Part shown: piece by piece, positions 1 through 64,000 of the stretch
How the letters are laid out: each line of letters begins with the position of its first letter
How positions within the stretch are numbered: position 1 is the stretch's first letter
NCBI GenBank assembly: GCA_009711805.1
Contig: VEMX01000005.1
Span: 1 to 64,000, forward strand
DNA length: 64,000 bases
Direction: 5' to 3'
From: Balneolaceae bacterium
Lineage (GTDB): Bacteria > Bacteroidota > Rhodothermia > Balneolales > Balneolaceae
Made by a program: the position numbers and the translations under genes
The notes under the pieces: model-generated
Database searches by the model: none
What the model saw: the letters and a program-made list of their open reading frames with translations, nothing else
What the model was told of the DNA's origin: nothing

Positions 1-34
1 CAAAAAAAGATAGCCCTGCCCGAAGGCAAGGCTA
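1..34 (-). terminator. Rho-independent terminator with UUCG tetraloop
   Basis: Read on the minus strand, TAGCC-T-TGCC and GGCA-G-GGCTA form a stem with one mismatch around a TTCG loop closed by C-G, the very stable UUCG class. It is followed directly by TCTTTTTTTG. The A-run at 2-8 on the plus strand is that U-tract. It would end leftward transcripts coming from ppiB, whose stop lies about 210 bases upstream. An unseen leftward gene beyond the window cannot be served by it, because the T-tract faces left. Confidence 0.75.
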
Positions 35-246
35 CAGAAGATACATCAGCTGCAAAAGCATCCTGATGTTCTTTGAAGCAATAACATAGGAATTTATCTT
101 GATTTTTAACACAGTACCTGATCGATGAGTTAGGGCTCTATTTTCTGAATTAGGGAAAAAGAGAAAGCGGGCTTGCCCGGATTTCGCAATCGGTTAGACC
201 GAGTCACAGAGTGGTGCCGGGACTTACGGGACCCAGAATGCTTATT
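35..246. other. intergenic / 3' untranslated stretch with small hairpins
   Basis: No convincing coding sequence. A perfect 5-bp hairpin lies at 190-202 (TCGGT-TAG-ACCGA). A short CGGG-CAAG-CCCG stem on the minus strand near 165-180 is followed by a pyrimidine-rich run. If the terminator at 1-34 is the real one, this is a long structured 3' UTR of ppiB. No tRNA or known riboswitch was recognised. Confidence 0.4.
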
Positions 247-774
247 TTATGGAGCAGGTTTCAGCTTATCAAAACGTTCATCCAGTATCTCATTCCATTG
301 TTTAACAGCTTCTACCTCATTGAGAAGAGCTGAATAATCTCCGTTTATTTCAATGGATTCAATAGTATCTCCCATTGTAATGTTGTTCACAATGTCCTGG
401 TCATCTTGTGATACTACGTTACCATAAACTGAGTGCTTACCGTCTAACCAGGGAGTGGGTACATGGGTGATAAAAAACTGACTCCCATTGGTTCCTGGTC
501 CGGCGTTAGCCATCGAAAGTGTTCCTGCTTGTTCATGTTTGAGCTCGGGGTGAAACTCATCCTCGAACCGATAACCGGGGCCTCCACGGCCATTTCCATC
601 GGGGCACCCGCCCTGTATCATAAAATTATCAATAACGCGGTGAAATGTAACTCCATCGTAGAACCCTCTGATGGAGAGGTTTACAAAATTAGCGACTGTT
701 TTGGAGGCTTTTTCAGCAAATAAGTTAACGTTAATGCTGCCTTTTGAGGTGTTTATAGTAGCTGTAATGCTCAT
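247..774 (-). CDS. ppiB: peptidyl-prolyl cis-trans isomerase, cyclophilin type
   Basis: A single cyclophilin domain of 175 residues catalysing cis-trans isomerisation of X-Pro bonds. The family active-site residues are visible: F44-H45-R46 and F51-M52-x-Q54 in the [13 protein letters not shown] motif, the [14 protein letters not shown] motif (87-101), W109 and H114. There is no signal peptide, so it should be cytoplasmic, like E. coli PpiB. The start is an ATG at 774. It lies 9 bases downstream of the PagL-like gene on the same strand and could be read through from it. A structured 3' region and terminator follow. The assignment is firm at family level; substrates are unknown. Confidence 0.95.
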
Positions 775-783
775 GGTTGATTA

Positions 784-1392
784 TTAATAAATTGAAATAG
801 ACAAAAATATAAAATTTGAATCGAGTCCGGGATTTTCTTTCCCGGTCTGGGCATTGGAAATATGATGAAATTTATATCCGGCAGAAACAAAACCGTTTTT
901 AAAGGTATGCAAATTGAAGCCTAATGTGAGGTCAAAAGAGTAATTTAATTTCCTGGATAGGTCAGTTGGGAATTTCCGGTCTATATAAACTACTGACCCC
1001 ATTACGTGTATATAGGGATTGAGGGATTTATGCGTTGGTATGTGAAGGAGAAAACCAACAGGGGAGATACCGATGCCTGAAGCGGTGTGTTGCTGGTCGT
1101 TATCATCTCGTTTAGGATAATCGAATTCCACAAATGGAATGAGATCGGCTGAGTAATACAGTCGATTCCCATTCTGGTAAGTGTAAACCTTTTTTCTAAA
1201 ACCAATGCCTGTTATCAAAGATTGGGCATGCTTGGTTTTCCCCAACAAACGGATGGATGAGAATGAATATCCTCCCCATATACTTATATACTGATCTTGT
1301 TTATCAGTAATATGTTGGGCTGTGGCAGATATTGGCATAGCTGCACAGTAAACCAGTGGTAATAATAAAACCGGGAATATTAATCGCCGCAA
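784..1392 (-). CDS. PagL-like lipid A deacylase / acyloxyacyl hydrolase family outer-membrane protein
   Basis: The frame is open up to 1707, but the upstream part lies inside another gene. I place the start at TTG 1390-1392, preceded by AGAGGA at 1398-1403. This gives 202 residues beginning with a good signal peptide (RRLIFPVLLLPLVYC...ATAQ). The C-terminus carries the hallmark of the PagL family (PF09411-type): H177-I-S179-N-A, then N187-P-G, followed by an alternating hydrophobic terminal strand. In PagL the His-Ser pair is catalytic and removes the 3-O acyl chain of lipid A in the outer membrane. Here D191 sits where PagL has its third residue, Glu; that alignment is by eye. The function is inferred from the motif only. 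Confidence 0.75.
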   Translation of the reverse strand: MRRLIFPVLLLPLVYCAAMPISATAQHITDKQDQYISIWGGYSFSSIRLLGKTKHAQSLITGIGFRKKVYTYQNGNRLYYSADLIPFVEFDYPKRDDNDQQHTASGIGISPVGFLLHIPTHKSLNPYIHVMGSVVYIDRKFPTDLSRKLNYSFDLTLGFNLHTFKNGFVSAGYKFHHISNAQTGKENPGLDSNFIFLSISIY

Positions 1393-1397
1393 GCAGT

Positions 1398-1403
1398 TCC
1401 TCT
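1398..1403 (-). promoter_or_regulatory. ribosome binding site that sets the PagL-like start
   Basis: Reads AGAGGA on the minus strand, 5 bases before the TTG at 1390-1392. It supports the internal TTG over the far upstream ATG at 1707, and the chosen start also begins exactly at a signal peptide. Confidence 0.55.
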
Positions 1404-1438
1404 TGTTTCGATGAAAGTCGCTGTAAAGATAACAACTT

Positions 1439-1759
1439 TTATTTGTTTTCAGAAGTTGATGCGGCATAAAAGGATAATCCCCAAACCAAAATCCAGGTAC
1501 TTCCCAAATAATACTCTTGCATGTATAGAAGGACCCCAATACTGAGACCATAGATAATATGGTAAATATACTGGGGAACTTCTGCTTGGTCTGCTTTCCT
1601 TTGAAGAGATGGCATAAAGAGGGCGATTGTTTTACCCAATAGCAGAAGCAGGGTATATACCCACAGTACAACTCTGAGAATCTCGTTAGTAAAGAAAGCA
1701 AATACAACTATTAGCAATAGTACTAAAACATCTAAATAGGCATCCTTAATCCAAGCCAT
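1439..1759 (-). CDS. small integral membrane protein of unknown function
   Basis: A protein of 106 residues with about three hydrophobic segments (roughly 8-27, 30-48 and 68-95), a short amphipathic N-terminus (MAWIKDAYLD) and a polar tail ending TSENK. I recognise no family motif. It lies 3 bases downstream of the cold-shock gene and 46 bases upstream of the PagL-like gene on the same strand, so the three may be co-transcribed. The dense, evenly spaced hydrophobic segments favour it over the longer overlapping frame that covers the same DNA. An envelope location is likely; the role is unknown. Confidence 0.65.
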   Translation of the reverse strand: MAWIKDAYLDVLVLLLIVVFAFFTNEILRVVLWVYTLLLLLGKTIALFMPSLQRKADQAEVPQYIYHIIYGLSIGVLLYMQEYYLGSTWILVWGLSFYAASTSENK

Positions 1760-1762
1760 ATA

Positions 1763-1996
1763 TTATTCTGCTTCCTGGGTTACTTCACCTAAGGATACAA
1801 CTTCTTTGGCATGTAATCCTTTGTCGCCTTCCTCCAGAATAAATTCTACAGATTCTCCCCTTTTTAGTTTTTTAAAACCCTCCGATTGAATCTCAGAATA
1901 ATGAACGAAAGCATCTTCTCCTAAATCAGTACTTATAAATCCATAACCTTTCGTGTTATGAAACCATTTTACTGTACCCGTTTGTTTGTCTTCCAT
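1763..1996 (-). CDS. cold-shock domain protein (CspA family)
   Basis: A single OB-fold cold-shock domain that binds single-stranded nucleic acid in the cytoplasm, typically acting as an RNA chaperone. RNP1 is seen as K16-GYGFI-21 and RNP2 as AFVHYS (29-34), after the canonical GTVKWF start of the fold. I use the ATG at 1996 (77 residues). A TTG three codons upstream (2005) is possible, but no ribosome site favours it. The last ~10 residues (GEVTQEAE) are an acidic tail beyond the domain. The upstream 2006-2101 stretch is AT-rich and probably holds the promoter. Confidence 0.92.
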
Positions 1997-2101
1997 AATA
2001 CCCAATTGTTTTATTGTTTACATAATAAGTTATATGTATGTATAACTATATGAAAATAGTTGATGAGCATTATACAATCAATAGTTTAGTTAATTTCTCT
2101 A

Positions 2102-2689
2102 TTATTCAATTGAAATTTTTTCAATCCAGAGAATAGCACCCCTTTCATTTGGTTGTGCATGAATTGTTTTCAGGGTGCTCCATCGGAAATCGTTTTCTCC
2201 TTTCAAGCTTACAAGCAGGCCCTCTACCTGAATGATATTTCCAGTTCTGATTGAGGTAACCTTCTCCCTTATTTCTTTGTTTGAAGGTACCAAATGCCAC
2301 AAGTTACTTTGGTTATACACTTTTTTAACCGGAATAGGAGGGCGACTGATTTCTATATCATAGTTCCGGTCAGTTAATGTAATGTTGATAGATTTTAAAT
2401 TCTGTTCATCCGACATTTGTTGCCATCCTACATAAACATCGATTGGAGAGTAGGTTTTTTTCTCATCAAAAAAATATCTTTTCTTTGAAATGATACGCAC
2501 CCGTGCTTTAACCTTTTTCTCAGGTATCACATCTATATTTTTAAACCCAAACGGTTTTTGCCATCCTGTGCTGGTTACTTCAGGGGTATGTTCTACTACA
2601 ATACCCGGGCCATGCTTTTCTGGAATATTGAGCCATGCGATATAAGATGTGCCAATAACAACTAACAGCGCAAAATACTTAACCATCAC
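2102..2689 (-). CDS. membrane-anchored or secreted protein of unknown function
   Basis: A protein of 195 residues. The N-terminal 20 are hydrophobic (KYFALLVVIGTSYIAWL), either an uncleaved anchor or a signal peptide without an obvious cleavage site, so most of the protein should face the periplasm. The remainder is a beta-rich, Lys-rich soluble domain containing YSPIDVYVGWQQMSD and a C-terminal part ending ILWIEKISIE. It resembles no family I can name. It has a good AGGAGA-type ribosome site just upstream (minus strand near 2695) and stands alone between the cold-shock gene and the next secreted unknown. Confidence 0.6.
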   Translation of the reverse strand: MMVKYFALLVVIGTSYIAWLNIPEKHGPGIVVEHTPEVTSTGWQKPFGFKNIDVIPEKKVKARVRIISKKRYFFDEKKTYSPIDVYVGWQQMSDEQNLKSINITLTDRNYDIEISRPPIPVKKVYNQSNLWHLVPSNKEIREKVTSIRTGNIIQVEGLLVSLKGENDFRWSTLKTIHAQPNERGAILWIEKISIE

Positions 2690-2768
2690 CTTCTCCTTTG
2701 CAATTATTTTATAATAAGGAGAAGAAAAGAGGGGGGATTGTTACAAATTTAGGTTAACCCTGAGAGCT

Positions 2769-3254
2769 TTAAGGTTGGGTATATTCCTTATAGGTGAGAG
2801 CAAATTGTTCTAAATCTTCCACATAAAAACTCGATAGAGCCTTAGTACCATCTTGAGAAATTATGTCTTCAAATCCTACATCCGACTTTTGTCTGTATTC
2901 AAACTGAAGCACTCCCTTTTCGAATTCTATATCTTCAATGTCTTCTAAATTATACTGAATTCTGTTGGATCTAAGAACGGTAGGGGAACTGATGATGAAT
3001 TCGCCTCCGGAGTCAACAAAGCTGTCTACGTCTTTGATGTGTTGTTCAGTGAGCTCTTTATTGATTTGTTCTCGGATTTTAGAGCTGAACTCCATAAACA
3101 CAAATTCATCTGTTAATCCCAGTTTTACTTCATTATACTTGTCATAAAACTCAATAATAATTTTGGGATCTTTGTCTTGAGGGCAGGTGTCTGAAGCAAG
3201 TACAGCTAATGAACTCATTACCAGCATCAGAAGAAGAGAAACAAAAAATTTCAT
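2769..3254 (-). CDS. secreted protein of unknown function
   Basis: A protein of 161 residues with a clear signal peptide (MKFFVSLLLMLVMSSLAVLAS, cleavage near 20-21), exported to the periplasm or beyond. The mature part is acidic, has one Cys (DTCPQDKDP) near its N-terminus and is predicted mixed alpha/beta. A stretch at about 91-128 (SPTVLRSNRIQYNLEDIEDI) is consistent with beta strands. I recognise no catalytic motif. It is divergent from the regulator gene at 3433, with which it shares the 178-base promoter region. Confidence 0.6.
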   Translation of the reverse strand: MKFFVSLLLMLVMSSLAVLASDTCPQDKDPKIIIEFYDKYNEVKLGLTDEFVFMEFSSKIREQINKELTEQHIKDVDSFVDSGGEFIISSPTVLRSNRIQYNLEDIEDIEFEKGVLQFEYRQKSDVGFEDIISQDGTKALSSFYVEDLEQFALTYKEYTQP

Positions 3255-3432
3255 GGGTCCATTATCTAGGTTAGTTTTGCCTAATTTATTACAAAATTTT
3301 AGATATATACAATTTTTTACTTAAAAATTTACGAAAATTGTATTTGGATTATTGATGCATATGAAATCCTAAAAATATATTTTAGGTTTGTAGTTATTAT
3401 CAAGCTAGATTTTTAAATAAGGATTTAAGAAA
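3255..3432. promoter_or_regulatory. divergent AT-rich intergenic region upstream of the pel-like block
   Basis: This 178-base stretch separates a leftward secreted-protein gene from the rightward 15.6-kb block, so it must hold at least the promoter for the regulator and exopolysaccharide genes. It is very AT-rich and contains an imperfect inverted repeat, ACAATTTTT ... AAAATTGT, around 3309-3341. I cannot assign a confident -10/-35 or an operator. Confidence 0.4.
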
Positions 3433-4578
3433 TTGAACATCCATCCTGATGATTATTTAATTCTGATTGTTGACGATACTGTAGCAAATATTAGGCTGCT
3501 ATCGCATGTATTGAAGAAGGAAGGTTATAACGTAGAAACGGCTACAAACGGGAATGAAGCTATACAGGCAACCAGAAAATACCTCCCCGATTTGATTTTA
3601 CTGGATGTAATGATGCCCGACAAAAGTGGTTTTCAGGTTAGCAACGAATTAAAGGAGTCGAGTCAAACGGCTGAGATCCCAATTATTTTTCTGAGTGCCC
3701 TTTCCGAGTCGGATGTAAAGGTAAAAGGGTTTAAGTCGGGAGGGGTTGATTATATTACCAAGCCCTTTAAGAAAGAGGAGACGCTGGCCCGTATCAACAC
3801 TCACTTGTATTTAAGAACGCTGCAAAACTCTTTGAATGAGAGAATTAGAATTTTAAAAGAAAGGGAAGCACAGCTTAGCCGGCTGAACAAGCAGAAAGAC
3901 GATTTAGTGCGAATGGTTAGCCATGATATTAAAAATCCGCTAACCGGTATCCTTGGACTCGTAAAGCTTATTAAAGCAGATGACAAACTTGACAAGGAAG
4001 AACGCAAACATATGTTTTCTGTAATAGAAAGCAGCGGCAATAAACTATTGCGTTTAGTGAAAGAGGTTTTAGATAAAGAGGATAACAGGCGACATGAAGA
4101 AAGCCTGAAGCCAGAAAAAGCAAACCTTAAAGAACTGGCTGAACAGATTGTAGACCTAAATAAAGCGAAGGCTATTATCAAGAATATCGACTTGTTTGTG
4201 AAAACAGATTTAACAGACCTGGAGGCTGTAGTCGATCCTTCAAAACTTGAAATTGTTATTAACAATCTGGTTTCTAATGCTCTTAAATTTACACCAAATA
4301 AGGGAGAAGTAGTTATAGAAATCTCAGAATATGACGATAACACATTATTAGTAGAAGTTCGTGATACGGGAATTGGGATCCCGGAAAAATTAAAAAATGA
4401 TATTTTTGTTTCTTCTCAAAGAAACTCAACTTTAGGCACCAATGGAGAAGTAGGAAAAGGATTGGGATTAGATATTGTACAACGTTATGTTGAAATGCAT
4501 AATGGAACTATTTGGGTAGAATCCGAAATTGATAAAGGTACCAGCTTCTTTATTAAGCTACCCCTCATAAAAAGTTAA
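3433..4578 (+). CDS. hybrid receiver-histidine kinase (REC-HisKA-HATPase)
   Basis: A cytoplasmic two-component protein of 381 residues with the receiver first. The REC domain spans ~8-125 with acidic pocket D14-D15, phospho-acceptor D58 (LILLDVMMPDKSG) and K110 (ITKPF). A coiled-coil linker covers ~125-157. HisKA has H164 in MVSHDIKNPL, and the HATPase has the N-box (N277-N282), DTGIG (311-315) and GKGLGL (341-346). No membrane segment or extracellular sensor is present, so input must come through REC or a partner. It starts with TTG after AAGGAT. The gene lies 13 bases before a REC-GAF regulator and leads the exopolysaccharide block, which suggests it controls synthesis or switching of that polymer. 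Confidence 0.9.
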   Translation: MNIHPDDYLILIVDDTVANIRLLSHVLKKEGYNVETATNGNEAIQATRKYLPDLILLDVMMPDKSGFQVSNELKESSQTAEIPIIFLSALSESDVKVKGFKSGGVDYITKPFKKEETLARINTHLYLRTLQNSLNERIRILKEREAQLSRLNKQKDDLVRMVSHDIKNPLTGILGLVKLIKADDKLDKEERKHMFSVIESSGNKLLRLVKEVLDKEDNRRHEESLKPEKANLKELAEQIVDLNKAKAIIKNIDLFVKTDLTDLEAVVDPSKLEIVINNLVSNALKFTPNKGEVVIEISEYDDNTLLVEVRDTGIGIPEKLKNDIFVSSQRNSTLGTNGEVGKGLGLDIVQRYVEMHNGTIWVESEIDKGTSFFIKLPLIKS

Positions 4579-4591
4579 AGTTAACCTTCAT

Positions 4592-5515
4592 ATGAATTAT
4601 AAAGTTTTGGTTATTGATGATGATGAGCCTATTCACATCATCACTAAAAATCTTTTAGGGAAAGAATTTACTACACTGCATGCAAGAGATGTGCAAGAGG
4701 CTATTGATATACTTTCAGAAAAAAACGTGAACCTGGTTCTCTCAGATATACACATGCCGGGAATTTCCGGCCTGGAGTTTTTGGAGTCGTTACGACTGGA
4801 TGAACATAAGAAGAAGATTCCGGTTTTGATCATGACTAACCTGCCAACAGTAGAAAAGGAGCAGAAAGCACTTAAGCTGGGGGCTGCCGATTTTATCAAG
4901 AAAGAACTCTTTAATAATAATAAGGAGAAAGTCCTGGAAGCTGTTCGCATGAAAATTGTAACAGATATTCAAATACCAGGTTTGGATGAAGAACTTGACC
5001 AGAAAAAAAATAAACTGGTTATGAAGATTATGGAGAAAGCTATAGATGGTTCATTTGATGATACCGTACAGACACTAGCGGATGAACTTTCTTCCATATT
5101 AAATGCAGGCTTTACCGGTTTCTGGGCTGTGGACAATGATTCCACAACACTAATTTATAACAAGGGTAAATTTGAGCTTCCTGAAAATGCATCATTAGCT
5201 GAAGAAGATACCTTTCTTCAGTTACAGGACACCCAACAAGCTTATTTTACCAACCATATTTACAACGAGGATGTAGGCTTCTTTGTCGACTTTTCTAAAG
5301 AACATTCATTATCGGCAGAAATAGGAGTTCCTATTTATTCGGTTAATGAACGCATGCTATTAATGAATAACATGAAGGTGCCTGCAGATGCCGATATGTT
5401 TGGTGTATTATTGGTAAAGCGGTCAGTCTTGTTTTCTTCTGCAGAGTTTGAACTTGTCTCTCGATTGTCTACTCAGGCCGGGTCAATACTTTTCAGGCTG
5501 TATGAAGCAGATTAA
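4592..5515 (+). CDS. response regulator with C-terminal GAF-like domain
   Basis: A protein of 307 residues. The N-terminal receiver (~3-125) has acidic residues D9-D11, phospho-acceptor D52 (LVLSDIHMPGISG) and K103. A helical linker follows, then a C-terminal domain (~150-305) with the look of a GAF fold and no DNA-binding helix-turn-helix, GGDEF or EAL. So it is a protein-protein or ligand-sensing output, not a transcription factor. It follows the kinase by 13 bases and precedes the first glycosyltransferase by 20 bases, so it is probably the kinase's cognate receiver inside the pel-like operon. The output target is unknown. Confidence 0.85.
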   Translation: MNYKVLVIDDDEPIHIITKNLLGKEFTTLHARDVQEAIDILSEKNVNLVLSDIHMPGISGLEFLESLRLDEHKKKIPVLIMTNLPTVEKEQKALKLGAADFIKKELFNNNKEKVLEAVRMKIVTDIQIPGLDEELDQKKNKLVMKIMEKAIDGSFDDTVQTLADELSSILNAGFTGFWAVDNDSTTLIYNKGKFELPENASLAEEDTFLQLQDTQQAYFTNHIYNEDVGFFVDFSKEHSLSAEIGVPIYSVNERMLLMNNMKVPADADMFGVLLVKRSVLFSSAEFELVSRLSTQAGSILFRLYEAD

Positions 5516-5525
5516 CCGGCAGTAT

Positions 5526-5534
5526 AGGAGGGAG
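5526..5534 (+). promoter_or_regulatory. strong ribosome binding site deciding a TTG start
   Basis: AGGAGGGAG lies immediately upstream of the TTG at 5536-5538, which fixes the start of the first glycosyltransferase despite the weak start codon. Confidence 0.7.
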
Positions 5535-5535
5535 T

Positions 5536-6723
5536 TTGAAAGTATTACTCATCATTGAGGGAACATATCCCTGGTATAGAGGGGGAGTAAGCGAATGGGT
5601 ATATCAGTATCTTGCAGAACTGACTCACTGTTCTTTTACCATTCTCCAAATAGCTACGGATGAATTTCAAGGGCTGGATCCTCAACAAGCTTTGTACCCC
5701 TTTACAGATAATATTTCCGGTTTTATCCGGGTTAAACCCCCGGAGATGAACGGAGAGTGGGATGCTGATGCGAAGAAATGGTATTCAAGCCTTACTCAAA
5801 AAATACATGCAGCGCTAAACGATCAGGAAATCATTCATGTGACCAACACCGGTTTTGCCGGCTGGCTGGGCACACAAGTAGCTCATGCGACGAATTTACC
5901 CCTGGTGTTAACAGAGCATGCCATTTACTGGAAAGAAATTGAAAAAGGAGCCGTAGCTCTTGAATGCGGATATAAAGTGCCCCTGCAACAACATCGGAAA
6001 CAGGCCATTGTACAGGTTTTTAAAGATATGGCCACAGCAGTATATCAACAGTCTTCAAAAATAATTACGGTATCGCGTTCTAACATCCCATATCAAAGGG
6101 ATCTTGGGGCAAAACATATTGAGTATATACCCAATGGTATTCCCAAAAGCTGGCTGAATCCATTTAATGGTATGGGGGAGCAGCCAACTATTGGTTGGGT
6201 GGGGCGATGCGCTGAAATGAAAAACCCACTCCTTTTCTTTGATGTGGTGGCTGAATTAAGGAAATCCAGCCTGCAACCCAACTATACCATGCTGCTTAGT
6301 GATGCCAACGAAAAAGAACTGGAAGCACAAGTAAAGCAGAAAGCCATCCGCTTTCCCGAAGTACAGCTGATTTGGAATCAAAATTCCAAAGAATATTTCC
6401 CTGATTTTGATTTTCTGATGATTACCAGTCATAATGAATCTCAGCCTTTGGTTATGCTGGAGGCCCTGGCAAATGCGGCTCTTCCCGCAGGATGGCAAGT
6501 AGGTGATTTAACCTCAGAGTATGGAATAGTAGTAAAAGAAGGGGCGATGGTTACTGAATTAGTTTCTGCTATAGAGCAGGTATGGAACACCCCATTACGT
6601 TATAAACAACGGGTAGAAGAGCGTTTTGAATTTGTTAAAGATCACCACTTGTGGAAAGATATTTTTAGTCGCTATCAAGAGGTTTTTGAACAACTCATTT
6701 TTCAACAAACAGCAATACATTGA
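5536..6723 (+). CDS. GT4-type glycosyltransferase, short PelF-like paralogue
   Basis: A GT-B fold enzyme of 395 residues, probably cytoplasmic and using a nucleotide sugar. The N-terminal EGTYPWYRGGVSEW motif closely parallels the EGSYPYSGGGVSTW motif of the next gene. The C-terminal half has GWVGRCAEMKNP and the EX7E motif (E301, E309) in SHNESQPLVMLEAL. It is about 130 residues shorter than PelF, lacking PelF's long insert after the first Rossmann strands. It begins with a TTG behind AGGAGGGAG and overlaps pelF by 4 bases (TTGA). Canonical Pel loci carry a single glycosyltransferase, so a second sugar, priming or branching step is possible; its substrate is unknown. Confidence 0.85.
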   Translation: MKVLLIIEGTYPWYRGGVSEWVYQYLAELTHCSFTILQIATDEFQGLDPQQALYPFTDNISGFIRVKPPEMNGEWDADAKKWYSSLTQKIHAALNDQEIIHVTNTGFAGWLGTQVAHATNLPLVLTEHAIYWKEIEKGAVALECGYKVPLQQHRKQAIVQVFKDMATAVYQQSSKIITVSRSNIPYQRDLGAKHIEYIPNGIPKSWLNPFNGMGEQPTIGWVGRCAEMKNPLLFFDVVAELRKSSLQPNYTMLLSDANEKELEAQVKQKAIRFPEVQLIWNQNSKEYFPDFDFLMITSHNESQPLVMLEALANAALPAGWQVGDLTSEYGIVVKEGAMVTELVSAIEQVWNTPLRYKQRVEERFEFVKDHHLWKDIFSRYQEVFEQLIFQQTAIH

Positions 6724-8303
6724 GCAAGAATAAACCTCTCATATTATTCGAAACCGAAGGGTCGTATCCCTATAGTGGAGGGGGGGTCTCAACCTGGTCG
6801 CATATTCTGTGTAACGAATTGATCGATGATATTGATTTCCAGATTTTAGCTATTACGGGGAATCCATATGTAGAAAGCCGCTACCGGATGTCCGCTAATA
6901 TCAAAAAAATAATTCATATTCCACTATGGGGGGTAGATGAACCCTCAGAATACTACGATGCCGACCATCCCTTTTCTTATCAGATTAGTAAAAAAGCACG
7001 TACCACTACTAAAACGATAAAAAAACTTTTTTTACCCCTGTTTAAAGATTTTGTTGATTGTGTATTTGATCCCTACCAGTCTCCCAGAAAGATTAGTGAT
7101 GTTATTTATGGCTTTTGGAGATACTTCCAGTTCTTCGATTATAAACTAACGATGCGGGAACCGGCTCTTTGGAAGCATTTTAAAGCCAGCCTGTTGAGCC
7201 GGGTTGAGGATAACCCGGAACTTGATATTGAAAATCCACGGGTTTTTGACATGACTTTTGGAATGAGGTGGTTTTACCATTTTCTAATGCCTTTAGCTAC
7301 TCCCGTATCTCCAAAAATTGATGTAACACATGCTACACTGGCGGGATTTCCCGCACTTTCATCTATAGCTGCAAAATATGAATATGGCACGCCAAGCTTG
7401 GTGACCGATCATGGGGTGTATATGCGGGAACGGCTTATAAATATCGGAAGGGCAGATATGCCTTTTTTTTCTAAAAAACTACTGGTCGATTTGTCTACAC
7501 TGGTAACGAGGGCCGTTTATTTTACGGCTGATCAAATTTCACCGGTTACAACGGCAAATCAGGAATGGGAAATGCGATTTGAAGCCCCGGAAGAAAAGAT
7601 TGTTCCCATTTACAATGGAGTAGATACCGATTTGTTTAAACCGACTCCCAAACCTGAATCCACGGCCAATCAGCCTACGGTTATTGCGGTAGCCCAGGTA
7701 TTTCCGCTGAAGGATATAGAAACGATGATACGGACAGCAAAGCTGGTGAAAGAGGAAATTCCTGATGTGCAGTTTATCATTTATGGCAGTCTGGATGTAG
7801 ATAAGGAATATGTTGAAGGGTGCAGAGCCTTGGTAAAGGAACTGCACCTGGAGGATACCTTTACCTTTGGCGGATTTCATAACCAGCCCAGCAAGATTTT
7901 TAATGAGGGGGATATCTCAATTCTTACTTCCATATCTGAAGGATTTCCCTATACCGTGATAGAATCGATGAGTTGCGGCCGCCCGGTAGTGGCTACTGAT
8001 GTGGGAGGGATAAAAGATGCTTTGGAAGGGTGTGGAATTCTATGTAAACCCAGAGCCCCTCAAAACATTGCAGACGGAGTGATTAAACTGCTTAATGATG
8101 ACAGTTTGCGGATCGAATTAGGAAAAAAAGCCCGCGATAAAGTACTCCTTACCTTTACAACAGAAAAATCAGTGGATGCTTATAAGGATACTTACATAAA
8201 ACTAACCGAGAAAGAACGGCAGCCCTTAAAGAATTCAGTAGAAGTAAAATCTGTGCTTAATGTAATTGCACATACAGAGGAGGAGCAAGTTGTCGCAGGT
8301 TGA
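6720..8303 (+). CDS. pelF: PelF-type exopolysaccharide glycosyltransferase
   Basis: A GT4 enzyme of 527 residues. The N-terminal EGSYPYSGGGVSTW glycine-rich loop, a large family-specific insert (~60-220) and the C-terminal donor site with EX7E (E407, E415) in SEGFPYTVIESMSCGRPVVATDVGG match PelF. In P. aeruginosa PelF is the soluble transferase that polymerises a partly de-N-acetylated GalNAc-rich polymer and acts with the PelG/D/E membrane complex. The start is TTG overlapping the previous stop. The pelG gene overlaps its 3' end by 14 bases. The last ~20 residues are a polar tail. Family assignment is firm; the identity of the sugar is inferred. Confidence 0.9.
   Translation: MSKNKPLILFETEGSYPYSGGGVSTWSHILCNELIDDIDFQILAITGNPYVESRYRMSANIKKIIHIPLWGVDEPSEYYDADHPFSYQISKKARTTTKTIKKLFLPLFKDFVDCVFDPYQSPRKISDVIYGFWRYFQFFDYKLTMREPALWKHFKASLLSRVEDNPELDIENPRVFDMTFGMRWFYHFLMPLATPVSPKIDVTHATLAGFPALSSIAAKYEYGTPSLVTDHGVYMRERLINIGRADMPFFSKKLLVDLSTLVTRAVYFTADQISPVTTANQEWEMRFEAPEEKIVPIYNGVDTDLFKPTPKPESTANQPTVIAVAQVFPLKDIETMIRTAKLVKEEIPDVQFIIYGSLDVDKEYVEGCRALVKELHLEDTFTFGGFHNQPSKIFNEGDISILTSISEGFPYTVIESMSCGRPVVATDVGGIKDALEGCGILCKPRAPQNIADGVIKLLNDDSLRIELGKKARDKVLLTFTTEKSVDAYKDTYIKLTEKERQPLKNSVEVKSVLNVIAHTEEEQVVAG
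8276..8285 (+). promoter_or_regulatory. strong ribosome binding site inside pelF, deciding the pelG start
   Basis: AGAGGAGGAG lies within the end of pelF, four bases before the TTG at 8290-8292. It argues for that TTG over the in-frame TTG at 8266. Confidence 0.65.
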
Positions 8304-9918
8304 ATTGAATCCCATACAACTCTCTCAGGAGGAAGCTTTAGAGCAGTTAACCAACAAGGTGCTGGAGTTGGTCGGTAATCCGGTAAGTACCTGGGCTGTA
8401 GCTGCCACCATAGAGTCGCTGGGAATAAGAGATGTGGATGCAAAAGAAGACTACGGATATGAGTCTGTTTTTGACTTAGCTGAATATGTATATAAAGAAG
8501 TGAAAAATCTCTCCCAGAGTAAGTTGGATATAGAGGAGGGAATCAGAAAATTCAAGATCGGGAGTTTTAGCCGAAGTGCCAAGATGTTTCTGAAGCACTA
8601 TTCAGCCGGCCTTATTTTTTCTATGCCTATGATCTCTCAGATTATAGCTATACTTATTTTTGAATATGCTCTGTGGGCCTGGTTTAACTTTAATGAAGCT
8701 CAGGCTACGGTAGTAGCTTTTGGTACAATTGTCGCTTTTGTAGTTACAGGTGGGTTTATACAAACACTGGGTCGGCTGGTTTCCCGATACAAAGGGGAAG
8801 GGAATATGTTTTTGGCCTCCAAAGCCACCGCAGAAGTAATGCGTATAGCCATTCCTGCAGTACTTTTGGTTGGAGCGGCCGTATTTATGTTAAATATTTT
8901 GCTTCCTTTCTATCCCCAAAGTATGGTTGCTTTGGCTATTATTTATATGGTACTTATTTCATTTTTATTGTTGTCATCTGCAGTGTTGTTTGCAACTCAA
9001 CAGCGTACCGTGATCTTGATTGGAATTTTGCTGGGGACAGCCGTTGTTATTATTTGCATGGATTTCCTGGGGATGGGAATCTATTTATCCCAGTGGTTAG
9101 GAATTTTATTCGGAACAGTTGTTATGACGGTGTACGGGGTTGTATACTTTCGTCTTAAGATAAAATCACTCAGGCAGGAGATTTCCCATCATACATTACC
9201 GGATAAGGAAGTAACTTACTATAATAGCTATCGATATTTCATCTATGGATTCTGTTATTTCCTTTTTCTGTTTATGGATCGCATAATAGCCTGGTCTGCC
9301 GGGCCTCCGCCTCCTGCTTATATTATCTGGTTCAACACCCCGTATGAGCTGGGCATGGACTGGGCCCTAATAAGCCTTGTGGTTACCATTGCAATGCTTG
9401 AGTTTAGTATCCATTCATTTTCGAAGAACCTTATTCCAGCGCAGAAAAAGGCAATGATAACTAAGATTAAGCTGTTCAACCGGCATTTTAGACAATTTTA
9501 TGTACGTCAGATATTACTTTTATTAGTAGTTGGTGGGATATCAATCATTTTAACATATTATGGAGTGTTGAGTCTGAAAATTTTTGAAGACAAAGTTCCT
9601 GAAATTCGAGACTTTTTTGCTAACCCGATGACCTTCCAGGTTTTTTGGATGGCAAGTATAGGCTATTTATTGTTAACCTATGGTTTACTCAATAGCTTGT
9701 TTTTTTTCACCCTTAACCGACCGGAATTTGTCATGTATTCTATGATTGGTTCCCTGTTGGTTAATTTTGTTGTAGGATACTTTTGCAGCCGTACTTTTGG
9801 CCTTGAGTATGCCACTATTGGTTTGATTGTTGGAGCTCTTACATTTTCATTATCCACAGGTATAATGGCACGCAAGTTCTTCAAAAATCTTGATTACTAT
9901 TATTACTCAGCATTTTGA
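8290..9918 (+). CDS. pelG: PelG-type polysaccharide inner-membrane transporter
   Basis: A protein of 542 residues from the TTG behind AGAGGAGGAG (an in-frame TTG at 8266 would add 8). A soluble helical N-terminal part (~1-95) is followed by about twelve hydrophobic segments, the pattern of PelG, a MATE/Wzx-like membrane protein of the Pel synthase complex. The stretch FMDRIIAWSAGPPPPAY and the following NTPYELGMDWALIS (near 320-360) are typical of the family. It would carry the growing chain across the inner membrane with PelF. It directly follows pelF (14-base overlap) and precedes the HD-GYP-like gene by 9 bases. Confidence 0.88.
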   Translation: MSQVELNPIQLSQEEALEQLTNKVLELVGNPVSTWAVAATIESLGIRDVDAKEDYGYESVFDLAEYVYKEVKNLSQSKLDIEEGIRKFKIGSFSRSAKMFLKHYSAGLIFSMPMISQIIAILIFEYALWAWFNFNEAQATVVAFGTIVAFVVTGGFIQTLGRLVSRYKGEGNMFLASKATAEVMRIAIPAVLLVGAAVFMLNILLPFYPQSMVALAIIYMVLISFLLLSSAVLFATQQRTVILIGILLGTAVVIICMDFLGMGIYLSQWLGILFGTVVMTVYGVVYFRLKIKSLRQEISHHTLPDKEVTYYNSYRYFIYGFCYFLFLFMDRIIAWSAGPPPPAYIIWFNTPYELGMDWALISLVVTIAMLEFSIHSFSKNLIPAQKKAMITKIKLFNRHFRQFYVRQILLLLVVGGISIILTYYGVLSLKIFEDKVPEIRDFFANPMTFQVFWMASIGYLLLTYGLLNSLFFFTLNRPEFVMYSMIGSLLVNFVVGYFCSRTFGLEYATIGLIVGALTFSLSTGIMARKFFKNLDYYYYSAF

Positions 9919-9927
9919 GGTATAAGC

Positions 9928-11553
9928 ATGATTAGAGATTTTAAACAATATTTTAGTACAGTTGGGAACAGGTTGAGTAAAGCCTTTTCGATGGAAGAGT
10001 TTGGCACAGAAGAAGAGCTCGAGTTTTGGTCTCTTTCTGCTGAGCATATGTCCCGAAGAGAACTCCCTGCATTTACCGATATCGCCAAGTGGATCGATCT
10101 GCTGTATAAAGCCCCCGTTCATTTTGTTTATCGATTTGAAGAAGACAAGTTAGTGCTCGACCGCCGGCACATTATCTCCGAGAATATCCTGAAAGGAGAG
10201 GATGGAGAGAAGATGCCGCATGAACAAACACCCCAGCAAAAAGAGTTTATCCACAATTTTGAGAGCCAGGTACAGAATATTGAAACTAAAATAGACTGGG
10301 ATGACGAGTTTAAAGAACATGGGATTTCTTCCCATGCCATTGGACAGTGTGAACATATCCCTCTGTATACCAAATCAGGAGACATTTGGGGAGTGTATTT
10401 TGTAGGGCCTTATATAAAATGTCCCGAGCAGGTAGTTGCCAAAATATCGATTATTGGACGCATTTTATCGTCATGGTTAATTCAGATCCAGGAACAAGAG
10501 AAAAGCCAAAACAAGGCTTACGACAAAAAAGTCAAGGAAATAACATCAGACCTGGGAACAGGGCAGTTAAATACTGAAGGCATAGCCAGGTTAACGATAC
10601 AATACATTATAAATGCACAGAATGCCGGTTCGGGGGCTATTGTTGAATATAGGGATGAGATGTTCAAGTTGATTACCTCGGCAGGTTTTGATGAAGGTTT
10701 TACGGCCTATTTTGATTCGGCTAAACAGGAATCTCTGTTTGAGGAATCCAACGGTAAATTTACACTTAGTGATACCGGGAAAGCATACTTTGAAATTCAA
10801 CAAGAGAATCTTCGTTTGCTTCCATTTGAAAGTGAGAAGGCCTCCGGTTTTGTGTTCCTCATAAAAGGAAATGGAAAAGAATTTTATAACATTGAACCTA
10901 TATTGGATGAAATAACCGCTTCTGTGGGACTTTTGCTGGACTATAGAGAAAACAATATTGAATTCTCCAATGAGTACCTCAATACCTATTACACTATGCT
11001 GCGGGCTATAGAAAAAAGCCGTGATAAAACAAAACATCACACCCCACGGATGATTGCTTTTGTACAACGCTTTGGAATGCTTTTTGGACTGGAAGCGGAT
11101 GAAATGGAGATCATTAAGAAAACAGCAAAATTACATGACATTGGCTATGTGGGGGCGGCTGGACTGGAATCGGGTAAGTCGATAGGAGGAGAGCTCACAC
11201 ACCCGGTTATAGGGGCTAATTTATTAGAACAGCTGCCCATTCACGAAGATATAATCAGTGGAGTCAGAACCCATCATGAGTGGGTTAATGGCAGCGGCAG
11301 TCCAAGGGGGGTTACCGGGGAAGAAATTTCATGGACCGGGAAAATTATAGGCGTATTCGAGTTTGTAATCGATTTTATTGAAAGTTACGAGCATGACGAT
11401 TCCAAAACCGCTGATGAATGGTCTAAAGTGCTGTCGAAAAGAATTATGGAGAGAGCCGATAAAGAGTTTGATATGGTATTGGTGCCTACGGTTATTCAAC
11501 TAATTCAAATGCTCGGATGGGAAGGTTGCGTTTCTTTAGGAGTTGAGGAATAA
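9928..11553 (+). CDS. GAF-GAF-HD-GYP-like protein in the place of PelD
   Basis: A soluble protein of 541 residues. Two GAF-like modules (~40-195 and ~215-345) are followed by an HD-GYP-like domain (~360-540). Visible HD residues are H370/H371 (HHTPRM), H403-D404 (KLHDIGYVG), a THP histidine, and H449-H450 in THHEWVNGSGSPRG. The GYP signature is degenerate (GSP), and the usual later Asp of the ADxYDA motif appears to be Glu (VFEFVID). HD-GYP proteins hydrolyse cyclic di-GMP, while PelD binds it through a GAF/GGDEF pair. Here the protein could be a receptor or a weak hydrolase. It is encoded between pelG and the GH114 gene. Its role is inference; the domain call is firm. Confidence 0.8.
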   Translation: MIRDFKQYFSTVGNRLSKAFSMEEFGTEEELEFWSLSAEHMSRRELPAFTDIAKWIDLLYKAPVHFVYRFEEDKLVLDRRHIISENILKGEDGEKMPHEQTPQQKEFIHNFESQVQNIETKIDWDDEFKEHGISSHAIGQCEHIPLYTKSGDIWGVYFVGPYIKCPEQVVAKISIIGRILSSWLIQIQEQEKSQNKAYDKKVKEITSDLGTGQLNTEGIARLTIQYIINAQNAGSGAIVEYRDEMFKLITSAGFDEGFTAYFDSAKQESLFEESNGKFTLSDTGKAYFEIQQENLRLLPFESEKASGFVFLIKGNGKEFYNIEPILDEITASVGLLLDYRENNIEFSNEYLNTYYTMLRAIEKSRDKTKHHTPRMIAFVQRFGMLFGLEADEMEIIKKTAKLHDIGYVGAAGLESGKSIGGELTHPVIGANLLEQLPIHEDIISGVRTHHEWVNGSGSPRGVTGEEISWTGKIIGVFEFVIDFIESYEHDDSKTADEWSKVLSKRIMERADKEFDMVLVPTVIQLIQMLGWEGCVSLGVEE

Positions 11554-12405
11554 ATGAAATCTCATGCCGTCACTCTTCTTTTATTGTTCCTGTTATCCGG
11601 TTGTAAGGCAACGGAAGAGGGAATAATGGACCTTTCCCAAAACACACCTTTTGGAGCTATATACGCCAAAACTACTCCATCCCAGGTTCAAAATTATAAT
11701 ATGGTTATTATCGAACCTGATCATTATACCAAGGCCGAAATTGATGCTTTAAAAGCAACCAATACCCGGGTTATAGGATATATCACCCTTGGAGAGGTAG
11801 ATAAAAGCAGATGGTATTTTCCCTTGCTCGAAGAACGGGGATTTGTAGGGATTAATGAAAACTGGGATAGTCCCTACCTGGATTTAGCCGATGACTCTAC
11901 CCGGGCTATTGTACTGGACAAGGTACTACCCGAAATTATGATTAAAGGGCTTGATGGTGTTTTTCTTGATACGGTGGATGCAGTATCTCCATATGGTGAA
12001 CGTTCACACCTCCAATCATATATGGTTCAACTTATTCAGGGGATCCGAAATCGTTACCCTAATACAACCATTATTCAAAATGCCGGATTCTTTTTGTTAG
12101 AGCAAACTGCTCCTTTGGTGGATGGAGTATTGATTGAAGACATAGCCACCAGCTACGATTTTGGAAAAAGAGAGTATATTTACAGAGACCAGGAAGACTA
12201 TCAGCAACGTCTTGATTACCTAAAGAAATACACTCTGGAATACGATTTACCATTTTTCATTATAGACTTTGCTGTTTCTCCGGAAAAACAAGCCCAGGTA
12301 CGCCAACGATTAGACTCTCTTAAATTACCTTATTTTATAAGCAATATAGGATTAACAAAACTACCTTCGAATACAAATAGAGTAGCTAATAAAATATCAA
12401 ACTAA
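11554..12405 (+). CDS. GH114 lipoprotein, PelA hydrolase-domain homologue
   Basis: A protein of 283 residues. A lipoprotein signal (LLSGC, C17) places it in the envelope. The rest is one GH114 (endo-alpha-1,4-polygalactosaminidase-type) TIM barrel. D139 in GLDGVFLDTVDA and E195 in DGVLIEDIATS fit the expected acidic active-site positions. In P. aeruginosa this domain is the N-terminal hydrolase of PelA, fused to a deacetylase. Here it is a separate gene, with the deacetylase two genes downstream. The ATG directly follows the TAA of the HD-GYP-like gene. It probably trims or releases the polymer in the periplasm. Confidence 0.88.
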   Translation: MKSHAVTLLLLFLLSGCKATEEGIMDLSQNTPFGAIYAKTTPSQVQNYNMVIIEPDHYTKAEIDALKATNTRVIGYITLGEVDKSRWYFPLLEERGFVGINENWDSPYLDLADDSTRAIVLDKVLPEIMIKGLDGVFLDTVDAVSPYGERSHLQSYMVQLIQGIRNRYPNTTIIQNAGFFLLEQTAPLVDGVLIEDIATSYDFGKREYIYRDQEDYQQRLDYLKKYTLEYDLPFFIIDFAVSPEKQAQVRQRLDSLKLPYFISNIGLTKLPSNTNRVANKISN

Positions 12406-12414
12406 GTCTAAATA

Positions 12415-14472
12415 ATGGATTATAGTATCCAGGTAATATTTGCTGCATTGAGGCTTACGCTGGTCTTCCTGTTACTTTTCGGGTGGCTGACTCCAAAGTT
12501 CCTCAAATATGCCGGCCAACAAAACGGTATAGATCGAATTGTATACTCTTGGGTAGGTTTAGGGGGCTTGTTGGTTATTTCAGTTTTTATACTTGTGCAG
12601 CTTCGTCTATATGATTTTATCAGCCTGATATTTGTATTGTTTTTACTGCCCGTTGTGTATTATCTAATTAGTGAGTATGCAAAAAAAAGAAATATCCGGA
12701 GAGTTTTTTTAGATGCAGAAAATAATATTCTCTATAGTCAGGTTCGGGTATTAGAAAACTTTAAAACCATTTCTCTTAAAGCGATAAAAGACCGCTACTA
12801 CACAAAACCAGAGTTTAAAGTATTCAATAAACCCTATCGGTTGTCTGCGGTTATTATAGCTGTATTTGGTGCTTTACTCAGAATGGTACCCGCTTTTAAA
12901 AATGCGTCTCCCTTCAGCCGAAGCTGGTATTTTGAACTGGATGCAATCAAAAACCTAAGTCTTCAAACCTATTTCGGCGAAACTGCAGCCCCTAAGGGAA
13001 TGCACTCCATCATTCATATTTTCAGTACCCTTACCCAGGTAAGCCCGGAGATGATACTCCACATAATGGGGTCGTTAACGAGTTTCTTTCTCACGGTAAT
13101 CATTTTTTGGGTTATCACAAACATCACTCATAAGAAGTATAGAATAGCTGCTTTATTCGGATGCGGGATATATGCACTTTTCCCGGTGTTATTTATGCCC
13201 ATTACCTTTGAGCTGCAGACAACATCCAGCTCACTTTCGCTGGCATTGTGTTTTGCAATACCCACCGTTGTCTTTTTTCTCCGGCTTATCAGGGAAGAGG
13301 ATGAAACCCCCTGGCTTTATCTTGTAATGGGGATTATGGCCACGGGCCTGGTAGACTTATTTGTTTTTATTATGGTTCTGTTCCCCATACTCGTCGTTTC
13401 ACTGGTTGCCATACGGATAATTAGCCGGTCCCGTAATTTCACAAAATCCGCATTAATTGTTCTTGTGTCCTGTGCCTTAACCATTATGCCGTACCTGCTC
13501 TACGTCTATTCTGTCGATCAGGACTTATTCGACTTTTTTAAATCCCAACTATTCGACAGTGGTGTTTTTAGTTTTTATCCTGATTTAATCCTGGATATAG
13601 AACTGTTAAGTATACTTTATATGGGCCTGGGACTGTTTTTAGTGACCATAAGCATGGTCAAATATTTCAAAATGGAAAATCCAGAAATAGAAGAAGAGTT
13701 TGTATTTATTATCCTATTCTGCATGGTCTCATTTATTTATACTCCTTATTTCAAATACGATTACATTTTAATAGACCCCGATCAATTAAACAGTTTTTAC
13801 AGTGTACTTATAGCCATTTTCTTTGGAATAACTTTTTATTCATTAATTAAGCTGGTGGAATGGCTTTTTAAGGTTTCCCATAAAGTTATGCATTATTTGT
13901 CGATAACTACGACAGTGGTACTGGCTGTTTCTGTCATTATTTTGCAAGGAGGCATAAAAACCAGTCGTGTACTCCCTCAAACATTACCAAATGGATTTTT
14001 TAACGCCTATTATAAGATCATATCCGAAAGAGTACCTTACACCTATGCTACGGTAGGTCCCGAGTTAGACAGGATACTTTCGAAAAACCGACACTTTTTT
14101 ATGAATTATGACTTCTTTTTAAATAACTATGGTGTCATCGACTCCCTGTACCAGCAATACCTGACAGTACCTGATGTACAGCGAGAAAACAAAGATGTAC
14201 CCCCGGCAAGTATCTTTTTGTTTGTTGAAAAACCGCCATATGGAACCATTCAACAAGGTATTTTGTATGATTCCCCCGATGTAATGCGTGATATTGAACA
14301 ATGGCTCAATTCATTTAAACTTATGGAAAACCGAGTACTTAAGGTTTATTATGAAGATGAAAATGCACGAATTTATGAGATTGTGAACAGAGATGGCGAA
14401 TCAGACATTCAAGGTATTTTGCTAAATATGTATCCTGATGAGGAAGAGCGTGCGTCAAATATATTTGAGTAG
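12415..14472 (+). CDS. large polytopic membrane protein of the pel-like locus, unknown function
   Basis: A protein of 685 residues with roughly 12-14 hydrophobic segments and few catalytic clues. A polar stretch at ~105-135 is cytoplasmic-looking. FSRSWYFELDAIKNL and PKGMHSIIHIFSTL (~165-200) form an extracytoplasmic-looking loop after TM4, and a soluble C-terminal domain occupies ~520-685. The layout resembles GT-C glycosyltransferases or oligosaccharide membrane enzymes, but I see no DxD-type motif I would rely on. It occupies the place of PelE, which is much smaller with two membrane segments. The 3' end overlaps the next gene by 35 bases, implying translational coupling. Function unknown. 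Confidence 0.75.
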   Translation: MDYSIQVIFAALRLTLVFLLLFGWLTPKFLKYAGQQNGIDRIVYSWVGLGGLLVISVFILVQLRLYDFISLIFVLFLLPVVYYLISEYAKKRNIRRVFLDAENNILYSQVRVLENFKTISLKAIKDRYYTKPEFKVFNKPYRLSAVIIAVFGALLRMVPAFKNASPFSRSWYFELDAIKNLSLQTYFGETAAPKGMHSIIHIFSTLTQVSPEMILHIMGSLTSFFLTVIIFWVITNITHKKYRIAALFGCGIYALFPVLFMPITFELQTTSSSLSLALCFAIPTVVFFLRLIREEDETPWLYLVMGIMATGLVDLFVFIMVLFPILVVSLVAIRIISRSRNFTKSALIVLVSCALTIMPYLLYVYSVDQDLFDFFKSQLFDSGVFSFYPDLILDIELLSILYMGLGLFLVTISMVKYFKMENPEIEEEFVFIILFCMVSFIYTPYFKYDYILIDPDQLNSFYSVLIAIFFGITFYSLIKLVEWLFKVSHKVMHYLSITTTVVLAVSVIILQGGIKTSRVLPQTLPNGFFNAYYKIISERVPYTYATVGPELDRILSKNRHFFMNYDFFLNNYGVIDSLYQQYLTVPDVQRENKDVPPASIFLFVEKPPYGTIQQGILYDSPDVMRDIEQWLNSFKLMENRVLKVYYEDENARIYEIVNRDGESDIQGILLNMYPDEEERASNIFE

Positions 14473-17400
14473 TTTAGTCCTATTCATGGCCGGTTTGGTT
14501 TTAATAACCAGCTGCAGTGAGTTTTCCAATTCAGATAATGTCGATTTGGGTAAAATCACTGAACAGGAGCCCTATGTTTTACTGATTAAGCACCGCGAAG
14601 ACGATTACAGTACGGAGGTTTCAAACCAAATAAGCCGGTCACTTGAGTATGCCAAACTTCCTTTCAGGACTCTTGATTTAGGTTTAATATCCGAAAAGAT
14701 AGAAATACCTTCCCGAACACGAAGTATTATCATAACTACTTATCTTGCTAATGAACTTACCAACAGTGAATTAGAACGGTTACTTGCCTTTGTTACTGAA
14801 GGGAATTCTATTGTTTTTACAACTCCTGTTACCTACGACAATATGGTGTATTTCCAGGGCATTGATCCTGACTCTGACTACGCCGTTGACAGTACCGCAC
14901 AAGGCGTATATTTCGATGAAAATATTCTTCCCGGTTTTCAGGGAAAGCAATTTTTTACAAAACAAGGTTCATTTCATAATGGCTATAAGAGGAATGTATT
15001 TCATGAGGATCTAAAAGTGTTAGCCTCCTCGGCCAATGAAAAAGAGATGCCTTTTATTCTTTCCAATGAAATAGGTTTAGGCGAAGTTATTACCTTTAAT
15101 TCGAATGCAATGGGGGATAAGCTATACCGGAGCTTAATTTTTTCCACTATCCTTCGGGGCTTACCCGGACTTCCATATAGTGTCGCAAATGTGAGCACAA
15201 TTTTCCTGGATGATTTTCCAGCCCCACTCTACAACAAGATGCTTCCCCCTATTGATAAAGAGTATAATGACACACATGCCCAGTTTGTTGCTAAAACCTG
15301 GTGGCCCGATATGAAAGCCTTTGCTGATACTTTTAACATCGATTATTCGGCTATGACGGCTTTTAATTATAATGCCAACGTAGTGCCACCATTCGATTTT
15401 TTTGAGTGGCAATCAGGAAGCATTGAGGAAGATGGAGAAACATTCAAGGGAAGCATTTACATAGCACATGATATTCTTGATTCACGGCACGAACTTGCGT
15501 TTCATGGCTATAACCACTTTTCTCTGCAAAACGAAGATTGGCAGAATATTAACTTTATGATTTCTGCCCTGCAGGCTGCCAGAAAAAGATGGCGAATCGA
15601 TAATATGGGGTCGCTTCCTACAAATTATGTACCTCCAACCAATATGATTGATTCTACCGGGGTTCAGGCTGTAGCAAAAGGAATGCCCAGTATAAAATAT
15701 ATGAGTTCTCTTTATCTGGGTGAGGTAGAAGCCGGTGGGGGGCGTGAGTTTGGCCCCGAACCATATGCGCCAGGTAAAATATTTGACTATCCCAGAATTA
15801 CCAGTGGCTTTACAATGAACGAAAATTCTCTTTTCGACCAACTTAGTCTTCAGCTTTTAACCGGCATATGGACTCATTTCATTCATCCGGATGATGTGTT
15901 CCAGGTTGAACAGCGGGAAGAAGATCATTTTACCAGCCGAAACCCTTTAAAATTGGGATGGAAATCTGATCCGGACTATGGATACGGTTTATATCATTTG
16001 TTGAGAAAACGAATCTTGTATACCAATGAACAATATCCTCTCAGCAAGTATATTACTGCCACGGAGGGCAGTAAATATGCCCAGGATTGGACAAACCGTA
16101 TAAGCCTCTATTTAACCGATGGGAACTTTTTTACCCTCCAGAGTATCACAAGGCCCAATTATATACCCAAAAGTGTACATACCGAAAATCATTGGTTTAT
16201 GTATGTAAAAAAATCTCAGGTATCAGAGGCTGAACCTTTTCTTGAGACTCAGAAACTAAATTATGTTCGTACTGAAATATGGGATGGATATCTGTATCAG
16301 TTTCATACAGAAAGGAATTCATTGACCTTTCCGGTATTGGATAATGTACTCTTTTACGATGAACAGTTTGTAGAACAATTAGTACAGAACGAAATTGCGA
16401 ATTACCGGGCATATCTGTTACCTCCAACTTATGCAGGCGAGGTGGAAGAATGGAGAGATACCCGTTTGGAAGATGCTTTAGAAACACTCAGGAAAAAGCC
16501 GAATAGTCTGCAGGCACAGAACGAAGTAATAGCACTCAGTATAGAATTTAGTCAGGTAGACCGGGCAATTTCTATTGTTGAAGAAAGAATAAAAAACAGT
16601 ACTCAAATAAAAGAGGCTGATATAGATAGTTTGATCATGTATTACGGATGGGAGGGAGCCCAGGCCCAGGCTGAAATTTTCCTGGAGGAACTATGGGATA
16701 AATATGAGAATAAAAAGGTACTGGATGTTAAAAATCAGGCTGTTGAAGAATTGGGGCTGTATGGGGATGATTTTGATAAACGATGGATGAAGAGAAGGCT
16801 GGATCTGAATCCCGGGGACAGGGATTTGCTTTTTTCTTACACTCAAAGAATAGAAAGTGAGGAAAGCTGGCCCAAAGTAAAACAGAATTTATTGCAGTTG
16901 ATTAAAGAGAATCCTCATTCCGATTCTTTATATGCCTATACCATCCAGAGATCTATTTATTATGAAAGCCCCGATAGTACGTTGGCACTGTTAGAACGAT
17001 TTCCAAGAAGCGCATATCCTCAGCTGCAAGAGTTTGCCTCAAATTTTTCACTCTTGTATGCCTATGACTTAGGAAATCTAAACAGGGCTTTATACTGGGC
17101 TGGAAAGGCTTCTGATTTTGATGATACCATTATACTTGGATGGTTAGGTGAACTGAAGTTGTATGCACAATATCTTGAACTGGCTGATCAAATATTAGAG
17201 GAAAATCCCAATGATTCTAAGCTGAGAAGCAGGATAGGAAGTCAACTTTTTTATCAAGGGTTTCAGGAAAAATCTTATACCATTTTATATCCAATCTTCC
17301 AGGCAAATAAAGAGGCGGGTACACAGGCTGATACGCTTATTACTGAAGAAATTGGTTTCATGGATTATGAACGCAAAAAAGAATTTTACCGAAGATATCC

Positions 17401-18328
17401 TGCATTCTTTAATCAAACCCAATACAGCGCGCTTAAAGAGTCTCACCGATGGAAGGAGGGGATTAGTATCACAATGGATGCTGAGTACCGTTACGACAAT
17501 TTCAATAACTCCTATGGGCGGGGCGGGATAGGAGTGCAGTTTGGAAACCGCAGAAATTGGGCTCACACAATTATGGCGAGGGATTTATATTTTAGTGATC
17601 GTACAAGTTTAAGTGATGAATATTTTAACTATGCAGGAACCGGTTATAAATTTGAGTATAAAACGAAAGCCCAGGATTTTACTTTTAGCGGAGGTCCCTC
17701 TTTTCTAATAGGGAATGATGATTTTTTACCTGAAGTACTGCTTTCTGCCAGTTACTCATATGATTCTACCTTTACCTCAGTGGAGGCTAAATTTGAAAAC
17801 GTATTGACCTCCAGAGCCATTCAGGAAGATATTAATCGTTTCCAGCTACAAATATATCGGGAGGATAACTGGGCAAACGGACACCTTGTAACTTCCTTTA
17901 GCGGAATGGGGCGTTATCACACTAATGAGGTGTATGAGTATGAAGCTTTTGGAAGAATATACATCCGTCCCGGGAGCGGAAAGTTTAGGTTCAGAACTCT
18001 TGCAGAATTAAGCTATGCGGACGCCACCAAGAGCTTTCCATCGGGGATACCATACTATACCCCGGATAGCTACTTTTCAAAAGGGGCAGGCATAGACCTC
18101 AGGTATCGTAATCCCGATACGTTTGAATACGATTCACAGGTATTTGTAGAATTGCTTGGAAAACACGAAAACGAAGAAGGATATTATTTTACAGGCCGTG
18201 TACAACTTGAACATAGTTTGAACAATTTCTGGAAAATTAATATAGGCACAGATATTTCTACAAGCAGTTTGTATAGATCGAATAAATTTTTTATTACTAT
18301 CAAGCATCATTTTCCAGTGAAGCTATAA
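14438..18328 (+). CDS. PelA-type deacetylase / TPR / beta-barrel fusion lipoprotein
   Basis: A protein of 1296 residues. A lipoprotein signal (LITSC, C26) leads. Residues ~40-240 form a Rossmann-like domain as in DUF2194/PelA (PYVLLIKHREDDYS). Residues ~250-640 form a deacetylase with D258-D259 (TIFLDDFPAP) and H356-GYN-H360, matching the metal/catalytic Asp-His-His of PelA and other CE4-like deacetylases. From about W672 to ~1000 there are TPR-like helical repeats. From about 1002 to the end there are alternating amphipathic strands ending in KHHFPVKL, an outer-membrane barrel. P. aeruginosa has PelA and PelB as separate proteins; here deacetylation and export are one chain. The start overlaps the upstream gene. 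Confidence 0.85.
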   Translation: MRKSVRQIYLSSLVLFMAGLVLITSCSEFSNSDNVDLGKITEQEPYVLLIKHREDDYSTEVSNQISRSLEYAKLPFRTLDLGLISEKIEIPSRTRSIIITTYLANELTNSELERLLAFVTEGNSIVFTTPVTYDNMVYFQGIDPDSDYAVDSTAQGVYFDENILPGFQGKQFFTKQGSFHNGYKRNVFHEDLKVLASSANEKEMPFILSNEIGLGEVITFNSNAMGDKLYRSLIFSTILRGLPGLPYSVANVSTIFLDDFPAPLYNKMLPPIDKEYNDTHAQFVAKTWWPDMKAFADTFNIDYSAMTAFNYNANVVPPFDFFEWQSGSIEEDGETFKGSIYIAHDILDSRHELAFHGYNHFSLQNEDWQNINFMISALQAARKRWRIDNMGSLPTNYVPPTNMIDSTGVQAVAKGMPSIKYMSSLYLGEVEAGGGREFGPEPYAPGKIFDYPRITSGFTMNENSLFDQLSLQLLTGIWTHFIHPDDVFQVEQREEDHFTSRNPLKLGWKSDPDYGYGLYHLLRKRILYTNEQYPLSKYITATEGSKYAQDWTNRISLYLTDGNFFTLQSITRPNYIPKSVHTENHWFMYVKKSQVSEAEPFLETQKLNYVRTEIWDGYLYQFHTERNSLTFPVLDNVLFYDEQFVEQLVQNEIANYRAYLLPPTYAGEVEEWRDTRLEDALETLRKKPNSLQAQNEVIALSIEFSQVDRAISIVEERIKNSTQIKEADIDSLIMYYGWEGAQAQAEIFLEELWDKYENKKVLDVKNQAVEELGLYGDDFDKRWMKRRLDLNPGDRDLLFSYTQRIESEESWPKVKQNLLQLIKENPHSDSLYAYTIQRSIYYESPDSTLALLERFPRSAYPQLQEFASNFSLLYAYDLGNLNRALYWAGKASDFDDTIILGWLGELKLYAQYLELADQILEENPNDSKLRSRIGSQLFYQGFQEKSYTILYPIFQANKEAGTQADTLITEEIGFMDYERKKEFYRRYPAFFNQTQYSALKESHRWKEGISITMDAEYRYDNFNNSYGRGGIGVQFGNRRNWAHTIMARDLYFSDRTSLSDEYFNYAGTGYKFEYKTKAQDFTFSGGPSFLIGNDDFLPEVLLSASYSYDSTFTSVEAKFENVLTSRAIQEDINRFQLQIYREDNWANGHLVTSFSGMGRYHTNEVYEYEAFGRIYIRPGSGKFRFRTLAELSYADATKSFPSGIPYYTPDSYFSKGAGIDLRYRNPDTFEYDSQVFVELLGKHENEEGYYFTGRVQLEHSLNNFWKINIGTDISTSSLYRSNKFFITIKHHFPVKL

Positions 18329-18366
18329 CAAAAGTAACAATCAGAATTTAATTGCGTAGCTAAACC

Positions 18367-18678
18367 ATGCGATTTTTCAACAGACATCTTGAGTGGTCAG
18401 TTTTTACCGCAGGCTTACTGCTGTTAGCTTTAATGGATCCCACCATTCAAGGCACCTCATTCTGTTTTTTTGATTTTATTGGAATCAACTTTTGTCCCGG
18501 AGAGGGCTTAGGTCATTCCATCGCATATACATTCCGGGGGGAATTCAGATCAGCGTTTCAGGCTAATTTCATGGGGCCATTTGCAATATTGATCTTAGGA
18601 TTTCGAATTATACATATCTGGAAAGAACTACTTTTAAATAATACACATAAAACACTACAGGAGATCAATCATGGCTAA
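18367..18678 (+). CDS. DUF2752-family small membrane protein
   Basis: A protein of 103 residues with two hydrophobic segments (~10-24 and ~66-84) around the DUF2752 signature. The usual CPGCG is CPGEG here (FCPGEGLGHSIAY), followed by the family's downstream Asn-containing stretch (AFQANFMGP). The missing second Cys is notable. The family's function is unknown. It begins 38 bases after the fusion gene, overlaps the TM2 gene by 8 bases and shares the strand, so it may be the tail of the pel-like operon or a separate pair. Confidence 0.75.
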   Translation: MRFFNRHLEWSVFTAGLLLLALMDPTIQGTSFCFFDFIGINFCPGEGLGHSIAYTFRGEFRSAFQANFMGPFAILILGFRIIHIWKELLLNNTHKTLQEINHG

Positions 18679-19012
18679 TGTATTAGACCATTTACCAGAA
18701 CTTGAAGGCGATGAGGCATTATATGTTGGAAAACTTCTATCAGAAACAACGGATGAGCGGGCTTCAAAATTTGCTAATATATACCGCAGCCGAAGAAAAG
18801 ACCCTCAAACAATTATGATTACCTGTTTGCTTGGCTTTTTCTTAATTGCAGGTATTCACAGATTAATACTAAATCAGACCGGAATGGGTATTCTTTATAT
18901 TCTAACCGGGGGCCTATGCCTTGTTGGTACTATTGTAGATTTAGTAAACTATAAAGACATGACCTTTCAATATAACCGGACCGTTGCCCAGGAAATAAAC
19001 AGCCTCATTTAA
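18671..19012 (+). CDS. TM2-domain membrane protein
   Basis: A protein of 113 residues. A soluble N-terminal part (~1-45) is followed by a TM2-type domain with two membrane helices joined by a short loop (FLIAGIHRLILNQTGMGILYILTGGLCLVGTIVDL, ~57-93). The DRFY-like motif of the family is replaced by GIHRLIL. TM2 proteins are found in many bacteria without a defined role. It overlaps the DUF2752 gene by 8 bases and abuts the convergent DUF5777 gene with no gap. No terminator is visible between them. Confidence 0.8.
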   Translation: MANVLDHLPELEGDEALYVGKLLSETTDERASKFANIYRSRRKDPQTIMITCLLGFFLIAGIHRLILNQTGMGILYILTGGLCLVGTIVDLVNYKDMTFQYNRTVAQEINSLI

Positions 19013-19879
19013 TTAAAGGCTGAAAACACGGTTTATATTAAAGCCAAATCTGAAATCCAGGGCAGATATATCGGTATTTGTTCTGGCTATAAGATGCTGT
19101 TCGGTAAACCACTGACCAGACATGAAAAACATTTGGAAAACATGTCCGCCGGTATCAATTTCAAAACCGAGGGAGGCATGATTTCTTGTCCCGCTGTTTC
19201 GGTCTCCAACAACGGGAATATATTCAAAGATAAATGCATTTCTCTTGGATACCTTTAAACGTCCCCCGATGCCAACCGCATACAGCGTATTTTTAAGATC
19301 TTTGTTAGCATCTTCCTGAATTACAGTATTGAAATGAGAAACCATAGGGGCCAGCTGTAAACTGAATTGATCGCTGAATTTACGGGCTACCATAACTGAA
19401 CCTAAGTAATTGAGGCGTTCTGTAAAGGTGAAATCAAAGCGAGGTTCCTCAGAGGTGTTAATACCAAGGTCTCCTTTTAAAGCAACAGAAACCGGAATTC
19501 TGTCCGAGCTTAGCTGACGAAGCAGATTGTATTTAAACCTGAAATCAACAGTATTCTCTTCGCTTGTTCTTCCAATTCCCATACTGAAGGTATCCGTTAT
19601 TCCGTAATCAATGCCAAGACGAACGGCGGCACCTTCATCTAAGCCGTAAAAAGAGTCAATTCCTCCCGATACAAGCCCGAAATTATGCATCACTACTGAA
19701 GTCATATTATTCTTGGGTAGATTTTCGACGGTACTCATTCCGGTAATAGAGCCCGCTAAAAAGGTATCTTCAACCGGTCGTTCTTGTATTACCCGCTCTC
19801 TTTTCATTTGTGCCTGAAGCAGAGAAGTGCCTGCCAATAGTAATCCTAAAGTTGCTATACCAGCTTTAATCATATGCAT
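19013..19879 (-). CDS. DUF5777-family outer-membrane beta-barrel protein
   Basis: A protein of 288 residues with a signal peptide (LLAGTSLLQAQ) and alternating beta strands throughout, ending in FGFNINRVFSL, consistent with an outer-membrane barrel. DUF5777 proteins in Bacteroidota are typically encoded next to YceI-like and haem-binding lipoproteins, as here. It lies 6 bases downstream of the YceI-like gene on the same strand. Its role may be binding or transport linked to an electron-transfer or lipid partner; that is inference. The stop codon touches the stop of the convergent TM2 gene. Confidence 0.8.
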   Translation of the reverse strand: MHMIKAGIATLGLLLAGTSLLQAQMKRERVIQERPVEDTFLAGSITGMSTVENLPKNNMTSVVMHNFGLVSGGIDSFYGLDEGAAVRLGIDYGITDTFSMGIGRTSEENTVDFRFKYNLLRQLSSDRIPVSVALKGDLGINTSEEPRFDFTFTERLNYLGSVMVARKFSDQFSLQLAPMVSHFNTVIQEDANKDLKNTLYAVGIGGRLKVSKRNAFIFEYIPVVGDRNSGTRNHASLGFEIDTGGHVFQMFFMSGQWFTEQHLIARTNTDISALDFRFGFNINRVFSL

Positions 19880-19885
19880 ATTACT

Positions 19886-20434
19886 CTAATTTTCGGTGGG
19901 AGTTAAAATTGCTTTTATTTCTATTTCTTGTTCCTGATCTACTTTAACAAATAAGATCTGGGGTGGTTTGATGTTATAATCAGCCAATTTTAGAATCCAG
20001 GAGGCATACAGTTGGAGACCCTGATCTGTCATTTGCAGGGTACCATCAATGCGAACGTTTCTTTTTACTCCATGAATTTTAAAATCCCCCTCTACCATTA
20101 CTGTTTGTTTTTTGGATATTGAAGGGTCAAAATCGGAAACAAGTTTACCGAAAAACTCTGCAAAGGGGTGCTTATCTGTTTCCAGAGTTTCTCTCATATC
20201 ACGATCTCTTTTACCAATACCGGTATCTAATGTAGCGAGGTCGAGGTAGAAATCTACAGTTTTGGCATCAAGGTTAATCAAACCGATAAGGTGCTCAGAG
20301 GAACCCGTAAAAGAATGAAGAGGTACTTTTGAGTGAAATATAGCCTCCCCGGATTCGGTCTTATAACTTTGAGCAGAAACGGTATATGAAAACAGAAATA
20401 AGATACATACAATACCTTTGATAGTGGACTTCAT
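19886..20434 (-). CDS. YceI-like periplasmic lipid-binding protein
   Basis: A protein of 182 residues with a signal peptide (MKSTIKGIVCILFLFSYTVSAQ) and the YceI lipocalin-like fold. Family features are the early GEAIFHSKVPLHSFTG strand, the middle RDRDMRETLETDKHPFAEF motif (~77-95) and the FKIHGVKRNVRIDG stretch (~117-130). YceI proteins bind isoprenoid quinone-like molecules in the periplasm. It starts exactly at the stop of the haem-lipoprotein gene and ends 6 bases before the DUF5777 gene, so the three form an operon, perhaps linking haem and a bound isoprenoid. Confidence 0.9.
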   Translation of the reverse strand: MKSTIKGIVCILFLFSYTVSAQSYKTESGEAIFHSKVPLHSFTGSSEHLIGLINLDAKTVDFYLDLATLDTGIGKRDRDMRETLETDKHPFAEFFGKLVSDFDPSISKKQTVMVEGDFKIHGVKRNVRIDGTLQMTDQGLQLYASWILKLADYNIKPPQILFVKVDQEQEIEIKAILTPTEN

Positions 20435-20845
20435 CTAATTATCCTCCGCTCCAGCTTCAATCCACGCCCTGATGGTAGCAATTTGATTTGCAGAGAGAAA
20501 CCCACCAGTTAAAGGCATCCGGCTCCCTTTATCCGGATTAGATTCAATTTTGTCTACCAGGGGGCTACCATCAGGATCTCCAGGAGCTACAATATTAATG
20601 CCATAGGAAGCCCCAACACTATTGATGGTTGAACTGTAAGAGGATAAATCGACATTATTCTGCGCACTGCCTACGTGGCACCCGCTGCCCCCACAGCTTT
20701 GATTGAAAATCGGCTGTATGTCATCTGCATAGCTAATATCCTCGGGATCAATATCATCGTCGGGTGTAAGATCTTCGGTATTGTTGATGCATGAGCAAAG
20801 AAAAAGAACGGAAGTAATAAGTAGAATGTATTTGTTGATATGCAT
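20435..20845 (-). CDS. haem-binding cytochrome-like lipoprotein with CX4CH site
   Basis: A protein of 136 residues. Lipobox FLCSC gives C19 as the acylated residue. The mature part begins with an Asp/Glu-rich linker and carries one haem motif, CGGSGCH, in ISYADDIQPIFNQSCGGSGCH. This is the expanded CX4CH form, not CX2CH. A later M-containing stretch (GSRMPLTGG) may supply the distal ligand, and the ending IRAWIEAGAEDN is typical of small c-type cytochromes in this group. It is first in the operon with YceI and DUF5777. Whether haem is attached is inferred from the motif. Confidence 0.8.
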   Translation of the reverse strand: MHINKYILLITSVLFLCSCINNTEDLTPDDDIDPEDISYADDIQPIFNQSCGGSGCHVGSAQNNVDLSSYSSTINSVGASYGINIVAPGDPDGSPLVDKIESNPDKGSRMPLTGGFLSANQIATIRAWIEAGAEDN

Positions 20846-20954
20846 AAAAAATAATTTAAATGGAGTTTAATATGTTTAACAATAATATTTAATTCAATAT
20901 TAAAACAACGGAATTGTTTAAAAATAAGTACGAACTAAAACAGCTAACGGATTT

Positions 20955-21500
20955 ATGAATAACAGAGTTCAAACAAAAAAACTACTCAATGAGTATATAG
21001 ACAGCAAAAGTCTCAGAAATCATTCTGAAATGGTTGCATCCGCCATGCAAGCATATGCAATTCACCTAAACAAAAGCGAGGAAGAGGTTGAGAAATGGTG
21101 GACTTCAGGTCTTCTGCACGACCTTGATTGGGAAAAATATCCGGAGGAGCATCCGAAAAAAGCGGTTCAGGAAATACTTCCGAAGCATAATTACCCGCAA
21201 GAAATATTGGATGCAATACAAGCCCATGCCCCGAAACGTACCGGAAAAGAGCCAACTACAGAAATGGAACGCTACCTTTTTGCCTGTGATGAGCTATCGG
21301 GGTTTATGTATGCAGTGTCGCTGATGCGGCCCAATAAGTTTGAGGATATGAAAGTGAAGTCGGTTACTAAAAAAATTAAAGATTCGAAGTTTGCAGCTAA
21401 TATTCCAAGGGAAGATCTAAAAAAAGGAGCAGAGCTAATCAAAAAAGACTTAAAGGAGCATATTCAGTTTTTGATTCATGTTTTTAGAAGTAAAAATTAG
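20955..21500 (+). CDS. HD-domain phosphohydrolase-like protein
   Basis: A soluble cytoplasmic protein of 181 residues with the HD fold. Metal-site residues are H23 (LRNHSEMV), H55-D56 (LLHDLDWE), H91 (AIQAHAP) and D112 (CDELSG). The family hydrolyses nucleotides or cyclic nucleotides, but the pattern is not specific to a substrate. It is not a YfbR or RelA type by any motif I see. It is divergent from the haem-lipoprotein operon and lies 66 bases before the outer-membrane barrel gene. Confidence 0.85.
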   Translation: MNNRVQTKKLLNEYIDSKSLRNHSEMVASAMQAYAIHLNKSEEEVEKWWTSGLLHDLDWEKYPEEHPKKAVQEILPKHNYPQEILDAIQAHAPKRTGKEPTTEMERYLFACDELSGFMYAVSLMRPNKFEDMKVKSVTKKIKDSKFAANIPREDLKKGAELIKKDLKEHIQFLIHVFRSKN

Positions 21501-21566
21501 ATATTGTTTTTATTAGATTTTTGAAGTAAATATGTATAACCGTTAACACGCATAAAAAGGATCAAT

Positions 21567-22910
21567 ATGAAATCAATAAGAATAAGGGGTATTCTTACAA
21601 TTATATGTGTGATAGGCTTTGCTTTATCAACCCAGGCCCAACATACCCATGAGGAAGAATACCAAGATGACGAAAATATCATAAATGTATCATCGCTCAA
21701 CAAGACTTTTCATTCGCTGGACGTCAGTGATATTCAGGATGGTATAGATGGAGACTTTTATTCCGGTTCAAGTTTTGGACTCCGAAATCTGCTTTATTCG
21801 GCATACCCGGTACTTCAACCCTTGAGATTTAACAGGGTCGATGGACTTTTTCTGGGAATTGAGAATGAACGGATGAATTACAATAAGAAAGATTTTCTGG
21901 GCATTGAAAGTATTGATTTGCATGGAATGATTGGGTATTCGGTAGGTCAGCAAAACTGGCAATATGCAGCGGGATTGGAAGCGGCCTTGGATGACGATAA
22001 AAACATCCTTATTGGAGGAGAGCTTCATAACAGTACGTCCACAAATGACTATTGGAGATTAGGCCGCACCGAGAATAGCATTACCGCACTTTCCGCCGGC
22101 CACGATTATTATGATTACTTTAATGTAGAAGGGTACGGTGCTTATGTATTAATTAAGGCTGGAAACGTTATGGAACTGGGTGCTTCTTATAATGCTGATA
22201 TCTATAGTTCGCTGGACATTTCTTCTCAGTATTCTGTATTTGGAGATGCTAAGAACTATCGGCCAAATCCCGCTATCGATCAAGACTTTGATGAGATTAA
22301 TCAGGAAAGTGTTACACTTGGCTTGACTTTAAATCCAGGCCAATCTATTAAAAACTCTCTTTTTTCCTCAACTTTATCAGTTAAAGCTGAGATAGCAAAC
22401 CTGCCTTCCTCTGTTAACGATTTTCTCTACAATAAATATGTTGCCGAAACTAAGCTGCAGCTGAAGTTAAATAGCTCATCCATAGTTCAATGGAGAATGT
22501 TGGGAAGCAGCATAACAGGAGATGCTCCTGATTTTAAGAAACTAGCCCTTGGAGGGATAGGAACAATGAGAGCAACCGGCTATAAGCATTTTACCGGAAA
22601 CCAAATGCTGCTAAGTAATTTGGAAATTGAATTTGGCAAATCATCTAATAGCAACAAGCATAACTGGGCTGATTTAAAACATACCAGCCTTAGTTTGTTT
22701 ATCGATTCTGGCTGGACTCAGTCGAATAGTAATTTATTTACGGCAGATAGCAGTCCTTTTGATGGATTTGAAAGGTTTTCATTCTCAAATCTATCGCATA
22801 ACGCCGGTATAGGTTTAGGATATGAAATGGTGCGGTTTGAAGTAGCTACACCCATAGCTGGCGCCGAAGGTGCCACTACTTTCTGGGTGCGTTTTAACCC
22901 AACATTTTAA
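21567..22910 (+). CDS. outer-membrane beta-barrel protein, BamA/Omp85-like C-terminal barrel
   Basis: A protein of 447 residues with a signal peptide (MKSIRIRGILTIICVIGFALSTQAQ). The mature part is almost wholly alternating amphipathic strands. LALGGIGTMRATGY (near 326-340) parallels the GG..RGY signature of the Omp85 barrel, and it ends FWVRFNPTF, a typical C-terminal barrel signature. No POTRA domains fit between the signal and the barrel, so if Omp85-like it is a reduced form. Ligand or cargo is unknown. A strong terminator follows, so it closes its transcription unit. Confidence 0.7.
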   Translation: MKSIRIRGILTIICVIGFALSTQAQHTHEEEYQDDENIINVSSLNKTFHSLDVSDIQDGIDGDFYSGSSFGLRNLLYSAYPVLQPLRFNRVDGLFLGIENERMNYNKKDFLGIESIDLHGMIGYSVGQQNWQYAAGLEAALDDDKNILIGGELHNSTSTNDYWRLGRTENSITALSAGHDYYDYFNVEGYGAYVLIKAGNVMELGASYNADIYSSLDISSQYSVFGDAKNYRPNPAIDQDFDEINQESVTLGLTLNPGQSIKNSLFSSTLSVKAEIANLPSSVNDFLYNKYVAETKLQLKLNSSSIVQWRMLGSSITGDAPDFKKLALGGIGTMRATGYKHFTGNQMLLSNLEIEFGKSSNSNKHNWADLKHTSLSLFIDSGWTQSNSNLFTADSSPFDGFERFSFSNLSHNAGIGLGYEMVRFEVATPIAGAEGATTFWVRFNPTF

Positions 22911-22943
22911 CGCTACATTCAATTTTACTCTCATTAAAAAAAG

Positions 22944-22978
22944 AAACCCAGGCCGATCAAAGCCTGGGTTTTTTCTTT
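22944..22978 (+). terminator. strong rho-independent terminator
   Basis: AAACCCAGGC (22944-22953) and GCCTGGGTTT (22962-22971) form a perfect 10-bp stem around an 8-base loop, followed by TTTCTTT. The A-rich run just upstream (22935-22943) means it might also work for leftward transcripts. Confidence 0.85.
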
Positions 22979-23143
22979 AGGGCATTTGGTGCTTGTGCAG
23001 CATCCAAAAGCTCGTTTGCTCTTCAGGCGTCGGTTACGCGAGCGATATTTTAAAGTTTCAGCTTATATATTTTTTACACCTCCTTACATAATCAAATACC
23101 GGTTTCATCTAAAGTTTAATCCGAGTATGCGTATCTTCTTTAT

Positions 23144-24235
23144 ATGAATTTGAACAGGCTATTATCAATCAAAAAGACGGAACTTTCTATTTCGGTACTC
23201 TCATTTGTACTGATTATGTTTGCTGTGCTCAGCTCAAGAACCAGCCGGCTTACCTCTGAGTATGCGATTAGTTGTAAAGAAAAATGCGAGTTTGTGTTTA
23301 AAGAGCAAGCTAATCTTGAAAAACTGATTACAGAACTAAAAACAAAAGGGGCAGAGTTTAATAAAGAGCAACTGGAATGGGCTTCGGGTTTATTGGGATG
23401 GAAAAGATTCCAAAGAGGGCGCTACATACTGGAAGGGGATTATTCATATAATGCGTTGCTTTCAAAATTAGCGCGGGGTATACAAGATCCCGTTTCTGTA
23501 ACTATTTTACCGGGTTTAACAAAAGAGAGATTGATACAAAGAATAGCGAAGGAATTGCATTTCACAGAAACAGAAATGAAGGCTGTGCTTGAAGACACTG
23601 TGTATCTTGCTGAACAAGAGATGAGCGAGCAGGATTTGTTTGCCCGAATGCTTCCGGAGACCTACCTGATATACTGGACTAAGGATGCAGAAGACGTGCG
23701 AAAAAAGATTCTCAGAGAATTTGAACGGCTGGTAGTGGACAAATATGCAAACCAGGCTCAAGAGCTGAATATTAGCATTGATGAAGCTTTAATAATGGCT
23801 TCCATTATAGAGTGGGAAGCAGCCAATACTGAGGAAAAACCAACGATAAGTGGGCTATATTGGAATAGGCTAAACAGGAGAATGCCCCTTCAGGCTGACC
23901 CAACTGTCAATTATGTGGTAGGGGAACGCCGCCGGCTGTTGTTTGAGGATTATCAAATAGATCATCCATACAACACTTATATACACCAGGGGTTACCTCC
24001 GGGGCCTATTACAAACCCAAGTTTAAGTTCTATTAAGGCGGCTCTTTTCCCTGAAGAGCACGATTTTTTATACATGGTGGCCAGCCCGGAAGGTGGACAT
24101 GTATTTAGCGAAACCTTTGAGCAGCATAAGATAGAAAGTGAACGATGGAGAAAATGGTTGCGTCAGCAATATAGAATTAAGAAACAACAAGAAGAGAAAG
24201 CCCAATCAGAGAAAGAAACCGAAACGAGATTATAG
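23144..24235 (+). CDS. mltG: endolytic murein transglycosylase MltG (YceG-like)
   Basis: A protein of 363 residues. One N-terminal membrane anchor (~14-30) is followed by a LysM-like part (~80-118) and the YceG domain. The family motif is seen as MASIIEWEA with catalytic E223, and further on LQADPTVNYVVGE and PPGPITNPSLSSIKAAL. MltG cleaves nascent glycan strands at the outer face of the inner membrane and sets strand length. The C-terminus is a Lys/Glu-rich tail (~340-363). It is convergent with the LpoA-like gene across 15 bases. Confidence 0.92.
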   Translation: MNLNRLLSIKKTELSISVLSFVLIMFAVLSSRTSRLTSEYAISCKEKCEFVFKEQANLEKLITELKTKGAEFNKEQLEWASGLLGWKRFQRGRYILEGDYSYNALLSKLARGIQDPVSVTILPGLTKERLIQRIAKELHFTETEMKAVLEDTVYLAEQEMSEQDLFARMLPETYLIYWTKDAEDVRKKILREFERLVVDKYANQAQELNISIDEALIMASIIEWEAANTEEKPTISGLYWNRLNRRMPLQADPTVNYVVGERRRLLFEDYQIDHPYNTYIHQGLPPGPITNPSLSSIKAALFPEEHDFLYMVASPEGGHVFSETFEQHKIESERWRKWLRQQYRIKKQQEEKAQSEKETETRL

Positions 24236-24250
24236 TAAATGGATCGGCTG

Positions 24251-25957
24251 TTAATTGCGGGTGGTTTCAATTTTTTTAATTCGCACTGCCTGGTTGATGT
24301 GTTGCCCATCAAAACTAACATCCAAGGCATACCCTTTGTAGCTGCGAGTCTCCTTTAATCCCTTTTTTAAATAAGCTGGATTCTGTACTTCCTGCAGGCT
24401 ATTCAGTAACACTTTGGTAATATCGAAACCTAAATAGGCAAACTCATTTGGAGTAGTTTCAAAACGAAGCCGGAATTCAGAGTCGAATTGATCTTTATCC
24501 ATATTACCGGCCGCAACACTGAAGCTCTGTGTATAAAACACTTGGTTATCGGTTAAACCATATGTTTCAAGATCGATAGATTCCCATTCTTCTGATCCAA
24601 GAATGGTGATATCGCTGGAAGCTGCTTGTACTTGAGTTAACAATGAATTTATTAATGAAGAAGCCACAACACCGGTAAAAGGAGCGTAAATAGCATCTAC
24701 ATCTACTGTAAAGGTGGTATCATTTTCCGGATTTAGATAAGAAGTATATTCTCGTATATCATACCCCTGAGATTCAAGATCCTGGATATTATAGCGGACT
24801 ATATTTCCACCTAGATTACTAAATTCTTCATAAAATGAAATTGCCGAAGGTTCCCCTAAAGAGTTTTTTTCTGCTATTACGGCTACGGTGTCATAACCAA
24901 GATCTTGATAGGCGTATCGAGCCATTTTTTTACCTTGTACTGCAAAGGTAGGGTTAAACTGAAAGGTATAATTCAAATCCAGATTTATTCGGTCGGAATT
25001 GGCCAACGGAAGCAGCAGGGGAGTTTCATACCGTTCTGCATATTCAGAAAACTCTTCAGCTACCTCAGAAAAAAGAGGGCCGATAATAGCGTCTGCCTGT
25101 GCGTTCCAGATGAGATCGTTTGCAATGGCGGGAGCCGCTTCAGGGTCCATCTTTGTATCTTGGTAGGTAAGGAATACTTTTTTGCCAGAGTTCTCGCTGT
25201 TAAACCGGTCCACCGCCATCTGAATTCCAAAATACAGATTTTGAGTTATTTCGTATTGCTCTGATGTCTCATCAAACTGCGGGAGAACAACACCCAACTG
25301 GTATGAGATACCATCAGGTGCTTTGGCATAGCTACCGGGATTATATCGCTGATTATAAGCTACTGGGTCACTAATCAATGCTCCTATGGAGGATAATCGA
25401 TTTTGATTTGCACCACTCACCTGGAGTGATTGTTCATAGGACTTATACATGGCCTGAACCGCTCCATACTCTACTTTGCCCAGGGCAGATTCAAGAACAT
25501 CAAGTCGCACTTCATCATACCCTGATCTGCGAAATACTTCAAAACGCTGTTCAAGTGTAAGGTAATCGAGGAGCTGATTATAAAAATTTGCTGAGGCTGA
25601 GGTTACAGAACTGCGATTATGCTTTGCCTTGATTTCATAAAGTAAATCTAAGGATTCCGCAAAATTGTGCAGCTGAAAATCGGCAAGTGCCCGGGTGTAC
25701 ATAGCTTCCAAAAATTCCTCAGAAGATGAATTGGTAAGCTGGCTGAGCTGCTGTTTACTTTTAAAAAAATCGCCCAGGGCAAAATAAGATTTACCGGCAA
25801 AGAGTTTGGCCAGGGGTTCATCAGATTGTTCAAATATTTGCAGGGCTCGTTTATAGTCACCTTCATGGTATAATTGTATTCCCGTATCCAGCGCCTGGCC
25901 GAAAAGTAAACTGAAGGATGAAAGAAAAAATAAAACTGTAAGACTTATTCGCTTCAT
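24251..25957 (-). CDS. TPR plus periplasmic-binding-fold protein, LpoA-like
   Basis: A protein of 568 residues. A signal peptide (LLFGQ end) is followed by N-terminal TPR-type helices (~20-165; YHEGDYKRALQIFEQ, KSYFALGDFFKSKQQL) and a C-terminal type I periplasmic-binding fold (~210-565; NDLIWNAQADAIIGPLFSEVA, DTVAVIAEKNSLGEPSAISF). LpoA of E. coli has the same TPR-plus-PBP arrangement and activates PBP1A, while annotation pipelines call such proteins branched-chain amino-acid binding. It has no lipobox and no permease neighbour. The MltG gene next door makes a cell-wall role attractive. This is inference. Confidence 0.7.
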   Translation of the reverse strand: MKRISLTVLFFLSSFSLLFGQALDTGIQLYHEGDYKRALQIFEQSDEPLAKLFAGKSYFALGDFFKSKQQLSQLTNSSSEEFLEAMYTRALADFQLHNFAESLDLLYEIKAKHNRSSVTSASANFYNQLLDYLTLEQRFEVFRRSGYDEVRLDVLESALGKVEYGAVQAMYKSYEQSLQVSGANQNRLSSIGALISDPVAYNQRYNPGSYAKAPDGISYQLGVVLPQFDETSEQYEITQNLYFGIQMAVDRFNSENSGKKVFLTYQDTKMDPEAAPAIANDLIWNAQADAIIGPLFSEVAEEFSEYAERYETPLLLPLANSDRINLDLNYTFQFNPTFAVQGKKMARYAYQDLGYDTVAVIAEKNSLGEPSAISFYEEFSNLGGNIVRYNIQDLESQGYDIREYTSYLNPENDTTFTVDVDAIYAPFTGVVASSLINSLLTQVQAASSDITILGSEEWESIDLETYGLTDNQVFYTQSFSVAAGNMDKDQFDSEFRLRFETTPNEFAYLGFDITKVLLNSLQEVQNPAYLKKGLKETRSYKGYALDVSFDGQHINQAVRIKKIETTRN

Positions 25958-26014
25958 TTAAAATAGGTTAGGTTCACTATTTTATAACCGCAGTTAAAAG
26001 AAAAAGTTCGCTAT

Positions 26015-27565
26015 TTATTCCCACTCAATAGTAGCCGGGGGTTTTGAACTAATATCGTAAACCACGCGATTCACTCCCTTTATCTCATTTATAATACGAT
26101 TGGAGACACATCCAAGAAAATCGTAGGGGAGGTGAGCCCAGTCTGCGGTCATACCATCCAGGCTGGTAACGGCTCTCAGGGCTATGGTAAACTCGTAGGT
26201 TCGCTCATCACCCATAACGCCTACACTTTGTACAGGCAGTAAAACAGCTAAAGCTTGCCAAACTGAGTCATATAATCCCTTATCTTTAAGTTCTTCGATA
26301 AAGATGAAATCAGCTTCACGCAATAATTCCAGGCGGTCTTTATGCAGTTCCCCTAATATTCGTATTCCCAAACCCGGGCCTGGAAAAGGATGACGTTTAA
26401 TAAAATGTCCAGGTATTCCGAGAGCTTTCCCCACTTCGCGTACTTCATCCTTAAAGAGTTCACGGACTGGTTCAATAAGGTCCATTTTCATCTTTTCAGG
26501 TAAACCACCAACGTTATGGTGAGATTTAATAGTAGCAGAAGGTCCTTTAAAAGAGACACTTTCAATCACATCCGGATACAGGGTTCCTTGTGCCAGGTAT
26601 TTAAAGGAAGCATCATCTCCGATTTCTTCCTCAAACACATCAATAAAGGTATTCCCTATGATGACTCTTTTTTCTTCGGGATCCGAGATTCCATCCAGCC
26701 GGTCCAGGAACTTATCGGAAGCGTCTACACCCCGTACAGGTAAGTGAAGATCTTTTATATATAAATCCAGCACGTTGTTAAATTCATTCTTTCGCAAAAG
26801 GCCATTATCCACAAATACACACTCAAGTTGATCGCCAATAGCTTTGTGGAGAAGGGTAGCTACCACGGTTGAATCCACTCCTCCCGACAGTGCACATAAA
26901 ACTTTGTCTGTGCCTACTTTTTCGCGGATGGAATGCACTTGCTCATCTATGAACGATTTGGACGTCCAGTCTCCCTTTAACTCACAGATATCATAAGCAA
27001 AGTTCTGCAATAGCTGCTTTCCAAAATTGGTATGAGCCACTTCGGGGTGAAACTGAACTCCGAATATATTGTTCTGGGTATGTCGTACTGCAGCTACTTC
27101 AGCATTGGCAGTATGCCCGATAACCTCATAGGCTTCCGGAAGCTCATGTATATGATCACCATGACTCATCCAGACAACTGAATTATCCGGAATATCTTTA
27201 AGAAGATCTTCGTCATTATCGATGATAAGCTGAGCCCGGCCATATTCCCGTTTGTCGGCGCCTTCAACGCTCCCGGGTATTTCATGGTGAGCCAGAAGTT
27301 GGAGCCCGTAACATATCCCCAGTATAGGAGCATCCCACTCAAGAATCTGTTTTTGAAGATAAGGCGCTCCTTCATCGTTAACGCTTTTAGGGCCTCCGGA
27401 GAGAATAATTCCCCCCGGGGTAGGGGTTGATACCTGATCAAGCTCTACATTAAAGGGATGTATTTCACAGTATATATTTAACTCTCTCAGCCGACGGGCA
27501 ATGAGTTGAGTAAGCTGTGAACCGTAATCAAGTATTAAAATCCATTCCGAATGTCGGCTGTGCAT
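26015..27565 (-). CDS. guaA: GMP synthase (glutamine-hydrolysing)
   Basis: A protein of 516 residues that converts XMP, ATP and glutamine to GMP in the cytoplasm. The N-terminal class I amidotransferase has nucleophile C85 in [11 protein letters not shown], with H173 and E175 in FHPE. The ATP-pyrophosphatase domain has SGGVDS (227-232). The C-terminal dimerisation domain ends with the conserved KPPATIEWE. Length is standard. It is the last gene of the efp-accB-accC-gcvH-guaA run, 18 bases after gcvH. No terminator hairpin is evident downstream. Confidence 0.97.
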
Positions 27566-27583
27566 TTATATATGTATGTAAAA

Positions 27584-27964
27584 TTAAGCTATAACTTCTT
27601 TGTATTCTTCGGCACTAAGCAGGTCATCAAGTTGAGAAGTATCGTTTAATTTGATCTTGATTAACCAGCCTCCGCCATAGGGATCATCGTTTACAAGCTC
27701 AGGTTCATCTTCAAGCTCCTCATTAATCTCAGTAATTTCTCCATCAACGGGAGCAAACAGCTCTGAGACTGTTTTTACCGCTTCTACCGTACCAAAAGAA
27801 TCTTCCTGCGATAATTCAGTTTCGGTTTCTTCCAGTTCTACAAAAACAATATCCCCAAGTTCGCTTTGGGCAAAATCGGTAATACCTACGGTTGCAGTTC
27901 CGTCTTCATTGTCTTTGATCCACTCGTGTTCACGAGTATATTTCAGTTCGCCAGGTACATTCAT
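27584..27964 (-). CDS. gcvH: glycine cleavage system H protein
   Basis: A lipoyl carrier protein of 126 residues. The lipoylated lysine is K64 in [16 protein letters not shown]. The N-terminus YTREHEWIK and the C-terminal [10 protein letters not shown] are standard. It shuttles the aminomethyl group in glycine cleavage and can relay lipoate to other enzymes. The other glycine cleavage genes are absent from this window. It lies 4 bases after accC and 18 before guaA in one run. Confidence 0.96.
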
Positions 27965-27968
27965 TTTC

Positions 27969-29321
27969 TTAGGCCTCCTTGGGGACGTATTTGAATTTTT
28001 TTTCTAAATAGTGGGTATTAAAAGTTCCCTTTTTGAAATTTTCATCATCCATGAGCTGAATGTGATAGGGAATTGTAGTTTTAACTCCTTCAATGATAAA
28101 CTCTTGTAAAGCTCGTTTCATCTTATTGATTGCCATTTCCCGGCTAGGAGCATGTACAATCAGCTTTGCAATCATAGAGTCGTAGTATGGTGGAATCCTG
28201 TAGCCGGAATAAGCGTGTGTATCCAATCGTACTCCTTGCCCGCCAGGGGGATGAAATGCCGTGATTTCACCGGCTGAAGGCCGGAAGTTATGTTCCGGGT
28301 CTTCTGCGTTGATGCGGCACTCAATAGAATGTCCCTGAAATTTAACCGCTTCATCGGTAAGCTTTTCACCGGCAGCTACCCTGACTTGTTCTTCAATCAG
28401 GTCATAACCGGTTATTTCTTCAGTTACGGGATGTTCAACCTGGATACGAGTATTCATCTCCATGAAATAGAAATTTTTATCGCTATCCACGAGAAACTCA
28501 ACCGTACCGGCTCCTTCATAATCAACAGCCAGAGCCGCATTTATGGCAGCATCACCCATTCTCTTTCTCAAATCCGGAGTCATGAGGGGAGAAGGAGCTT
28601 CTTCCAGTATTTTTTGGTGTCGGCGTTGAAGGGAACAATCCCGCTCACCCAGATGAATGGCATTCCCATGCTGATCGGCAAGCACCTGGATTTCAACATG
28701 ATGAGGGTTTTGGACAAAACGCTCTATATACACTTCCGGATTATTGAAGGCTGTCTCAGCTTCGTTCCGGCACATATTGTAATTATTCTTCAGGTTTTCA
28801 GCTTCCAGTACGACCCGCATACCGCGACCGCCGCCACCTGCTGAAGCTTTTATGATAACCGGAAATCCGATTTCGCTACAAATTTTCTTCGCTTCTTCAT
28901 AAGATTCTACAACACCATCACTTCCAGGAACCACCGGTACCTTGCTTTTGATCATGGTGTCTTTGGCTACCGCTTTATCTCCCATAGAGTTAATGGCGTG
29001 AGGGGAAGGGCCAATGAATTTAATATCGTGTTCGCTGCAGATGCGCGAAAATTCCGCATTCTCGGCCAGAAACCCATAGCCCGGATGTATAGCTTCAGCA
29101 TTAGTAATTTCGGCTGCTGCTAAGATGCTGGGTATCTTTAAATAACTTTCTTTTCCGGAAGGTGGGCCTATGCATACGGCTTCATCAGCATATTTAACAT
29201 GAAGGCTGTCAGCATCGGCAGTAGAGTAAACAGCTACTGTTTTTATACCTATTTCCCGGCATGTACGAATAATCCGAAGAGCAATTTCTCCTCTGTTGGC
29301 AATCAGAATTTTTTTAAACAT
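27969..29321 (-). CDS. accC: acetyl-CoA carboxylase, biotin carboxylase subunit
   Basis: A protein of 450 residues, standard length. An ATP-grasp enzyme, it carboxylates biotin on AccB using ATP and bicarbonate, the first step of malonyl-CoA synthesis. [12 protein letters not shown] (~159-170), [13 protein letters not shown] and [15 protein letters not shown] are the family signatures. It lies 9 bases after accB and 4 before gcvH. The carboxyltransferase subunits are not in this window. Confidence 0.97.
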
Positions 29322-29330
29322 GAAAACCGT

Positions 29331-29816
29331 TTAGTCTTTTTTGATGATGAATAACGGTTGGTCGTATTCAACGGGCTGAGCATCGTTAACCAGTATTTTT
29401 TGTATAGTACCAGAAAACTCAGCTTCTATTTCATTCATTATTTTCATTGCTTCCACAATGCATAATGTTTGTCCTTTGCTCACTTTGTCTCCAACTGATA
29501 TAAAAGGATCTGAATCGGGCGAGGGAGCTTCATAGTATGTTCCCACAATGGGAGATTTTACGGTATCACCCTCAGGAGCTTTGTTTTGTTGGTCAGCCTC
29601 CTGATTATCTGCTTGTGGAGCTGTGGGCTGTTGTTGTGGGGCAGGGGGGGCTGCATGCTGAGCGGGAGCTTGATGCGCTGCCTGATTGTATGTAATAGAT
29701 TCCGGTGTGCCGGTTTTCTTAACTTTTATTTTAAAATCCCCTTCTTCAATAGCAACTTCATTAACGTCGCTGTCAGAGATGAGGGTTAGAATATTCTTAA
29801 TGAGTTTTAGATCCAT
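29331..29816 (-). CDS. accB: acetyl-CoA carboxylase biotin carboxyl carrier protein
   Basis: A protein of 161 residues. A small N-terminal helical part (~1-35) is followed by a flexible Ala/Pro/Gln-rich linker (~45-75) and the biotinyl domain, with K125 in EAMKIM. It carries carboxybiotin between AccC and the carboxyltransferase. It starts 8 bases after the stop of efp and is followed by accC, the usual accBC pair. Confidence 0.97.
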
Positions 29817-29824
29817 GATATAAG

Positions 29825-30394
29825 TTATTTAGCTCGTTCTATATATTCTCCGGTGCGGGTGTCTACCCGTATTTTCTCGCCTTCATTGATGAATAAAGGT
29901 ACCTGAACAACAGCCCCTGATGACAACGTAGCTGGTTTACTGCCGCCCTGGGCAGTATCTCCCTTTAAACCGGGATCTGTTTTTTCAACTTCAGCTTCGA
30001 TATGATCCTGAGGTTCCACATAAAGTACTTTTTCATCATCGGCATTAAACAAGACATTACAAGACTCACCTTCAACTAAAAAGTCTTTTCGCTGAACCTG
30101 GCTGGCATTAACCGGGCTTTGCTCGTAGGTTTCATTATTCATAAAAAAGAATATTTCTCCGTTGTTATAGAGGTATTGATATTCTCTTTTCTCAATTCGA
30201 ACATCTTCAGCTTTTTCGCCGGAACGCCACGTTTTTTCAATATTTTTCTCGTTGACGATTCCTTTGAGTTTTGTGCGTACAAAGGCAGGGCCCTTACCAG
30301 GCTTTACGTGCTGAAATTCAGTGATAGAGTAGAGTTCACCGTTCAGTTCCAGAACCATACCGTTCCGGAAATCCGATGTAGAAACTTTAGACAT
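29825..30394 (-). CDS. efp: translation elongation factor P
   Basis: A protein of 189 residues, three OB-like domains. It relieves ribosome stalling at proline runs. The modification-site residue K34 is present in KPGKGPAF; whether it is modified here is unknown, and no epmA-like gene is in the window. On the minus strand an AAGGAG ribosome site precedes the ATG. It heads the efp-accBC-gcvH-guaA run, an arrangement (efp next to accBC) seen in many bacteria. Confidence 0.97.
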
Positions 30395-30466
30395 TAATTA
30401 TCTCCTTCAATAAAATTTTGACCAAAAATACCACGACCTTGTTTCGATAACAAGCTCAAATTATCA

Positions 30467-31819
30467 TCAAAAGAACAAGCCGTACAGAATTTGTCCCAAG
30501 GTGTATAAAATAGCTGCAGGGCATATAAATTTCACAAAGAAAGGCCACACGGTAGTAAACAATGTTTGCTTTATACCTGCAAAGCCATATTCCATTTCGT
30601 TTATGGCATTTTCAGTTTTCCAGAAGTAGCCAATGAACACACATATCATAAAGCCTCCCAGCGGCAACCCAATATTATTAAAGATGATTATGAAGTAGTC
30701 GATCAGAGAGGGGAAGAAGGAAATCAAAATAGAAATAACCAAAATTCCCGAACCAATTCTTGCTGCTGCTTTCCCTCTTGTGAGCTCAAACTCGTCAATG
30801 GCATAAGATACGGGAACCTCAAGAAGAGAGATGGTTGAGGTAAGGGCGGCCAGGCTTAACAACAGAAAGAATGCTACCCCAAATACTGTTCCTATGGCGC
30901 CCATACTATGGAAGAGGGCCGGAAGAACATCAAATACAAGCGTAGTACTTTCTACAAGCTGCCCATCCTGAAAGATTTCAACACCGTTTGCCTGAGCAAG
31001 ATACATCGACGGAAGAATAAGCAGGCCGGCGAGAAATGCGATAGTTACATCGGTAAGAGTTACAAAAGCAGCTGCCTGTGGTATATTCTCTTTTTTATTG
31101 AGATATGAACCATAGGTGATAAGAGCTCCCATACCCAGGGAAAGAGAGAAGAAAGCCTGCCCCATTGCAGCAAATATCAGTTCAGCATTAATTTTGCTAA
31201 AATCAGGAAGTAAGTATTCTCGAATTCCCACACTGCTACCGGGCTGAAACAGCACATACACAATCATAATAACGAGTATTCCAATGAGTAGGGGCATCAT
31301 GGTTTTGGTAGCTTTTTCAATACCATCACTTACACCACCGGAAATAATTTTAACAGTGGCCAACATAAAAACAGATGCAATAATGGCATTTTTCACCCCA
31401 TTCCCGGTATCGGTGAGCCAGTTTGCGGCTCCATCCATGCCCATGGCAAAAAAGATTTCTTCAAAAGCATAGCCAAAAGCCCAACCGGCAATTACGGTAT
31501 AAAAAGAAAGAATCATGACCCCGCAAATTACCCCCCATAAACCCACAAGAGGGAAGAATTTGTTGCTGGATATAGACCTGAATGCCCCTACAGGGTTTTT
31601 ACCTGAATTTCTTCCGATGGTTAATTCTGCTACCATTACCGGAAAGCCGATTAGAAATGAACATAACAAGTAAATAATTAGAAAAGCAGCACCCCCATTG
31701 GATGCTACCTGAGTGGGGAATCCCCATATATTTCCAAGCCCTACTGCAGAGCCTGCAGCAGCGAGTATAAAACCAAGTTTAGAATTCCACGATCCGCGGT
31801 CGGTAGTTGAAACAGCCAA
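30467..31819 (-). CDS. sodium-dependent neurotransmitter-symporter-family (NSS) transporter
   Basis: A protein of 450 residues, eleven to twelve membrane helices, LeuT-like fold. Family marks are WNSKLGFILAAAGSAVGLGNIWGFP (~13-37) in helix 1, which carries the sodium and substrate site, and AALTSTISLLEVP further on. It likely imports an amino acid or similar amine with Na+ across the inner membrane; the substrate cannot be set from sequence alone. It lies 46 bases after the debranching-enzyme gene on the same strand and 72 bases before efp. Confidence 0.9.
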   Translation of the reverse strand: MAVSTTDRGSWNSKLGFILAAAGSAVGLGNIWGFPTQVASNGGAAFLIIYLLCSFLIGFPVMVAELTIGRNSGKNPVGAFRSISSNKFFPLVGLWGVICGVMILSFYTVIAGWAFGYAFEEIFFAMGMDGAANWLTDTGNGVKNAIIASVFMLATVKIISGGVSDGIEKATKTMMPLLIGILVIMIVYVLFQPGSSVGIREYLLPDFSKINAELIFAAMGQAFFSLSLGMGALITYGSYLNKKENIPQAAAFVTLTDVTIAFLAGLLILPSMYLAQANGVEIFQDGQLVESTTLVFDVLPALFHSMGAIGTVFGVAFFLLLSLAALTSTISLLEVPVSYAIDEFELTRGKAAARIGSGILVISILISFFPSLIDYFIIIFNNIGLPLGGFMICVFIGYFWKTENAINEMEYGFAGIKQTLFTTVWPFFVKFICPAAILYTLGQILYGLFF

Positions 31820-31865
31820 GTGATTTTCCTCCTAAGGATTATTTATTTAGATGGCGTAAAATATT

Positions 31866-33767
31866 TTAAGCTTTGTTCACACGCAACTTTCTTAATACAG
31901 CCCCTGATGAGGAGGCGATAAAGCAGGATTGATTGACAGTCTGCAAGGTTTTACCCCCCGATTTATCTTCATTTGCCACTAATTCCCAGTACCCTTCGGG
32001 CAAGATAATTTCGTGAGATTGTGCTGTATTTGCGTTCAATGAAATGAAGTAGTCGTATTTATCACCCGTATGTTCTCCACTTATAGAGAATGTAATATGG
32101 AGAGGATCCTGGTAGACTTTAAAATTAATTTCATGCGGCAGAGCCTTGCGAAGCGCAGGAGATGCCAACCGAAGCTCAATTAAGCCTCTGTAGTAAGAAA
32201 AAAGGGATTCATTCAACTCTATTTCACTGAAATTCAGCCAATTGGTTTGATTGTCTTTATTGTAAGAGTCGCGGTCAATTTCTGCTGCCCGCGGGTCATT
32301 AATACCGGAGGAGGCTATTATTTTAGATCGCCCCCATTCCTGGCCGGCATGAATCATGGTAATGCCTTGTGAAATAAACAGGCAAAGAGCACCAAATTTT
32401 ACAATACGCAGTTCTGCCTCAGAGAGCTGAGTGGCCTGGGCTTTGTTATATATCTTCCTGAATTTTTTTTCAGGATCTAGCACGATGCGGATGTAATCTG
32501 CCAACGTATAACCGTCATGGCTTTCAAGATAGTTGACGCTGTGTCTTGAATTGCGAAACAGTCCTTTTTCTGCATTGCGGATGGTCCCGCGTATGTAGTT
32601 CTCTAAAGAAAAACGGGAAGCATTTTTAGGATGATCTCCAAAAATATAGCCCTTATCCCGGGCGGGGTCGTAGCCTTTAAAGCTATTTCTGAATCGGTCA
32701 TTCCAGGAAGCCCAGCCGTGATCTGAATATCCGTGAGGTCTATATTCTTTGCCCCAGGGTTCAGCGATAAGGATAACATTGGGATTGATACGTTCTGCAG
32801 ACTCTTTAATTAAGTCAACGGTTTTCCAGTCTATAATTCCTGCTAAATCGAACCGGAAGCCGTCAATATGATATTCGCTCATCCAGTGTTTTATAGATTC
32901 AAGAATGAGTTTTTGAGAGTATTTGGCTGAAGTATCAATATCATTTCCGGTCCAGCTGTCGTTTTTAAAGTTCCCGGCTTCATCCAGGCGAAAGTAATGA
33001 TCCTTAGCCGTGTATTTAAGTGGATTTAAATCGTAATGAGAAGCGTGATTATACACCACATCCATAATGACGGCGATATTTTCTTTGTGAAGGGCTTTAA
33101 CCAGCTGCTTCAACTCCAGGGAGGCTTTATGGGTATAACCGATCACTGCATTCTTTTTAAGCGTTCCATCTGAAGCGTAAATGGTTTCGGGAGCACAATA
33201 GAAGGAAGTCATATATCCCCAGTAATTCCTGGCATAGGGATTCCATGTGTTCTTGATTTCCTGCTCAGTTTCTTCAAAAAAGGGAGGTTCATAATAGGGG
33301 AATTTTTGAAGAGGTAAAAACTCTACTGCGTTAATTCCCAGTCTTTTAAGGTGTTCTATACCTCCAACTTCAGCTTCCCTGAAATCATTATAGACACCCT
33401 GCACAAATGTTTTGGCGGAAGGATGAGCCACCAAATCTTTAATATGAGTCTCATATATAACAAGGTCTCTGGGATCCTCGGGAGCGATATAGGTATCCTC
33501 TTCCCAGTTAAAATTGGAAGGGGGGATAATTTTTGTTTTGTGATACTGCCGGTGATGATTGACGGAGGTTACAAAAGTACTCCAGGGGTCAGCAATCAAG
33601 TCATTTGTATGAAGAACATTATGTCCTGCATCCTCAGAAAAGGTAATTTTGTAGGCATACCATTTGTTGGTGATATTTCCAGGTATAAACCGGTTCCAAA
33701 ACCCTTCATCGTCAGAAGTCATGGAATAGAAGGTACCTGCTTCTTCCTTATAATCATCAAAAATCAC
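31866..33767 (-). CDS. GH13 pullulanase/glycogen-debranching-type enzyme
   Basis: An alpha-1,6-glucan debranching enzyme, no signal peptide, so cytoplasmic. A CBM48/isoamylase-like N-terminal domain precedes the GH13 barrel. Barrel motifs are VVYNHASHYDLNP, DGFRFDLAG (nucleophile Asp), ILIAEPWG (acid Glu) and ESHDG. NYWGYMTSFYCAPE near residue 163 is the pullulanase/isoamylase-type motif. The first standard start is GTG at 33767 (633 residues), but an in-frame region to 33878 encodes an expected N-terminal beta strand (FRIFVPRAQRVELVIFDD) with no ATG/GTG/TTG. The real start probably lies there. It lies between metG and the NSS gene on the same strand. Confidence 0.85.
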   Translation of the reverse strand: MIFDDYKEEAGTFYSMTSDDEGFWNRFIPGNITNKWYAYKITFSEDAGHNVLHTNDLIADPWSTFVTSVNHHRQYHKTKIIPPSNFNWEEDTYIAPEDPRDLVIYETHIKDLVAHPSAKTFVQGVYNDFREAEVGGIEHLKRLGINAVEFLPLQKFPYYEPPFFEETEQEIKNTWNPYARNYWGYMTSFYCAPETIYASDGTLKKNAVIGYTHKASLELKQLVKALHKENIAVIMDVVYNHASHYDLNPLKYTAKDHYFRLDEAGNFKNDSWTGNDIDTSAKYSQKLILESIKHWMSEYHIDGFRFDLAGIIDWKTVDLIKESAERINPNVILIAEPWGKEYRPHGYSDHGWASWNDRFRNSFKGYDPARDKGYIFGDHPKNASRFSLENYIRGTIRNAEKGLFRNSRHSVNYLESHDGYTLADYIRIVLDPEKKFRKIYNKAQATQLSEAELRIVKFGALCLFISQGITMIHAGQEWGRSKIIASSGINDPRAAEIDRDSYNKDNQTNWLNFSEIELNESLFSYYRGLIELRLASPALRKALPHEINFKVYQDPLHITFSISGEHTGDKYDYFISLNANTAQSHEIILPEGYWELVANEDKSGGKTLQTVNQSCFIASSSGAVLRKLRVNKA

Positions 33768-33878
33768 CAGTTCTACACGTTGGGCTCTGGGTACAAATAT
33801 CCGGAATATAGTTCTGTCTCTGTCAAAACTATAACCGGGTTTATATTGTGAATATTCGATACTTTGATGTTTGATTGC
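33768..33878 (-). other. likely N-terminal coding extension of the debranching enzyme without a standard start codon
   Basis: Translated in the same frame as the gene to its left, this stretch is open and gives a typical CBM48/pullulanase opening (KPGYSFDRDRTIFRIFVPRAQ). The in-frame stop is at 33879-33881. The only start-like codons are ATC at 33873-33875, preceded by an AGGT-containing stretch, ATC at 33858-33860 and an internal ATA. Possible explanations are a rare non-AUG start, a base error or a lost ATG. Confidence 0.5.
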
Positions 33879-33895
33879 TTACCTACATAAAGGGA

Positions 33896-35929
33896 TCAGG
33901 TAATTGGGCTGCCGGCTTCGGCGTCCGTTTCTGCAAACTTGAGATTACCTTCCGGGTCTTCAGCCATCAATATCATGCCCTGGCTCTCAACTCCCATCAG
34001 TTTTTTGGGAGCAAGGTTGGCTACCACCACTACTTTTTGTCCGGGAAGGTTCTCGGCGTCAAAGTCGTTGGCTATACCAGATACAATGGTTCTTTGTTCA
34101 AGTCCAATATCAACCTCAAGTTTGATCAGTTTATTGGACTTCTCGATTTTTTGCGCTGTAAGAACTTTACCGGCTCTTAAATCCAGCTTCATAAAATCTC
34201 CGAAGTCGATATTCTCTTTGAGCTCAGGGACATCAGGAGTGGAATCGGCGGCTTCGGCCCGGTCTTTTAGCTTCTGTAGCTGATGGTCGATTTCTTCATC
34301 TTCGATCTTTGTAAAAAGGATTTCTCCCTGTTTAACCGATTCATCATCAGGTAAAATAGAGGAGTTGATATCATTCCAGCTAAATCCTTCGTTTATTCCC
34401 AGCTGAGCGCGTAATGTTTTCATTTTAGCAGGTAAAACCGGTTCAAACAACAAAGCCAAAGCAGCTGTAATCTGAAGGCTGACATGCAGGGTGTTGCCAC
34501 ATTTAAGGGGTTCACTTTTGCGGGTTCTCCAAGGCTCTGTCTCCGTAAAATATCGATTCCCTATGCGGGCAAGCTGCATGGTTTCATTAATAGCTTCCTT
34601 AAAACGGAAGTTTTCATAAGCCTGCGTTATTTTTTGTTTCTGTTCGGTAATTGCACTCAGAGTTTCTTTATCCAGATCTGAAGGTTCAATGAGTTTTGGA
34701 ATTTTGCCCCCGGCAAATTTTTGTGTAAAAGAAAGAGCTCTGAAAACGAAATTCCCAAGCACATCGGCAAGTTCACCATTTACCCGGTTTTGGAAGTCTT
34801 TCCATGAAAAATCGGAATCCTTGCTTTCCGGGAGGGTAACACCAAGAGCATACCTGAGTAGGTCAGGCTCAAAATCTTCCAGGTACTCGTGCAGCCACAC
34901 AGCCCAGCCCCGCGAGGTAGATAGTTTTTTGCCTTCCAGGTTTAAAAATTCGTTGGCAGGTACGTTTTTCGGCAATACATAGTCGCCGTGTTCCATCAAG
35001 ACCACGGGAAACATTATACAGTGAAATACAATATTGTCTTTGCCGATGAAGTGATATAATTCGGTATCATTGTCCTGCCAATATGTTTTCCATTCATCGG
35101 AGTTCCCTTTTTCCATGGCCCATTCTTTGGTGGCTGATATATAGCCAATAGGAGCATCAAACCATACATACAGCACTTTACCCTCTGCTTCATCCAATGG
35201 GACGGGAACTCCCCATTTAAGGTCGCGAGTGGCAGCACGATCAGCTAAGCCGTCATTCAGCCAGCTTTTAACCTGTCCCATTACATTAGGCTTCCAGTTT
35301 TCCCGGCTGTCGATCCATTTTTCCAGTTCTGGCTGAACTTCGCCAAGAGGCATATACCAATGTTCGGTTTTCTTTAATTCCGGTGTTTCCCCGGATAAAG
35401 CGCTTTTTGGGTTCTTCAGCTCAGTTGGGGAAAGGGAAGTGCCACAGTTCTCACATTGGTCCCCATAAGCTTCTTCATAGCCACAATTGGGACAAGTGCC
35501 TTTCACATACCGGTCGGGCAAAAACATATCAGACGTTGGATCATAAAGCTGCTCTTCAGTCTTCTTTTTGAAGAACCCTTTGTCGTACAGCGTTTTAAAG
35601 AACTCCTGAGAGGTTTCACGGTGAGTTTTGGAGCTGGTGCGGCCGTAGTAGTCAAAAGTGATGCCAAATTCCTCAAACACCTTCTTATTCATTTCATGAT
35701 AGCGGTCCACAATATCCTGGGGCGAAACGCCTTCCTTTTCGGCTGCTATAGTGATAGGGACACCATGCTCGTCCGAGCCACAAATAAATAGCACATCATC
35801 TTCTTTAAGGCGTTTGTAGCGTACATATAAATCGGGAGTTAAATAAGCCCCGGCAAGGTGTCCAAGATGTAAAGGGCCATTTGCATAGGGAAGAGCCGAG
35901 GTAACTAAAATTCTTTTTTTGTCTGACAT
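33896..35929 (-). CDS. metG: methionyl-tRNA synthetase
   Basis: A protein of 677 residues. The class I catalytic domain has HLGH (H21-H24) and a KMSKS-type loop KLSTS (335-339). A zinc knuckle has C146, C149, C159 and C162. The C-terminal domain (~570-677) is the EMAP/Trbp111-type tRNA-binding fold (DFMKLDLRAGKVL). This is the long MetG form. It charges initiator and elongator tRNA-Met. It lies about 20 bases upstream of the debranching-enzyme frame. The stretch 35930-36119 upstream holds its promoter; no sharp promoter motif was assigned. Confidence 0.97.
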   Translation of the reverse strand: MSDKKRILVTSALPYANGPLHLGHLAGAYLTPDLYVRYKRLKEDDVLFICGSDEHGVPITIAAEKEGVSPQDIVDRYHEMNKKVFEEFGITFDYYGRTSSKTHRETSQEFFKTLYDKGFFKKKTEEQLYDPTSDMFLPDRYVKGTCPNCGYEEAYGDQCENCGTSLSPTELKNPKSALSGETPELKKTEHWYMPLGEVQPELEKWIDSRENWKPNVMGQVKSWLNDGLADRAATRDLKWGVPVPLDEAEGKVLYVWFDAPIGYISATKEWAMEKGNSDEWKTYWQDNDTELYHFIGKDNIVFHCIMFPVVLMEHGDYVLPKNVPANEFLNLEGKKLSTSRGWAVWLHEYLEDFEPDLLRYALGVTLPESKDSDFSWKDFQNRVNGELADVLGNFVFRALSFTQKFAGGKIPKLIEPSDLDKETLSAITEQKQKITQAYENFRFKEAINETMQLARIGNRYFTETEPWRTRKSEPLKCGNTLHVSLQITAALALLFEPVLPAKMKTLRAQLGINEGFSWNDINSSILPDDESVKQGEILFTKIEDEEIDHQLQKLKDRAEAADSTPDVPELKENIDFGDFMKLDLRAGKVLTAQKIEKSNKLIKLEVDIGLEQRTIVSGIANDFDAENLPGQKVVVVANLAPKKLMGVESQGMILMAEDPEGNLKFAETDAEAGSPIT

Positions 35930-36119
35930 TTATAATGATTTAACCGTCTTTTTGCGGAAGATAATAAATGATGTCTTCATTGTTTAAAGATGGTTTTATT
36001 TTTTTGATGGATAATGGGATGGCGTTTAAGCGGTGAGCCTGGTTATTAAAATTAAAAACCCATAGATCTCTTAAGTCTTAAAGTGAGTACGGTAGTTATC
36101 AACATTAAATGACAGCTCG
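35930..36119. other. intergenic region upstream of metG
   Basis: No coding sequence or repeat recognised here. It contains the promoter and any leader of metG, reading leftward, and flanks the inverted-repeat element at 36120-36371. I see no T-box or other known leader pattern. Confidence 0.4.
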
Positions 36120-36371
36120 AGCACTGACTTAACCCGGATTATTCACCAAGAAATTTAATCGTAGGCAAGGCGAAGTGGAAATGGGAACGGAAGGGTACTG
36201 TGGTACCCTGAGTACCCCAATTTTCACTTGAACGCAGCGTACGGGGAAATTTCGCCACCTAATCCGTACCTCAAAATTGGGCTATTACATAAAGCAATTC
36301 AACGATAATATATTCAAGTATATAGATCGCCATTTTGCATCCATTCGTGAATAATTCGGGTTAAGAGTGCT
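36120..36371. mobile_element. MITE-like element with terminal inverted repeats and internal palindrome
   Basis: The left end has CTTAACCCGGATTATTCAC (36128-36146) and the right end GTGAATAATTCGGGTTAAG (36347-36365): the same sequence inverted, with one mismatch. A further AGCACT/AGTGCT pair lies just outside (36120-36125 and 36366-36371). Inside, 36150-36253 forms a long imperfect palindrome centred on GGGTAC-TGTG-GTACCC (36193-36208). There is no transposase reading frame, so it would be non-autonomous. No convincing target-site duplication is seen outside the repeats. Confidence 0.6.
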
Positions 36372-36459
36372 TGTATATGTCCGGTATGGATGGCTTTTGG
36401 CAAGAGGTACACTCCACACAACTTTGGATGGAGTTGCCTATTTGACTAACTGGCCGGTT
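36372..36459. other. short intergenic stretch between the element and the toxin remnant
   Basis: No gene or repeat recognised. Confidence 0.3.
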
Positions 36460-36797
36460 TTAGTAGTGTACTTGAATTTCGTCTTCATTAATTTCAATAA
36501 CTGAATGTTCTTCAAACAGTGATTTTAATGTTTCAATATTTTTTTCAAACAATTGAATCAGTTTCCGGTTGAAATAACTAACAGTTTGTTAGGGCTTCCA
36601 TCCAAAATATAATTATCGAGAAAATCACTGTCCTTTGAAATCACAATGCATTCTTCCTGGTCAGCAATCTGTATAATTTCATGATCAGGAGTTGCATTCT
36701 TTTTTAGTAAATCTAATGTGTGTTTTGATTCAATTTCATGAGTTGACAAAAACTCACAAAGATGTTTGGGGAGATGAGCATCAACAAGAACTCTCAC
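36460..36797 (-). pseudogene. DUF5615 PIN-like toxin with a 3' frameshift
   Basis: The intact part (36797 down to the stop at 36558, 79 residues) begins MRVLVDAHLPKHL and has the PIN-like acidic residues D6 and the SKDSDF cluster, as in DUF5615 toxins. The family normally runs on past ...VISTGN by about 35-40 residues. Those residues (RKLIQLFEKNIETLKSLFEE...IQVHY) are present but in another frame, from ~36570 down to a stop at 36460. So a small deletion or other indel near 36565 has shifted the frame. The start overlaps the antitoxin's stop by 4 bases. The shortened protein may or may not be toxic. Confidence 0.65.
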
Positions 36798-37030
36798 TGG
36801 ATAATTTTTTGTGATTTCTTTGTTCGTGATAATTGAGCAGCATATTCAAGGCAGGCCAACAGATCTTCTCTCTTCAAATCTGGGTAATCGGCTAATATTT
36901 CGTCAATACTTATATCCGAAGCCAATAAATCCAACATTGTGTCAACCGGATATCGTAATCCACGGATCGTAGGTTTGCCGTGACAAATATCCGGCTTTCT
37001 GGTAATTCGACTTAATAAATTCTGGCTCAT
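36794..37030 (-). CDS. DUF433-family antitoxin
   Basis: A protein of 78 residues with the DUF433 signature: ITRKPDICHGKPTIRGLRYPVDTMLDLLASDISIDEILADYPDLKREDLLACLEYAA. The family binds DNA through a helix-turn-helix and is typically the antitoxin in DUF433/DUF5615 type II toxin-antitoxin pairs. It is upstream of, and overlaps by 4 bases, the toxin gene, the usual order for such pairs. Autoregulation at the upstream promoter (37031-37100) is expected for the family. Confidence 0.85.
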   Translation of the reverse strand: MSQNLLSRITRKPDICHGKPTIRGLRYPVDTMLDLLASDISIDEILADYPDLKREDLLACLEYAAQLSRTKKSQKIIQ

Positions 37031-37424
37031 AGCTTATGTATTTATTTAGAAAAAGTACACAATCCGTTAACGATCAACAACTCTTGAAGGTATTTCTTCC
37101 ACTTGTATGATTTAAGCTTGGAGAATCATATCACAACTAAATAGTAAGAGGGGTATATAAATAAAATTTAGTCCCTATGAATGTAAGTCCTATAACGACC
37201 CAGCACATAAACTTGTACCGAGTATTTGGGGTTCGCCCCCGGATGAGGCACTTTATACAGCAAAGATGAAGTTAATTGATAACAGGTTCATGTATGGTAT
37301 TACCTCCCCAAACAATAAATAGAGAATCTGTTTCCAAAAAATGTAATTTTGAATTAATTGCAATGGTTTTTGATCCTTGGCAACCGTAATTCCATATTCC
37401 CAATCTGATTTTAAAGGCAATATT
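37031..37424. other. intergenic region, nothing clear recognised
   Basis: Nothing in this 394-base stretch is convincing as a gene. A leftward 76-codon frame at 37253-37483 overlaps the end of the methyltransferase gene and has no family match I recognise. The stretch carries the antitoxin promoter at its left end and the 3' end of the methyltransferase transcript at its right end. It may be decayed DNA. Confidence 0.35.
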
Positions 37425-37958
37425 TCATCCCCAAAACTTCTCCAAAAAAGCATACAGAACCACACCGGCGGCCACAGATACATTCAGCGAGTGTTTGTGC
37501 CCATATTGTGGGATAGCTACAAATTCATCAATAGAAGGGAGAAAGGCGTCGTCAATACCGGTTACTTCATTTCCCATTACCAGGCATACTTTGCCATAAG
37601 ACTGAGCATCCACTTCCGGCAGCAGGATACTATTCTCAGTCTGTTCTATACCAATGATGGTGTAATTGTCATCTTTTAATGAGTCCACCAGTTCTTTATC
37701 ATTTTTCCAATACGACCACTCTACAAATTCTTCGGCTCCAATGGCAGTTTTTGATATCTCGGGCCGGGGCGGGGTTGGGGTGTACCCCGTAAGCAGAACC
37801 TCAGAGATTCCGAAGGCATCTGCAGAACGGAACACCGCTCCTACATTATGCATACTTCGTATATTGTGGAGCAGTATTTTTACATCTTTAATACTTGCCG
37901 GAGCATTTCTGGATAAGTTCTCTTTTAAAATCTGCCGGGTACTTAGTTTTTTAATCAC
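37425..37958 (-). CDS. TrmH/SpoU-family RNA 2'-O-methyltransferase
   Basis: A protein of 177 residues, the SPOUT (alpha/beta-knot) fold. Motif 1 is seen as NIRSMHNVGAVFRSADAFG (~32-50), motif 2 as LVMGNEVTGI (~126-135) and motif 3 as IPQYGHKHSLNVSVAAGVVLYAF (~149-171). It 2'-O-methylates a tRNA or rRNA ribose using S-adenosylmethionine. No N-terminal L30e-like domain is present, so it is the short form. Which RNA site it modifies cannot be read from sequence. Confidence 0.92.
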   Translation of the reverse strand: MIKKLSTRQILKENLSRNAPASIKDVKILLHNIRSMHNVGAVFRSADAFGISEVLLTGYTPTPPRPEISKTAIGAEEFVEWSYWKNDKELVDSLKDDNYTIIGIEQTENSILLPEVDAQSYGKVCLVMGNEVTGIDDAFLPSIDEFVAIPQYGHKHSLNVSVAAGVVLYAFLEKFWG

Positions 37959-38111
37959 GGATTAAATCGTTAGTGATTCGGTTGATGGGTTTGGCCTACA
38001 TTCATTCTACTTAAACTTTCAGAGGGTCAAATTTTAATAGAAAATCCTGTATTAAACATTGAGCTTCGTTGCTGAATAAGATATCATTGTGACGCTATCA
38101 TTTCAGGTAAA

Positions 38112-39344
38112 ATGTTTCATAAGAAAAACGCTGCATTTGTCTTTATTTTCATCACCGTGCTCATCGATGTCATTGGGCTGGGCATTATTATACCCGTGAT
38201 GCCGGCTTTGATTATGGAACTTATTGGCTCGGGACTAAGCGATGCTTCCCTTTATGCCGGATGGATTACTTTTGTATATGCATCTACCCAATTTGTTTTT
38301 GCTCCCATCATTGGAGCCATGAGCGACCGATTTGGCCGCCGGCCGGTTTTATTGCTTTCTATGCTGGGCTTTGGACTCGATTATATACTCCTGGGATTTG
38401 CACCCACAATTATCTGGCTGTTCATCGGCCGGTTTTTATCGGGGGTGACCGGGGCCAGCTATACTACGGCCAGTGCATATATTGCAGATGTAAGCCCGCC
38501 TGAGAAAAGAGCCCAGAACTTCGGGCTCATAGGAGCTGCTTTCGGATTAGGGTTCATCATTGGGCCAGTGGCAGGGGGGATACTTGGCGAGTATGGTTCC
38601 CGTGTTCCCTTTTTTGCAGCCGCCGGGCTTTCGTTGGTTAATGTGCTCTATGGGTATTTTGTTCTTCCGGAATCCCTGCCTGAGGATCAAAGAAGAGCTT
38701 TTGACTGGAAACGGGCTAATCCCTTTGGTTCGCTCAAACAATTATTTCGATATAAGAAAATTGCCGGACTTGTAGGCGTCTTTTTCCTGGTGTATGTGGC
38801 CAATCATGCCACTCAAAGCACGTGGACCTATTTCACCATGGAAAAATTTAAATGGACTGAACTTACGGTAGGTCTTTCGTTGGGAGTGGTGGGAATCTCC
38901 GTGGTTATCGTTCAAGGTGGGCTCACCCGTTTTATTATTCCTAAAATAGGAAGCAACCGAACGGTATATGTAGGGTTACTGATGTATTTTTTTGGTTTTT
39001 TAGGCTTCGCTTTTGCAGGCCAGGGATGGATGATGTTTGCTATCATTGCTCCCTTTTGTATGGGGGGCTTGTCAACTCCTGCTTTACAAGGTATTATTTC
39101 GAATGAGGTACCACAAAATGCCCAGGGCGAGCTACAGGGTGGGTTAACCAGTTTAATCAGCTTCTCTGCCATATTTGGTCCGCCCATGATGACCAACCTT
39201 TTTGGCTTTTTTACTTCAGAAGCAGCTCCATTCCGTTTTCCGGGTGCTCCTTTCTTTCTCGCCGCCATACTTGTTTTGGCAGCTATTTTGTGGGCTACAC
39301 GTTCTTTGAGTGTGAAAGAAAAAATGGTGACCATGGACGATTAA
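38112..39344 (+). CDS. MFS transporter, TetA-like drug efflux family
   Basis: A protein of 410 residues, twelve membrane helices. Family marks are FITVLIDVIGLGIIIPVMP in helix 1, the MFS motif GAMSDRFGRRPVLL (~65-80) in loop 2-3 and GFIIGPVAGGILGEYG in helix 5. This is the pattern of the tetracycline-resistance MFS group (12-helix proton antiporters), but chromosomal relatives export other compounds. No TetR regulator lies next to it, so drug resistance should not be assumed. A possible terminator follows at 39462. Confidence 0.88.
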   Translation: MFHKKNAAFVFIFITVLIDVIGLGIIIPVMPALIMELIGSGLSDASLYAGWITFVYASTQFVFAPIIGAMSDRFGRRPVLLLSMLGFGLDYILLGFAPTIIWLFIGRFLSGVTGASYTTASAYIADVSPPEKRAQNFGLIGAAFGLGFIIGPVAGGILGEYGSRVPFFAAAGLSLVNVLYGYFVLPESLPEDQRRAFDWKRANPFGSLKQLFRYKKIAGLVGVFFLVYVANHATQSTWTYFTMEKFKWTELTVGLSLGVVGISVVIVQGGLTRFIIPKIGSNRTVYVGLLMYFFGFLGFAFAGQGWMMFAIIAPFCMGGLSTPALQGIISNEVPQNAQGELQGGLTSLISFSAIFGPPMMTNLFGFFTSEAAPFRFPGAPFFLAAILVLAAILWATRSLSVKEKMVTMDD

Positions 39345-39461
39345 GTTATTCCTTAATACGGGAAAGAGAGTGATTTTAAGATGAGTTCCACTTAAAATTC
39401 GAATTAATTAGACAAACAGTCGATAACACCTTATTTTCAGGCTTAATATGAAATTCAATTT

Positions 39462-39494
39462 AAAAGCATCTGCGGAAAACAGGTTGCTTTTTTT
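39462..39494 (+). terminator. probable rho-independent terminator
   Basis: AAAAGCA (39462-39468) and TGCTTTT (39485-39491) pair, and an inner TCTG/CAGG stem with a bulged T surrounds a CGGAAAA loop. A T-run follows. It would end transcripts from the MFS gene just before greA. The stem is AT-rich, so strength is moderate. Confidence 0.55.
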
Positions 39495-39522
39495 ATTTTG
39501 ACAAGAAATAAGAGCAAAGATT

Positions 39523-39996
39523 ATGAGTAATATTCAATACCTGTCGCAAGAAGGATTTGACAAGCTGGAAGCGGAGCTTAAGGATTTAAAATCCAGAGGA
39601 AGAAAGGAAATTGCCGAAGAGATTGCTGAAGCCCGCGCCAAAGGAGATTTAAGTGAGAATGCAGAATATGATGCTGCAAAAGAAGCACAGGGGCATTTAG
39701 AAGATCGCATCACTAAACTTGAAGATGCCCTTGCTAATGCACGCGTGCTGGATGCCAACGATTTGGATCTTTCCAGAGTGCGAGTGCTTACCACGGTAAC
39801 CATCCTGAACAAAAAAGTGGGTAAAGAGATGAAGTACACCTTGGTATCTCCCAACGAGGCAGACTTCAAAGAAAACAAGATATCAATCGATTCTCCCATA
39901 GGTAAAGCATTGATGGGTAGAGAAATAGGGGAATTAGTTGAAGTACAGGTTCCGGCAGGAATGCTTGAGCTTAAAGTGTTAAAAATCGAAGTCTGA
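39523..39996 (+). CDS. greA: transcription elongation factor GreA
   Basis: A protein of 157 residues. The N-terminal antiparallel coiled coil carries the acidic tip in GDLSENAEYDAAKEAQ (D42 and E45 positions), which reaches through the RNA polymerase secondary channel and stimulates cleavage of backtracked RNA. The C-terminal FKBP-like domain includes SPIGKALMGREIGELVEVQVP. Length is standard. The ATG is preceded by a weak site (GCAAAGATT). It is followed after 16 bases by the Nudix gene. Confidence 0.95.
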   Translation: MSNIQYLSQEGFDKLEAELKDLKSRGRKEIAEEIAEARAKGDLSENAEYDAAKEAQGHLEDRITKLEDALANARVLDANDLDLSRVRVLTTVTILNKKVGKEMKYTLVSPNEADFKENKISIDSPIGKALMGREIGELVEVQVPAGMLELKVLKIEV

Positions 39997-40012
39997 TTAA
40001 AGATGGTATCCC

Positions 40013-40471
40013 ATGAAAAAGCTCATTGATGTATACCCATACCAATTCAGGAATGGGGAAGCTGAGTTTTTGATTCTGAAACGATCTGCCACAAAAATTT
40101 ATGCAGGGCAGTGGAGGATGATAGGTGGAAAAGTACAAAAAGGAGAAACAAGCTGGCAGGCCGGACTCCGGGAACTTAAAGAAGAAACCTCGGTTACTCC
40201 CTGTACTTATTGGGTTATTCCTTCAGTAAACAAGTTTTATGAAGCCAACAGTGATTGCATTCATCATATTCCCGCATTTGCCGCTGAGGTGGATGAAGCT
40301 GCTCAAATAACACTGGATGATGAACACTCGGGGCATAAATGGATCACCATCCAAGATGTAGAATCATATATTAAATGGCCCGAACAACGGCGACTAATAA
40401 GAATGGCCCATGAAATACTTACCGATTCCAACCAGCAAATTCTTCCTGAATGGATAATAGAACCCGATTAA
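40013..40471 (+). CDS. Nudix hydrolase
   Basis: A protein of 152 residues with the Nudix box at 39-61, G39-x5-E45-x7-R53-E54-L-K-E57-E58 (GKVQKGETSWQAGLRELKEE). The last usual Gly is replaced by Ser. It hydrolyses nucleoside diphosphates linked to some moiety and is cytoplasmic. Its N-terminus (LIDVYPYQFRNGEAEFLILKR) resembles dihydroneopterin-triphosphate and related Nudix types, but the substrate is not clear. It follows greA by 16 bases and overlaps the next gene by 22. Confidence 0.88.
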   Translation: MKKLIDVYPYQFRNGEAEFLILKRSATKIYAGQWRMIGGKVQKGETSWQAGLRELKEETSVTPCTYWVIPSVNKFYEANSDCIHHIPAFAAEVDEAAQITLDDEHSGHKWITIQDVESYIKWPEQRRLIRMAHEILTDSNQQILPEWIIEPD

Positions 40472-41700
40472 CTGCTCTCATAGTTCTTTTAAGCTGCTTT
40501 TTGTTTGTGCTGTCTAAGCATGCTAATGCGCAGGACGAAGGATATCACTTTATTCCCGCACCTGATGTTTGGTATAACGATGTAGATGGCGTACGATTTG
40601 GAGTACGGCTGCTGGGGGAAATGAAAGGTTCTTTTAAGGATGGTCCCCACCGCCTGAATGCCGGTATATGGTTGGGCTCCAAAAGACCTGATCTTCCAAT
40701 TTCTTACTATTTTTCATTTACGGAGCCTTTGCCGTTTATTTCCTCTTTTGGTGAAGAAGGAAGCCTTCAGCTTGTCAGTAGCGTGAGGGCAGGCTATAGT
40801 CAGCATCAACTTTGGTTAAACAAACGCTGGCAAAAAGGATTTAACGAACGCAGATACCAGGAAATATCGGTCTTTGTGTCGCAGGAAAAAATGATAGAAA
40901 GTGAATATCGGCTTCCTTTTCATAGCTGGAGTGCAGATTGGAAAACGCTTACCGGCTTGCGTTTCCAAACCCATGTATTTACTCCCCTGGGTGAATTGGA
41001 GACGCAATTCAACTTCTTGCACAACATCAATGAAGAAGCCGGTGAGTACTCTGTTGGCAATATACAGCTTCGTCACACAGCTCCATTGGGTAAGGGGTTT
41101 GAGCTCAATTTGCGTGGCTTTGGCGGGCTAATGAGCAATAATGCAGCTCCTGAATACAAGTACGGGCTTGCCCACCGTCCGCCCATAGAATGGCTTAATA
41201 ATGGGCTTTCCCGTGCAAAAGGAACTATCCCAGAGCATTTTTTTGAAGAAGGATTTACGCACATTACAGGCGGGATGAACTTACGTGGATATGCTAATTC
41301 AATGGCTTTTCCTTTTACAAAAGCAATGTCATTCAATACAGAGTTTGTTTTCTATAACCCCATTAATGCCCTGATTAAGAATTCAATAATAGGCGACTTC
41401 GCACAGCTGAAGTCATATGTGTTTCATGATGTGGGTGTATATAGTGCTGAAAATGCTTATATCTTCGACTTTCCCGAAGATATCAATGAAGTATCAGCCG
41501 ATGCGGGTATCGGTTTTCAGTTTTCCATCAACATTCCGGATTTCCTTGGCAAAGACCGGGGATTTGCTATTCGATATGATATGCCATTTTGGTTATCCGA
41601 TCCGGATGGCTTAACTGCCGGTAACGTACAGCCGGGATCAGAATCACCTTCATTTAAATTCCGGGGAATATTAGGAATCGGAGCCGTAATCTCACTTTAA
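40450..41700 (+). CDS. outer-membrane beta-barrel protein, Omp85-like C-terminal features
   Basis: A protein of 416 residues. The ATG lies inside the Nudix gene, and the signal peptide (LTALIVLLSCFLFVLSKHANA) is cut near 26. The mature part consists of alternating amphipathic strands. TGGMNLRGYANSMAFPF (~276-292) parallels the RGY loop of Omp85 barrels. There is no room for POTRA domains. The C-terminus (LGIGAVISL) is barrel-like. It may be a small Omp85-type protein or an unrelated barrel. It precedes ackA by 7 bases. Confidence 0.7.
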   Translation: MDNRTRLTALIVLLSCFLFVLSKHANAQDEGYHFIPAPDVWYNDVDGVRFGVRLLGEMKGSFKDGPHRLNAGIWLGSKRPDLPISYYFSFTEPLPFISSFGEEGSLQLVSSVRAGYSQHQLWLNKRWQKGFNERRYQEISVFVSQEKMIESEYRLPFHSWSADWKTLTGLRFQTHVFTPLGELETQFNFLHNINEEAGEYSVGNIQLRHTAPLGKGFELNLRGFGGLMSNNAAPEYKYGLAHRPPIEWLNNGLSRAKGTIPEHFFEEGFTHITGGMNLRGYANSMAFPFTKAMSFNTEFVFYNPINALIKNSIIGDFAQLKSYVFHDVGVYSAENAYIFDFPEDINEVSADAGIGFQFSINIPDFLGKDRGFAIRYDMPFWLSDPDGLTAGNVQPGSESPSFKFRGILGIGAVISL

Positions 41701-41707
41701 CTCACTT

Positions 41708-42925
41708 ATGAAGACATTAGTAATCAATTGCGGGAGCTCATCAATTAAATACCAGCTCATTCACACCGAAGAGCAGGAAACATTGTGTAAAGGCTTGATT
41801 GAACGAATTGGCGCAGTTACCTCTCTTATAAAGCAAGAATTTAAAGGAGAGAAGCCAGCCAAAAAATCAATGGTGATAGAAAACCATGCGGCCGGTTTAA
41901 AGAAAATTATGGACTTGCTGCTGGAAGCTGACAACGATTACCTGCAATCTCTTGATGAGATTGAGGCCGTTGGTCATCGCGTAGTACATGGCGGGGAAAC
42001 ATTTACTGATTCTGTGCTCATTGACGAAGATGTGGAAGATGCCATTCAACAGGCCTATGATATTGCTCCGCTCCATAATCCTCCTAATTTACAGGGGATA
42101 CGTGCAGCAAAGAAACACCTCCCGAATGTGCCCCATGTTGCCGTTTTTGATACCGCTTTTCATCATTCCATACCCAGGGAAGCCTATCTTTACGGTATTC
42201 CCAACCGGCTGTACCGGAGGTATAAGATTCGGAAGTATGGTTTTCACGGAACCTCGCATTACTATGTAAGCCGAAGGTATTTTAATATTACAGGCACTCC
42301 CAAAAAGGGATCTAAAATTATTAGCTGTCATCTTGGAAACGGCTGTTCAGTTACAGCCATAAAAGACGGCAGATCTATTGATACAAGTATGGGATTTTCC
42401 CCGCTTGAAGGTCTTGTTATGGGAACCCGAAGCGGAGATATTGATCCTTCTATCTTGTTCTACCTAATAGAGAAAGAGGAATTATCTCTGGCTAATGTCC
42501 ATGCCTTGCTGAATAAACACAGTGGGCTTTTGGGACTGAGTGGGTATGCTGCTGATATGCGCGACTTACTTGAAGAAGCTGAAGATGGAGACCGCCGCTG
42601 CCAGGAGGCTATTGATGTCTTCTGTTACCGTGTGAAGAAGTACATTGGGTCTTATATTGCAGCTCTGAATGGAGTGGATGCGGTCATTTTTACCGGAGGG
42701 ATCGGGGAAAACGCAATACCTGTTCGATCCAGTATTTTATCAGGTATGAGCTATGCCGGTATTGAGCTGGATGAAAACAAGAACAAAAACGTTCCTGATG
42801 ATTATATTGTAAGTTCTGATAATTCTGCCGCCGATGTCTTCGTTATTCCGACCAACGAAGAACTGGTAATAGCTATTGATGCAGCCAAAATAGCACTCGC
42901 TTCAAAGCAAACACCATGGGCATAA
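41708..42925 (+). CDS. ackA: acetate kinase
   Basis: A protein of 405 residues. It interconverts acetate plus ATP and acetyl phosphate. Signature motifs are VINCGSSSIKYQ (5-16), HRVVHGG, VFDTAFHHSIP, YGFHGTSHYYV, CHLGNGCSVTAIKDG, GTRSGDIDPSI and FTGGIGENA. Length is standard. It pairs with the pta gene 2.6 kb downstream on the same strand, with two unusual genes between them. The next gene starts soon after its stop. Confidence 0.96.
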   Translation: MKTLVINCGSSSIKYQLIHTEEQETLCKGLIERIGAVTSLIKQEFKGEKPAKKSMVIENHAAGLKKIMDLLLEADNDYLQSLDEIEAVGHRVVHGGETFTDSVLIDEDVEDAIQQAYDIAPLHNPPNLQGIRAAKKHLPNVPHVAVFDTAFHHSIPREAYLYGIPNRLYRRYKIRKYGFHGTSHYYVSRRYFNITGTPKKGSKIISCHLGNGCSVTAIKDGRSIDTSMGFSPLEGLVMGTRSGDIDPSILFYLIEKEELSLANVHALLNKHSGLLGLSGYAADMRDLLEEAEDGDRRCQEAIDVFCYRVKKYIGSYIAALNGVDAVIFTGGIGENAIPVRSSILSGMSYAGIELDENKNKNVPDDYIVSSDNSAADVFVIPTNEELVIAIDAAKIALASKQTPWA

Positions 42926-42966
42926 TCAATCCCAAATCACAGGATGTATCCGGAACCTCCTTTACG

Positions 42967-44706
42967 ATGAGCAAAGGAGGGAGCCAGAATATTTCCCGCC
43001 TTCTTTTGATTACGCTGCTGCTTTCCGGGTTTAATATATCTTGTTCTACAACAAGTTGGATGGTCGTAAATGAAGAAGAGACCGACCGGGATGATTTTGA
43101 GCTGATCTCCACAGAACACTATTTCACCAGCCAGGGAGAAGTAACTCCGGATCATCCTGAAATCTCTGTTGAGTTGAAAGCAGTGAACACCTATGAATAC
43201 GTTCAGCGAATAAAAACCGAACGATTTGTGCAACAGTACAGGCCCCGCCTGGGATATGTACTGGCTGGAGCTGCCGGAGCCGGTTTATCCTATTATGCCG
43301 CCTTTTCAGATAAGCTCATTAAAACCCCTTCTGATCCACAGAAATATGCCCTTACGGCCACAGGCTCTACCTTACTTATGCTTTCTTTGATTAATATGGA
43401 ACCGGTAGGCGAAGCTGTTAAAACAGGGGAAAGCCGATTATTGAGAAAAACGGGAATCAAAACTGAGGTTGATACCACAGATGCCCAACTTGAAAGAACA
43501 GAAACTGCTCTGTTAAGGCTCACATATCAGAATGAAACACTGCTGGAAGAACAAAGGCCGTTTACAGGCAACAGTATTGAAGTGAACCTGGTTGAGGAGC
43601 TCAACGCCGAAAACCTGGATCCAAATGCAGATGATCCGCTTATAGTTCATACACGCTATAATGAGTTAGAACACATAGAACAAATTCCGGTTACATCGGT
43701 ATTTGAGAAATTCGCAGTTGTATCTTCCGAAATTACAGCCTTGAGAAATTCTCCGAAAATAAACCCAAATAATATTTTGACCGACCTGGGGAGGGGGAGT
43801 CAGCTAAAACTGGTATCCGAAGAAGGAGAATGGAGTAAAGTGATGTATGGCATTGCTGAGCACTGGGTACGCAACAGCGACGTATATACCATCTTACGGC
43901 CCTCTGAATTTGCTTCTGATTTGTCGGTTATTACGGTTAGCAAGATTCCTTTTGGAGCGGTAGATGTAGAACGTAACATCCCCCAAAACCCAGCCATATC
44001 GTTTAGTAAGGTAGGATTTGTATTGGCAAATCGCACATATTCGGGAGCGTTATCGGAACGCATATATGCTGAACGGGATTCACGCTTAATGCAAGAATAT
44101 TTCGAACATTCGCTGGGAATACGCGAGCGTAATATTGTATCTGCCGAAAATGTCTCTAATCATCAGCAATATGAGTCTGTAATTCGAGATCTCAGAAATA
44201 CCGTTTCTGTATCTGATTCTTTGCTTACAGTATACCTGAGTGGTTATGCAGAAGTGAAAAACTCTTCTATATATTTACTATCCAGCAACCAAGCAGAGGA
44301 AGACCCAAAATTATTGAATCTTAAAAATTTGTTTGAGGAAATAAATCGATTCTCACTGAACTCGCTTGTGGTATTTGCCGATCTTGATTTTTTGGGTTCA
44401 GGTGAAAGTCAGGCAGCTATGAATGAACTGGCAGAACTCATCAATAGAAAAATTCCCAGGTCCGTTATTATATATAGTTCCCAGGTAAACCAAAGGTCTG
44501 GTATGTATACTGCTTTGGATGGGGAACAGAAGAGACATAGTATCTTTACGTATTTTCTTGCGGAGGCTTTAAAAGAGGGAAATACAACAGTCCGGGATAT
44601 TTATAATCACCTGCAGAGAAATGTTTCTTTTACTTCGCGAAGGCTGTACGACCAGCCCCAAAACGTTAGTATTTACGGTAATCCCGACATCACAATTGCA
44701 GACTGA
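42967..44706 (+). CDS. SH3-domain lipoprotein with a degenerate caspase-like domain
   Basis: A lipoprotein. From the ATG at 42967 (579 residues) the lipobox is FNISC, C26; an upstream ATG at 42916 would add 17 residues. About 248-300 is a bacterial SH3-like domain (SQLKLVSEEGEWSKVMYG). About 348-575 resembles a caspase/C14 fold (YAERDSRLMQEYFEHSLGI, then strand, helix, strand). The catalytic His and Cys are not found: the YFSGHG-type motif is YLSGYA (Y427, A428) and the DAC-type motif is ADLD (D472, D474). So it is probably a pseudoprotease, perhaps a scaffold. It is embedded between ackA and a DMT-pta pair, overlapping the DMT start by 1 base. Confidence 0.7.
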   Translation: MSKGGSQNISRLLLITLLLSGFNISCSTTSWMVVNEEETDRDDFELISTEHYFTSQGEVTPDHPEISVELKAVNTYEYVQRIKTERFVQQYRPRLGYVLAGAAGAGLSYYAAFSDKLIKTPSDPQKYALTATGSTLLMLSLINMEPVGEAVKTGESRLLRKTGIKTEVDTTDAQLERTETALLRLTYQNETLLEEQRPFTGNSIEVNLVEELNAENLDPNADDPLIVHTRYNELEHIEQIPVTSVFEKFAVVSSEITALRNSPKINPNNILTDLGRGSQLKLVSEEGEWSKVMYGIAEHWVRNSDVYTILRPSEFASDLSVITVSKIPFGAVDVERNIPQNPAISFSKVGFVLANRTYSGALSERIYAERDSRLMQEYFEHSLGIRERNIVSAENVSNHQQYESVIRDLRNTVSVSDSLLTVYLSGYAEVKNSSIYLLSSNQAEEDPKLLNLKNLFEEINRFSLNSLVVFADLDFLGSGESQAAMNELAELINRKIPRSVIIYSSQVNQRSGMYTALDGEQKRHSIFTYFLAEALKEGNTTVRDIYNHLQRNVSFTSRRLYDQPQNVSIYGNPDITIAD

Positions 44707-45569
44707 TGAGCCTGTTTTATATAGCCGTAAGTATCATTTGTTCACTCTCGGTTGCCCAGTTCCTCAAGATAGCGGAAACAAAAAAAATCGGTGTATTTAA
44801 GATATTGGCGGTTAACTATTTAACAGCCTTTTTTATCAGCTACGCCAGTTCCAGTGAGAAGTATGATATTGTAGATTCCATGGCTGCATTGGATGGGTGG
44901 GTATACATACTGGCGGGTGTTTTAGGAATTATCTTCATTGCTAACCTGGCAGTATATAGCCGTTCTATTGATCGTATTGGGATGGGAATCAGTATCGCAG
45001 CTATGCGTATGTCGCTGATCTTTCCTATAGCATTGAGTCTGTGGGTGTTCAATGAATCGCTGGTTTGGATTCGATATGTTGGCATAGTAACGGCTTTTAT
45101 TGCTTTACTGCTGATGTTGCCCCGATTCACAAAGAAGAAAATAACAGGTATTTCAGACGCCTGGCTTCCTTTACTCATTTTCATAATGACAGGTTTTGCC
45201 GATTCGGGACTCAAGATTTATGAATCGGTATACTCTGCAGAAATTTCTGAGGGACTGTTCCTATCGGGATTGTTTTTGGTTTCTTTCATTTTTGGAATGG
45301 GGGTACTTATTTACCGCAGGGATCTTAAGTTTTCAGCCATAGAAATTGGTTATGGGGTAGCAACCGGGATCGTAAACTTATATTCATCTATATTTCTAAT
45401 TTATGCGCTCCAATCAATGCCTGGTTCGGTTGTTTTCCCCATTATTAATGTATGCCTGGTCATATTAGGTACATTTGTTGGAATTTGGTTTTGGAATGAT
45501 CAACCCACCAAGAAACAATGGTTCGGGCTTTTGGTCGCTATAATATCAATCTTATTATTAGTAGGATAA
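44706..45569 (+). CDS. EamA/DMT-family transporter
   Basis: A protein of 287 residues with ten hydrophobic segments in two related halves, as in EamA/drug-metabolite transporters. It starts at the ATG that overlaps the previous stop (TGATG), and its stop is followed directly by the pta ATG, so it is in the ackA-pta run. Substrate unknown; the position among acetate genes hints at a metabolite exporter, which is inference. Confidence 0.85.
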   Translation: MSLFYIAVSIICSLSVAQFLKIAETKKIGVFKILAVNYLTAFFISYASSSEKYDIVDSMAALDGWVYILAGVLGIIFIANLAVYSRSIDRIGMGISIAAMRMSLIFPIALSLWVFNESLVWIRYVGIVTAFIALLLMLPRFTKKKITGISDAWLPLLIFIMTGFADSGLKIYESVYSAEISEGLFLSGLFLVSFIFGMGVLIYRRDLKFSAIEIGYGVATGIVNLYSSIFLIYALQSMPGSVVFPIINVCLVILGTFVGIWFWNDQPTKKQWFGLLVAIISILLLVG

Positions 45570-46529
45570 ATGAAAGTCATTAAACAAATAAGAGAACGTG
45601 CTGCATCTCAGAATAAACGAATTGTATTGCCCCGATCTTCGGATCCAAGGGTAGTGGAGGCTGCTAAATACCTGGAACGCCAGGCACTCTGTGAGGTGAT
45701 TTTAATCCAGAATGAAAACGCTGTCGTCGATGATATTAAGGGTATTGAACTGATAATCCCCGGCCAGAGCAAGCAGTTAGAGACCTATGCCCGGGATTTT
45801 TATGAAAGAAGAAAACATAAGGGAATCTCCATTGAAGAAGCCCGGCAAATATTGTTAGATCCGCTGTATTTCGGAGCCGCTATGGTGGCTGCCGGAGATG
45901 CAGACGGATGTGTGGCCGGATCAGTATCTACGACCGGAGATGTACTGCGGGCAGCCATCCAAACCATTGGTTTACAGGAAGGATCAGAAGTGGTTTCCAG
46001 TATTTTCCTGATGAGCTTTGAAGATGGCAGGAACTACACCTACGGAGACTGTGCGGTTGTTCCTTACCCCAATGCTGATCAACTTGCTACTATTGCAGCC
46101 GATTCAGCCAATACCCATCAGCGATTAACCGGAGAGGTCCCAAAAGTAGCTATGCTCTCTTTTTCAACCAAGGGAAGTGCCGAACATGAACGCATTGAAT
46201 TGGTGCGTGCAGCCCTTCAAAAAATCAAAAACAACAATCCGGACTTAATGGTTGATGGCGAAATGCAATTTGATGCAGCTATAATTGAAAATGTTGCTCA
46301 AAGAAAAGCCCCTGCTTCTGAAGTGGCAGGACAGGCGAATGTGTTTATATATCCCAACCTGGATGCCGGTAACATTGCCTATAAAATAACCGAACGACTG
46401 GCAGGCGCCACTGCTACCGGCCCTGTTATTCAAGGATTGGCTAAACCCATGATGGATCTGTCGAGAGGTTGTTCATGGGAAGATATTGTGAATACGGTTT
46501 GTGTTTGCTCGCTAATGAGTGAGAGATAA
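45570..46529 (+). CDS. pta: phosphate acetyltransferase
   Basis: A protein of 319 residues, a single PTA/PTB domain, so the short form lacking the N-terminal DRTGG-type part. It converts acetyl-CoA plus phosphate to acetyl phosphate, the partner reaction of AckA. Family marks include RIVLPRSSDPRVVEAAKYL, ADGCVAGSVSTTGDVLRAAIQTIG, SFSTKGSAEHERIELVR, VDGEMQFDAAI and the C-terminal ANVFIYPNLDAGNIAYKI...GPVIQGLAKPMMDLSRG. It directly follows the DMT gene. Confidence 0.95.
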   Translation: MKVIKQIRERAASQNKRIVLPRSSDPRVVEAAKYLERQALCEVILIQNENAVVDDIKGIELIIPGQSKQLETYARDFYERRKHKGISIEEARQILLDPLYFGAAMVAAGDADGCVAGSVSTTGDVLRAAIQTIGLQEGSEVVSSIFLMSFEDGRNYTYGDCAVVPYPNADQLATIAADSANTHQRLTGEVPKVAMLSFSTKGSAEHERIELVRAALQKIKNNNPDLMVDGEMQFDAAIIENVAQRKAPASEVAGQANVFIYPNLDAGNIAYKITERLAGATATGPVIQGLAKPMMDLSRGCSWEDIVNTVCVCSLMSER

Positions 46530-46575
46530 TAGAACACCCGTTCAGTTCGGAAACGAAGTTATATAATAAGCCCCA

Positions 46576-46604
46576 CGGTCTGCCGGCTCCAAGCCGTCTG
46601 ACCG
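46576..46604 (+). repeat. hairpin after pta
   Basis: CGGTC-TGC-CGGC and GCCG-TCT-GACCG pair around a TCCAA loop. There is no T-run, so it is not a classical terminator. The motif family recurs at 46654 and loosely at 190-202. Confidence 0.45.
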
Positions 46605-46653
46605 ATTCTTCGATTCGGGCAACCAACCACGTCTATTTCGGGGCCTAATTCAT

Positions 46654-46680
46654 CGATCAGACCGGCGATCGGTCAGATCG
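46654..46680 (+). repeat. strong inverted repeat after pta
   Basis: CGATC-A-GACCG (46654-46664) and CGGTC-A-GATCG (46670-46680) pair with one A-A mismatch around GCGAT. It lies between pta and suf, with no T-run. It could be a repeat-type hairpin, transcript-end element or protein site. Confidence 0.5.
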
Positions 46681-46797
46681 GGTACGGAGTTGTGTACCTG
46701 ACAATAGCCTATCCCAACAATAGAAATTCTCAATGACTTCTGGTTTAGTTGTGAAGACTATATTTCGTATATTTAGAATCGATATAAAAAAGGAAGC

Positions 46798-46872
46798 ATG
46801 AACAGCATATTTTTTGTGGACATTTGGCTGTTTTTGATGTGTGAAATAAGAAGAATTTTTAAACCTAATTAA
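46798..46872 (+). CDS. possible 24-residue leader peptide before sufB
   Basis: ATG with AAAAAGGAAG just upstream, 24 codons, then TAA three bases before the sufB ATG. The predicted peptide (MNSIFFVDIWLFLMCEIRRI...) is hydrophobic, with one Cys and two Arg codons near its end. Translation of it would couple to sufB. It may equally be chance. Confidence 0.35.
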   Translation: MNSIFFVDIWLFLMCEIRRIFKPN

Positions 46873-46875
46873 CGA

Positions 46876-48318
46876 ATGAGCGAAACAGAAGCTTTAGAAT
46901 CGATGATCGGTGAAGAGTATAAGTATGGCTTCAGCACCGATGTTGAATATGAAGAATTTCCTAAAGGACTTAACGAAGATATCATCCGGGAACTGTCGGC
47001 CCGTAAAGAGGAGCCGGAATGGATGCTCGAATTTCGTTTAAAAGCTTACCGTGGCTGGAAAGAGATGGTAGAACCGGATTGGTTTAATGCCACCTATGAG
47101 AAACCTAAATTCGATACCCTTCAGTATTACTCAGCTCCAAAAAACAAACCCAAACTGGATAGCCTGGATGATGTTGATCCTAAAATCCGGGAAACTTATG
47201 AAAAGTTGGGCATTCCCCTGGAAGAACAAAAAGCATTAGCCGGTGTTGCTGTAGATGCAGTATTTGATAGTGTTTCTGTGTTTACATCTTTCAAAGAGAA
47301 GCTGGCAGAAGCGGGAGTGATATTCTGCTCTATTTCTGAAGCCATCCAAAATCACCCGGAATTGGTGAAAAAATATATGGGTTCTGTAGTTCCTGCCCGC
47401 GATAACTTTTATGCCGCTCTGAACTCAGCGGTATTCTCAGATGGATCGTTCTGTTATGTACCAAAAGACACGATTTGTCCGATGGAACTTTCTACTTATT
47501 TCCGCATCAATAATATGAATTCCGGGCAATTTGAAAGAACGCTGATTATTGCCGAGGATAATTCTCATGTAAGCTATCTCGAAGGGTGTACGGCTCCTAT
47601 GTATGATGAACACCAGCTGCATGCCGCCGTTGTGGAACTTGTAGCTCTCGAAAATGCTGAAATTAAGTATTCTACCATACAAAACTGGTATGCCGGTGAT
47701 GAAGACGGAAAAGGCGGTATTTACAATTTTGTAACCAAGCGTGGTGCCTGCCGGGGTAAAAATTCCAAGATTTCATGGACTCAGCTTGAAACCGGATCTG
47801 CAGTAACACTGAAATACCCAAGTGTGATTCTGCAGGGAGATAATTCTGTTGGAGAGTTTTACTCTGTAGCCGTAACTAACATGCGACAACAGGCCGATAC
47901 CGGAACTAAAATGATTCACCTTGGCAAAAACACCAAGAGTACTATTATCTCCAAAGGGATCTCAGCAGGAAATTCAGATAACAGCTATCGTGGTGAAGTA
48001 AAGATTTCCAAAAAAGCAGACGGAGCCCGAAATTATTCGGTTTGTGACTCTATGTTAATTGGACAAACCTGTGGGGCACATACATTCCCGTACATTTCCT
48101 CAGAAAACCCCACGGCAAGTGTGGAGCACGAGGCTTCAACCTCAAGAGTGGGAGAGGAACAAATCTTCTATCTGATGCAGCGCGGTATTAGTGAACAAGA
48201 TGCCATTTCGATGATAGTAAATGGATTTGTGAAGGAAGTACTGAAAGAGCTTCCACTTGAATTTGCAACCGAAGCAAACGCTCTGCTCAACGTAAAACTT
48301 GAAGGTAGTGTTGGATAA
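46876..48318 (+). CDS. sufB: Fe-S cluster assembly scaffold subunit SufB
   Basis: A protein of 480 residues, the scaffold of the SufBCD complex that builds and delivers Fe-S clusters. The central beta-helix has [28 protein letters not shown] and [28 protein letters not shown]. The C-terminal part includes [18 protein letters not shown] with the conserved Cys, and [29 protein letters not shown]. Length matches the family. First gene of the suf run, followed by 153 bases before sufC. Confidence 0.97.
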
Positions 48319-48471
48319 ATGATCAAGCCAGCTCTCTTCAGTGGTTATCCTGGACTAATTGCAGAACCTGAAGTAACCTCTGAATACTGAATCCTCAAAA
48401 GATCCCGAAATAACTTGGGATATATGACTACAAAAAGAACTTAAATCAATAAACAGAAAAACAGAATTAAA
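48319..48471. other. gap between sufB and sufC with a small hairpin
   Basis: A 23-codon frame begins right after the sufB stop but has no family look. ATCCC (48402-48406) and GGGAT (48417-48421) form a weak hairpin. A purine-rich run leads to the GTG start of sufC. Confidence 0.35.
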
Positions 48472-49245
48472 GTGTTAGAGATAAAAAACTTACACGCCGT
48501 TGTTGAAGGCGAAGACATTGAAATTTTAAAGGGTGTTGATCTAACCATTAACAAAGGTGAGATTCATGCTATTATGGGACCAAACGGAAGCGGTAAAAGT
48601 ACCCTTTCAAAAGTGGTTGCAGGCCACCCCGAATATGAAGTAACCAAAGGTGAAATCCTTTTTGAAGGTGAAGACATAACTGAACTTGATGCCGATGAGC
48701 GCGCGCATTTGGGCTTGTTTCTGGCTTTTCAGTACCCGGTAGAAGTGCCTGGTATTACGAATAAAACATTGCTTCGCGAATCTTATAACACTATCGCCCG
48801 CTCCAATGGGAAAGAGGAACTTGATCCGCTCGAGTTTGAAGATTACCTAAAGAGCAAGCTGGAGATCATTGATATGAAAGATTCTTTCCTGGAAAGAAGT
48901 ATCAATACTGGATTTTCTGGTGGTGAGAAAAAGAAAAATGAAGTCTTCCAGATGGCGGTACTGAATCCTAAACTTGCTTTTATGGATGAAACCGATTCTG
49001 GTCTTGATATTGATGCGCTTAAAATTGTAGCTGATGGTATCAATAAAATTGCCGGCGGTGAAAATGCTATCGTTCTTGTTACTCACTATCAGCGGCTGCT
49101 TAATTATGTTAAACCTGATTATGTACACGTAATGATAGATGGCAAATTTGTTAAATCTGGCGACAGAAAACTTGCTCTTGAGCTTGAAGATCAGGGATAT
49201 GATTGGTTAGAAAACAAAACAATGGTAAACGGAGAGGCTCAATAA
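48472..49245 (+). CDS. sufC: Fe-S assembly ATPase SufC
   Basis: An ABC-type ATPase of 257 residues that binds SufB and SufD and drives their rearrangement. Walker A is GPNGSGKST, the ABC signature is FSGGEKKKNEV and Walker B is LAFMDETDSGLD. It starts with GTG. It lies one base before sufD, so the pair is tightly coupled. Confidence 0.97.
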   Translation: MLEIKNLHAVVEGEDIEILKGVDLTINKGEIHAIMGPNGSGKSTLSKVVAGHPEYEVTKGEILFEGEDITELDADERAHLGLFLAFQYPVEVPGITNKTLLRESYNTIARSNGKEELDPLEFEDYLKSKLEIIDMKDSFLERSINTGFSGGEKKKNEVFQMAVLNPKLAFMDETDSGLDIDALKIVADGINKIAGGENAIVLVTHYQRLLNYVKPDYVHVMIDGKFVKSGDRKLALELEDQGYDWLENKTMVNGEAQ

Positions 49246-49246
49246 A

Positions 49247-50578
49247 ATGAGTATAGCTGTTAAAGAAAAAGAAACCATACTGGAATTTTTGGAGGCGAAG
49301 TTTGACCCTTCTGAGGTTGAAGTTATTTCTTCAATTAATGAAAAGGGGATTCGCAATGTGAATGACTTTGCATTTCCTACCAAAAAAGATGAGGAATGGA
49401 GATTTACGGATCTCAGATCCATAAGTCGAAACCATTTTGTTCCTGTCGACCAAGCCGGTGCAAAGGACGTTGGAGATATCAGTCAGTATTACCTGCCTGA
49501 GGCTCTGAACAGTCGTCTTGTATTTGTAAATGGCGTATTTGATGCCAAACGCTCCGACATTAGTTCCTTGTCCGACAATATCACTATTGGAAGACTAAGC
49601 GAACAGGGCGATAATGAAGCAGTAAAGGAACACCTGGATGCTTATACGAACTATGATGAAGATAAAGACGCTTTTGCCGCGTTGAATGATGCCCATTTCA
49701 GAGATGGCGCCTTTATTCACATTCCCGAAGAGACCAAAACGGAATCTCCAATCCATATTTTGAACATTTTTACGGATGCGGATAAAGCTTTTTATGCCAC
49801 TCCGCGAGTATTGTTTGTAGGGGAGAAGTATTCTAAAGCTACCATTGTAGAAGAGCATATAGGCCTTGCAGATAATGAATATCTGAACGTACCAGTATCA
49901 GAATATAAGCTGTTTGAAGGGGCGCATGTACACCATGCCCGCATTCAGCGAGATAGTAAAAAGGCATCGCATGTATCGCGGCCTATTGCCAACCTTGAAC
50001 AACATGCGGAATATCACTCATATACGATCTGCCTGGGAGCCAAACTCTTCAGAAATGATCCACGTGTTGTTCAAAATGCAGAGGAAGTAGATTTTACGGT
50101 TGATGCGTTGGTACTTATAGATGGAGAACAGATTGCGGATACGCATTCCATAATGGATCACCGCAGGGCTCATGCAAATAGTCACCAGCTGCACAAAGTG
50201 GTAGTGAATGACAATGCACACTCTATTTTTAACGGAAAGATTTTTGTAGCCAGAGATGCACAAAAAATTGATTCTTTTCAGGAAAACAGAAACCTCTTGC
50301 TTTCCGTTGATGGTAAAGTAAACACCAAGCCACAGCTGGAAATTTTTGCAGATGATGTACTTTGTTCACACGGAGCCACTATCGGGCAATTAAGTGATGA
50401 TGAAGTGTTTTACCTGCAGAGCCGTGGTTTAACCGAACAAAAATCACGGGAACTGCTGGTATATGCATTCACATTGGAAAGTATAGAGAGTATGGAAGTT
50501 GAATCGGTTCATAAACTTCTTTTAGATGAAGTAATTAAATACACAAATCGCGACGAAGAATTTGTTGCGGTAGGGTAA
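49247..50578 (+). CDS. sufD: Fe-S assembly protein SufD
   Basis: A protein of 443 residues. The N-terminal helical part (~1-100; AFPTKKDEEWRFTDLRSI) and the SufBD beta-helix (~170-400) with ADTHSIMDHRRAHANSHQLHKVVVND and FNGKIFVARDAQKIDSFQENRNLLLS are typical, as is the HGATIGQLSDDEVFYLQSRGL ending. SufD lets iron enter the SufBCD scaffold. It starts one base after sufC. Confidence 0.96.
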   Translation: MSIAVKEKETILEFLEAKFDPSEVEVISSINEKGIRNVNDFAFPTKKDEEWRFTDLRSISRNHFVPVDQAGAKDVGDISQYYLPEALNSRLVFVNGVFDAKRSDISSLSDNITIGRLSEQGDNEAVKEHLDAYTNYDEDKDAFAALNDAHFRDGAFIHIPEETKTESPIHILNIFTDADKAFYATPRVLFVGEKYSKATIVEEHIGLADNEYLNVPVSEYKLFEGAHVHHARIQRDSKKASHVSRPIANLEQHAEYHSYTICLGAKLFRNDPRVVQNAEEVDFTVDALVLIDGEQIADTHSIMDHRRAHANSHQLHKVVVNDNAHSIFNGKIFVARDAQKIDSFQENRNLLLSVDGKVNTKPQLEIFADDVLCSHGATIGQLSDDEVFYLQSRGLTEQKSRELLVYAFTLESIESMEVESVHKLLLDEVIKYTNRDEEFVAVG

Positions 50579-50594
50579 TCAAAATATAAGGGTT

Positions 50595-50618
50595 ATCCCG
50601 GGGCTGGTGCCTGGGGAT
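50595..50618 (+). repeat. hairpin between sufD and sufS
   Basis: ATCCC (50595-50599) pairs with GGGAT (50614-50618), and GGC (50602-50604) with GCC (50609-50611) around TGGT. It overlaps an in-frame ATG at 50617, which argues that the ATG at 50641 is the real sufS start. Confidence 0.45.
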
Positions 50619-50640
50619 GGCCACCACAGAGGTCTTAGTG

Positions 50641-51894
50641 ATGGAAGATACAATTAAAAAAGACACTACCCGGCTTACCACAGACTGGCAGGCCGTACGC
50701 AAGCAGTTCCCTGTACTTCAACAAAAAGTACATGGGCAGCCCTTGGTATATCTCGATAATGGCGCTTCCAGCCAAATGCCCCAGTCTACTATTGACCGCA
50801 TCAACCGATACCATTCCGCAGAACACTCTAATGTGCACCGGGGCATACATACGTTGAGCCAGCGCGGAACCGATTATTATGAAGAGACGCGTAAAAAGGT
50901 AAAGAAATTCATCAATGCTCGTCACCTGGAAGAAGTTATTTATACGACTGGAACTACAGACTCCATTAACCTGGTAGCTCAAAGCTATGGCCGTAAGTAT
51001 TTTCGTGAGGGGGATGAGATTATACTCTCTGAGATGGAACATCATGCTAATATTGTGCCCTGGCAAATGATTGCCGAACAAACGGGAGCCGTGTTAAGGG
51101 TGATACCAATGACCGATAACGGAGAGCTCAAAATGGACGATTTTCATCATTTGCTCTCGGATCGCACAAAGATGGTGGCCGTGGTGCACGTATCAAATGC
51201 TTTGGGTACCATCAACCCGGTTGAGGAGATTATTGAAGCAGCTCATGCCAGAGATATTCCTGTACTGTTGGACGGAGCCCAGGCCGTACCTCATTCTGTA
51301 GTAGATATGCAGAAACTGGATGTAGATTTCTATGCATTTTCAGCACATAAGATGTGTGGCCCTACAGGCTTTGGAATACTGTATGGTAAAAAGGAGTTAT
51401 TGCAAGAAATGCCTCCATATCGTGGAGGAGGGGATATGATTGACAAGGTGACCTTTGAAAAAACCACCTGGAACGATCTTCCCCATAAGTTTGAAGCCGG
51501 AACCCCCCCCATAGCAGTAGGAATTGGACTGGGAACTTCTCTTGATTACCTCAATGAAATTGGCATGGAGCAGATAGAGGCCCGTGAGCATGAACTTCTG
51601 GATTATGCAACACAGGAACTTTCAAAAATTGAAGATGTTCGTATTATTGGGAGTTCAGCCAAAAAAGCTTCTGTTATTTCTTTTCTGATTGGCGATATTC
51701 ACCCAACGGATGCCGGAACTATCCTGGACCAGAAAGGAATTGCGGTACGAACCGGACATCATTGTGCACAGCCGGTAATGCAGCACTATAACATTCCGGG
51801 AACCGTTAGAGCATCGCTCTCATTTTATAATAATGAGGAAGATATAGACCGATTGGTAGAAGGAATTAAATACGTTAAAGAATTTTTTGGATAA
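50641..51894 (+). CDS. sufS: cysteine desulfurase SufS
   Basis: A protein of 417 residues from the ATG at 50641, preceded by AGAGG (50628-50632); an ATG at 50617 would add 8 residues but lies inside a hairpin. It is a PLP enzyme that takes sulfur from cysteine. PLP lysine K237 is in FSAHKMCGP, and the sulfur-accepting C375 is in RTGHHCAQP. This is the group II (SufS) form. No SufE or SufU partner gene is in the window. Confidence 0.96.
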   Translation: MEDTIKKDTTRLTTDWQAVRKQFPVLQQKVHGQPLVYLDNGASSQMPQSTIDRINRYHSAEHSNVHRGIHTLSQRGTDYYEETRKKVKKFINARHLEEVIYTTGTTDSINLVAQSYGRKYFREGDEIILSEMEHHANIVPWQMIAEQTGAVLRVIPMTDNGELKMDDFHHLLSDRTKMVAVVHVSNALGTINPVEEIIEAAHARDIPVLLDGAQAVPHSVVDMQKLDVDFYAFSAHKMCGPTGFGILYGKKELLQEMPPYRGGGDMIDKVTFEKTTWNDLPHKFEAGTPPIAVGIGLGTSLDYLNEIGMEQIEAREHELLDYATQELSKIEDVRIIGSSAKKASVISFLIGDIHPTDAGTILDQKGIAVRTGHHCAQPVMQHYNIPGTVRASLSFYNNEEDIDRLVEGIKYVKEFFG

Positions 51895-51895
51895 C

Positions 51896-51903
51896 AAAGG
51901 AGA
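51896..51903 (+). promoter_or_regulatory. strong ribosome binding site for the Nfu gene
   Basis: AAAGGAGA six bases before the ATG at 51910, in the 15-base gap after sufS. Confidence 0.6.
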
Positions 51904-51909
51904 ATCAAA

Positions 51910-52464
51910 ATGGCTAAGATTAAAGAAATAGAACGCACACCAAACCCGGATGCAATGCGATTTGTACTGGGTGAACCGCTTACCAACGGAACCACCCGTT
52001 CGTACGAAAATGCACAGGAAGCAGAAGGCGATGAACTCGCTTCAGCTCTTTTCGCCGTTGATAACGTCATCAACGTCTACTATGTGGATAAATATGTAAC
52101 GGTTACCCAGGATGGAAAAGCCGTATGGTCTGAGTTGCTCCGTAAACTTGCTCCACCAATCCGTGAGGCTGAAGCTTCTACGGGTATGGAAGAAGATGAT
52201 TCTGAAGTGCATGTAAGTAAAGAAGCTCAGGAATCCGATGATCCCCGACTGAAAGAGATTAACCGCCTGTTGGATGAACAGGTACGCCCTTATTTATTAG
52301 CTGATGGCGGTGGACTAAAAGTACTTGGTTTGGAAGCAAACCGGCTGAAGGTGCATTACCAGGGAGCTTGTGGAACGTGTCCTACGGCTACAACAGGAAC
52401 CCTCTACGCCATCGAAAGCATGGTTAAACGCATTGATCCCGAAATTCAGGTAGTTTCAGTTTAA
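51910..52464 (+). CDS. Nfu-type Fe-S cluster carrier
   Basis: A protein of 184 residues. The Nfu N-terminal domain (~1-90; IKEIERTPNPDAMRFVLGEPL) is followed by an acidic linker (~95-115) and the NifU C-terminal domain with C154-x-x-C157 in GACGTCPTA, which binds a bridging cluster. It carries assembled clusters to target proteins. It lies between sufS and the IscA-type gene in the suf run. Confidence 0.93.
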   Translation: MAKIKEIERTPNPDAMRFVLGEPLTNGTTRSYENAQEAEGDELASALFAVDNVINVYYVDKYVTVTQDGKAVWSELLRKLAPPIREAEASTGMEEDDSEVHVSKEAQESDDPRLKEINRLLDEQVRPYLLADGGGLKVLGLEANRLKVHYQGACGTCPTATTGTLYAIESMVKRIDPEIQVVSV

Positions 52465-52468
52465 TCCT

Positions 52469-52804
52469 ATGGAACTTTCAATAAGCAAAAAAGCAGCCGA
52501 GCGAATCAATACAATTCGGGAAGAGCAAAATGTCCCGAATGATGCCTATCTGAGGGTAGGTGTGGTTAGTGGAGGCTGTTCAGGCTTAACATACGACCTC
52601 GACTTTGATTCTGATGTGGAAATTGAGGAAAACGACAAAGTTTTTGAAGTTGACGGACTGCAAATCCTCGTTGATATGCGAAGCTTTCTCTACCTGGCAG
52701 GTACCGAACTTGATTATTCCGATGGATTGGAAGGGCAGGGTTTTCACTTCAAGAATCCGAATGCTACACGAACCTGCTCTTGTGGTGAATCTTTTTCTAT
52801 ATAA
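52469..52804 (+). CDS. A-type Fe-S carrier (IscA/SufA/ErpA family)
   Basis: A protein of 111 residues. The three family cysteines are C37 (SGGCSGLTY), C103 and C105 (TCSCGESF). It passes 2Fe-2S or 4Fe-4S clusters to clients. It starts 4 bases after the Nfu gene. Which A-type member it is cannot be set from sequence; the operon position suggests SufA. Confidence 0.92.
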   Translation: MELSISKKAAERINTIREEQNVPNDAYLRVGVVSGGCSGLTYDLDFDSDVEIEENDKVFEVDGLQILVDMRSFLYLAGTELDYSDGLEGQGFHFKNPNATRTCSCGESFSI

Positions 52805-52808
52805 TTTT

Positions 52809-52877
52809 AAATGTTTAGTGTTAAATGTTTAATGACGGCTCACGCATTTAACATTTAACACTTGAAATTAAACATTT
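52809..52877. repeat. AT-rich imperfect palindrome between the A-type carrier and DUF2480 genes
   Basis: AAATGTTTA and GTGTTAAATG repeats on the left pair with CATTTAACATTTAACAC and AAACATTT on the right. No GC-rich stem or T-run, so not a classical terminator. The TTAAATGTTTAATG unit repeats within each arm. Confidence 0.5.
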
Positions 52878-52881
52878 CCCA

Positions 52882-53391
52882 ATGTCAGAAGATGTAATCG
52901 TAAATAAGATTCAACAAAACACCAAGCTGGTAACGCTGGATCTGCAGAAATTCCATGATCCAAGGCCGATTGAAGAGCTGGATATCAAGCAGTTTTTGTT
53001 CCAGGAGTTATTGTTGAAGGAAAAAGATTTCAGAGAAGAGTTGAAGAACTACGACTGGAGCCAGTTTGAAGGCACAAATCTGGCGGTTCACTGTAGCACC
53101 GATGCTATCATAGCACCCTGGGCCTGGATGTTGATTACCAGTCATGCTTCTGAATATGCTAATGAAGTATTCAAGGGGAGCAAAGAAACTTTTCTTTATC
53201 TGCTATACCAGCGCAATCTTGACAACTACGACTGGGAGCAGTATGTCGATAAGTTTGTACTGCTAAAAGGTTGTGGTGACGAGCATGTTCCTGATTCTGT
53301 TTACTTATTGGCTACCAATAAGTTAATGGGAGTAGCCAAAAAGATTATGTATGGGGAAGCTTGCTCTAATGTACCGGTTTGGAGGAAGTAA
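52882..53391 (+). CDS. DUF2480-family protein associated with suf
   Basis: A soluble cytoplasmic protein of 169 residues. DUF2480 marks include the VTLDLQKFHDPRPIEELDIKQFLFQELLLKEKDFRE start and the end MYGEACSNVPVWRK. Conserved cysteines are visible in HCSTDA, LKGCGDEH and EACSNVP. The family is common near suf genes in Bacteroidota and has no known function; an Fe-S or metal role is inference. It follows the palindrome at 52809 and is probably the last suf-linked gene. Confidence 0.85.
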   Translation: MSEDVIVNKIQQNTKLVTLDLQKFHDPRPIEELDIKQFLFQELLLKEKDFREELKNYDWSQFEGTNLAVHCSTDAIIAPWAWMLITSHASEYANEVFKGSKETFLYLLYQRNLDNYDWEQYVDKFVLLKGCGDEHVPDSVYLLATNKLMGVAKKIMYGEACSNVPVWRK

Positions 53392-53471
53392 CAACCGCTG
53401 ATTTCTTTGATTACACTGATTACATTATCTTTGCTTATCTACAGAATTAAAATCAGAACAAAGAACTTCCC

Positions 53472-54191
53472 ATGAAATTATTAGTTACCGGCACCTCCCG
53501 CGGAATAGGATACTCAATTGCTGAAAAATTCCTGGAAGAAGGCCATGAAGTAGTAGGAACTTCCCGAAGTGAAATCCCCGCCTTCAACATAGATAATTAC
53601 CAACATATACAATGTGATCTTGCATTAGAAAGTGATCTGGCCAAACTGATGAGTATATTGCAGGGCGATAAATTGCCGGAAGTACTTATCAATAACGCCG
53701 GAATGTTTGCGGAGGCTGATTTTGATATCAACGATACAGAATGGATTGCCAATTGGGATAAAACCATGCAAGTAAACCTCCGGGCTCCGGCTCTGCTCTG
53801 TAAATGGGCTTTAAACGCGTGGAATAAGCAGCATATCGGAGGCCGAATTATTAATGTGTCGTCACGGGCCGGTTACCGGGGAGATACCCAGGAATACGCC
53901 AGTTATGCCGCCAGTAAAGGAGGATTGATTGCCTTCACCAAAAGCATAGCCCGCAGTTATGGAAAATATGGTGTTACGGCCTACTCCATTGCGCCCGGCT
54001 TTGTAGATACGGATATGGCTCGTGAGTCCATCGAAGTGTATGGAGCAGAATATCTCACTAAAGACTTAGCCCTTGATTCCATAGCTCCGCCGGAACAAAT
54101 TGCAGAAATAGTGTATCTGCTGGCGGAAGGCAAACTTACACATGCTACCGGGCAGACCTTCCATATCAACTCTGGGAGTTATTTAGTATAA
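53472..54191 (+). CDS. short-chain dehydrogenase/reductase
   Basis: A protein of 239 residues, Rossmann-fold oxidoreductase. The cofactor loop is T6-G7-TSR-G11-I-G13, NNAG follows at ~75-78, the catalytic Ser is in NVSSRAG, and Y-x-x-x-K is in ASYAASKGG. No substrate can be named. The gap to the next gene is 57 bases, so it may be a separate unit from idi2. Confidence 0.9.
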   Translation: MKLLVTGTSRGIGYSIAEKFLEEGHEVVGTSRSEIPAFNIDNYQHIQCDLALESDLAKLMSILQGDKLPEVLINNAGMFAEADFDINDTEWIANWDKTMQVNLRAPALLCKWALNAWNKQHIGGRIINVSSRAGYRGDTQEYASYAASKGGLIAFTKSIARSYGKYGVTAYSIAPGFVDTDMARESIEVYGAEYLTKDLALDSIAPPEQIAEIVYLLAEGKLTHATGQTFHINSGSYLV

Positions 54192-54248
54192 ATGGTAATG
54201 AAAAGATAAACCGTTTTGCGTTTTCAGTATTAAGTGGCAATTTCCCCT

Positions 54249-55274
54249 ATGGCAGATATAAGAGATAGAAAAAAAGATCATGTAGAACTGACGGTAACCG
54301 ACGATACCCAATATGATCAGGGAAGTGGTTTTGAGCGTTTTAAATTTGTTCATAACGCTCTCCCTGAAGTCGATTTTGAAGAGGTAGATACCAAAGCGAA
54401 TTTGCTTGGCCGCTCGTTCAGCTTCCCTCTTTTTATTTCCTCTATGACCGGAGGTTATGCCGACGCAGGACCAGTGAACGCCATTATTGCTGAGTTTTGT
54501 GAACACAATGACCTTCCGTTCGGGGTGGGAAGTCAGCGTGCTATGCTGGAGGATGATTCGCTTACGGAAACCTTCTCTATTGTTCGGAAAAAGGCGCCAA
54601 ATGCATTTATTGCAAGTAATATAGGTGGAGCCCAGCTTATTGGCGGATTAGAAAAAACAAAACTCAACAAGCTTATAAATTGTATTGAGGCAGATTCAGT
54701 TATCGTGCATCTGAATCCATTGCAGGAGCTTATGCAGCCGGAAGGGGATCGTAATTTTAAAGGGATTTTGGCTGGAATAGAACAATTAATAAAAGACACT
54801 TCATTGCCTGTTATTGCCAAGGAGACAGGGGCAGGTATATCCGAGCATACCGCTCGTCGCTTGCTAAATGCCGGAGTGGTAGCCATTGATGTGGCTGGTG
54901 CCGGAGGTACAAGCTGGGCAAAAGTAGAAAACTCCAGAAGTGCTAATACCACAGCCAATCATGCATTTAATGAATGGGGAATTTCCACTGCTGAATGTAT
55001 TCAGCAGCTAAGTAAGCTGGAGTGGGAACGTAGTTTTCAAACCATAGCTTCCGGTGGCATTCGTTCCGCCTTCGATATTGCGAAATCCCTATGCTTAGGG
55101 GCGCACATCGCTGCATCGGCCCAGCCCGTAATCAAAGTCATAAAAAATGATGGTTATGATGGTTTACAACAGCTTTATGATGGATGGAAGAAAGACCTGA
55201 AAACTATTATGACACTTCTGGGATGTACAAAAATTCCGCTGTTAAATGCTTCACATCTTAAGGAAAAAGCTTAG
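54249..55274 (+). CDS. fni: type 2 isopentenyl-diphosphate delta-isomerase
   Basis: A protein of 341 residues from the ATG at 54249; a GTG five codons upstream (54234) is the alternative. FMN- and NADPH-dependent TIM-barrel enzyme that interconverts IPP and DMAPP. Marks are RKKDHVELTV at the N-terminus, SSMTGGYADAGPVN, GSQRAMLED, KETGAGISEHTARRLLNAGV, AGAGGTSWAKVE and ASGGIRSAFDIAKSLCLGA. The prenyl-synthase gene follows, so it feeds isoprenoid synthesis. Confidence 0.95.
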   Translation: MADIRDRKKDHVELTVTDDTQYDQGSGFERFKFVHNALPEVDFEEVDTKANLLGRSFSFPLFISSMTGGYADAGPVNAIIAEFCEHNDLPFGVGSQRAMLEDDSLTETFSIVRKKAPNAFIASNIGGAQLIGGLEKTKLNKLINCIEADSVIVHLNPLQELMQPEGDRNFKGILAGIEQLIKDTSLPVIAKETGAGISEHTARRLLNAGVVAIDVAGAGGTSWAKVENSRSANTTANHAFNEWGISTAECIQQLSKLEWERSFQTIASGGIRSAFDIAKSLCLGAHIAASAQPVIKVIKNDGYDGLQQLYDGWKKDLKTIMTLLGCTKIPLLNASHLKEKA

Positions 55275-55328
55275 CTTAAATCCTCCATCAAATTCCTTAT
55301 ATTAGGCCTTTCATCTACGGGACAATAA

Positions 55329-56324
55329 TTGAGTACTTCAAAACTACAGCATAATTTAATTGAGACTATTGAGGGCGGGCTTCGGGATCTTGATATTCCG
55401 GAAAGTCCTCAAACACTGTATGAACCCTATATTTATGCTATAGGAGTAGGGGGGAAGCGTATACGACCGCTGTTAACTTTATTGAGTTGCGGATTGTGCA
55501 AGGGCAATATAAAATATGCGTTACCTGCTGCTCTTGCCATCGAAATTCTGCACAATTTTACGCTTGTTCATGATGATATTATGGATAGCGCTGATACCCG
55601 GAGAGGAAAACCCAGTGTTTTTAGTAAATGGAACGAAAATATAGCCATTTTGTCCGGCGATGTAATGTTTGCCGATGCATATCGCCAAATAGGCTGGTAT
55701 GGAACCCATCCATCTTTTTCGAAAGATGAATTTGCCGATATTCATAAAATCTTTCTGGATGCAGTTGTAACTGTTTGTGAGGGGCAAGCCCTGGATATGG
55801 AGTTTGTAGGCCGAACTTCGGTTTCTCATCAGGAATACATTCATATGATTTCAGGCAAAACAGCAGCTCTGTTAGCTGGGGCTTTTGAGATTGGGGCCAT
55901 CACAGCCCATGCTTCCAATGCCCAAAGAAAGAAACTTCATAATATTGGAATAGAACTGGGAATTGCATTTCAGATGCAGGACGATTTACTGGATGCAACA
56001 GCTGACCCTGAAAAATTTGGAAAACGACCTGGTGGGGATATCTTTGAAGGAAAGAAAACATATCTTACCATACTCACGTTAGAACGAACGGAAACAGATG
56101 ATGCCGCATTTATTAACCAAGTTTTAAAATCAAGTAAGCCGAAAGAAAAAGATGTGAACCAAGTGCTACAGATTATGGAAGCAAATGATGTTCTACATGA
56201 TGTAGAGCAGGAAATAGCAAAACATTACGATAATGTAATGCATCTACTTCGGGATTTTGACCCATCAGAGTACAAACAAGAACTTGTAAACCTTTTTACC
56301 TTTTTAAAAGAACGTGATCATTAA
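55329..56324 (+). CDS. polyprenyl diphosphate synthase (isoprenyl transferase)
   Basis: A protein of 331 residues from a TTG start. All-helical trans-prenyltransferase. The first Asp-rich motif is D82-D-I-M-D86 (HDDIMDSADTRRG) and the second is D218-D-L-L-D222 (QMQDDLLD). GGKRIRPLL (41-49) is the substrate site. It condenses IPP onto allylic diphosphates. The aromatic F77 at the fifth place before the first motif suggests shorter products, but chain length is inference. It follows idi2 by 54 bases. Confidence 0.93.
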   Translation: MSTSKLQHNLIETIEGGLRDLDIPESPQTLYEPYIYAIGVGGKRIRPLLTLLSCGLCKGNIKYALPAALAIEILHNFTLVHDDIMDSADTRRGKPSVFSKWNENIAILSGDVMFADAYRQIGWYGTHPSFSKDEFADIHKIFLDAVVTVCEGQALDMEFVGRTSVSHQEYIHMISGKTAALLAGAFEIGAITAHASNAQRKKLHNIGIELGIAFQMQDDLLDATADPEKFGKRPGGDIFEGKKTYLTILTLERTETDDAAFINQVLKSSKPKEKDVNQVLQIMEANDVLHDVEQEIAKHYDNVMHLLRDFDPSEYKQELVNLFTFLKERDH

Positions 56325-56343
56325 AGCACATAGATTTATTTCA

Positions 56344-57168
56344 ATGAAACAAAGTATACTCTTAATAACAGGCTGCATTCTTCTTTTGAGTGCCTGTCAA
56401 AATAGTCGGTTAATAAAAAGGGGAGATTCCCTTGAGGTGGCTTATGGAAAAGCAATGTCACTTTATGAAGAAGAGGATTTCAGTGAAGCAGCCGAAGCCT
56501 TTGAAATTGTTACCCGCTCCGGACGAGGAACCGAGTACGGACAGTTAGCTCAATTCTATCTTGCTGAAAGTTATTTTTATGGCAGACGCTATCTTCTTGC
56601 TGCTTCGGAATATGAACGGTTTATACAGTATTATCCGCGGAATGAGAAAAGAATAGAAGCTGAATATAAAACAGCGCTCAGTTATTATAAGCAAAGCCCC
56701 AGGTTTAAGCTTGATCAGACCGCAACCAAAAAAGCGTTAGAACGGTTTCAACTGTTCATTAACAGGTATCCCGATTCCGATTATGTACAAAAAGCGGCAA
56801 ATCGCATTGATGAACTCAGAACCAAATTAGCGCACAAAAGCTACGAAGCAGCACAGTTCTATATTAGAACCGAGAAATACGAAGCTGCTACCATTTACCT
56901 GGATTTAACCATTGATCAGTATCCCGAATCTAAATGGGCTGAAAAGGCATTGGTACAGCTTATTGATACCTTCGTAGAATATGCGGATAAAAGTATTGCC
57001 TCCAAACAAGCCGAACGGTATGAAAAGGCCATAGAGAATTATGAAAAATTCATTCAATTGTTTCCTGAAAGTGAGTATCGCGGCGAAGTAGAAAACCTTC
57101 ATGATGAAGCATCCCGGAAGCTGACCGAAATCAGCCCGGTGACTGTAGAAAACTCGGATACGCAGTAA
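56344..57168 (+). CDS. bamD: outer-membrane assembly lipoprotein BamD
   Basis: A protein of 274 residues from the ATG at 56344; the in-frame GTG at 56314, which overlaps the prenyl-synthase gene, would precede the lipoprotein signal. Lipobox LLSAC gives C18. Repeated TPR-type helices follow (SEAAEAFEIVTRSGRG, AQFYLAESYFYGRRYLLAASEYERFIQYYP), as in BamD/YfiO. It is part of the BAM complex that folds outer-membrane proteins. Many barrel genes in this window are likely clients. Confidence 0.9.
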   Translation: MKQSILLITGCILLLSACQNSRLIKRGDSLEVAYGKAMSLYEEEDFSEAAEAFEIVTRSGRGTEYGQLAQFYLAESYFYGRRYLLAASEYERFIQYYPRNEKRIEAEYKTALSYYKQSPRFKLDQTATKKALERFQLFINRYPDSDYVQKAANRIDELRTKLAHKSYEAAQFYIRTEKYEAATIYLDLTIDQYPESKWAEKALVQLIDTFVEYADKSIASKQAERYEKAIENYEKFIQLFPESEYRGEVENLHDEASRKLTEISPVTVENSDTQ

Positions 57169-57179
57169 CCACCTGCATA

Positions 57180-57767
57180 ATGGTGAAACGAATAGGCTTA
57201 TTTGGCGGTACATTTGATCCCGTCCATAAAGGACATGAATCAATAGCTGATTCCTTTCTTAACTCAGAATATATCGATGAGCTATGGGTATTGTTAACTC
57301 CCTTTCCGCCTCATAAAAAAGAGCAAAACCATGCTCCCTATAAGTTCCGGTTGCAAATGCTCAAAGCGGTGTTTTCAGCCAAACAAAATATTCGGATTAG
57401 TACCGTCGAAAACCAGCTTCCCAAGCCCTCTTTTAGTGTTCAAACTATCCGGCATCTTAAAAAAAACTACCCGGAGAATAATTTTTTATACTGTATGGGG
57501 GAAGATAGCCTTGCCCAGTTTAACCAATGGAAATTCTATCAAGAGATTTTAGAGGAATGTGAGCTATTGGTGGCGCACAGACCCGGATCCCATCATGATG
57601 ATGTAGAACAGAAAATACTGGAAAAAACCCATTTTGTGGATCATGTACCGCTTGCCATCTCCTCAACAGAGGTAAAAGAAGCCATCACACGGGGAGAAGC
57701 ATCCATTAAAGAGAAGCTGGATAAACAAGTGTGTTCTATTATTGACAAAGAGCAGCTATATAGCTAA
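57180..57767 (+). CDS. nadD: nicotinate-nucleotide adenylyltransferase
   Basis: A protein of 195 residues. The nucleotidyl-transferase loop is GGTFDPVHKGH (9-19) and the later ISSTEVKEAI fits the SSTxxR-type site. It adenylates NaMN to NaAD in NAD synthesis. It starts 11 bases after bamD. Confidence 0.93.
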   Translation: MVKRIGLFGGTFDPVHKGHESIADSFLNSEYIDELWVLLTPFPPHKKEQNHAPYKFRLQMLKAVFSAKQNIRISTVENQLPKPSFSVQTIRHLKKNYPENNFLYCMGEDSLAQFNQWKFYQEILEECELLVAHRPGSHHDDVEQKILEKTHFVDHVPLAISSTEVKEAITRGEASIKEKLDKQVCSIIDKEQLYS

Positions 57768-57796
57768 TTAACATTTTTACCATAACGGAATTGCCG

Positions 57797-58819
57797 ATGC
57801 CCTTATCTCGAAAAGATTTTATTAAACTAAGCGGATTAACTACACTTTCTTCCATGGCGGGGCTGCCGGATGCTTTAGAAAAAAATATAAGAGCCAGCCA
57901 ACGTCTCATTAAACCAAAGCCCCTGCAAAAGGGCGATACACTGGGATTGGTAGCTCCGGGCAGTCCTATTTATAAGAAGATGGATTTTGACCGAATGCTG
58001 TTAAACCTGGAAGCCCTGGGGTTTAAACTGAAGCTTGGTAAGCATGTTCGTGACCGATATGGATATCTGGCCGGCCGGGATGAAGACAGGGCTGAAGATC
58101 TTATGAAAAGCTTCACAGATCCTGAAATTGACGGTATTGTTTGTATAAGAGGAGGCTGGGGGTGTAATCGAATTTTACCGCTCTTAGACTTTCAACAAAT
58201 AGCTGAACATCCAAAATTCTTTATGGGGTTTAGTGATATTACATCTCTGCACATGGCCATCCAGAAAAAAACAGGACTGGTTACTTTTCATGGTCCTGTA
58301 GGAAAATCTGAGTGGACTCCTTTTACGACTCAATCCTTTAAAGAGGTTGCTTGGAAAGGGAAACGAGCCACATACCCCGTACCGGACTATAGTTCTTCAT
58401 ATATAATCAATGAGGGAAAAACTAAGGGCAAACTCCTTGGGGGCAATCTATCTGTACTTGTAGCCATGATCGGATCCGGTTATCTGCCGGATTTTAATCA
58501 GTCTATTTTATTTTTAGAAGATGTAGGAGAAAGCGTGTACCGTATTGACAGAATGCTTACTCAATTAAAACTGGCAGGAATACTTGACCAGTTAAGTGGT
58601 TTTATTTTCGGAAAATGCACGGATTGCTCAGCCGGAGCTAACAGCCTTTCATTAAAGCAGGTTTTTGAGGATCACATCAAGCCCCTTGGAATTCCGGCTT
58701 ACCATGGGGCTATGATCAGCCATGAAGATGACAATGTTACTATTCCAATTGGATTAAAAGCTGAAATGGATGCTAACAAACAAATATTCAGGCTTACAGA
58801 AGCTCCCGTTCAACTCTAA
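57797..58819 (+). CDS. LD-carboxypeptidase (S66 family) with Tat-like signal
   Basis: A protein of 340 residues from the ATG at 57797; a TTG two codons upstream is an alternative. The N-terminus (SRKDFIKLSGLTTLSS) resembles a twin-arginine signal with RK in place of RR. The S66 fold has S146 in GFSD, and later GGNLSVLVAMIGS, LEDVGESVYRIDRML and SHEDDN near the Glu/His of the triad. Such enzymes cut an L-D peptide bond in muropeptides during wall recycling. A Tat-exported form would act in the periplasm; that is inference. It converges on, and overlaps by 4 bases, the next gene. Confidence 0.82.
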   Translation: MPLSRKDFIKLSGLTTLSSMAGLPDALEKNIRASQRLIKPKPLQKGDTLGLVAPGSPIYKKMDFDRMLLNLEALGFKLKLGKHVRDRYGYLAGRDEDRAEDLMKSFTDPEIDGIVCIRGGWGCNRILPLLDFQQIAEHPKFFMGFSDITSLHMAIQKKTGLVTFHGPVGKSEWTPFTTQSFKEVAWKGKRATYPVPDYSSSYIINEGKTKGKLLGGNLSVLVAMIGSGYLPDFNQSILFLEDVGESVYRIDRMLTQLKLAGILDQLSGFIFGKCTDCSAGANSLSLKQVFEDHIKPLGIPAYHGAMISHEDDNVTIPIGLKAEMDANKQIFRLTEAPVQL

Positions 58820-59886
58820 AATGCCTTGGCCGACATATGGTCGATGGTTTGCGCATCTTCAGTCCTATATTCACCCATAAGGTTGGCTGTAAGACAAGAG
58901 TGGACGGGCAACACTTGTACGGTATCTCCAACAGCAAGCTGTTCAAAATACTCTCTGTTACAATGTATAATTCCGTGTTCCTGAGATATGGAAGCAAGCA
59001 CTCCCTGAAGCTGTCCGTCATCTGAAATTACTTTCCCAAATATTTTCTCCTGGCCGGACTCTACAAATTCTTTAGAAAAGTGAACGGCGCCACCATGAAT
59101 AAGTATCTTACCGTCTTTGCTAAATTTTTCTATAACCGGACAGCTCATCCAGATAGCTATTTGTTCTTTGTTGCAGGATCCGATTTCAACCTGCATCCAG
59201 TCATAAAACACAAAATTACCGGGGCTAAGTTGATCGTAGGGACCAAAGTCGTCCAACACGCTGCAAGAAGGAGTATCTCCGTAACAAATTGGAATATGAG
59301 GAAAGGACTCTTTTAAGGAAGTAAGTTTTGCCAGTGCTTTTCGGGATACGGAAGTTATTTCTTTTGCAGAACGGCATTTATAAGTATGCCCTGCATGGCA
59401 ATAAAAGCCGGCAAGAGTGCAGTGCTCTGCTTGTTCAATAGCCTTGATGACTTCAACAATCCGCGTTTTGTTTGAGGCAGGAATACCACTGCGGCCATAA
59501 TCAGGGTCTATTTCTATATATAGGCCGATGGGAGATTGCAGACGCTGGTCAAGAGTCTCCACTATTTCTGTAGAAATAACCAGTGTTTTTAAATCACATT
59601 TTGCCAAGAGTTCATTGTATACCGAAGCTGCATTAACATTGGCCGGAAACGCAATAGTAATGTCATCCCATCCCTGCTTCACAAAGTACTGTGCCATCAC
59701 AGGAGAGGATACGGTAATTCCCGCTACGCCGGCTTCTCTGAATAGGTTTCCGATAAAAGTGGATTGATGAGTTTTAAAATGCGGTCTGAATTCCAGTTCA
59801 TTCCGTTGGCATTTTTCAGCCATTAACTGAATGTTGGTACGAACAGTGTTTAAATCAACGAAGAGGGTAGGAAGATAAGAAGGCAT
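58816..59886 (-). CDS. D-threonine aldolase-like, alanine-racemase-fold PLP enzyme
   Basis: A protein of 356 residues from the ATG at 59886, four bases after the stop of the phosphatase gene; an upstream in-frame ATG at 59919 lies inside that gene. The barrel has PLP lysine K38 in RPHFKTHQS, and the C-terminal domain has the metal pair H329-S-C331 (PVHSCLTANLMGEY), typical of the D-threonine aldolase / D-serine dehydratase (DSD1) group. It would cleave or dehydrate a D-hydroxy amino acid. The exact substrate is not clear. Confidence 0.85.
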   Translation of the reverse strand: MPSYLPTLFVDLNTVRTNIQLMAEKCQRNELEFRPHFKTHQSTFIGNLFREAGVAGITVSSPVMAQYFVKQGWDDITIAFPANVNAASVYNELLAKCDLKTLVISTEIVETLDQRLQSPIGLYIEIDPDYGRSGIPASNKTRIVEVIKAIEQAEHCTLAGFYCHAGHTYKCRSAKEITSVSRKALAKLTSLKESFPHIPICYGDTPSCSVLDDFGPYDQLSPGNFVFYDWMQVEIGSCNKEQIAIWMSCPVIEKFSKDGKILIHGGAVHFSKEFVESGQEKIFGKVISDDGQLQGVLASISQEHGIIHCNREYFEQLAVGDTVQVLPVHSCLTANLMGEYRTEDAQTIDHMSAKAF

Positions 59887-59890
59887 AAGC

Positions 59891-60736
59891 TTAGTTTTCC
59901 TCCTCATTCTTGGTATCAAGACGATTAATTTTGATCTGTTTTTGTTCTTTTGAGCTTAACTCATCCTTAAAGTCGTACATTGCCCTTTCCCATGAACCAT
60001 ATACCGGATTAGGCAGGATAAACCACCGCCGGCCAAAATAAGCAGAATAGTCCCTAACCAAATGACTGCGTTCTTGTCCTGATATATACTTAGCGGGTAT
60101 AAAATCATTCAGATCATCTCCAAATACCATCAGTATTCTATAATTTCTGGCCACAAATTTACGCCTCTCCGTTTTAGCTGATGTCCAGTTTTCACGCTCA
60201 CCTTTGGTCAGAATGTTGTCAATTCCTCCCGAAACAGGAAAGCCAAGGTCCTCGAGGTTTTTCCTGGTGGGATTCTCGACATCATGTTCACGATTGGTGA
60301 TATAAAACAGCTGAATGTCTTCCTTGTCAGCATATTGAGTGAACTCCAGGGCTCCGGCTATTGCATCAGCTTTGGCTTCGCTAGCCCATTGATTCCAATC
60401 TTCGGTATTGTATGACTTTCCCTGTTTAATCATCCTTGCCTGAAATGGAGCATTGTCTAAAATGGTTTCATCTACATCAAGAATAATTGCAGGAGGGAGG
60501 TTTGAGTAATCAGTATTCTCCTGTTCAGGGTAGGCCGTCCAATAGGAGTCTTCTTTGGCCAACGGAAGCATACGTAATGCAGTAACATAAATTTGTGTTG
60601 TTATGGCCTCATATTCAGCCGAGTTCTGCACCCAAAGGGTTGCCTGAGTTGTTGGGTTCCGAAGGGTATTTACAGAAGAGCAGGAGGCAAATACTGTTGC
60701 CATCACAATAACGAGGAGTTGTTGCAGCTTATTCAT
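59891..60736 (-). CDS. 5'-nucleotidase / acid phosphatase, lipoprotein e(P4) family
   Basis: A lipoprotein of 281 residues (lipobox FASC, C19). HAD-type acid phosphatase: nucleophile D87 and D89 in ILDVDETILDN, second motif FYITNRE, and later GDDLNDF. The e(P4) family dephosphorylates nucleotides such as NMN at the outer membrane. The C-terminus is charged (KINRLDTKNEEEN). It precedes the D-threonine-aldolase-like gene by 4 bases. Confidence 0.88.
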   Translation of the reverse strand: MNKLQQLLVIVMATVFASCSSVNTLRNPTTQATLWVQNSAEYEAITTQIYVTALRMLPLAKEDSYWTAYPEQENTDYSNLPPAIILDVDETILDNAPFQARMIKQGKSYNTEDWNQWASEAKADAIAGALEFTQYADKEDIQLFYITNREHDVENPTRKNLEDLGFPVSGGIDNILTKGERENWTSAKTERRKFVARNYRILMVFGDDLNDFIPAKYISGQERSHLVRDYSAYFGRRWFILPNPVYGSWERAMYDFKDELSSKEQKQIKINRLDTKNEEEN

Positions 60737-60994
60737 TATCTTTTTGGATTGATTCGGTGAAAGCTTTGAAAAACCGGTCTTTTGCCCAATGTCTGCGTTA
60801 TCGGTCGGTTGAAATCCTCGAATATGGGGTATATGCTGCGGTTTCAGCCTCCTTCTGGCCTTGACATTGGAAAAAATCCCTGGTTCTTCAAAGCCGTCTC
60901 GGTTGAAGATATAAAATCATTTAGAGATCAAAACAAATTTTCCACAATTAAATAATATGATTACAAGTATAATAACCCGTATTTTACTTGGTTC
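60737..60994. other. divergent intergenic region
   Basis: It separates the leftward phosphatase gene from the rightward rim genes and should hold both promoters. A rightward 43-codon frame from 60824 has no family look and no clear ribosome site. The last 60 bases are AT-rich. Confidence 0.35.
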
Positions 60995-61456
60995 ATGAGG
61001 CAATTGACAGAGCATAAAATAATTGGACGTGCAGAGCGGGTAAATTTACCGGAATGGGGATTTACCGATTTAGAAGCCAAGATAGATACCGGTGCGTATA
61101 CATCAAGTTTGCACTGCCACCGCTTAGAAGAGTTTATTAAAGATAATGAACGATGGATTCAGTTTAGCATACTTGACCCCGAGCATCGGTCATTTGAGAA
61201 ACACCCGCTGCAGAGTAAAATATTAGACAAACGAGAGGTGAAGAGTTCAAACGGTCATATTGAAAATCGTTTTTTTGTACAAACCTCAATCACATTATTC
61301 GGGAAAGAATGCTCTATTGAGTTTTCACTAACCGATCGTTCTTCGATGAAATATCCTCTGCTGATTGGAAGAAAATTCATCAAGAAAGCGGGATTACTAG
61401 TTGATGTATCCCAGAAAAATCTCTCATCAAAATTTTTAATCGAGAAAAATAACTAA
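60995..61456 (+). CDS. RimB-type retropepsin-like protease associated with RimK
   Basis: A protein of 153 residues of the ATP-dependent zinc protease family (PF05618-type). The retropepsin-like core has D31-T-G in [13 protein letters not shown], and [19 protein letters not shown] near the end. In Pseudomonas RimB is thought to act with RimK on ribosomal protein S6. It lies 2 bases before rimK. Confidence 0.88.
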
Positions 61457-61458
61457 AT

Positions 61459-62382
61459 ATGAAAATCGGAATTCTATCCAGGAATTCATCTCTATATTCG
61501 ACCAGAAGACTTGTAGAAGCCGCTAAAGAAGCCAATCATGAAGTTGAAGTGATTGACCATTTAAAATGCGATATAGTGATTGAGCAGGATAATCCTACTA
61601 TTTACTACAAAAGTAAGAAGGTAGATTACCTGGATGCCATTATCCCGCGAATAGGTGCTTCTGTTACCTTTTATGGGGCCTCAGTGGTACGTCAATTCGA
61701 GATGATGGATGTTTCCAGTACCGTTCATTCACAGGCTTTGGTACGTTCCAGGGATAAACTCCGAAGTCTTCAGATTTTGGCCAGTGCCGGAGTTGGACTT
61801 CCAAAAACTGTTTTCACTAATTACTCAAAAGAGATAAAAAAGATTATTGAATCGGTAGGTGGAGCTCCTTTAATTGTAAAGCTACTGGAAGGCACTCAGG
61901 GAAATGGGGTGGTTTTAGCGCCTACAAAAAAGGCTGCAGAATCAATGATTGAAGCTTTTCACAGCATGAAAGCCCGGGTTATAGTTCAGGAATTTATAGC
62001 AGAATCTAAAGGTGCAGACATACGAGCATTTGTGGTAGATGGTAAAGTAGTAGGTTCAATGAAACGGCAGGGTAAAGAAGGTGAGTTTCGATCCAACTTA
62101 CACCAGGGAGGCACCGGAGAACTTATAAAACTGACCAAAGAAGAACGACATGCCGCACTTACGGCAGCCAGCGCCATGGGATTAGACGTAGCTGGGGTAG
62201 ATTTACTGCAATCTGACCGAGGACCTCTTATCCTTGAAGTAAATTCTTCGCCGGGTTTAAGAGGAATAGAAAAAACCACAGGTAAAAATATAGCTTCTCC
62301 AATAATTAACTATCTTGAAAAGGCCGTTAAAGAACGAAAGAACAATCCATTGCGGAGGAAGAAGATAAAAAGGAATGCCTGA
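61459..62382 (+). CDS. rimK: RimK-type glutamate ligase
   Basis: An ATP-grasp enzyme of 307 residues that adds glutamate residues to the C-terminus of ribosomal protein S6 (or makes poly-glutamate). Marks are [20 protein letters not shown] and [24 protein letters not shown], then [26 protein letters not shown]. The C-terminus is Lys/Arg-rich. The 3' end overlaps the next gene by 8 bases. Confidence 0.93.
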
Positions 62383-63316
62383 TATTATAACCATCAACAA
62401 CCATGAGGTTGGACTTGGGGAGCATGAAAAGATAAACCTGAATATTGCCCGCTTACCCACTTATACAGAAATAGATTTACCTGTTTTAATCTACCGTGCT
62501 AAAGAAGACGGACCTGTATTACTACTTACCGGTGGTCTGCATGGGGATGAAATAAACGGCGTGGAAACAATCCGAAGAATGATTGAAGAAAAATCGATTA
62601 TACCTCAGCGTGGTTCCGTAATTGCTGTACCCATTGTCAATATATATGGTTTTATACAAAATGTACGGGGCGTTCCGGATGGCAAAGATATTAACCGTAG
62701 CTTTCCCGGGACTAAAAGAGGATCGTTAGCCCGGTTGCTTGCCCATACTATAATGAATGAGATTATACCTCATATTGATTGTGGAATCGATTTGCATACC
62801 GGAGGAGCCAGCAGAGCCAACTATCCGCAGATCCGGTGTTCGTTTAACAGTGAGCGAGCTAAAGAATTAGCCCATGTCTTTAATGCCCCCGTTACCCTAA
62901 ATTCTTCACTCATCTCGAAGTCTTTTCGAAATGCTGCTCATAAAAAAGGGAAAGAGATTATTGTATATGAAACAGGAGAATCTATGAGATTTGATGAAAA
63001 GGGTATAGAAGAAGGAATCCGTGGCATTCAGCGAATTATGGAGTACCTTGGGATGAATGATGAAGGCCCTGAACAGCAACCTTCAAAAACATATAAAAAA
63101 TCAACCTGGGTAAGAACTCATAATTCAGGTTTATTTACACCAAACATAGCACTGGGTGATGAACTGGACCGAAAAGAACTGCTGGGCTGGGTTAAAGATC
63201 CCTATGGGAAACTCAATGCCAAAATCACAGCTCCTAAAAGTGGTATGGTGATTGGCCTAAACAATTGCCCTGTAGTAAATAAAGGCGATGCCTTAATACA
63301 TTTTGCATTTAACTAA
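62375..63316 (+). CDS. succinylglutamate desuccinylase / aspartoacylase-like zinc amidohydrolase
   Basis: A protein of 313 residues of the M14-like AstE/AspA family. Zinc ligands H56 and E59 are in [12 protein letters not shown], and H141 is in [17 protein letters not shown] (~105-113) is the substrate-binding stretch. The C-terminal beta domain (~240-313) includes [23 protein letters not shown]. It cannot be assigned to a substrate. Next to rimK, it could remove glutamate from a RimK product, but this is inference. Confidence 0.88.
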
Positions 63317-63328
63317 TAGAATAGAACA

Positions 63329-63676
63329 TTGGATATAGATTTAATTTTTACCGTTTTAGAAACTTCAGATTATAAATCTGTGATCAGCTCCGGAAGCTTT
63401 ATACCTGAATCGTTTGAAGAGACGGGGCATATACGATGCTTTGAAGGTGCCCAGGCCGAACAAATCATTAATAAAAACTACAAGAGCCACTCGTCTTTGT
63501 TATTGGTTATTATTGATCCCATACGGATTCAGGCTCCCATAAAAAGAAATAAAGAAGACGGTGTAGAGTATATTGATGTTTTTGGAACCTTTAATACTGA
63601 TGCTGTTATAGATAAAATAACGCTTCAGAAATCTGACAAAGGAACCTTTGCATTAAAAGTTAAGCACTACGACTAA
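63329..63676 (+). CDS. DUF952-family protein
   Basis: A protein of 115 residues starting with TTG. The DUF952 pattern is seen: a start of the IFTVLETSDYKSV type, GHIRCFEGAQAEQIINKNYKSHSSLLLVIIDPIRIQAPI, and a late VFGTFNTDAVIDKITL. The family's usual FPHiYG is VFGTF here. Function unknown. It lies 12 bases after the aspartoacylase-like gene. Confidence 0.75.
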   Translation: MDIDLIFTVLETSDYKSVISSGSFIPESFEETGHIRCFEGAQAEQIINKNYKSHSSLLLVIIDPIRIQAPIKRNKEDGVEYIDVFGTFNTDAVIDKITLQKSDKGTFALKVKHYD

Positions 63677-63679
63677 TCA

Positions 63680-64000
63680 TTGAATAAGACGATCTGTTTC
63701 ATAATAAACTGTGCTTCTAACTCGAACAAAGCCGAAGTCTTTTTTCGGAATAGGGAGCCCGAGGTTCTGAAAATGTTTAAACAGGCCGCCTTTATTTATA
63801 TAGATGAAGATGGATCAATTCGGGAAACAGCCAACAAAGCTGCCCGGGAATATGAGGTTATTGTAGCCTGTGGTGGTGATGGTACCATCAAAGAGACGGC
63901 GAATGCGCTTATCCATACCAATGTTATACTTGGAGTTTTACCCATTGGCAGTGGAAATGATTTCGCCAAAAGCATAGGGTTGAGTACCGATTTCAGAAAA
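63680..64000 (+). CDS. diacylglycerol-kinase-family lipid kinase, cut by the window end
   Basis: The first 107 codons of a gene that continues past the window. TTG start at 63680, three bases after the previous stop. The DAGK catalytic domain is plain: G65-GDGT-69 in VACGGDGTIKE and G90-SGND-94 in LPIGSGNDFAKSIG, with a FIINCASNSNK phosphate loop near the start. It would phosphorylate a lipid (diacylglycerol or sphingosine-like) on the inner membrane. The rest cannot be judged. Confidence 0.85.
   Translation, partial: MNKTICFIINCASNSNKAEVFFRNREPEVLKMFKQAAFIYIDEDGSIRETANKAAREYEVIVACGGDGTIKETANALIHTNVILGVLPIGSGNDFAKSIGLSTDFRK

Follow-up and report, generated by a model that had tools for sequence, protein, structure and literature searches.

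A predicted single-chain deacetylase and outer-membrane exporter in a Pel-like operon of the Balneolaceae

A single gene in the Balneolaceae window (the whole 64,000-nucleotide stretch of DNA analysed) combines a polysaccharide deacetylase module with a predicted outer-membrane exporter, and probably encodes a machine in which one chain both deacetylates the polymer of a Pel-like system and exports it. The gene lies at 14438..18328 on the + strand and encodes 1296 aa from an ATG start, in a single ORF without internal stop; the coordinates and strand given in an earlier note on this DNA, which proposed the one chain, are exact. The domain order is lipoprotein signal, CBM114-like domain, CE26 deacetylase, beta domain, ∼10 TPR-like pairs and 16-strand barrel. 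In the proposed mechanism, PelF and PelG would synthesize a polymer of amino sugars and transfer it through the inner membrane, and the TPR solenoid would then guide the deacetylated product to the C-terminal 16-strand barrel of the same chain and out of the cell. Since one chain comprises enzyme, guide and pore, the fusion would lock at a 1:1 ratio the complex that Pseudomonas aeruginosa builds from PelA and PelB; channelling of substrate from deacetylase to pore is plausible.

Residues 46-640 constitute a DUF2194 protein. The Pfam DUF2194 profile matched residues 15-552 (E 7.9e-67, 226.3 bits against a cut-off of 30.4), and Bacillus cereus PelADA (9ZAU; CBM114, CE26 and beta domains), to which phmmer aligned residues 54-490 (E 6.9e-34), is the only sequence relative with a solved structure. 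This alignment identifies an N-terminal alpha/beta domain as CBM114-like (residues 46-249; 14573..15184, +; AF2 pLDDT ∼90) and a CE26-type de-N-acetylase (residues 250-535; 15185..16042, +). The C-terminal beta-rich domain of the module (residues 540-640; 16055..16357, +), with AF2 strands at model positions 315-393 (residues 554-632), occupies the place of the third PelADA domain. The putative deacetylase site read from the sequence earlier, D258-D259 and H356/H360, is present and aligns with the metal/catalytic D262/D263 and H350/H354 of PelADA (catalytic-residue mapping from PMC13254593). The CE26 catalytic set D258, D259, H356, H360, R453, H483 and D486 is invariant in a 39-row alignment of the fused proteins, and the deacetylase half is predicted to be active on a Pel-like polymer.

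The description of this half as PelA-like holds for the presence of a deacetylase module, but the module is CE26/DUF2194 as in B. cereus PelADA, not CE21 as in P. aeruginosa. PelA proper, with CE21 and GH166 placing deacetylase and hydrolase in one chain, was rejected as an identity: the deacetylase matches a CE26 protein and the hydrolase is a separate GH114 gene. The fusion shares with PelADA the three-domain deacetylase module, the catalytic residues and a Pel-type operon with pelF and pelG. However, PelADA (610 residues) is a single-pass membrane protein without TPRs or barrel, and its N-terminal membrane helix, which makes contact with PelG in a model and is a trait of the B. cereus protein rather than of its enzyme family, is absent from the Balneolaceae protein, which is instead a lipoprotein, with a lipobox leader, fused to an exporter.

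The genes preceding the fusion, all on the + strand, form a Pel-like operon. A second PelF-like GT4 (DUF3492; 5536..6723; PF11997 1.5e-32; NF038011 90.1 bits, under the cut-off) is followed by the PelF glycosyltransferase (6720..8303; NF038011 156.3 bits, cut-off 100) and a PelG-like transporter (8266..9918; phmmer link 3e-86). An HD (HD-GYP-like) regulator (9928..11553; PF13487 5.4e-11), present in most Balneolaceae loci and not found at the Flavobacteriaceae loci, possibly stands in place of PelD. The GH114 hydrolase (11554..12405; PF03537 61.9 bits), syntenic in fused loci, corresponds to the half of PelA that acts as hydrolase. Next comes a polytopic membrane protein of 685 aa (12415..14472), which matched no Pfam family; its gene is conserved in position and overlaps the fusion start by 35 bases, and a homologue occurs in an Anaerolineales operon (E 6e-14). 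In the Flavobacteriaceae the genes form a conserved five-gene cassette, pelF-pelG-GH114-membrane protein-fusion, with the fusion gene last and unrelated genes flanking. No further conserved gene, for instance a candidate PelC, was found beyond these five in the Flavobacteriaceae operon, and there was no recognisable PelB in the cassette or its flanks.

There is a lesser but serious possibility that the machine handles a polymer that is neither Pel nor alpha-1,4-GalNAc, such as a related one built from different amino sugars. Consistent with this, PelG diverges from PF16933 (no match for the window protein; 6.2e-6 for the orthologue L074, covering most of the profile at 25.8 bits against a cut-off of 29), PelD and PelE were not recognisable among the window neighbours, and the nearest sequence signatures of the exporter half are PgaA/BcsC-like. 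Against it, PelF scores above its curated cut-off, a GH114 hydrolase lies within the operon, and PelADA, the only solved relative of the deacetylase, acts on alpha-1,4-GalNAc (PMC13254593). We favour a Pel-like polymer.

The fusion protein begins with a signal peptide and lipobox, I-T-S-C26 (14438..14515, +), in line with the N-terminal lipobox of the earlier note, and a Cys at the leader end is kept in 40/46 aligned fused proteins; the membrane that would hold the lipid anchor is inferred. The combination of a lipobox with a C-terminal barrel had been seen as a topology problem. Single chains carrying both a lipid anchor and a barrel are known in the OprM/CusC class, so the two-ended topology is no paradox. 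The leader is the sole strongly hydrophobic segment of the chain, with no signal-like hydrophobic segment at the deacetylase/TPR junction. AF2 models of the fusion protein had pTM values of 0.46-0.67, and the placement of enzyme relative to pore is uncertain for that reason. At the junction, residues ∼662-673 (model 423-434) have pLDDT below 50 and vary in length, as might be expected if, once exported, the chain were cleaved to release the deacetylase from a separate TPR-barrel protein, the fusion then only fixing stoichiometry; no conserved cleavage motif was seen there, however, and we regard such processing as unlikely.

The exporter half begins with a TPR-like solenoid of 20 helices (residues 676-1007; 16463..17458, +). 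TPR-like repeats had been proposed from about residue 672, and the AF2 models contain paired helices, ∼10 pairs, across this region; it also gives profile matches to consensus TPR chains such as 8bu0, and TPR Pfam matches occur in several members. The amphipathic strands noticed from about residue 1002 were modelled by AF2 as a C-terminal outer-membrane beta-barrel of exactly 16 strands (residues 1009-1292; 17462..18313, +; mean pLDDT 87.3). Strand residues alternate as in a membrane barrel, with 68/102 outward positions hydrophobic and 36/101 inward positions charged. Periplasmic TPRs ahead of a C-terminal barrel of 16 strands are the layout of the BcsC/PgaA/PelB exporter superfamily, and the top five Foldseek matches for this half were polysaccharide exporters throughout (BcsC 9b8a, E 1.2e-11; PgaA 4y25, TM 0.70; PelBC 9h80, E 1.1e-8). 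Strands 11 and 12 are connected by a loop with a PYYTP motif (residues 1205-1209; 18050..18064, +), in which P1205 is invariant; its equivalents are PYYNP in Escherichia coli PgaA, GYYSP in BcsC and PYWTP in the Kryptonia exporter and a divergent fusion, both described below.

The exporter half thus has the BcsC/PgaA/PelB fold of the PelB-type exporter that had been suggested, but its sequence does not place it in the PelB family. The PelB barrel profile PF24604 matched neither the fusion protein nor its homologues, and was found nowhere else in the Balneolaceae genome or in three Bacteroidota relatives; hhalign of the exporter half against nine PelB proteins gave probabilities of 4-10%. The TPRs are acidic in most members and the barrel lumen is charge-balanced, so that net charge is indecisive for a cationic substrate. 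A lumen that is not clearly anionic would suit a barrel whose only role is to tether the enzyme to the outer membrane. We think this quite improbable, given 16 strands after TPRs with polysaccharide exporters as best matches, the conserved loop common to PgaA and BcsC, and a conserved operon with no other exporter gene. The exporter half is instead predicted to be the polymer export pore.

The same single-ORF architecture was found in 46 loci and is thus not a chance occurrence; 21 loci of other lineages, Kryptonia included, lack the fusion. Among 395 genomes of the phylum, 26/26 full-length DUF2194 matches are fused and neither half occurs alone at full length, so that no split gene was seen in close relatives; the only split pair is in the distant Kryptonia. 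No relatives of the fusion were found in viral contigs. An assembly or sequencing error joining two adjacent genes, conceivable in a draft genome of 99 contigs, can be dismissed, because 46 relatives carry the same fusion, all 26 phylum matches share its single frame, the junction lacks a hydrophobic signal-like segment, and the tree gives the main clade a single origin.

This main fused clade occupies one side of a branch with support of 99-100. A second, divergent fusion in genome G244 looks independent of it, as an AU test spoke against a single fusion event including G244 (p 0.006). In Kryptonia, a DUF2194 deacetylase (L102/L103/L187) lies unfused in a pel operon. The main-clade profile gave TPR-level matches only, from which Kryptonia had appeared to lack an exporter; this was overturned when the G244 fusion, used as query, found stand-alone TPR-barrel genes of 550-555 aa (L183-L185) with the PYWTP loop. 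Kryptonia thus has the same two components, but as two genes at separate loci, the exporter adjoining other polysaccharide genes. Since its deacetylase is unfused and its exporter is elsewhere, a pathway of this kind can do without fusion. It is about an even call whether diderm Bacteroidota fused a monoderm-type Pel-module deacetylase to a PgaA/BcsC-like exporter, giving a complete, PelC-independent outer-membrane machine with at least two origins (main clade and G244); within that reading, the repeated origin suggests that selection has favoured passing the chain straight from the active site into the pore.

A close known system is P. aeruginosa PelA-PelB, where a deacetylase also works with a TPR and 16-strand-barrel protein (PMC12022489, PMC12141448): in an AF2 model the deacetylase binds at TPRs 9-15 of PelB, and deacetylation is enhanced by PelB (PMC12022489). 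There, however, two proteins and a CE21 esterase are involved, in contrast to one chain and CE26. PelB has 19 TPRs, a PelC ring partner and a PF24604-type barrel with an anionic lumen (PMC12141448), whereas the Balneolaceae fusion has ∼10 TPRs, no PF24604 match and a charge-balanced, non-acidic pore lining. E. coli PgaB-PgaA and BcsZ-BcsC share the TPR-barrel exporter fold, supplying the best structural matches and the loop motif, but enzyme and exporter are on separate genes and the enzymes are of other families. Zymomonas BcsZC is likewise a polysaccharide enzyme, periplasmic, joined to its own outer-membrane pore (PMC7112194), although there a hydrolase and cellulose take the place of a deacetylase and a Pel-like polymer. 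A literature search found no prior description of a PelA-PelB fusion or of Pel in Bacteroidota.

In many Bacteroidota, then, the polymer-trimming enzyme and the predicted release pore are one protein; the bacteria studied most closely make them separately, and the two need to meet. PelA-PelB and PgaB-PgaA have so far been studied as separate partners; with the pair covalently joined, purifying a single protein should yield the enzyme, its guide and its pore already in register, for use in structural work and transport assays. The split (Kryptonia) and fused lineages provide a pair for studying why fusion was kept. For the Balneolaceae and Flavobacteriaceae, in which our search found no papers on such a pathway, the operon is a candidate Pel-type biofilm pathway.

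The fusion gene (14438-18328, + strand) is a single frame of 1296 codons with an ATG start, which overlaps the end of the upstream gene (12415-14472) by 35 bases. The best 19-residue hydropathy of the leader was 2.1, at residue 8, and no segment after residue 30 exceeded 1.06; thus, neither an inner-membrane helix nor a second signal peptide hidden at the junction is predicted. Pfam DUF2194 covers residues 15-552 (E 7.9e-67). The only convincing solved sequence relative of the protein is 9ZAU (E 6.9e-34, residues 54-490), the Bacillus cereus PelADA, which founded the CE26 and CBM114 families and for which deacetylation of alpha-1,4-GalNAc oligomers has been demonstrated (PMC13254593). PelADA residues D262, D263, H350, H354, R458, H488 and D491 align with D258, D259, H356, H360, R453, H483 and D486 of the fusion protein, and all seven are invariant in a 39-row alignment of fused proteins, in agreement with the deacetylase site proposed in an earlier note (D258-D259 and H356/H360). 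The alignment and the invariant residues assign the enzyme half to the Gram-positive PelADA type rather than to CE21, the type of Pseudomonas PelA, so that its description as 'PelA-like' holds for a Pel-type deacetylase but not for the type. Foldseek with the N-terminal half gave human heparan sulfate N-deacetylase NDST1 as the top match; 9ZAU was absent among the matches listed, probably because the structure library ends in April 2026.

Two AlphaFold2 models were made, of residues 240-1296 (39-row alignment, mean pLDDT 87.3) and of residues 27-1004 (mean pLDDT 89.1). These give 20 helices at residues 676-1007 and exactly 16 strands at 1009-1292, as many as have been reported for PelB, BcsC and PgaA (PMC12141448). 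The TPR-like repeats and C-terminal barrel that had been read from the sequence are therefore present in the models, and the deacetylase, TPRs and barrel are indeed in one chain. A short helix between strands 7 and 8 lies where PelB has its Plug-I helix; 68 of 102 outward-facing strand residues are hydrophobic and 36 of 101 inward-facing ones are charged. The first five Foldseek matches of the exporter half in the PDB were BcsC 9b8a (1.2e-11), BcsC 9b8h, PgaA 4y25 (TM 0.70 over the target), BcsC 6tzk and PelBC 9h80 (1.1e-8).

That the exporter half is itself a PelB was ruled out: the PelB barrel profile PF24604 matched neither the fusion protein nor its homologues, nor anything else in the genome, and profile-profile comparison of the fused exporters with nine PelB proteins, gathered with PF24604, gave probabilities of 4-10%. 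The conserved loop between barrel strands 11 and 12, PYYTP, has counterparts in Escherichia coli PgaA (PYYNP) and BcsC (GYYSP), and a divergent fusion in another genome of the phylum (G244) weakly matches PgaA_barrel (0.0064). The exporter half therefore belongs to the exporter fold family and is PgaA/BcsC-like in its sequence. Neither PgaA nor BcsC needs accessory lipoproteins (PMC12141448), which would agree with the operon having no other conserved genes.

A lipobox-type Cys ends the leader in 40 of 46 aligned fused proteins and is missing in a Balneola subclade and one other, so the lipid anchor appears common but dispensable. The fusion proteins of L054 (487-5436, - strand, 1650 codons) and L055 (the same as L073; L073:8929-13734, 1602 codons) carry ∼300 extra residues beyond the barrel, and a SPOR domain is matched in the tail of L054, slightly above Pfam's cut-off. 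SPOR domains of known proteins bind peptidoglycan; the match would thus place the C-terminus in the periplasm, as required when the N-terminus of a 16-strand barrel is periplasmic. The combination of lipobox and barrel had been seen as a topology problem, but residues 27-36, right after the Cys, are predicted to be flexible (pLDDT 38), and in the OprM/CusC class an inner-leaflet lipid and a barrel are compatible in one membrane.

PelF of the window scores above the curated cut-off, and PelG is tied to PF16933 via an orthologue. The remaining operon members are a GH114 hydrolase and, between its gene and the fusion, a polytopic protein of 685 aa without a Pfam family (12415-14472, + strand). 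The latter is kept in nearly all Bacteroidota loci and in the Anaerolineales and Kryptonia pel operons, and is probably an undescribed Pel component. Nearly all fused copies end one common cassette, which in Flavobacteriaceae has only five genes; an Anaerolineales operon has the identical order pelF-pelG-membrane protein-deacetylase but lacks the exporter. Balneolaceae operons have a second PelF-like GT4 (DUF3492; 5536-6723) upstream of pelF. In L073 such a gene follows the fusion on the opposite strand; the Flavobacteriaceae loci showed no separate copy. Regulators vary by lineage: the window has an HD protein (9928-11553), the Kryptonia and G244 operons have HD and SpoIIE-type phosphatase proteins (L102:5080-8999; L160:4962-8538), and neither was recognised in Flavobacteriaceae pel operons. 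In most Balneolaceae loci, the fusion is followed by DUF2752 and TM2-domain genes (18367-19012 in the window).

The same fusion was found in other genomes: 67 named loci comprise 46 fused and 21 unfused copies. Fused loci belong to Balneolaceae, Flavobacteriaceae and other Bacteroidota, the one exception being a contig labelled Limnohabitans (Comamonadaceae; L098), which has a Flavobacterium-type fused operon and is probably misbinned. Unfused loci are from Chloroflexota, Bacillota, Spirochaetota, Thermotogota, Kryptonia, Alphaproteobacteria and others. Several Lachnospiraceae-type loci (L113, L114, L116, L118, L121) have two tandem DUF2194 genes ahead of pelF. The alphaproteobacterial DUF2194 proteins (L104:6101-10734; L105:6117-10722) lie outside any pel operon, beside a GT4 and a protein that seems to end in an outer-membrane barrel domain; this would be a different pathway, in which the same kind of deacetylase may be used.

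Among 395 phylum genomes, 26 have a full DUF2194 match, always in a frame of 1268-1349 aa. The main exporter-half profile recovers 25 of these and found no stand-alone full-length exporter half in the 395. The 26th is G244, whose 1342-aa fusion has canonical TPRs and a longer linker, and whose deacetylase branches outside the main fused clade (p 0.006 against one clade in the AU test). With its exporter half as query, TPR-barrel genes standing alone, as open frames of 552-569 codons, were found in genomes, including G801, that also have an unfused deacetylase of ∼626 codons and that we take to be Kryptonia. In the loci examined, these exporters adjoin glycosyltransferase, ABC transporter and membrane-protein genes, apart from the pel operon. 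Split and fused states are thus both present within the phylum. Two origins of the fusion are probable; for the second event, direction and number depend on a single genome.

In Pseudomonas aeruginosa, the deacetylase is modelled as docking on PelB TPRs 9-15, in line with the earlier note's statement that the partners bind each other through the PelB TPRs, and deacetylation is enhanced by PelB (PMC12022489). The fusion joins its deacetylase to the start of a ∼10-repeat solenoid, which corresponds roughly to the portion of PelB from docking site to pore. No earlier report of such a deacetylase-exporter fusion was found in the open-access literature searched; the BcsZC fusion of Zymomonas (PMC7112194) comes closest as a precedent. 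For the activity, substrate and polymer route of the protein we infer, as the simplest reading, a permanent version of a PelA-PelB-type complex, in which the polymer would be bound, deacetylated, guided and then exported.
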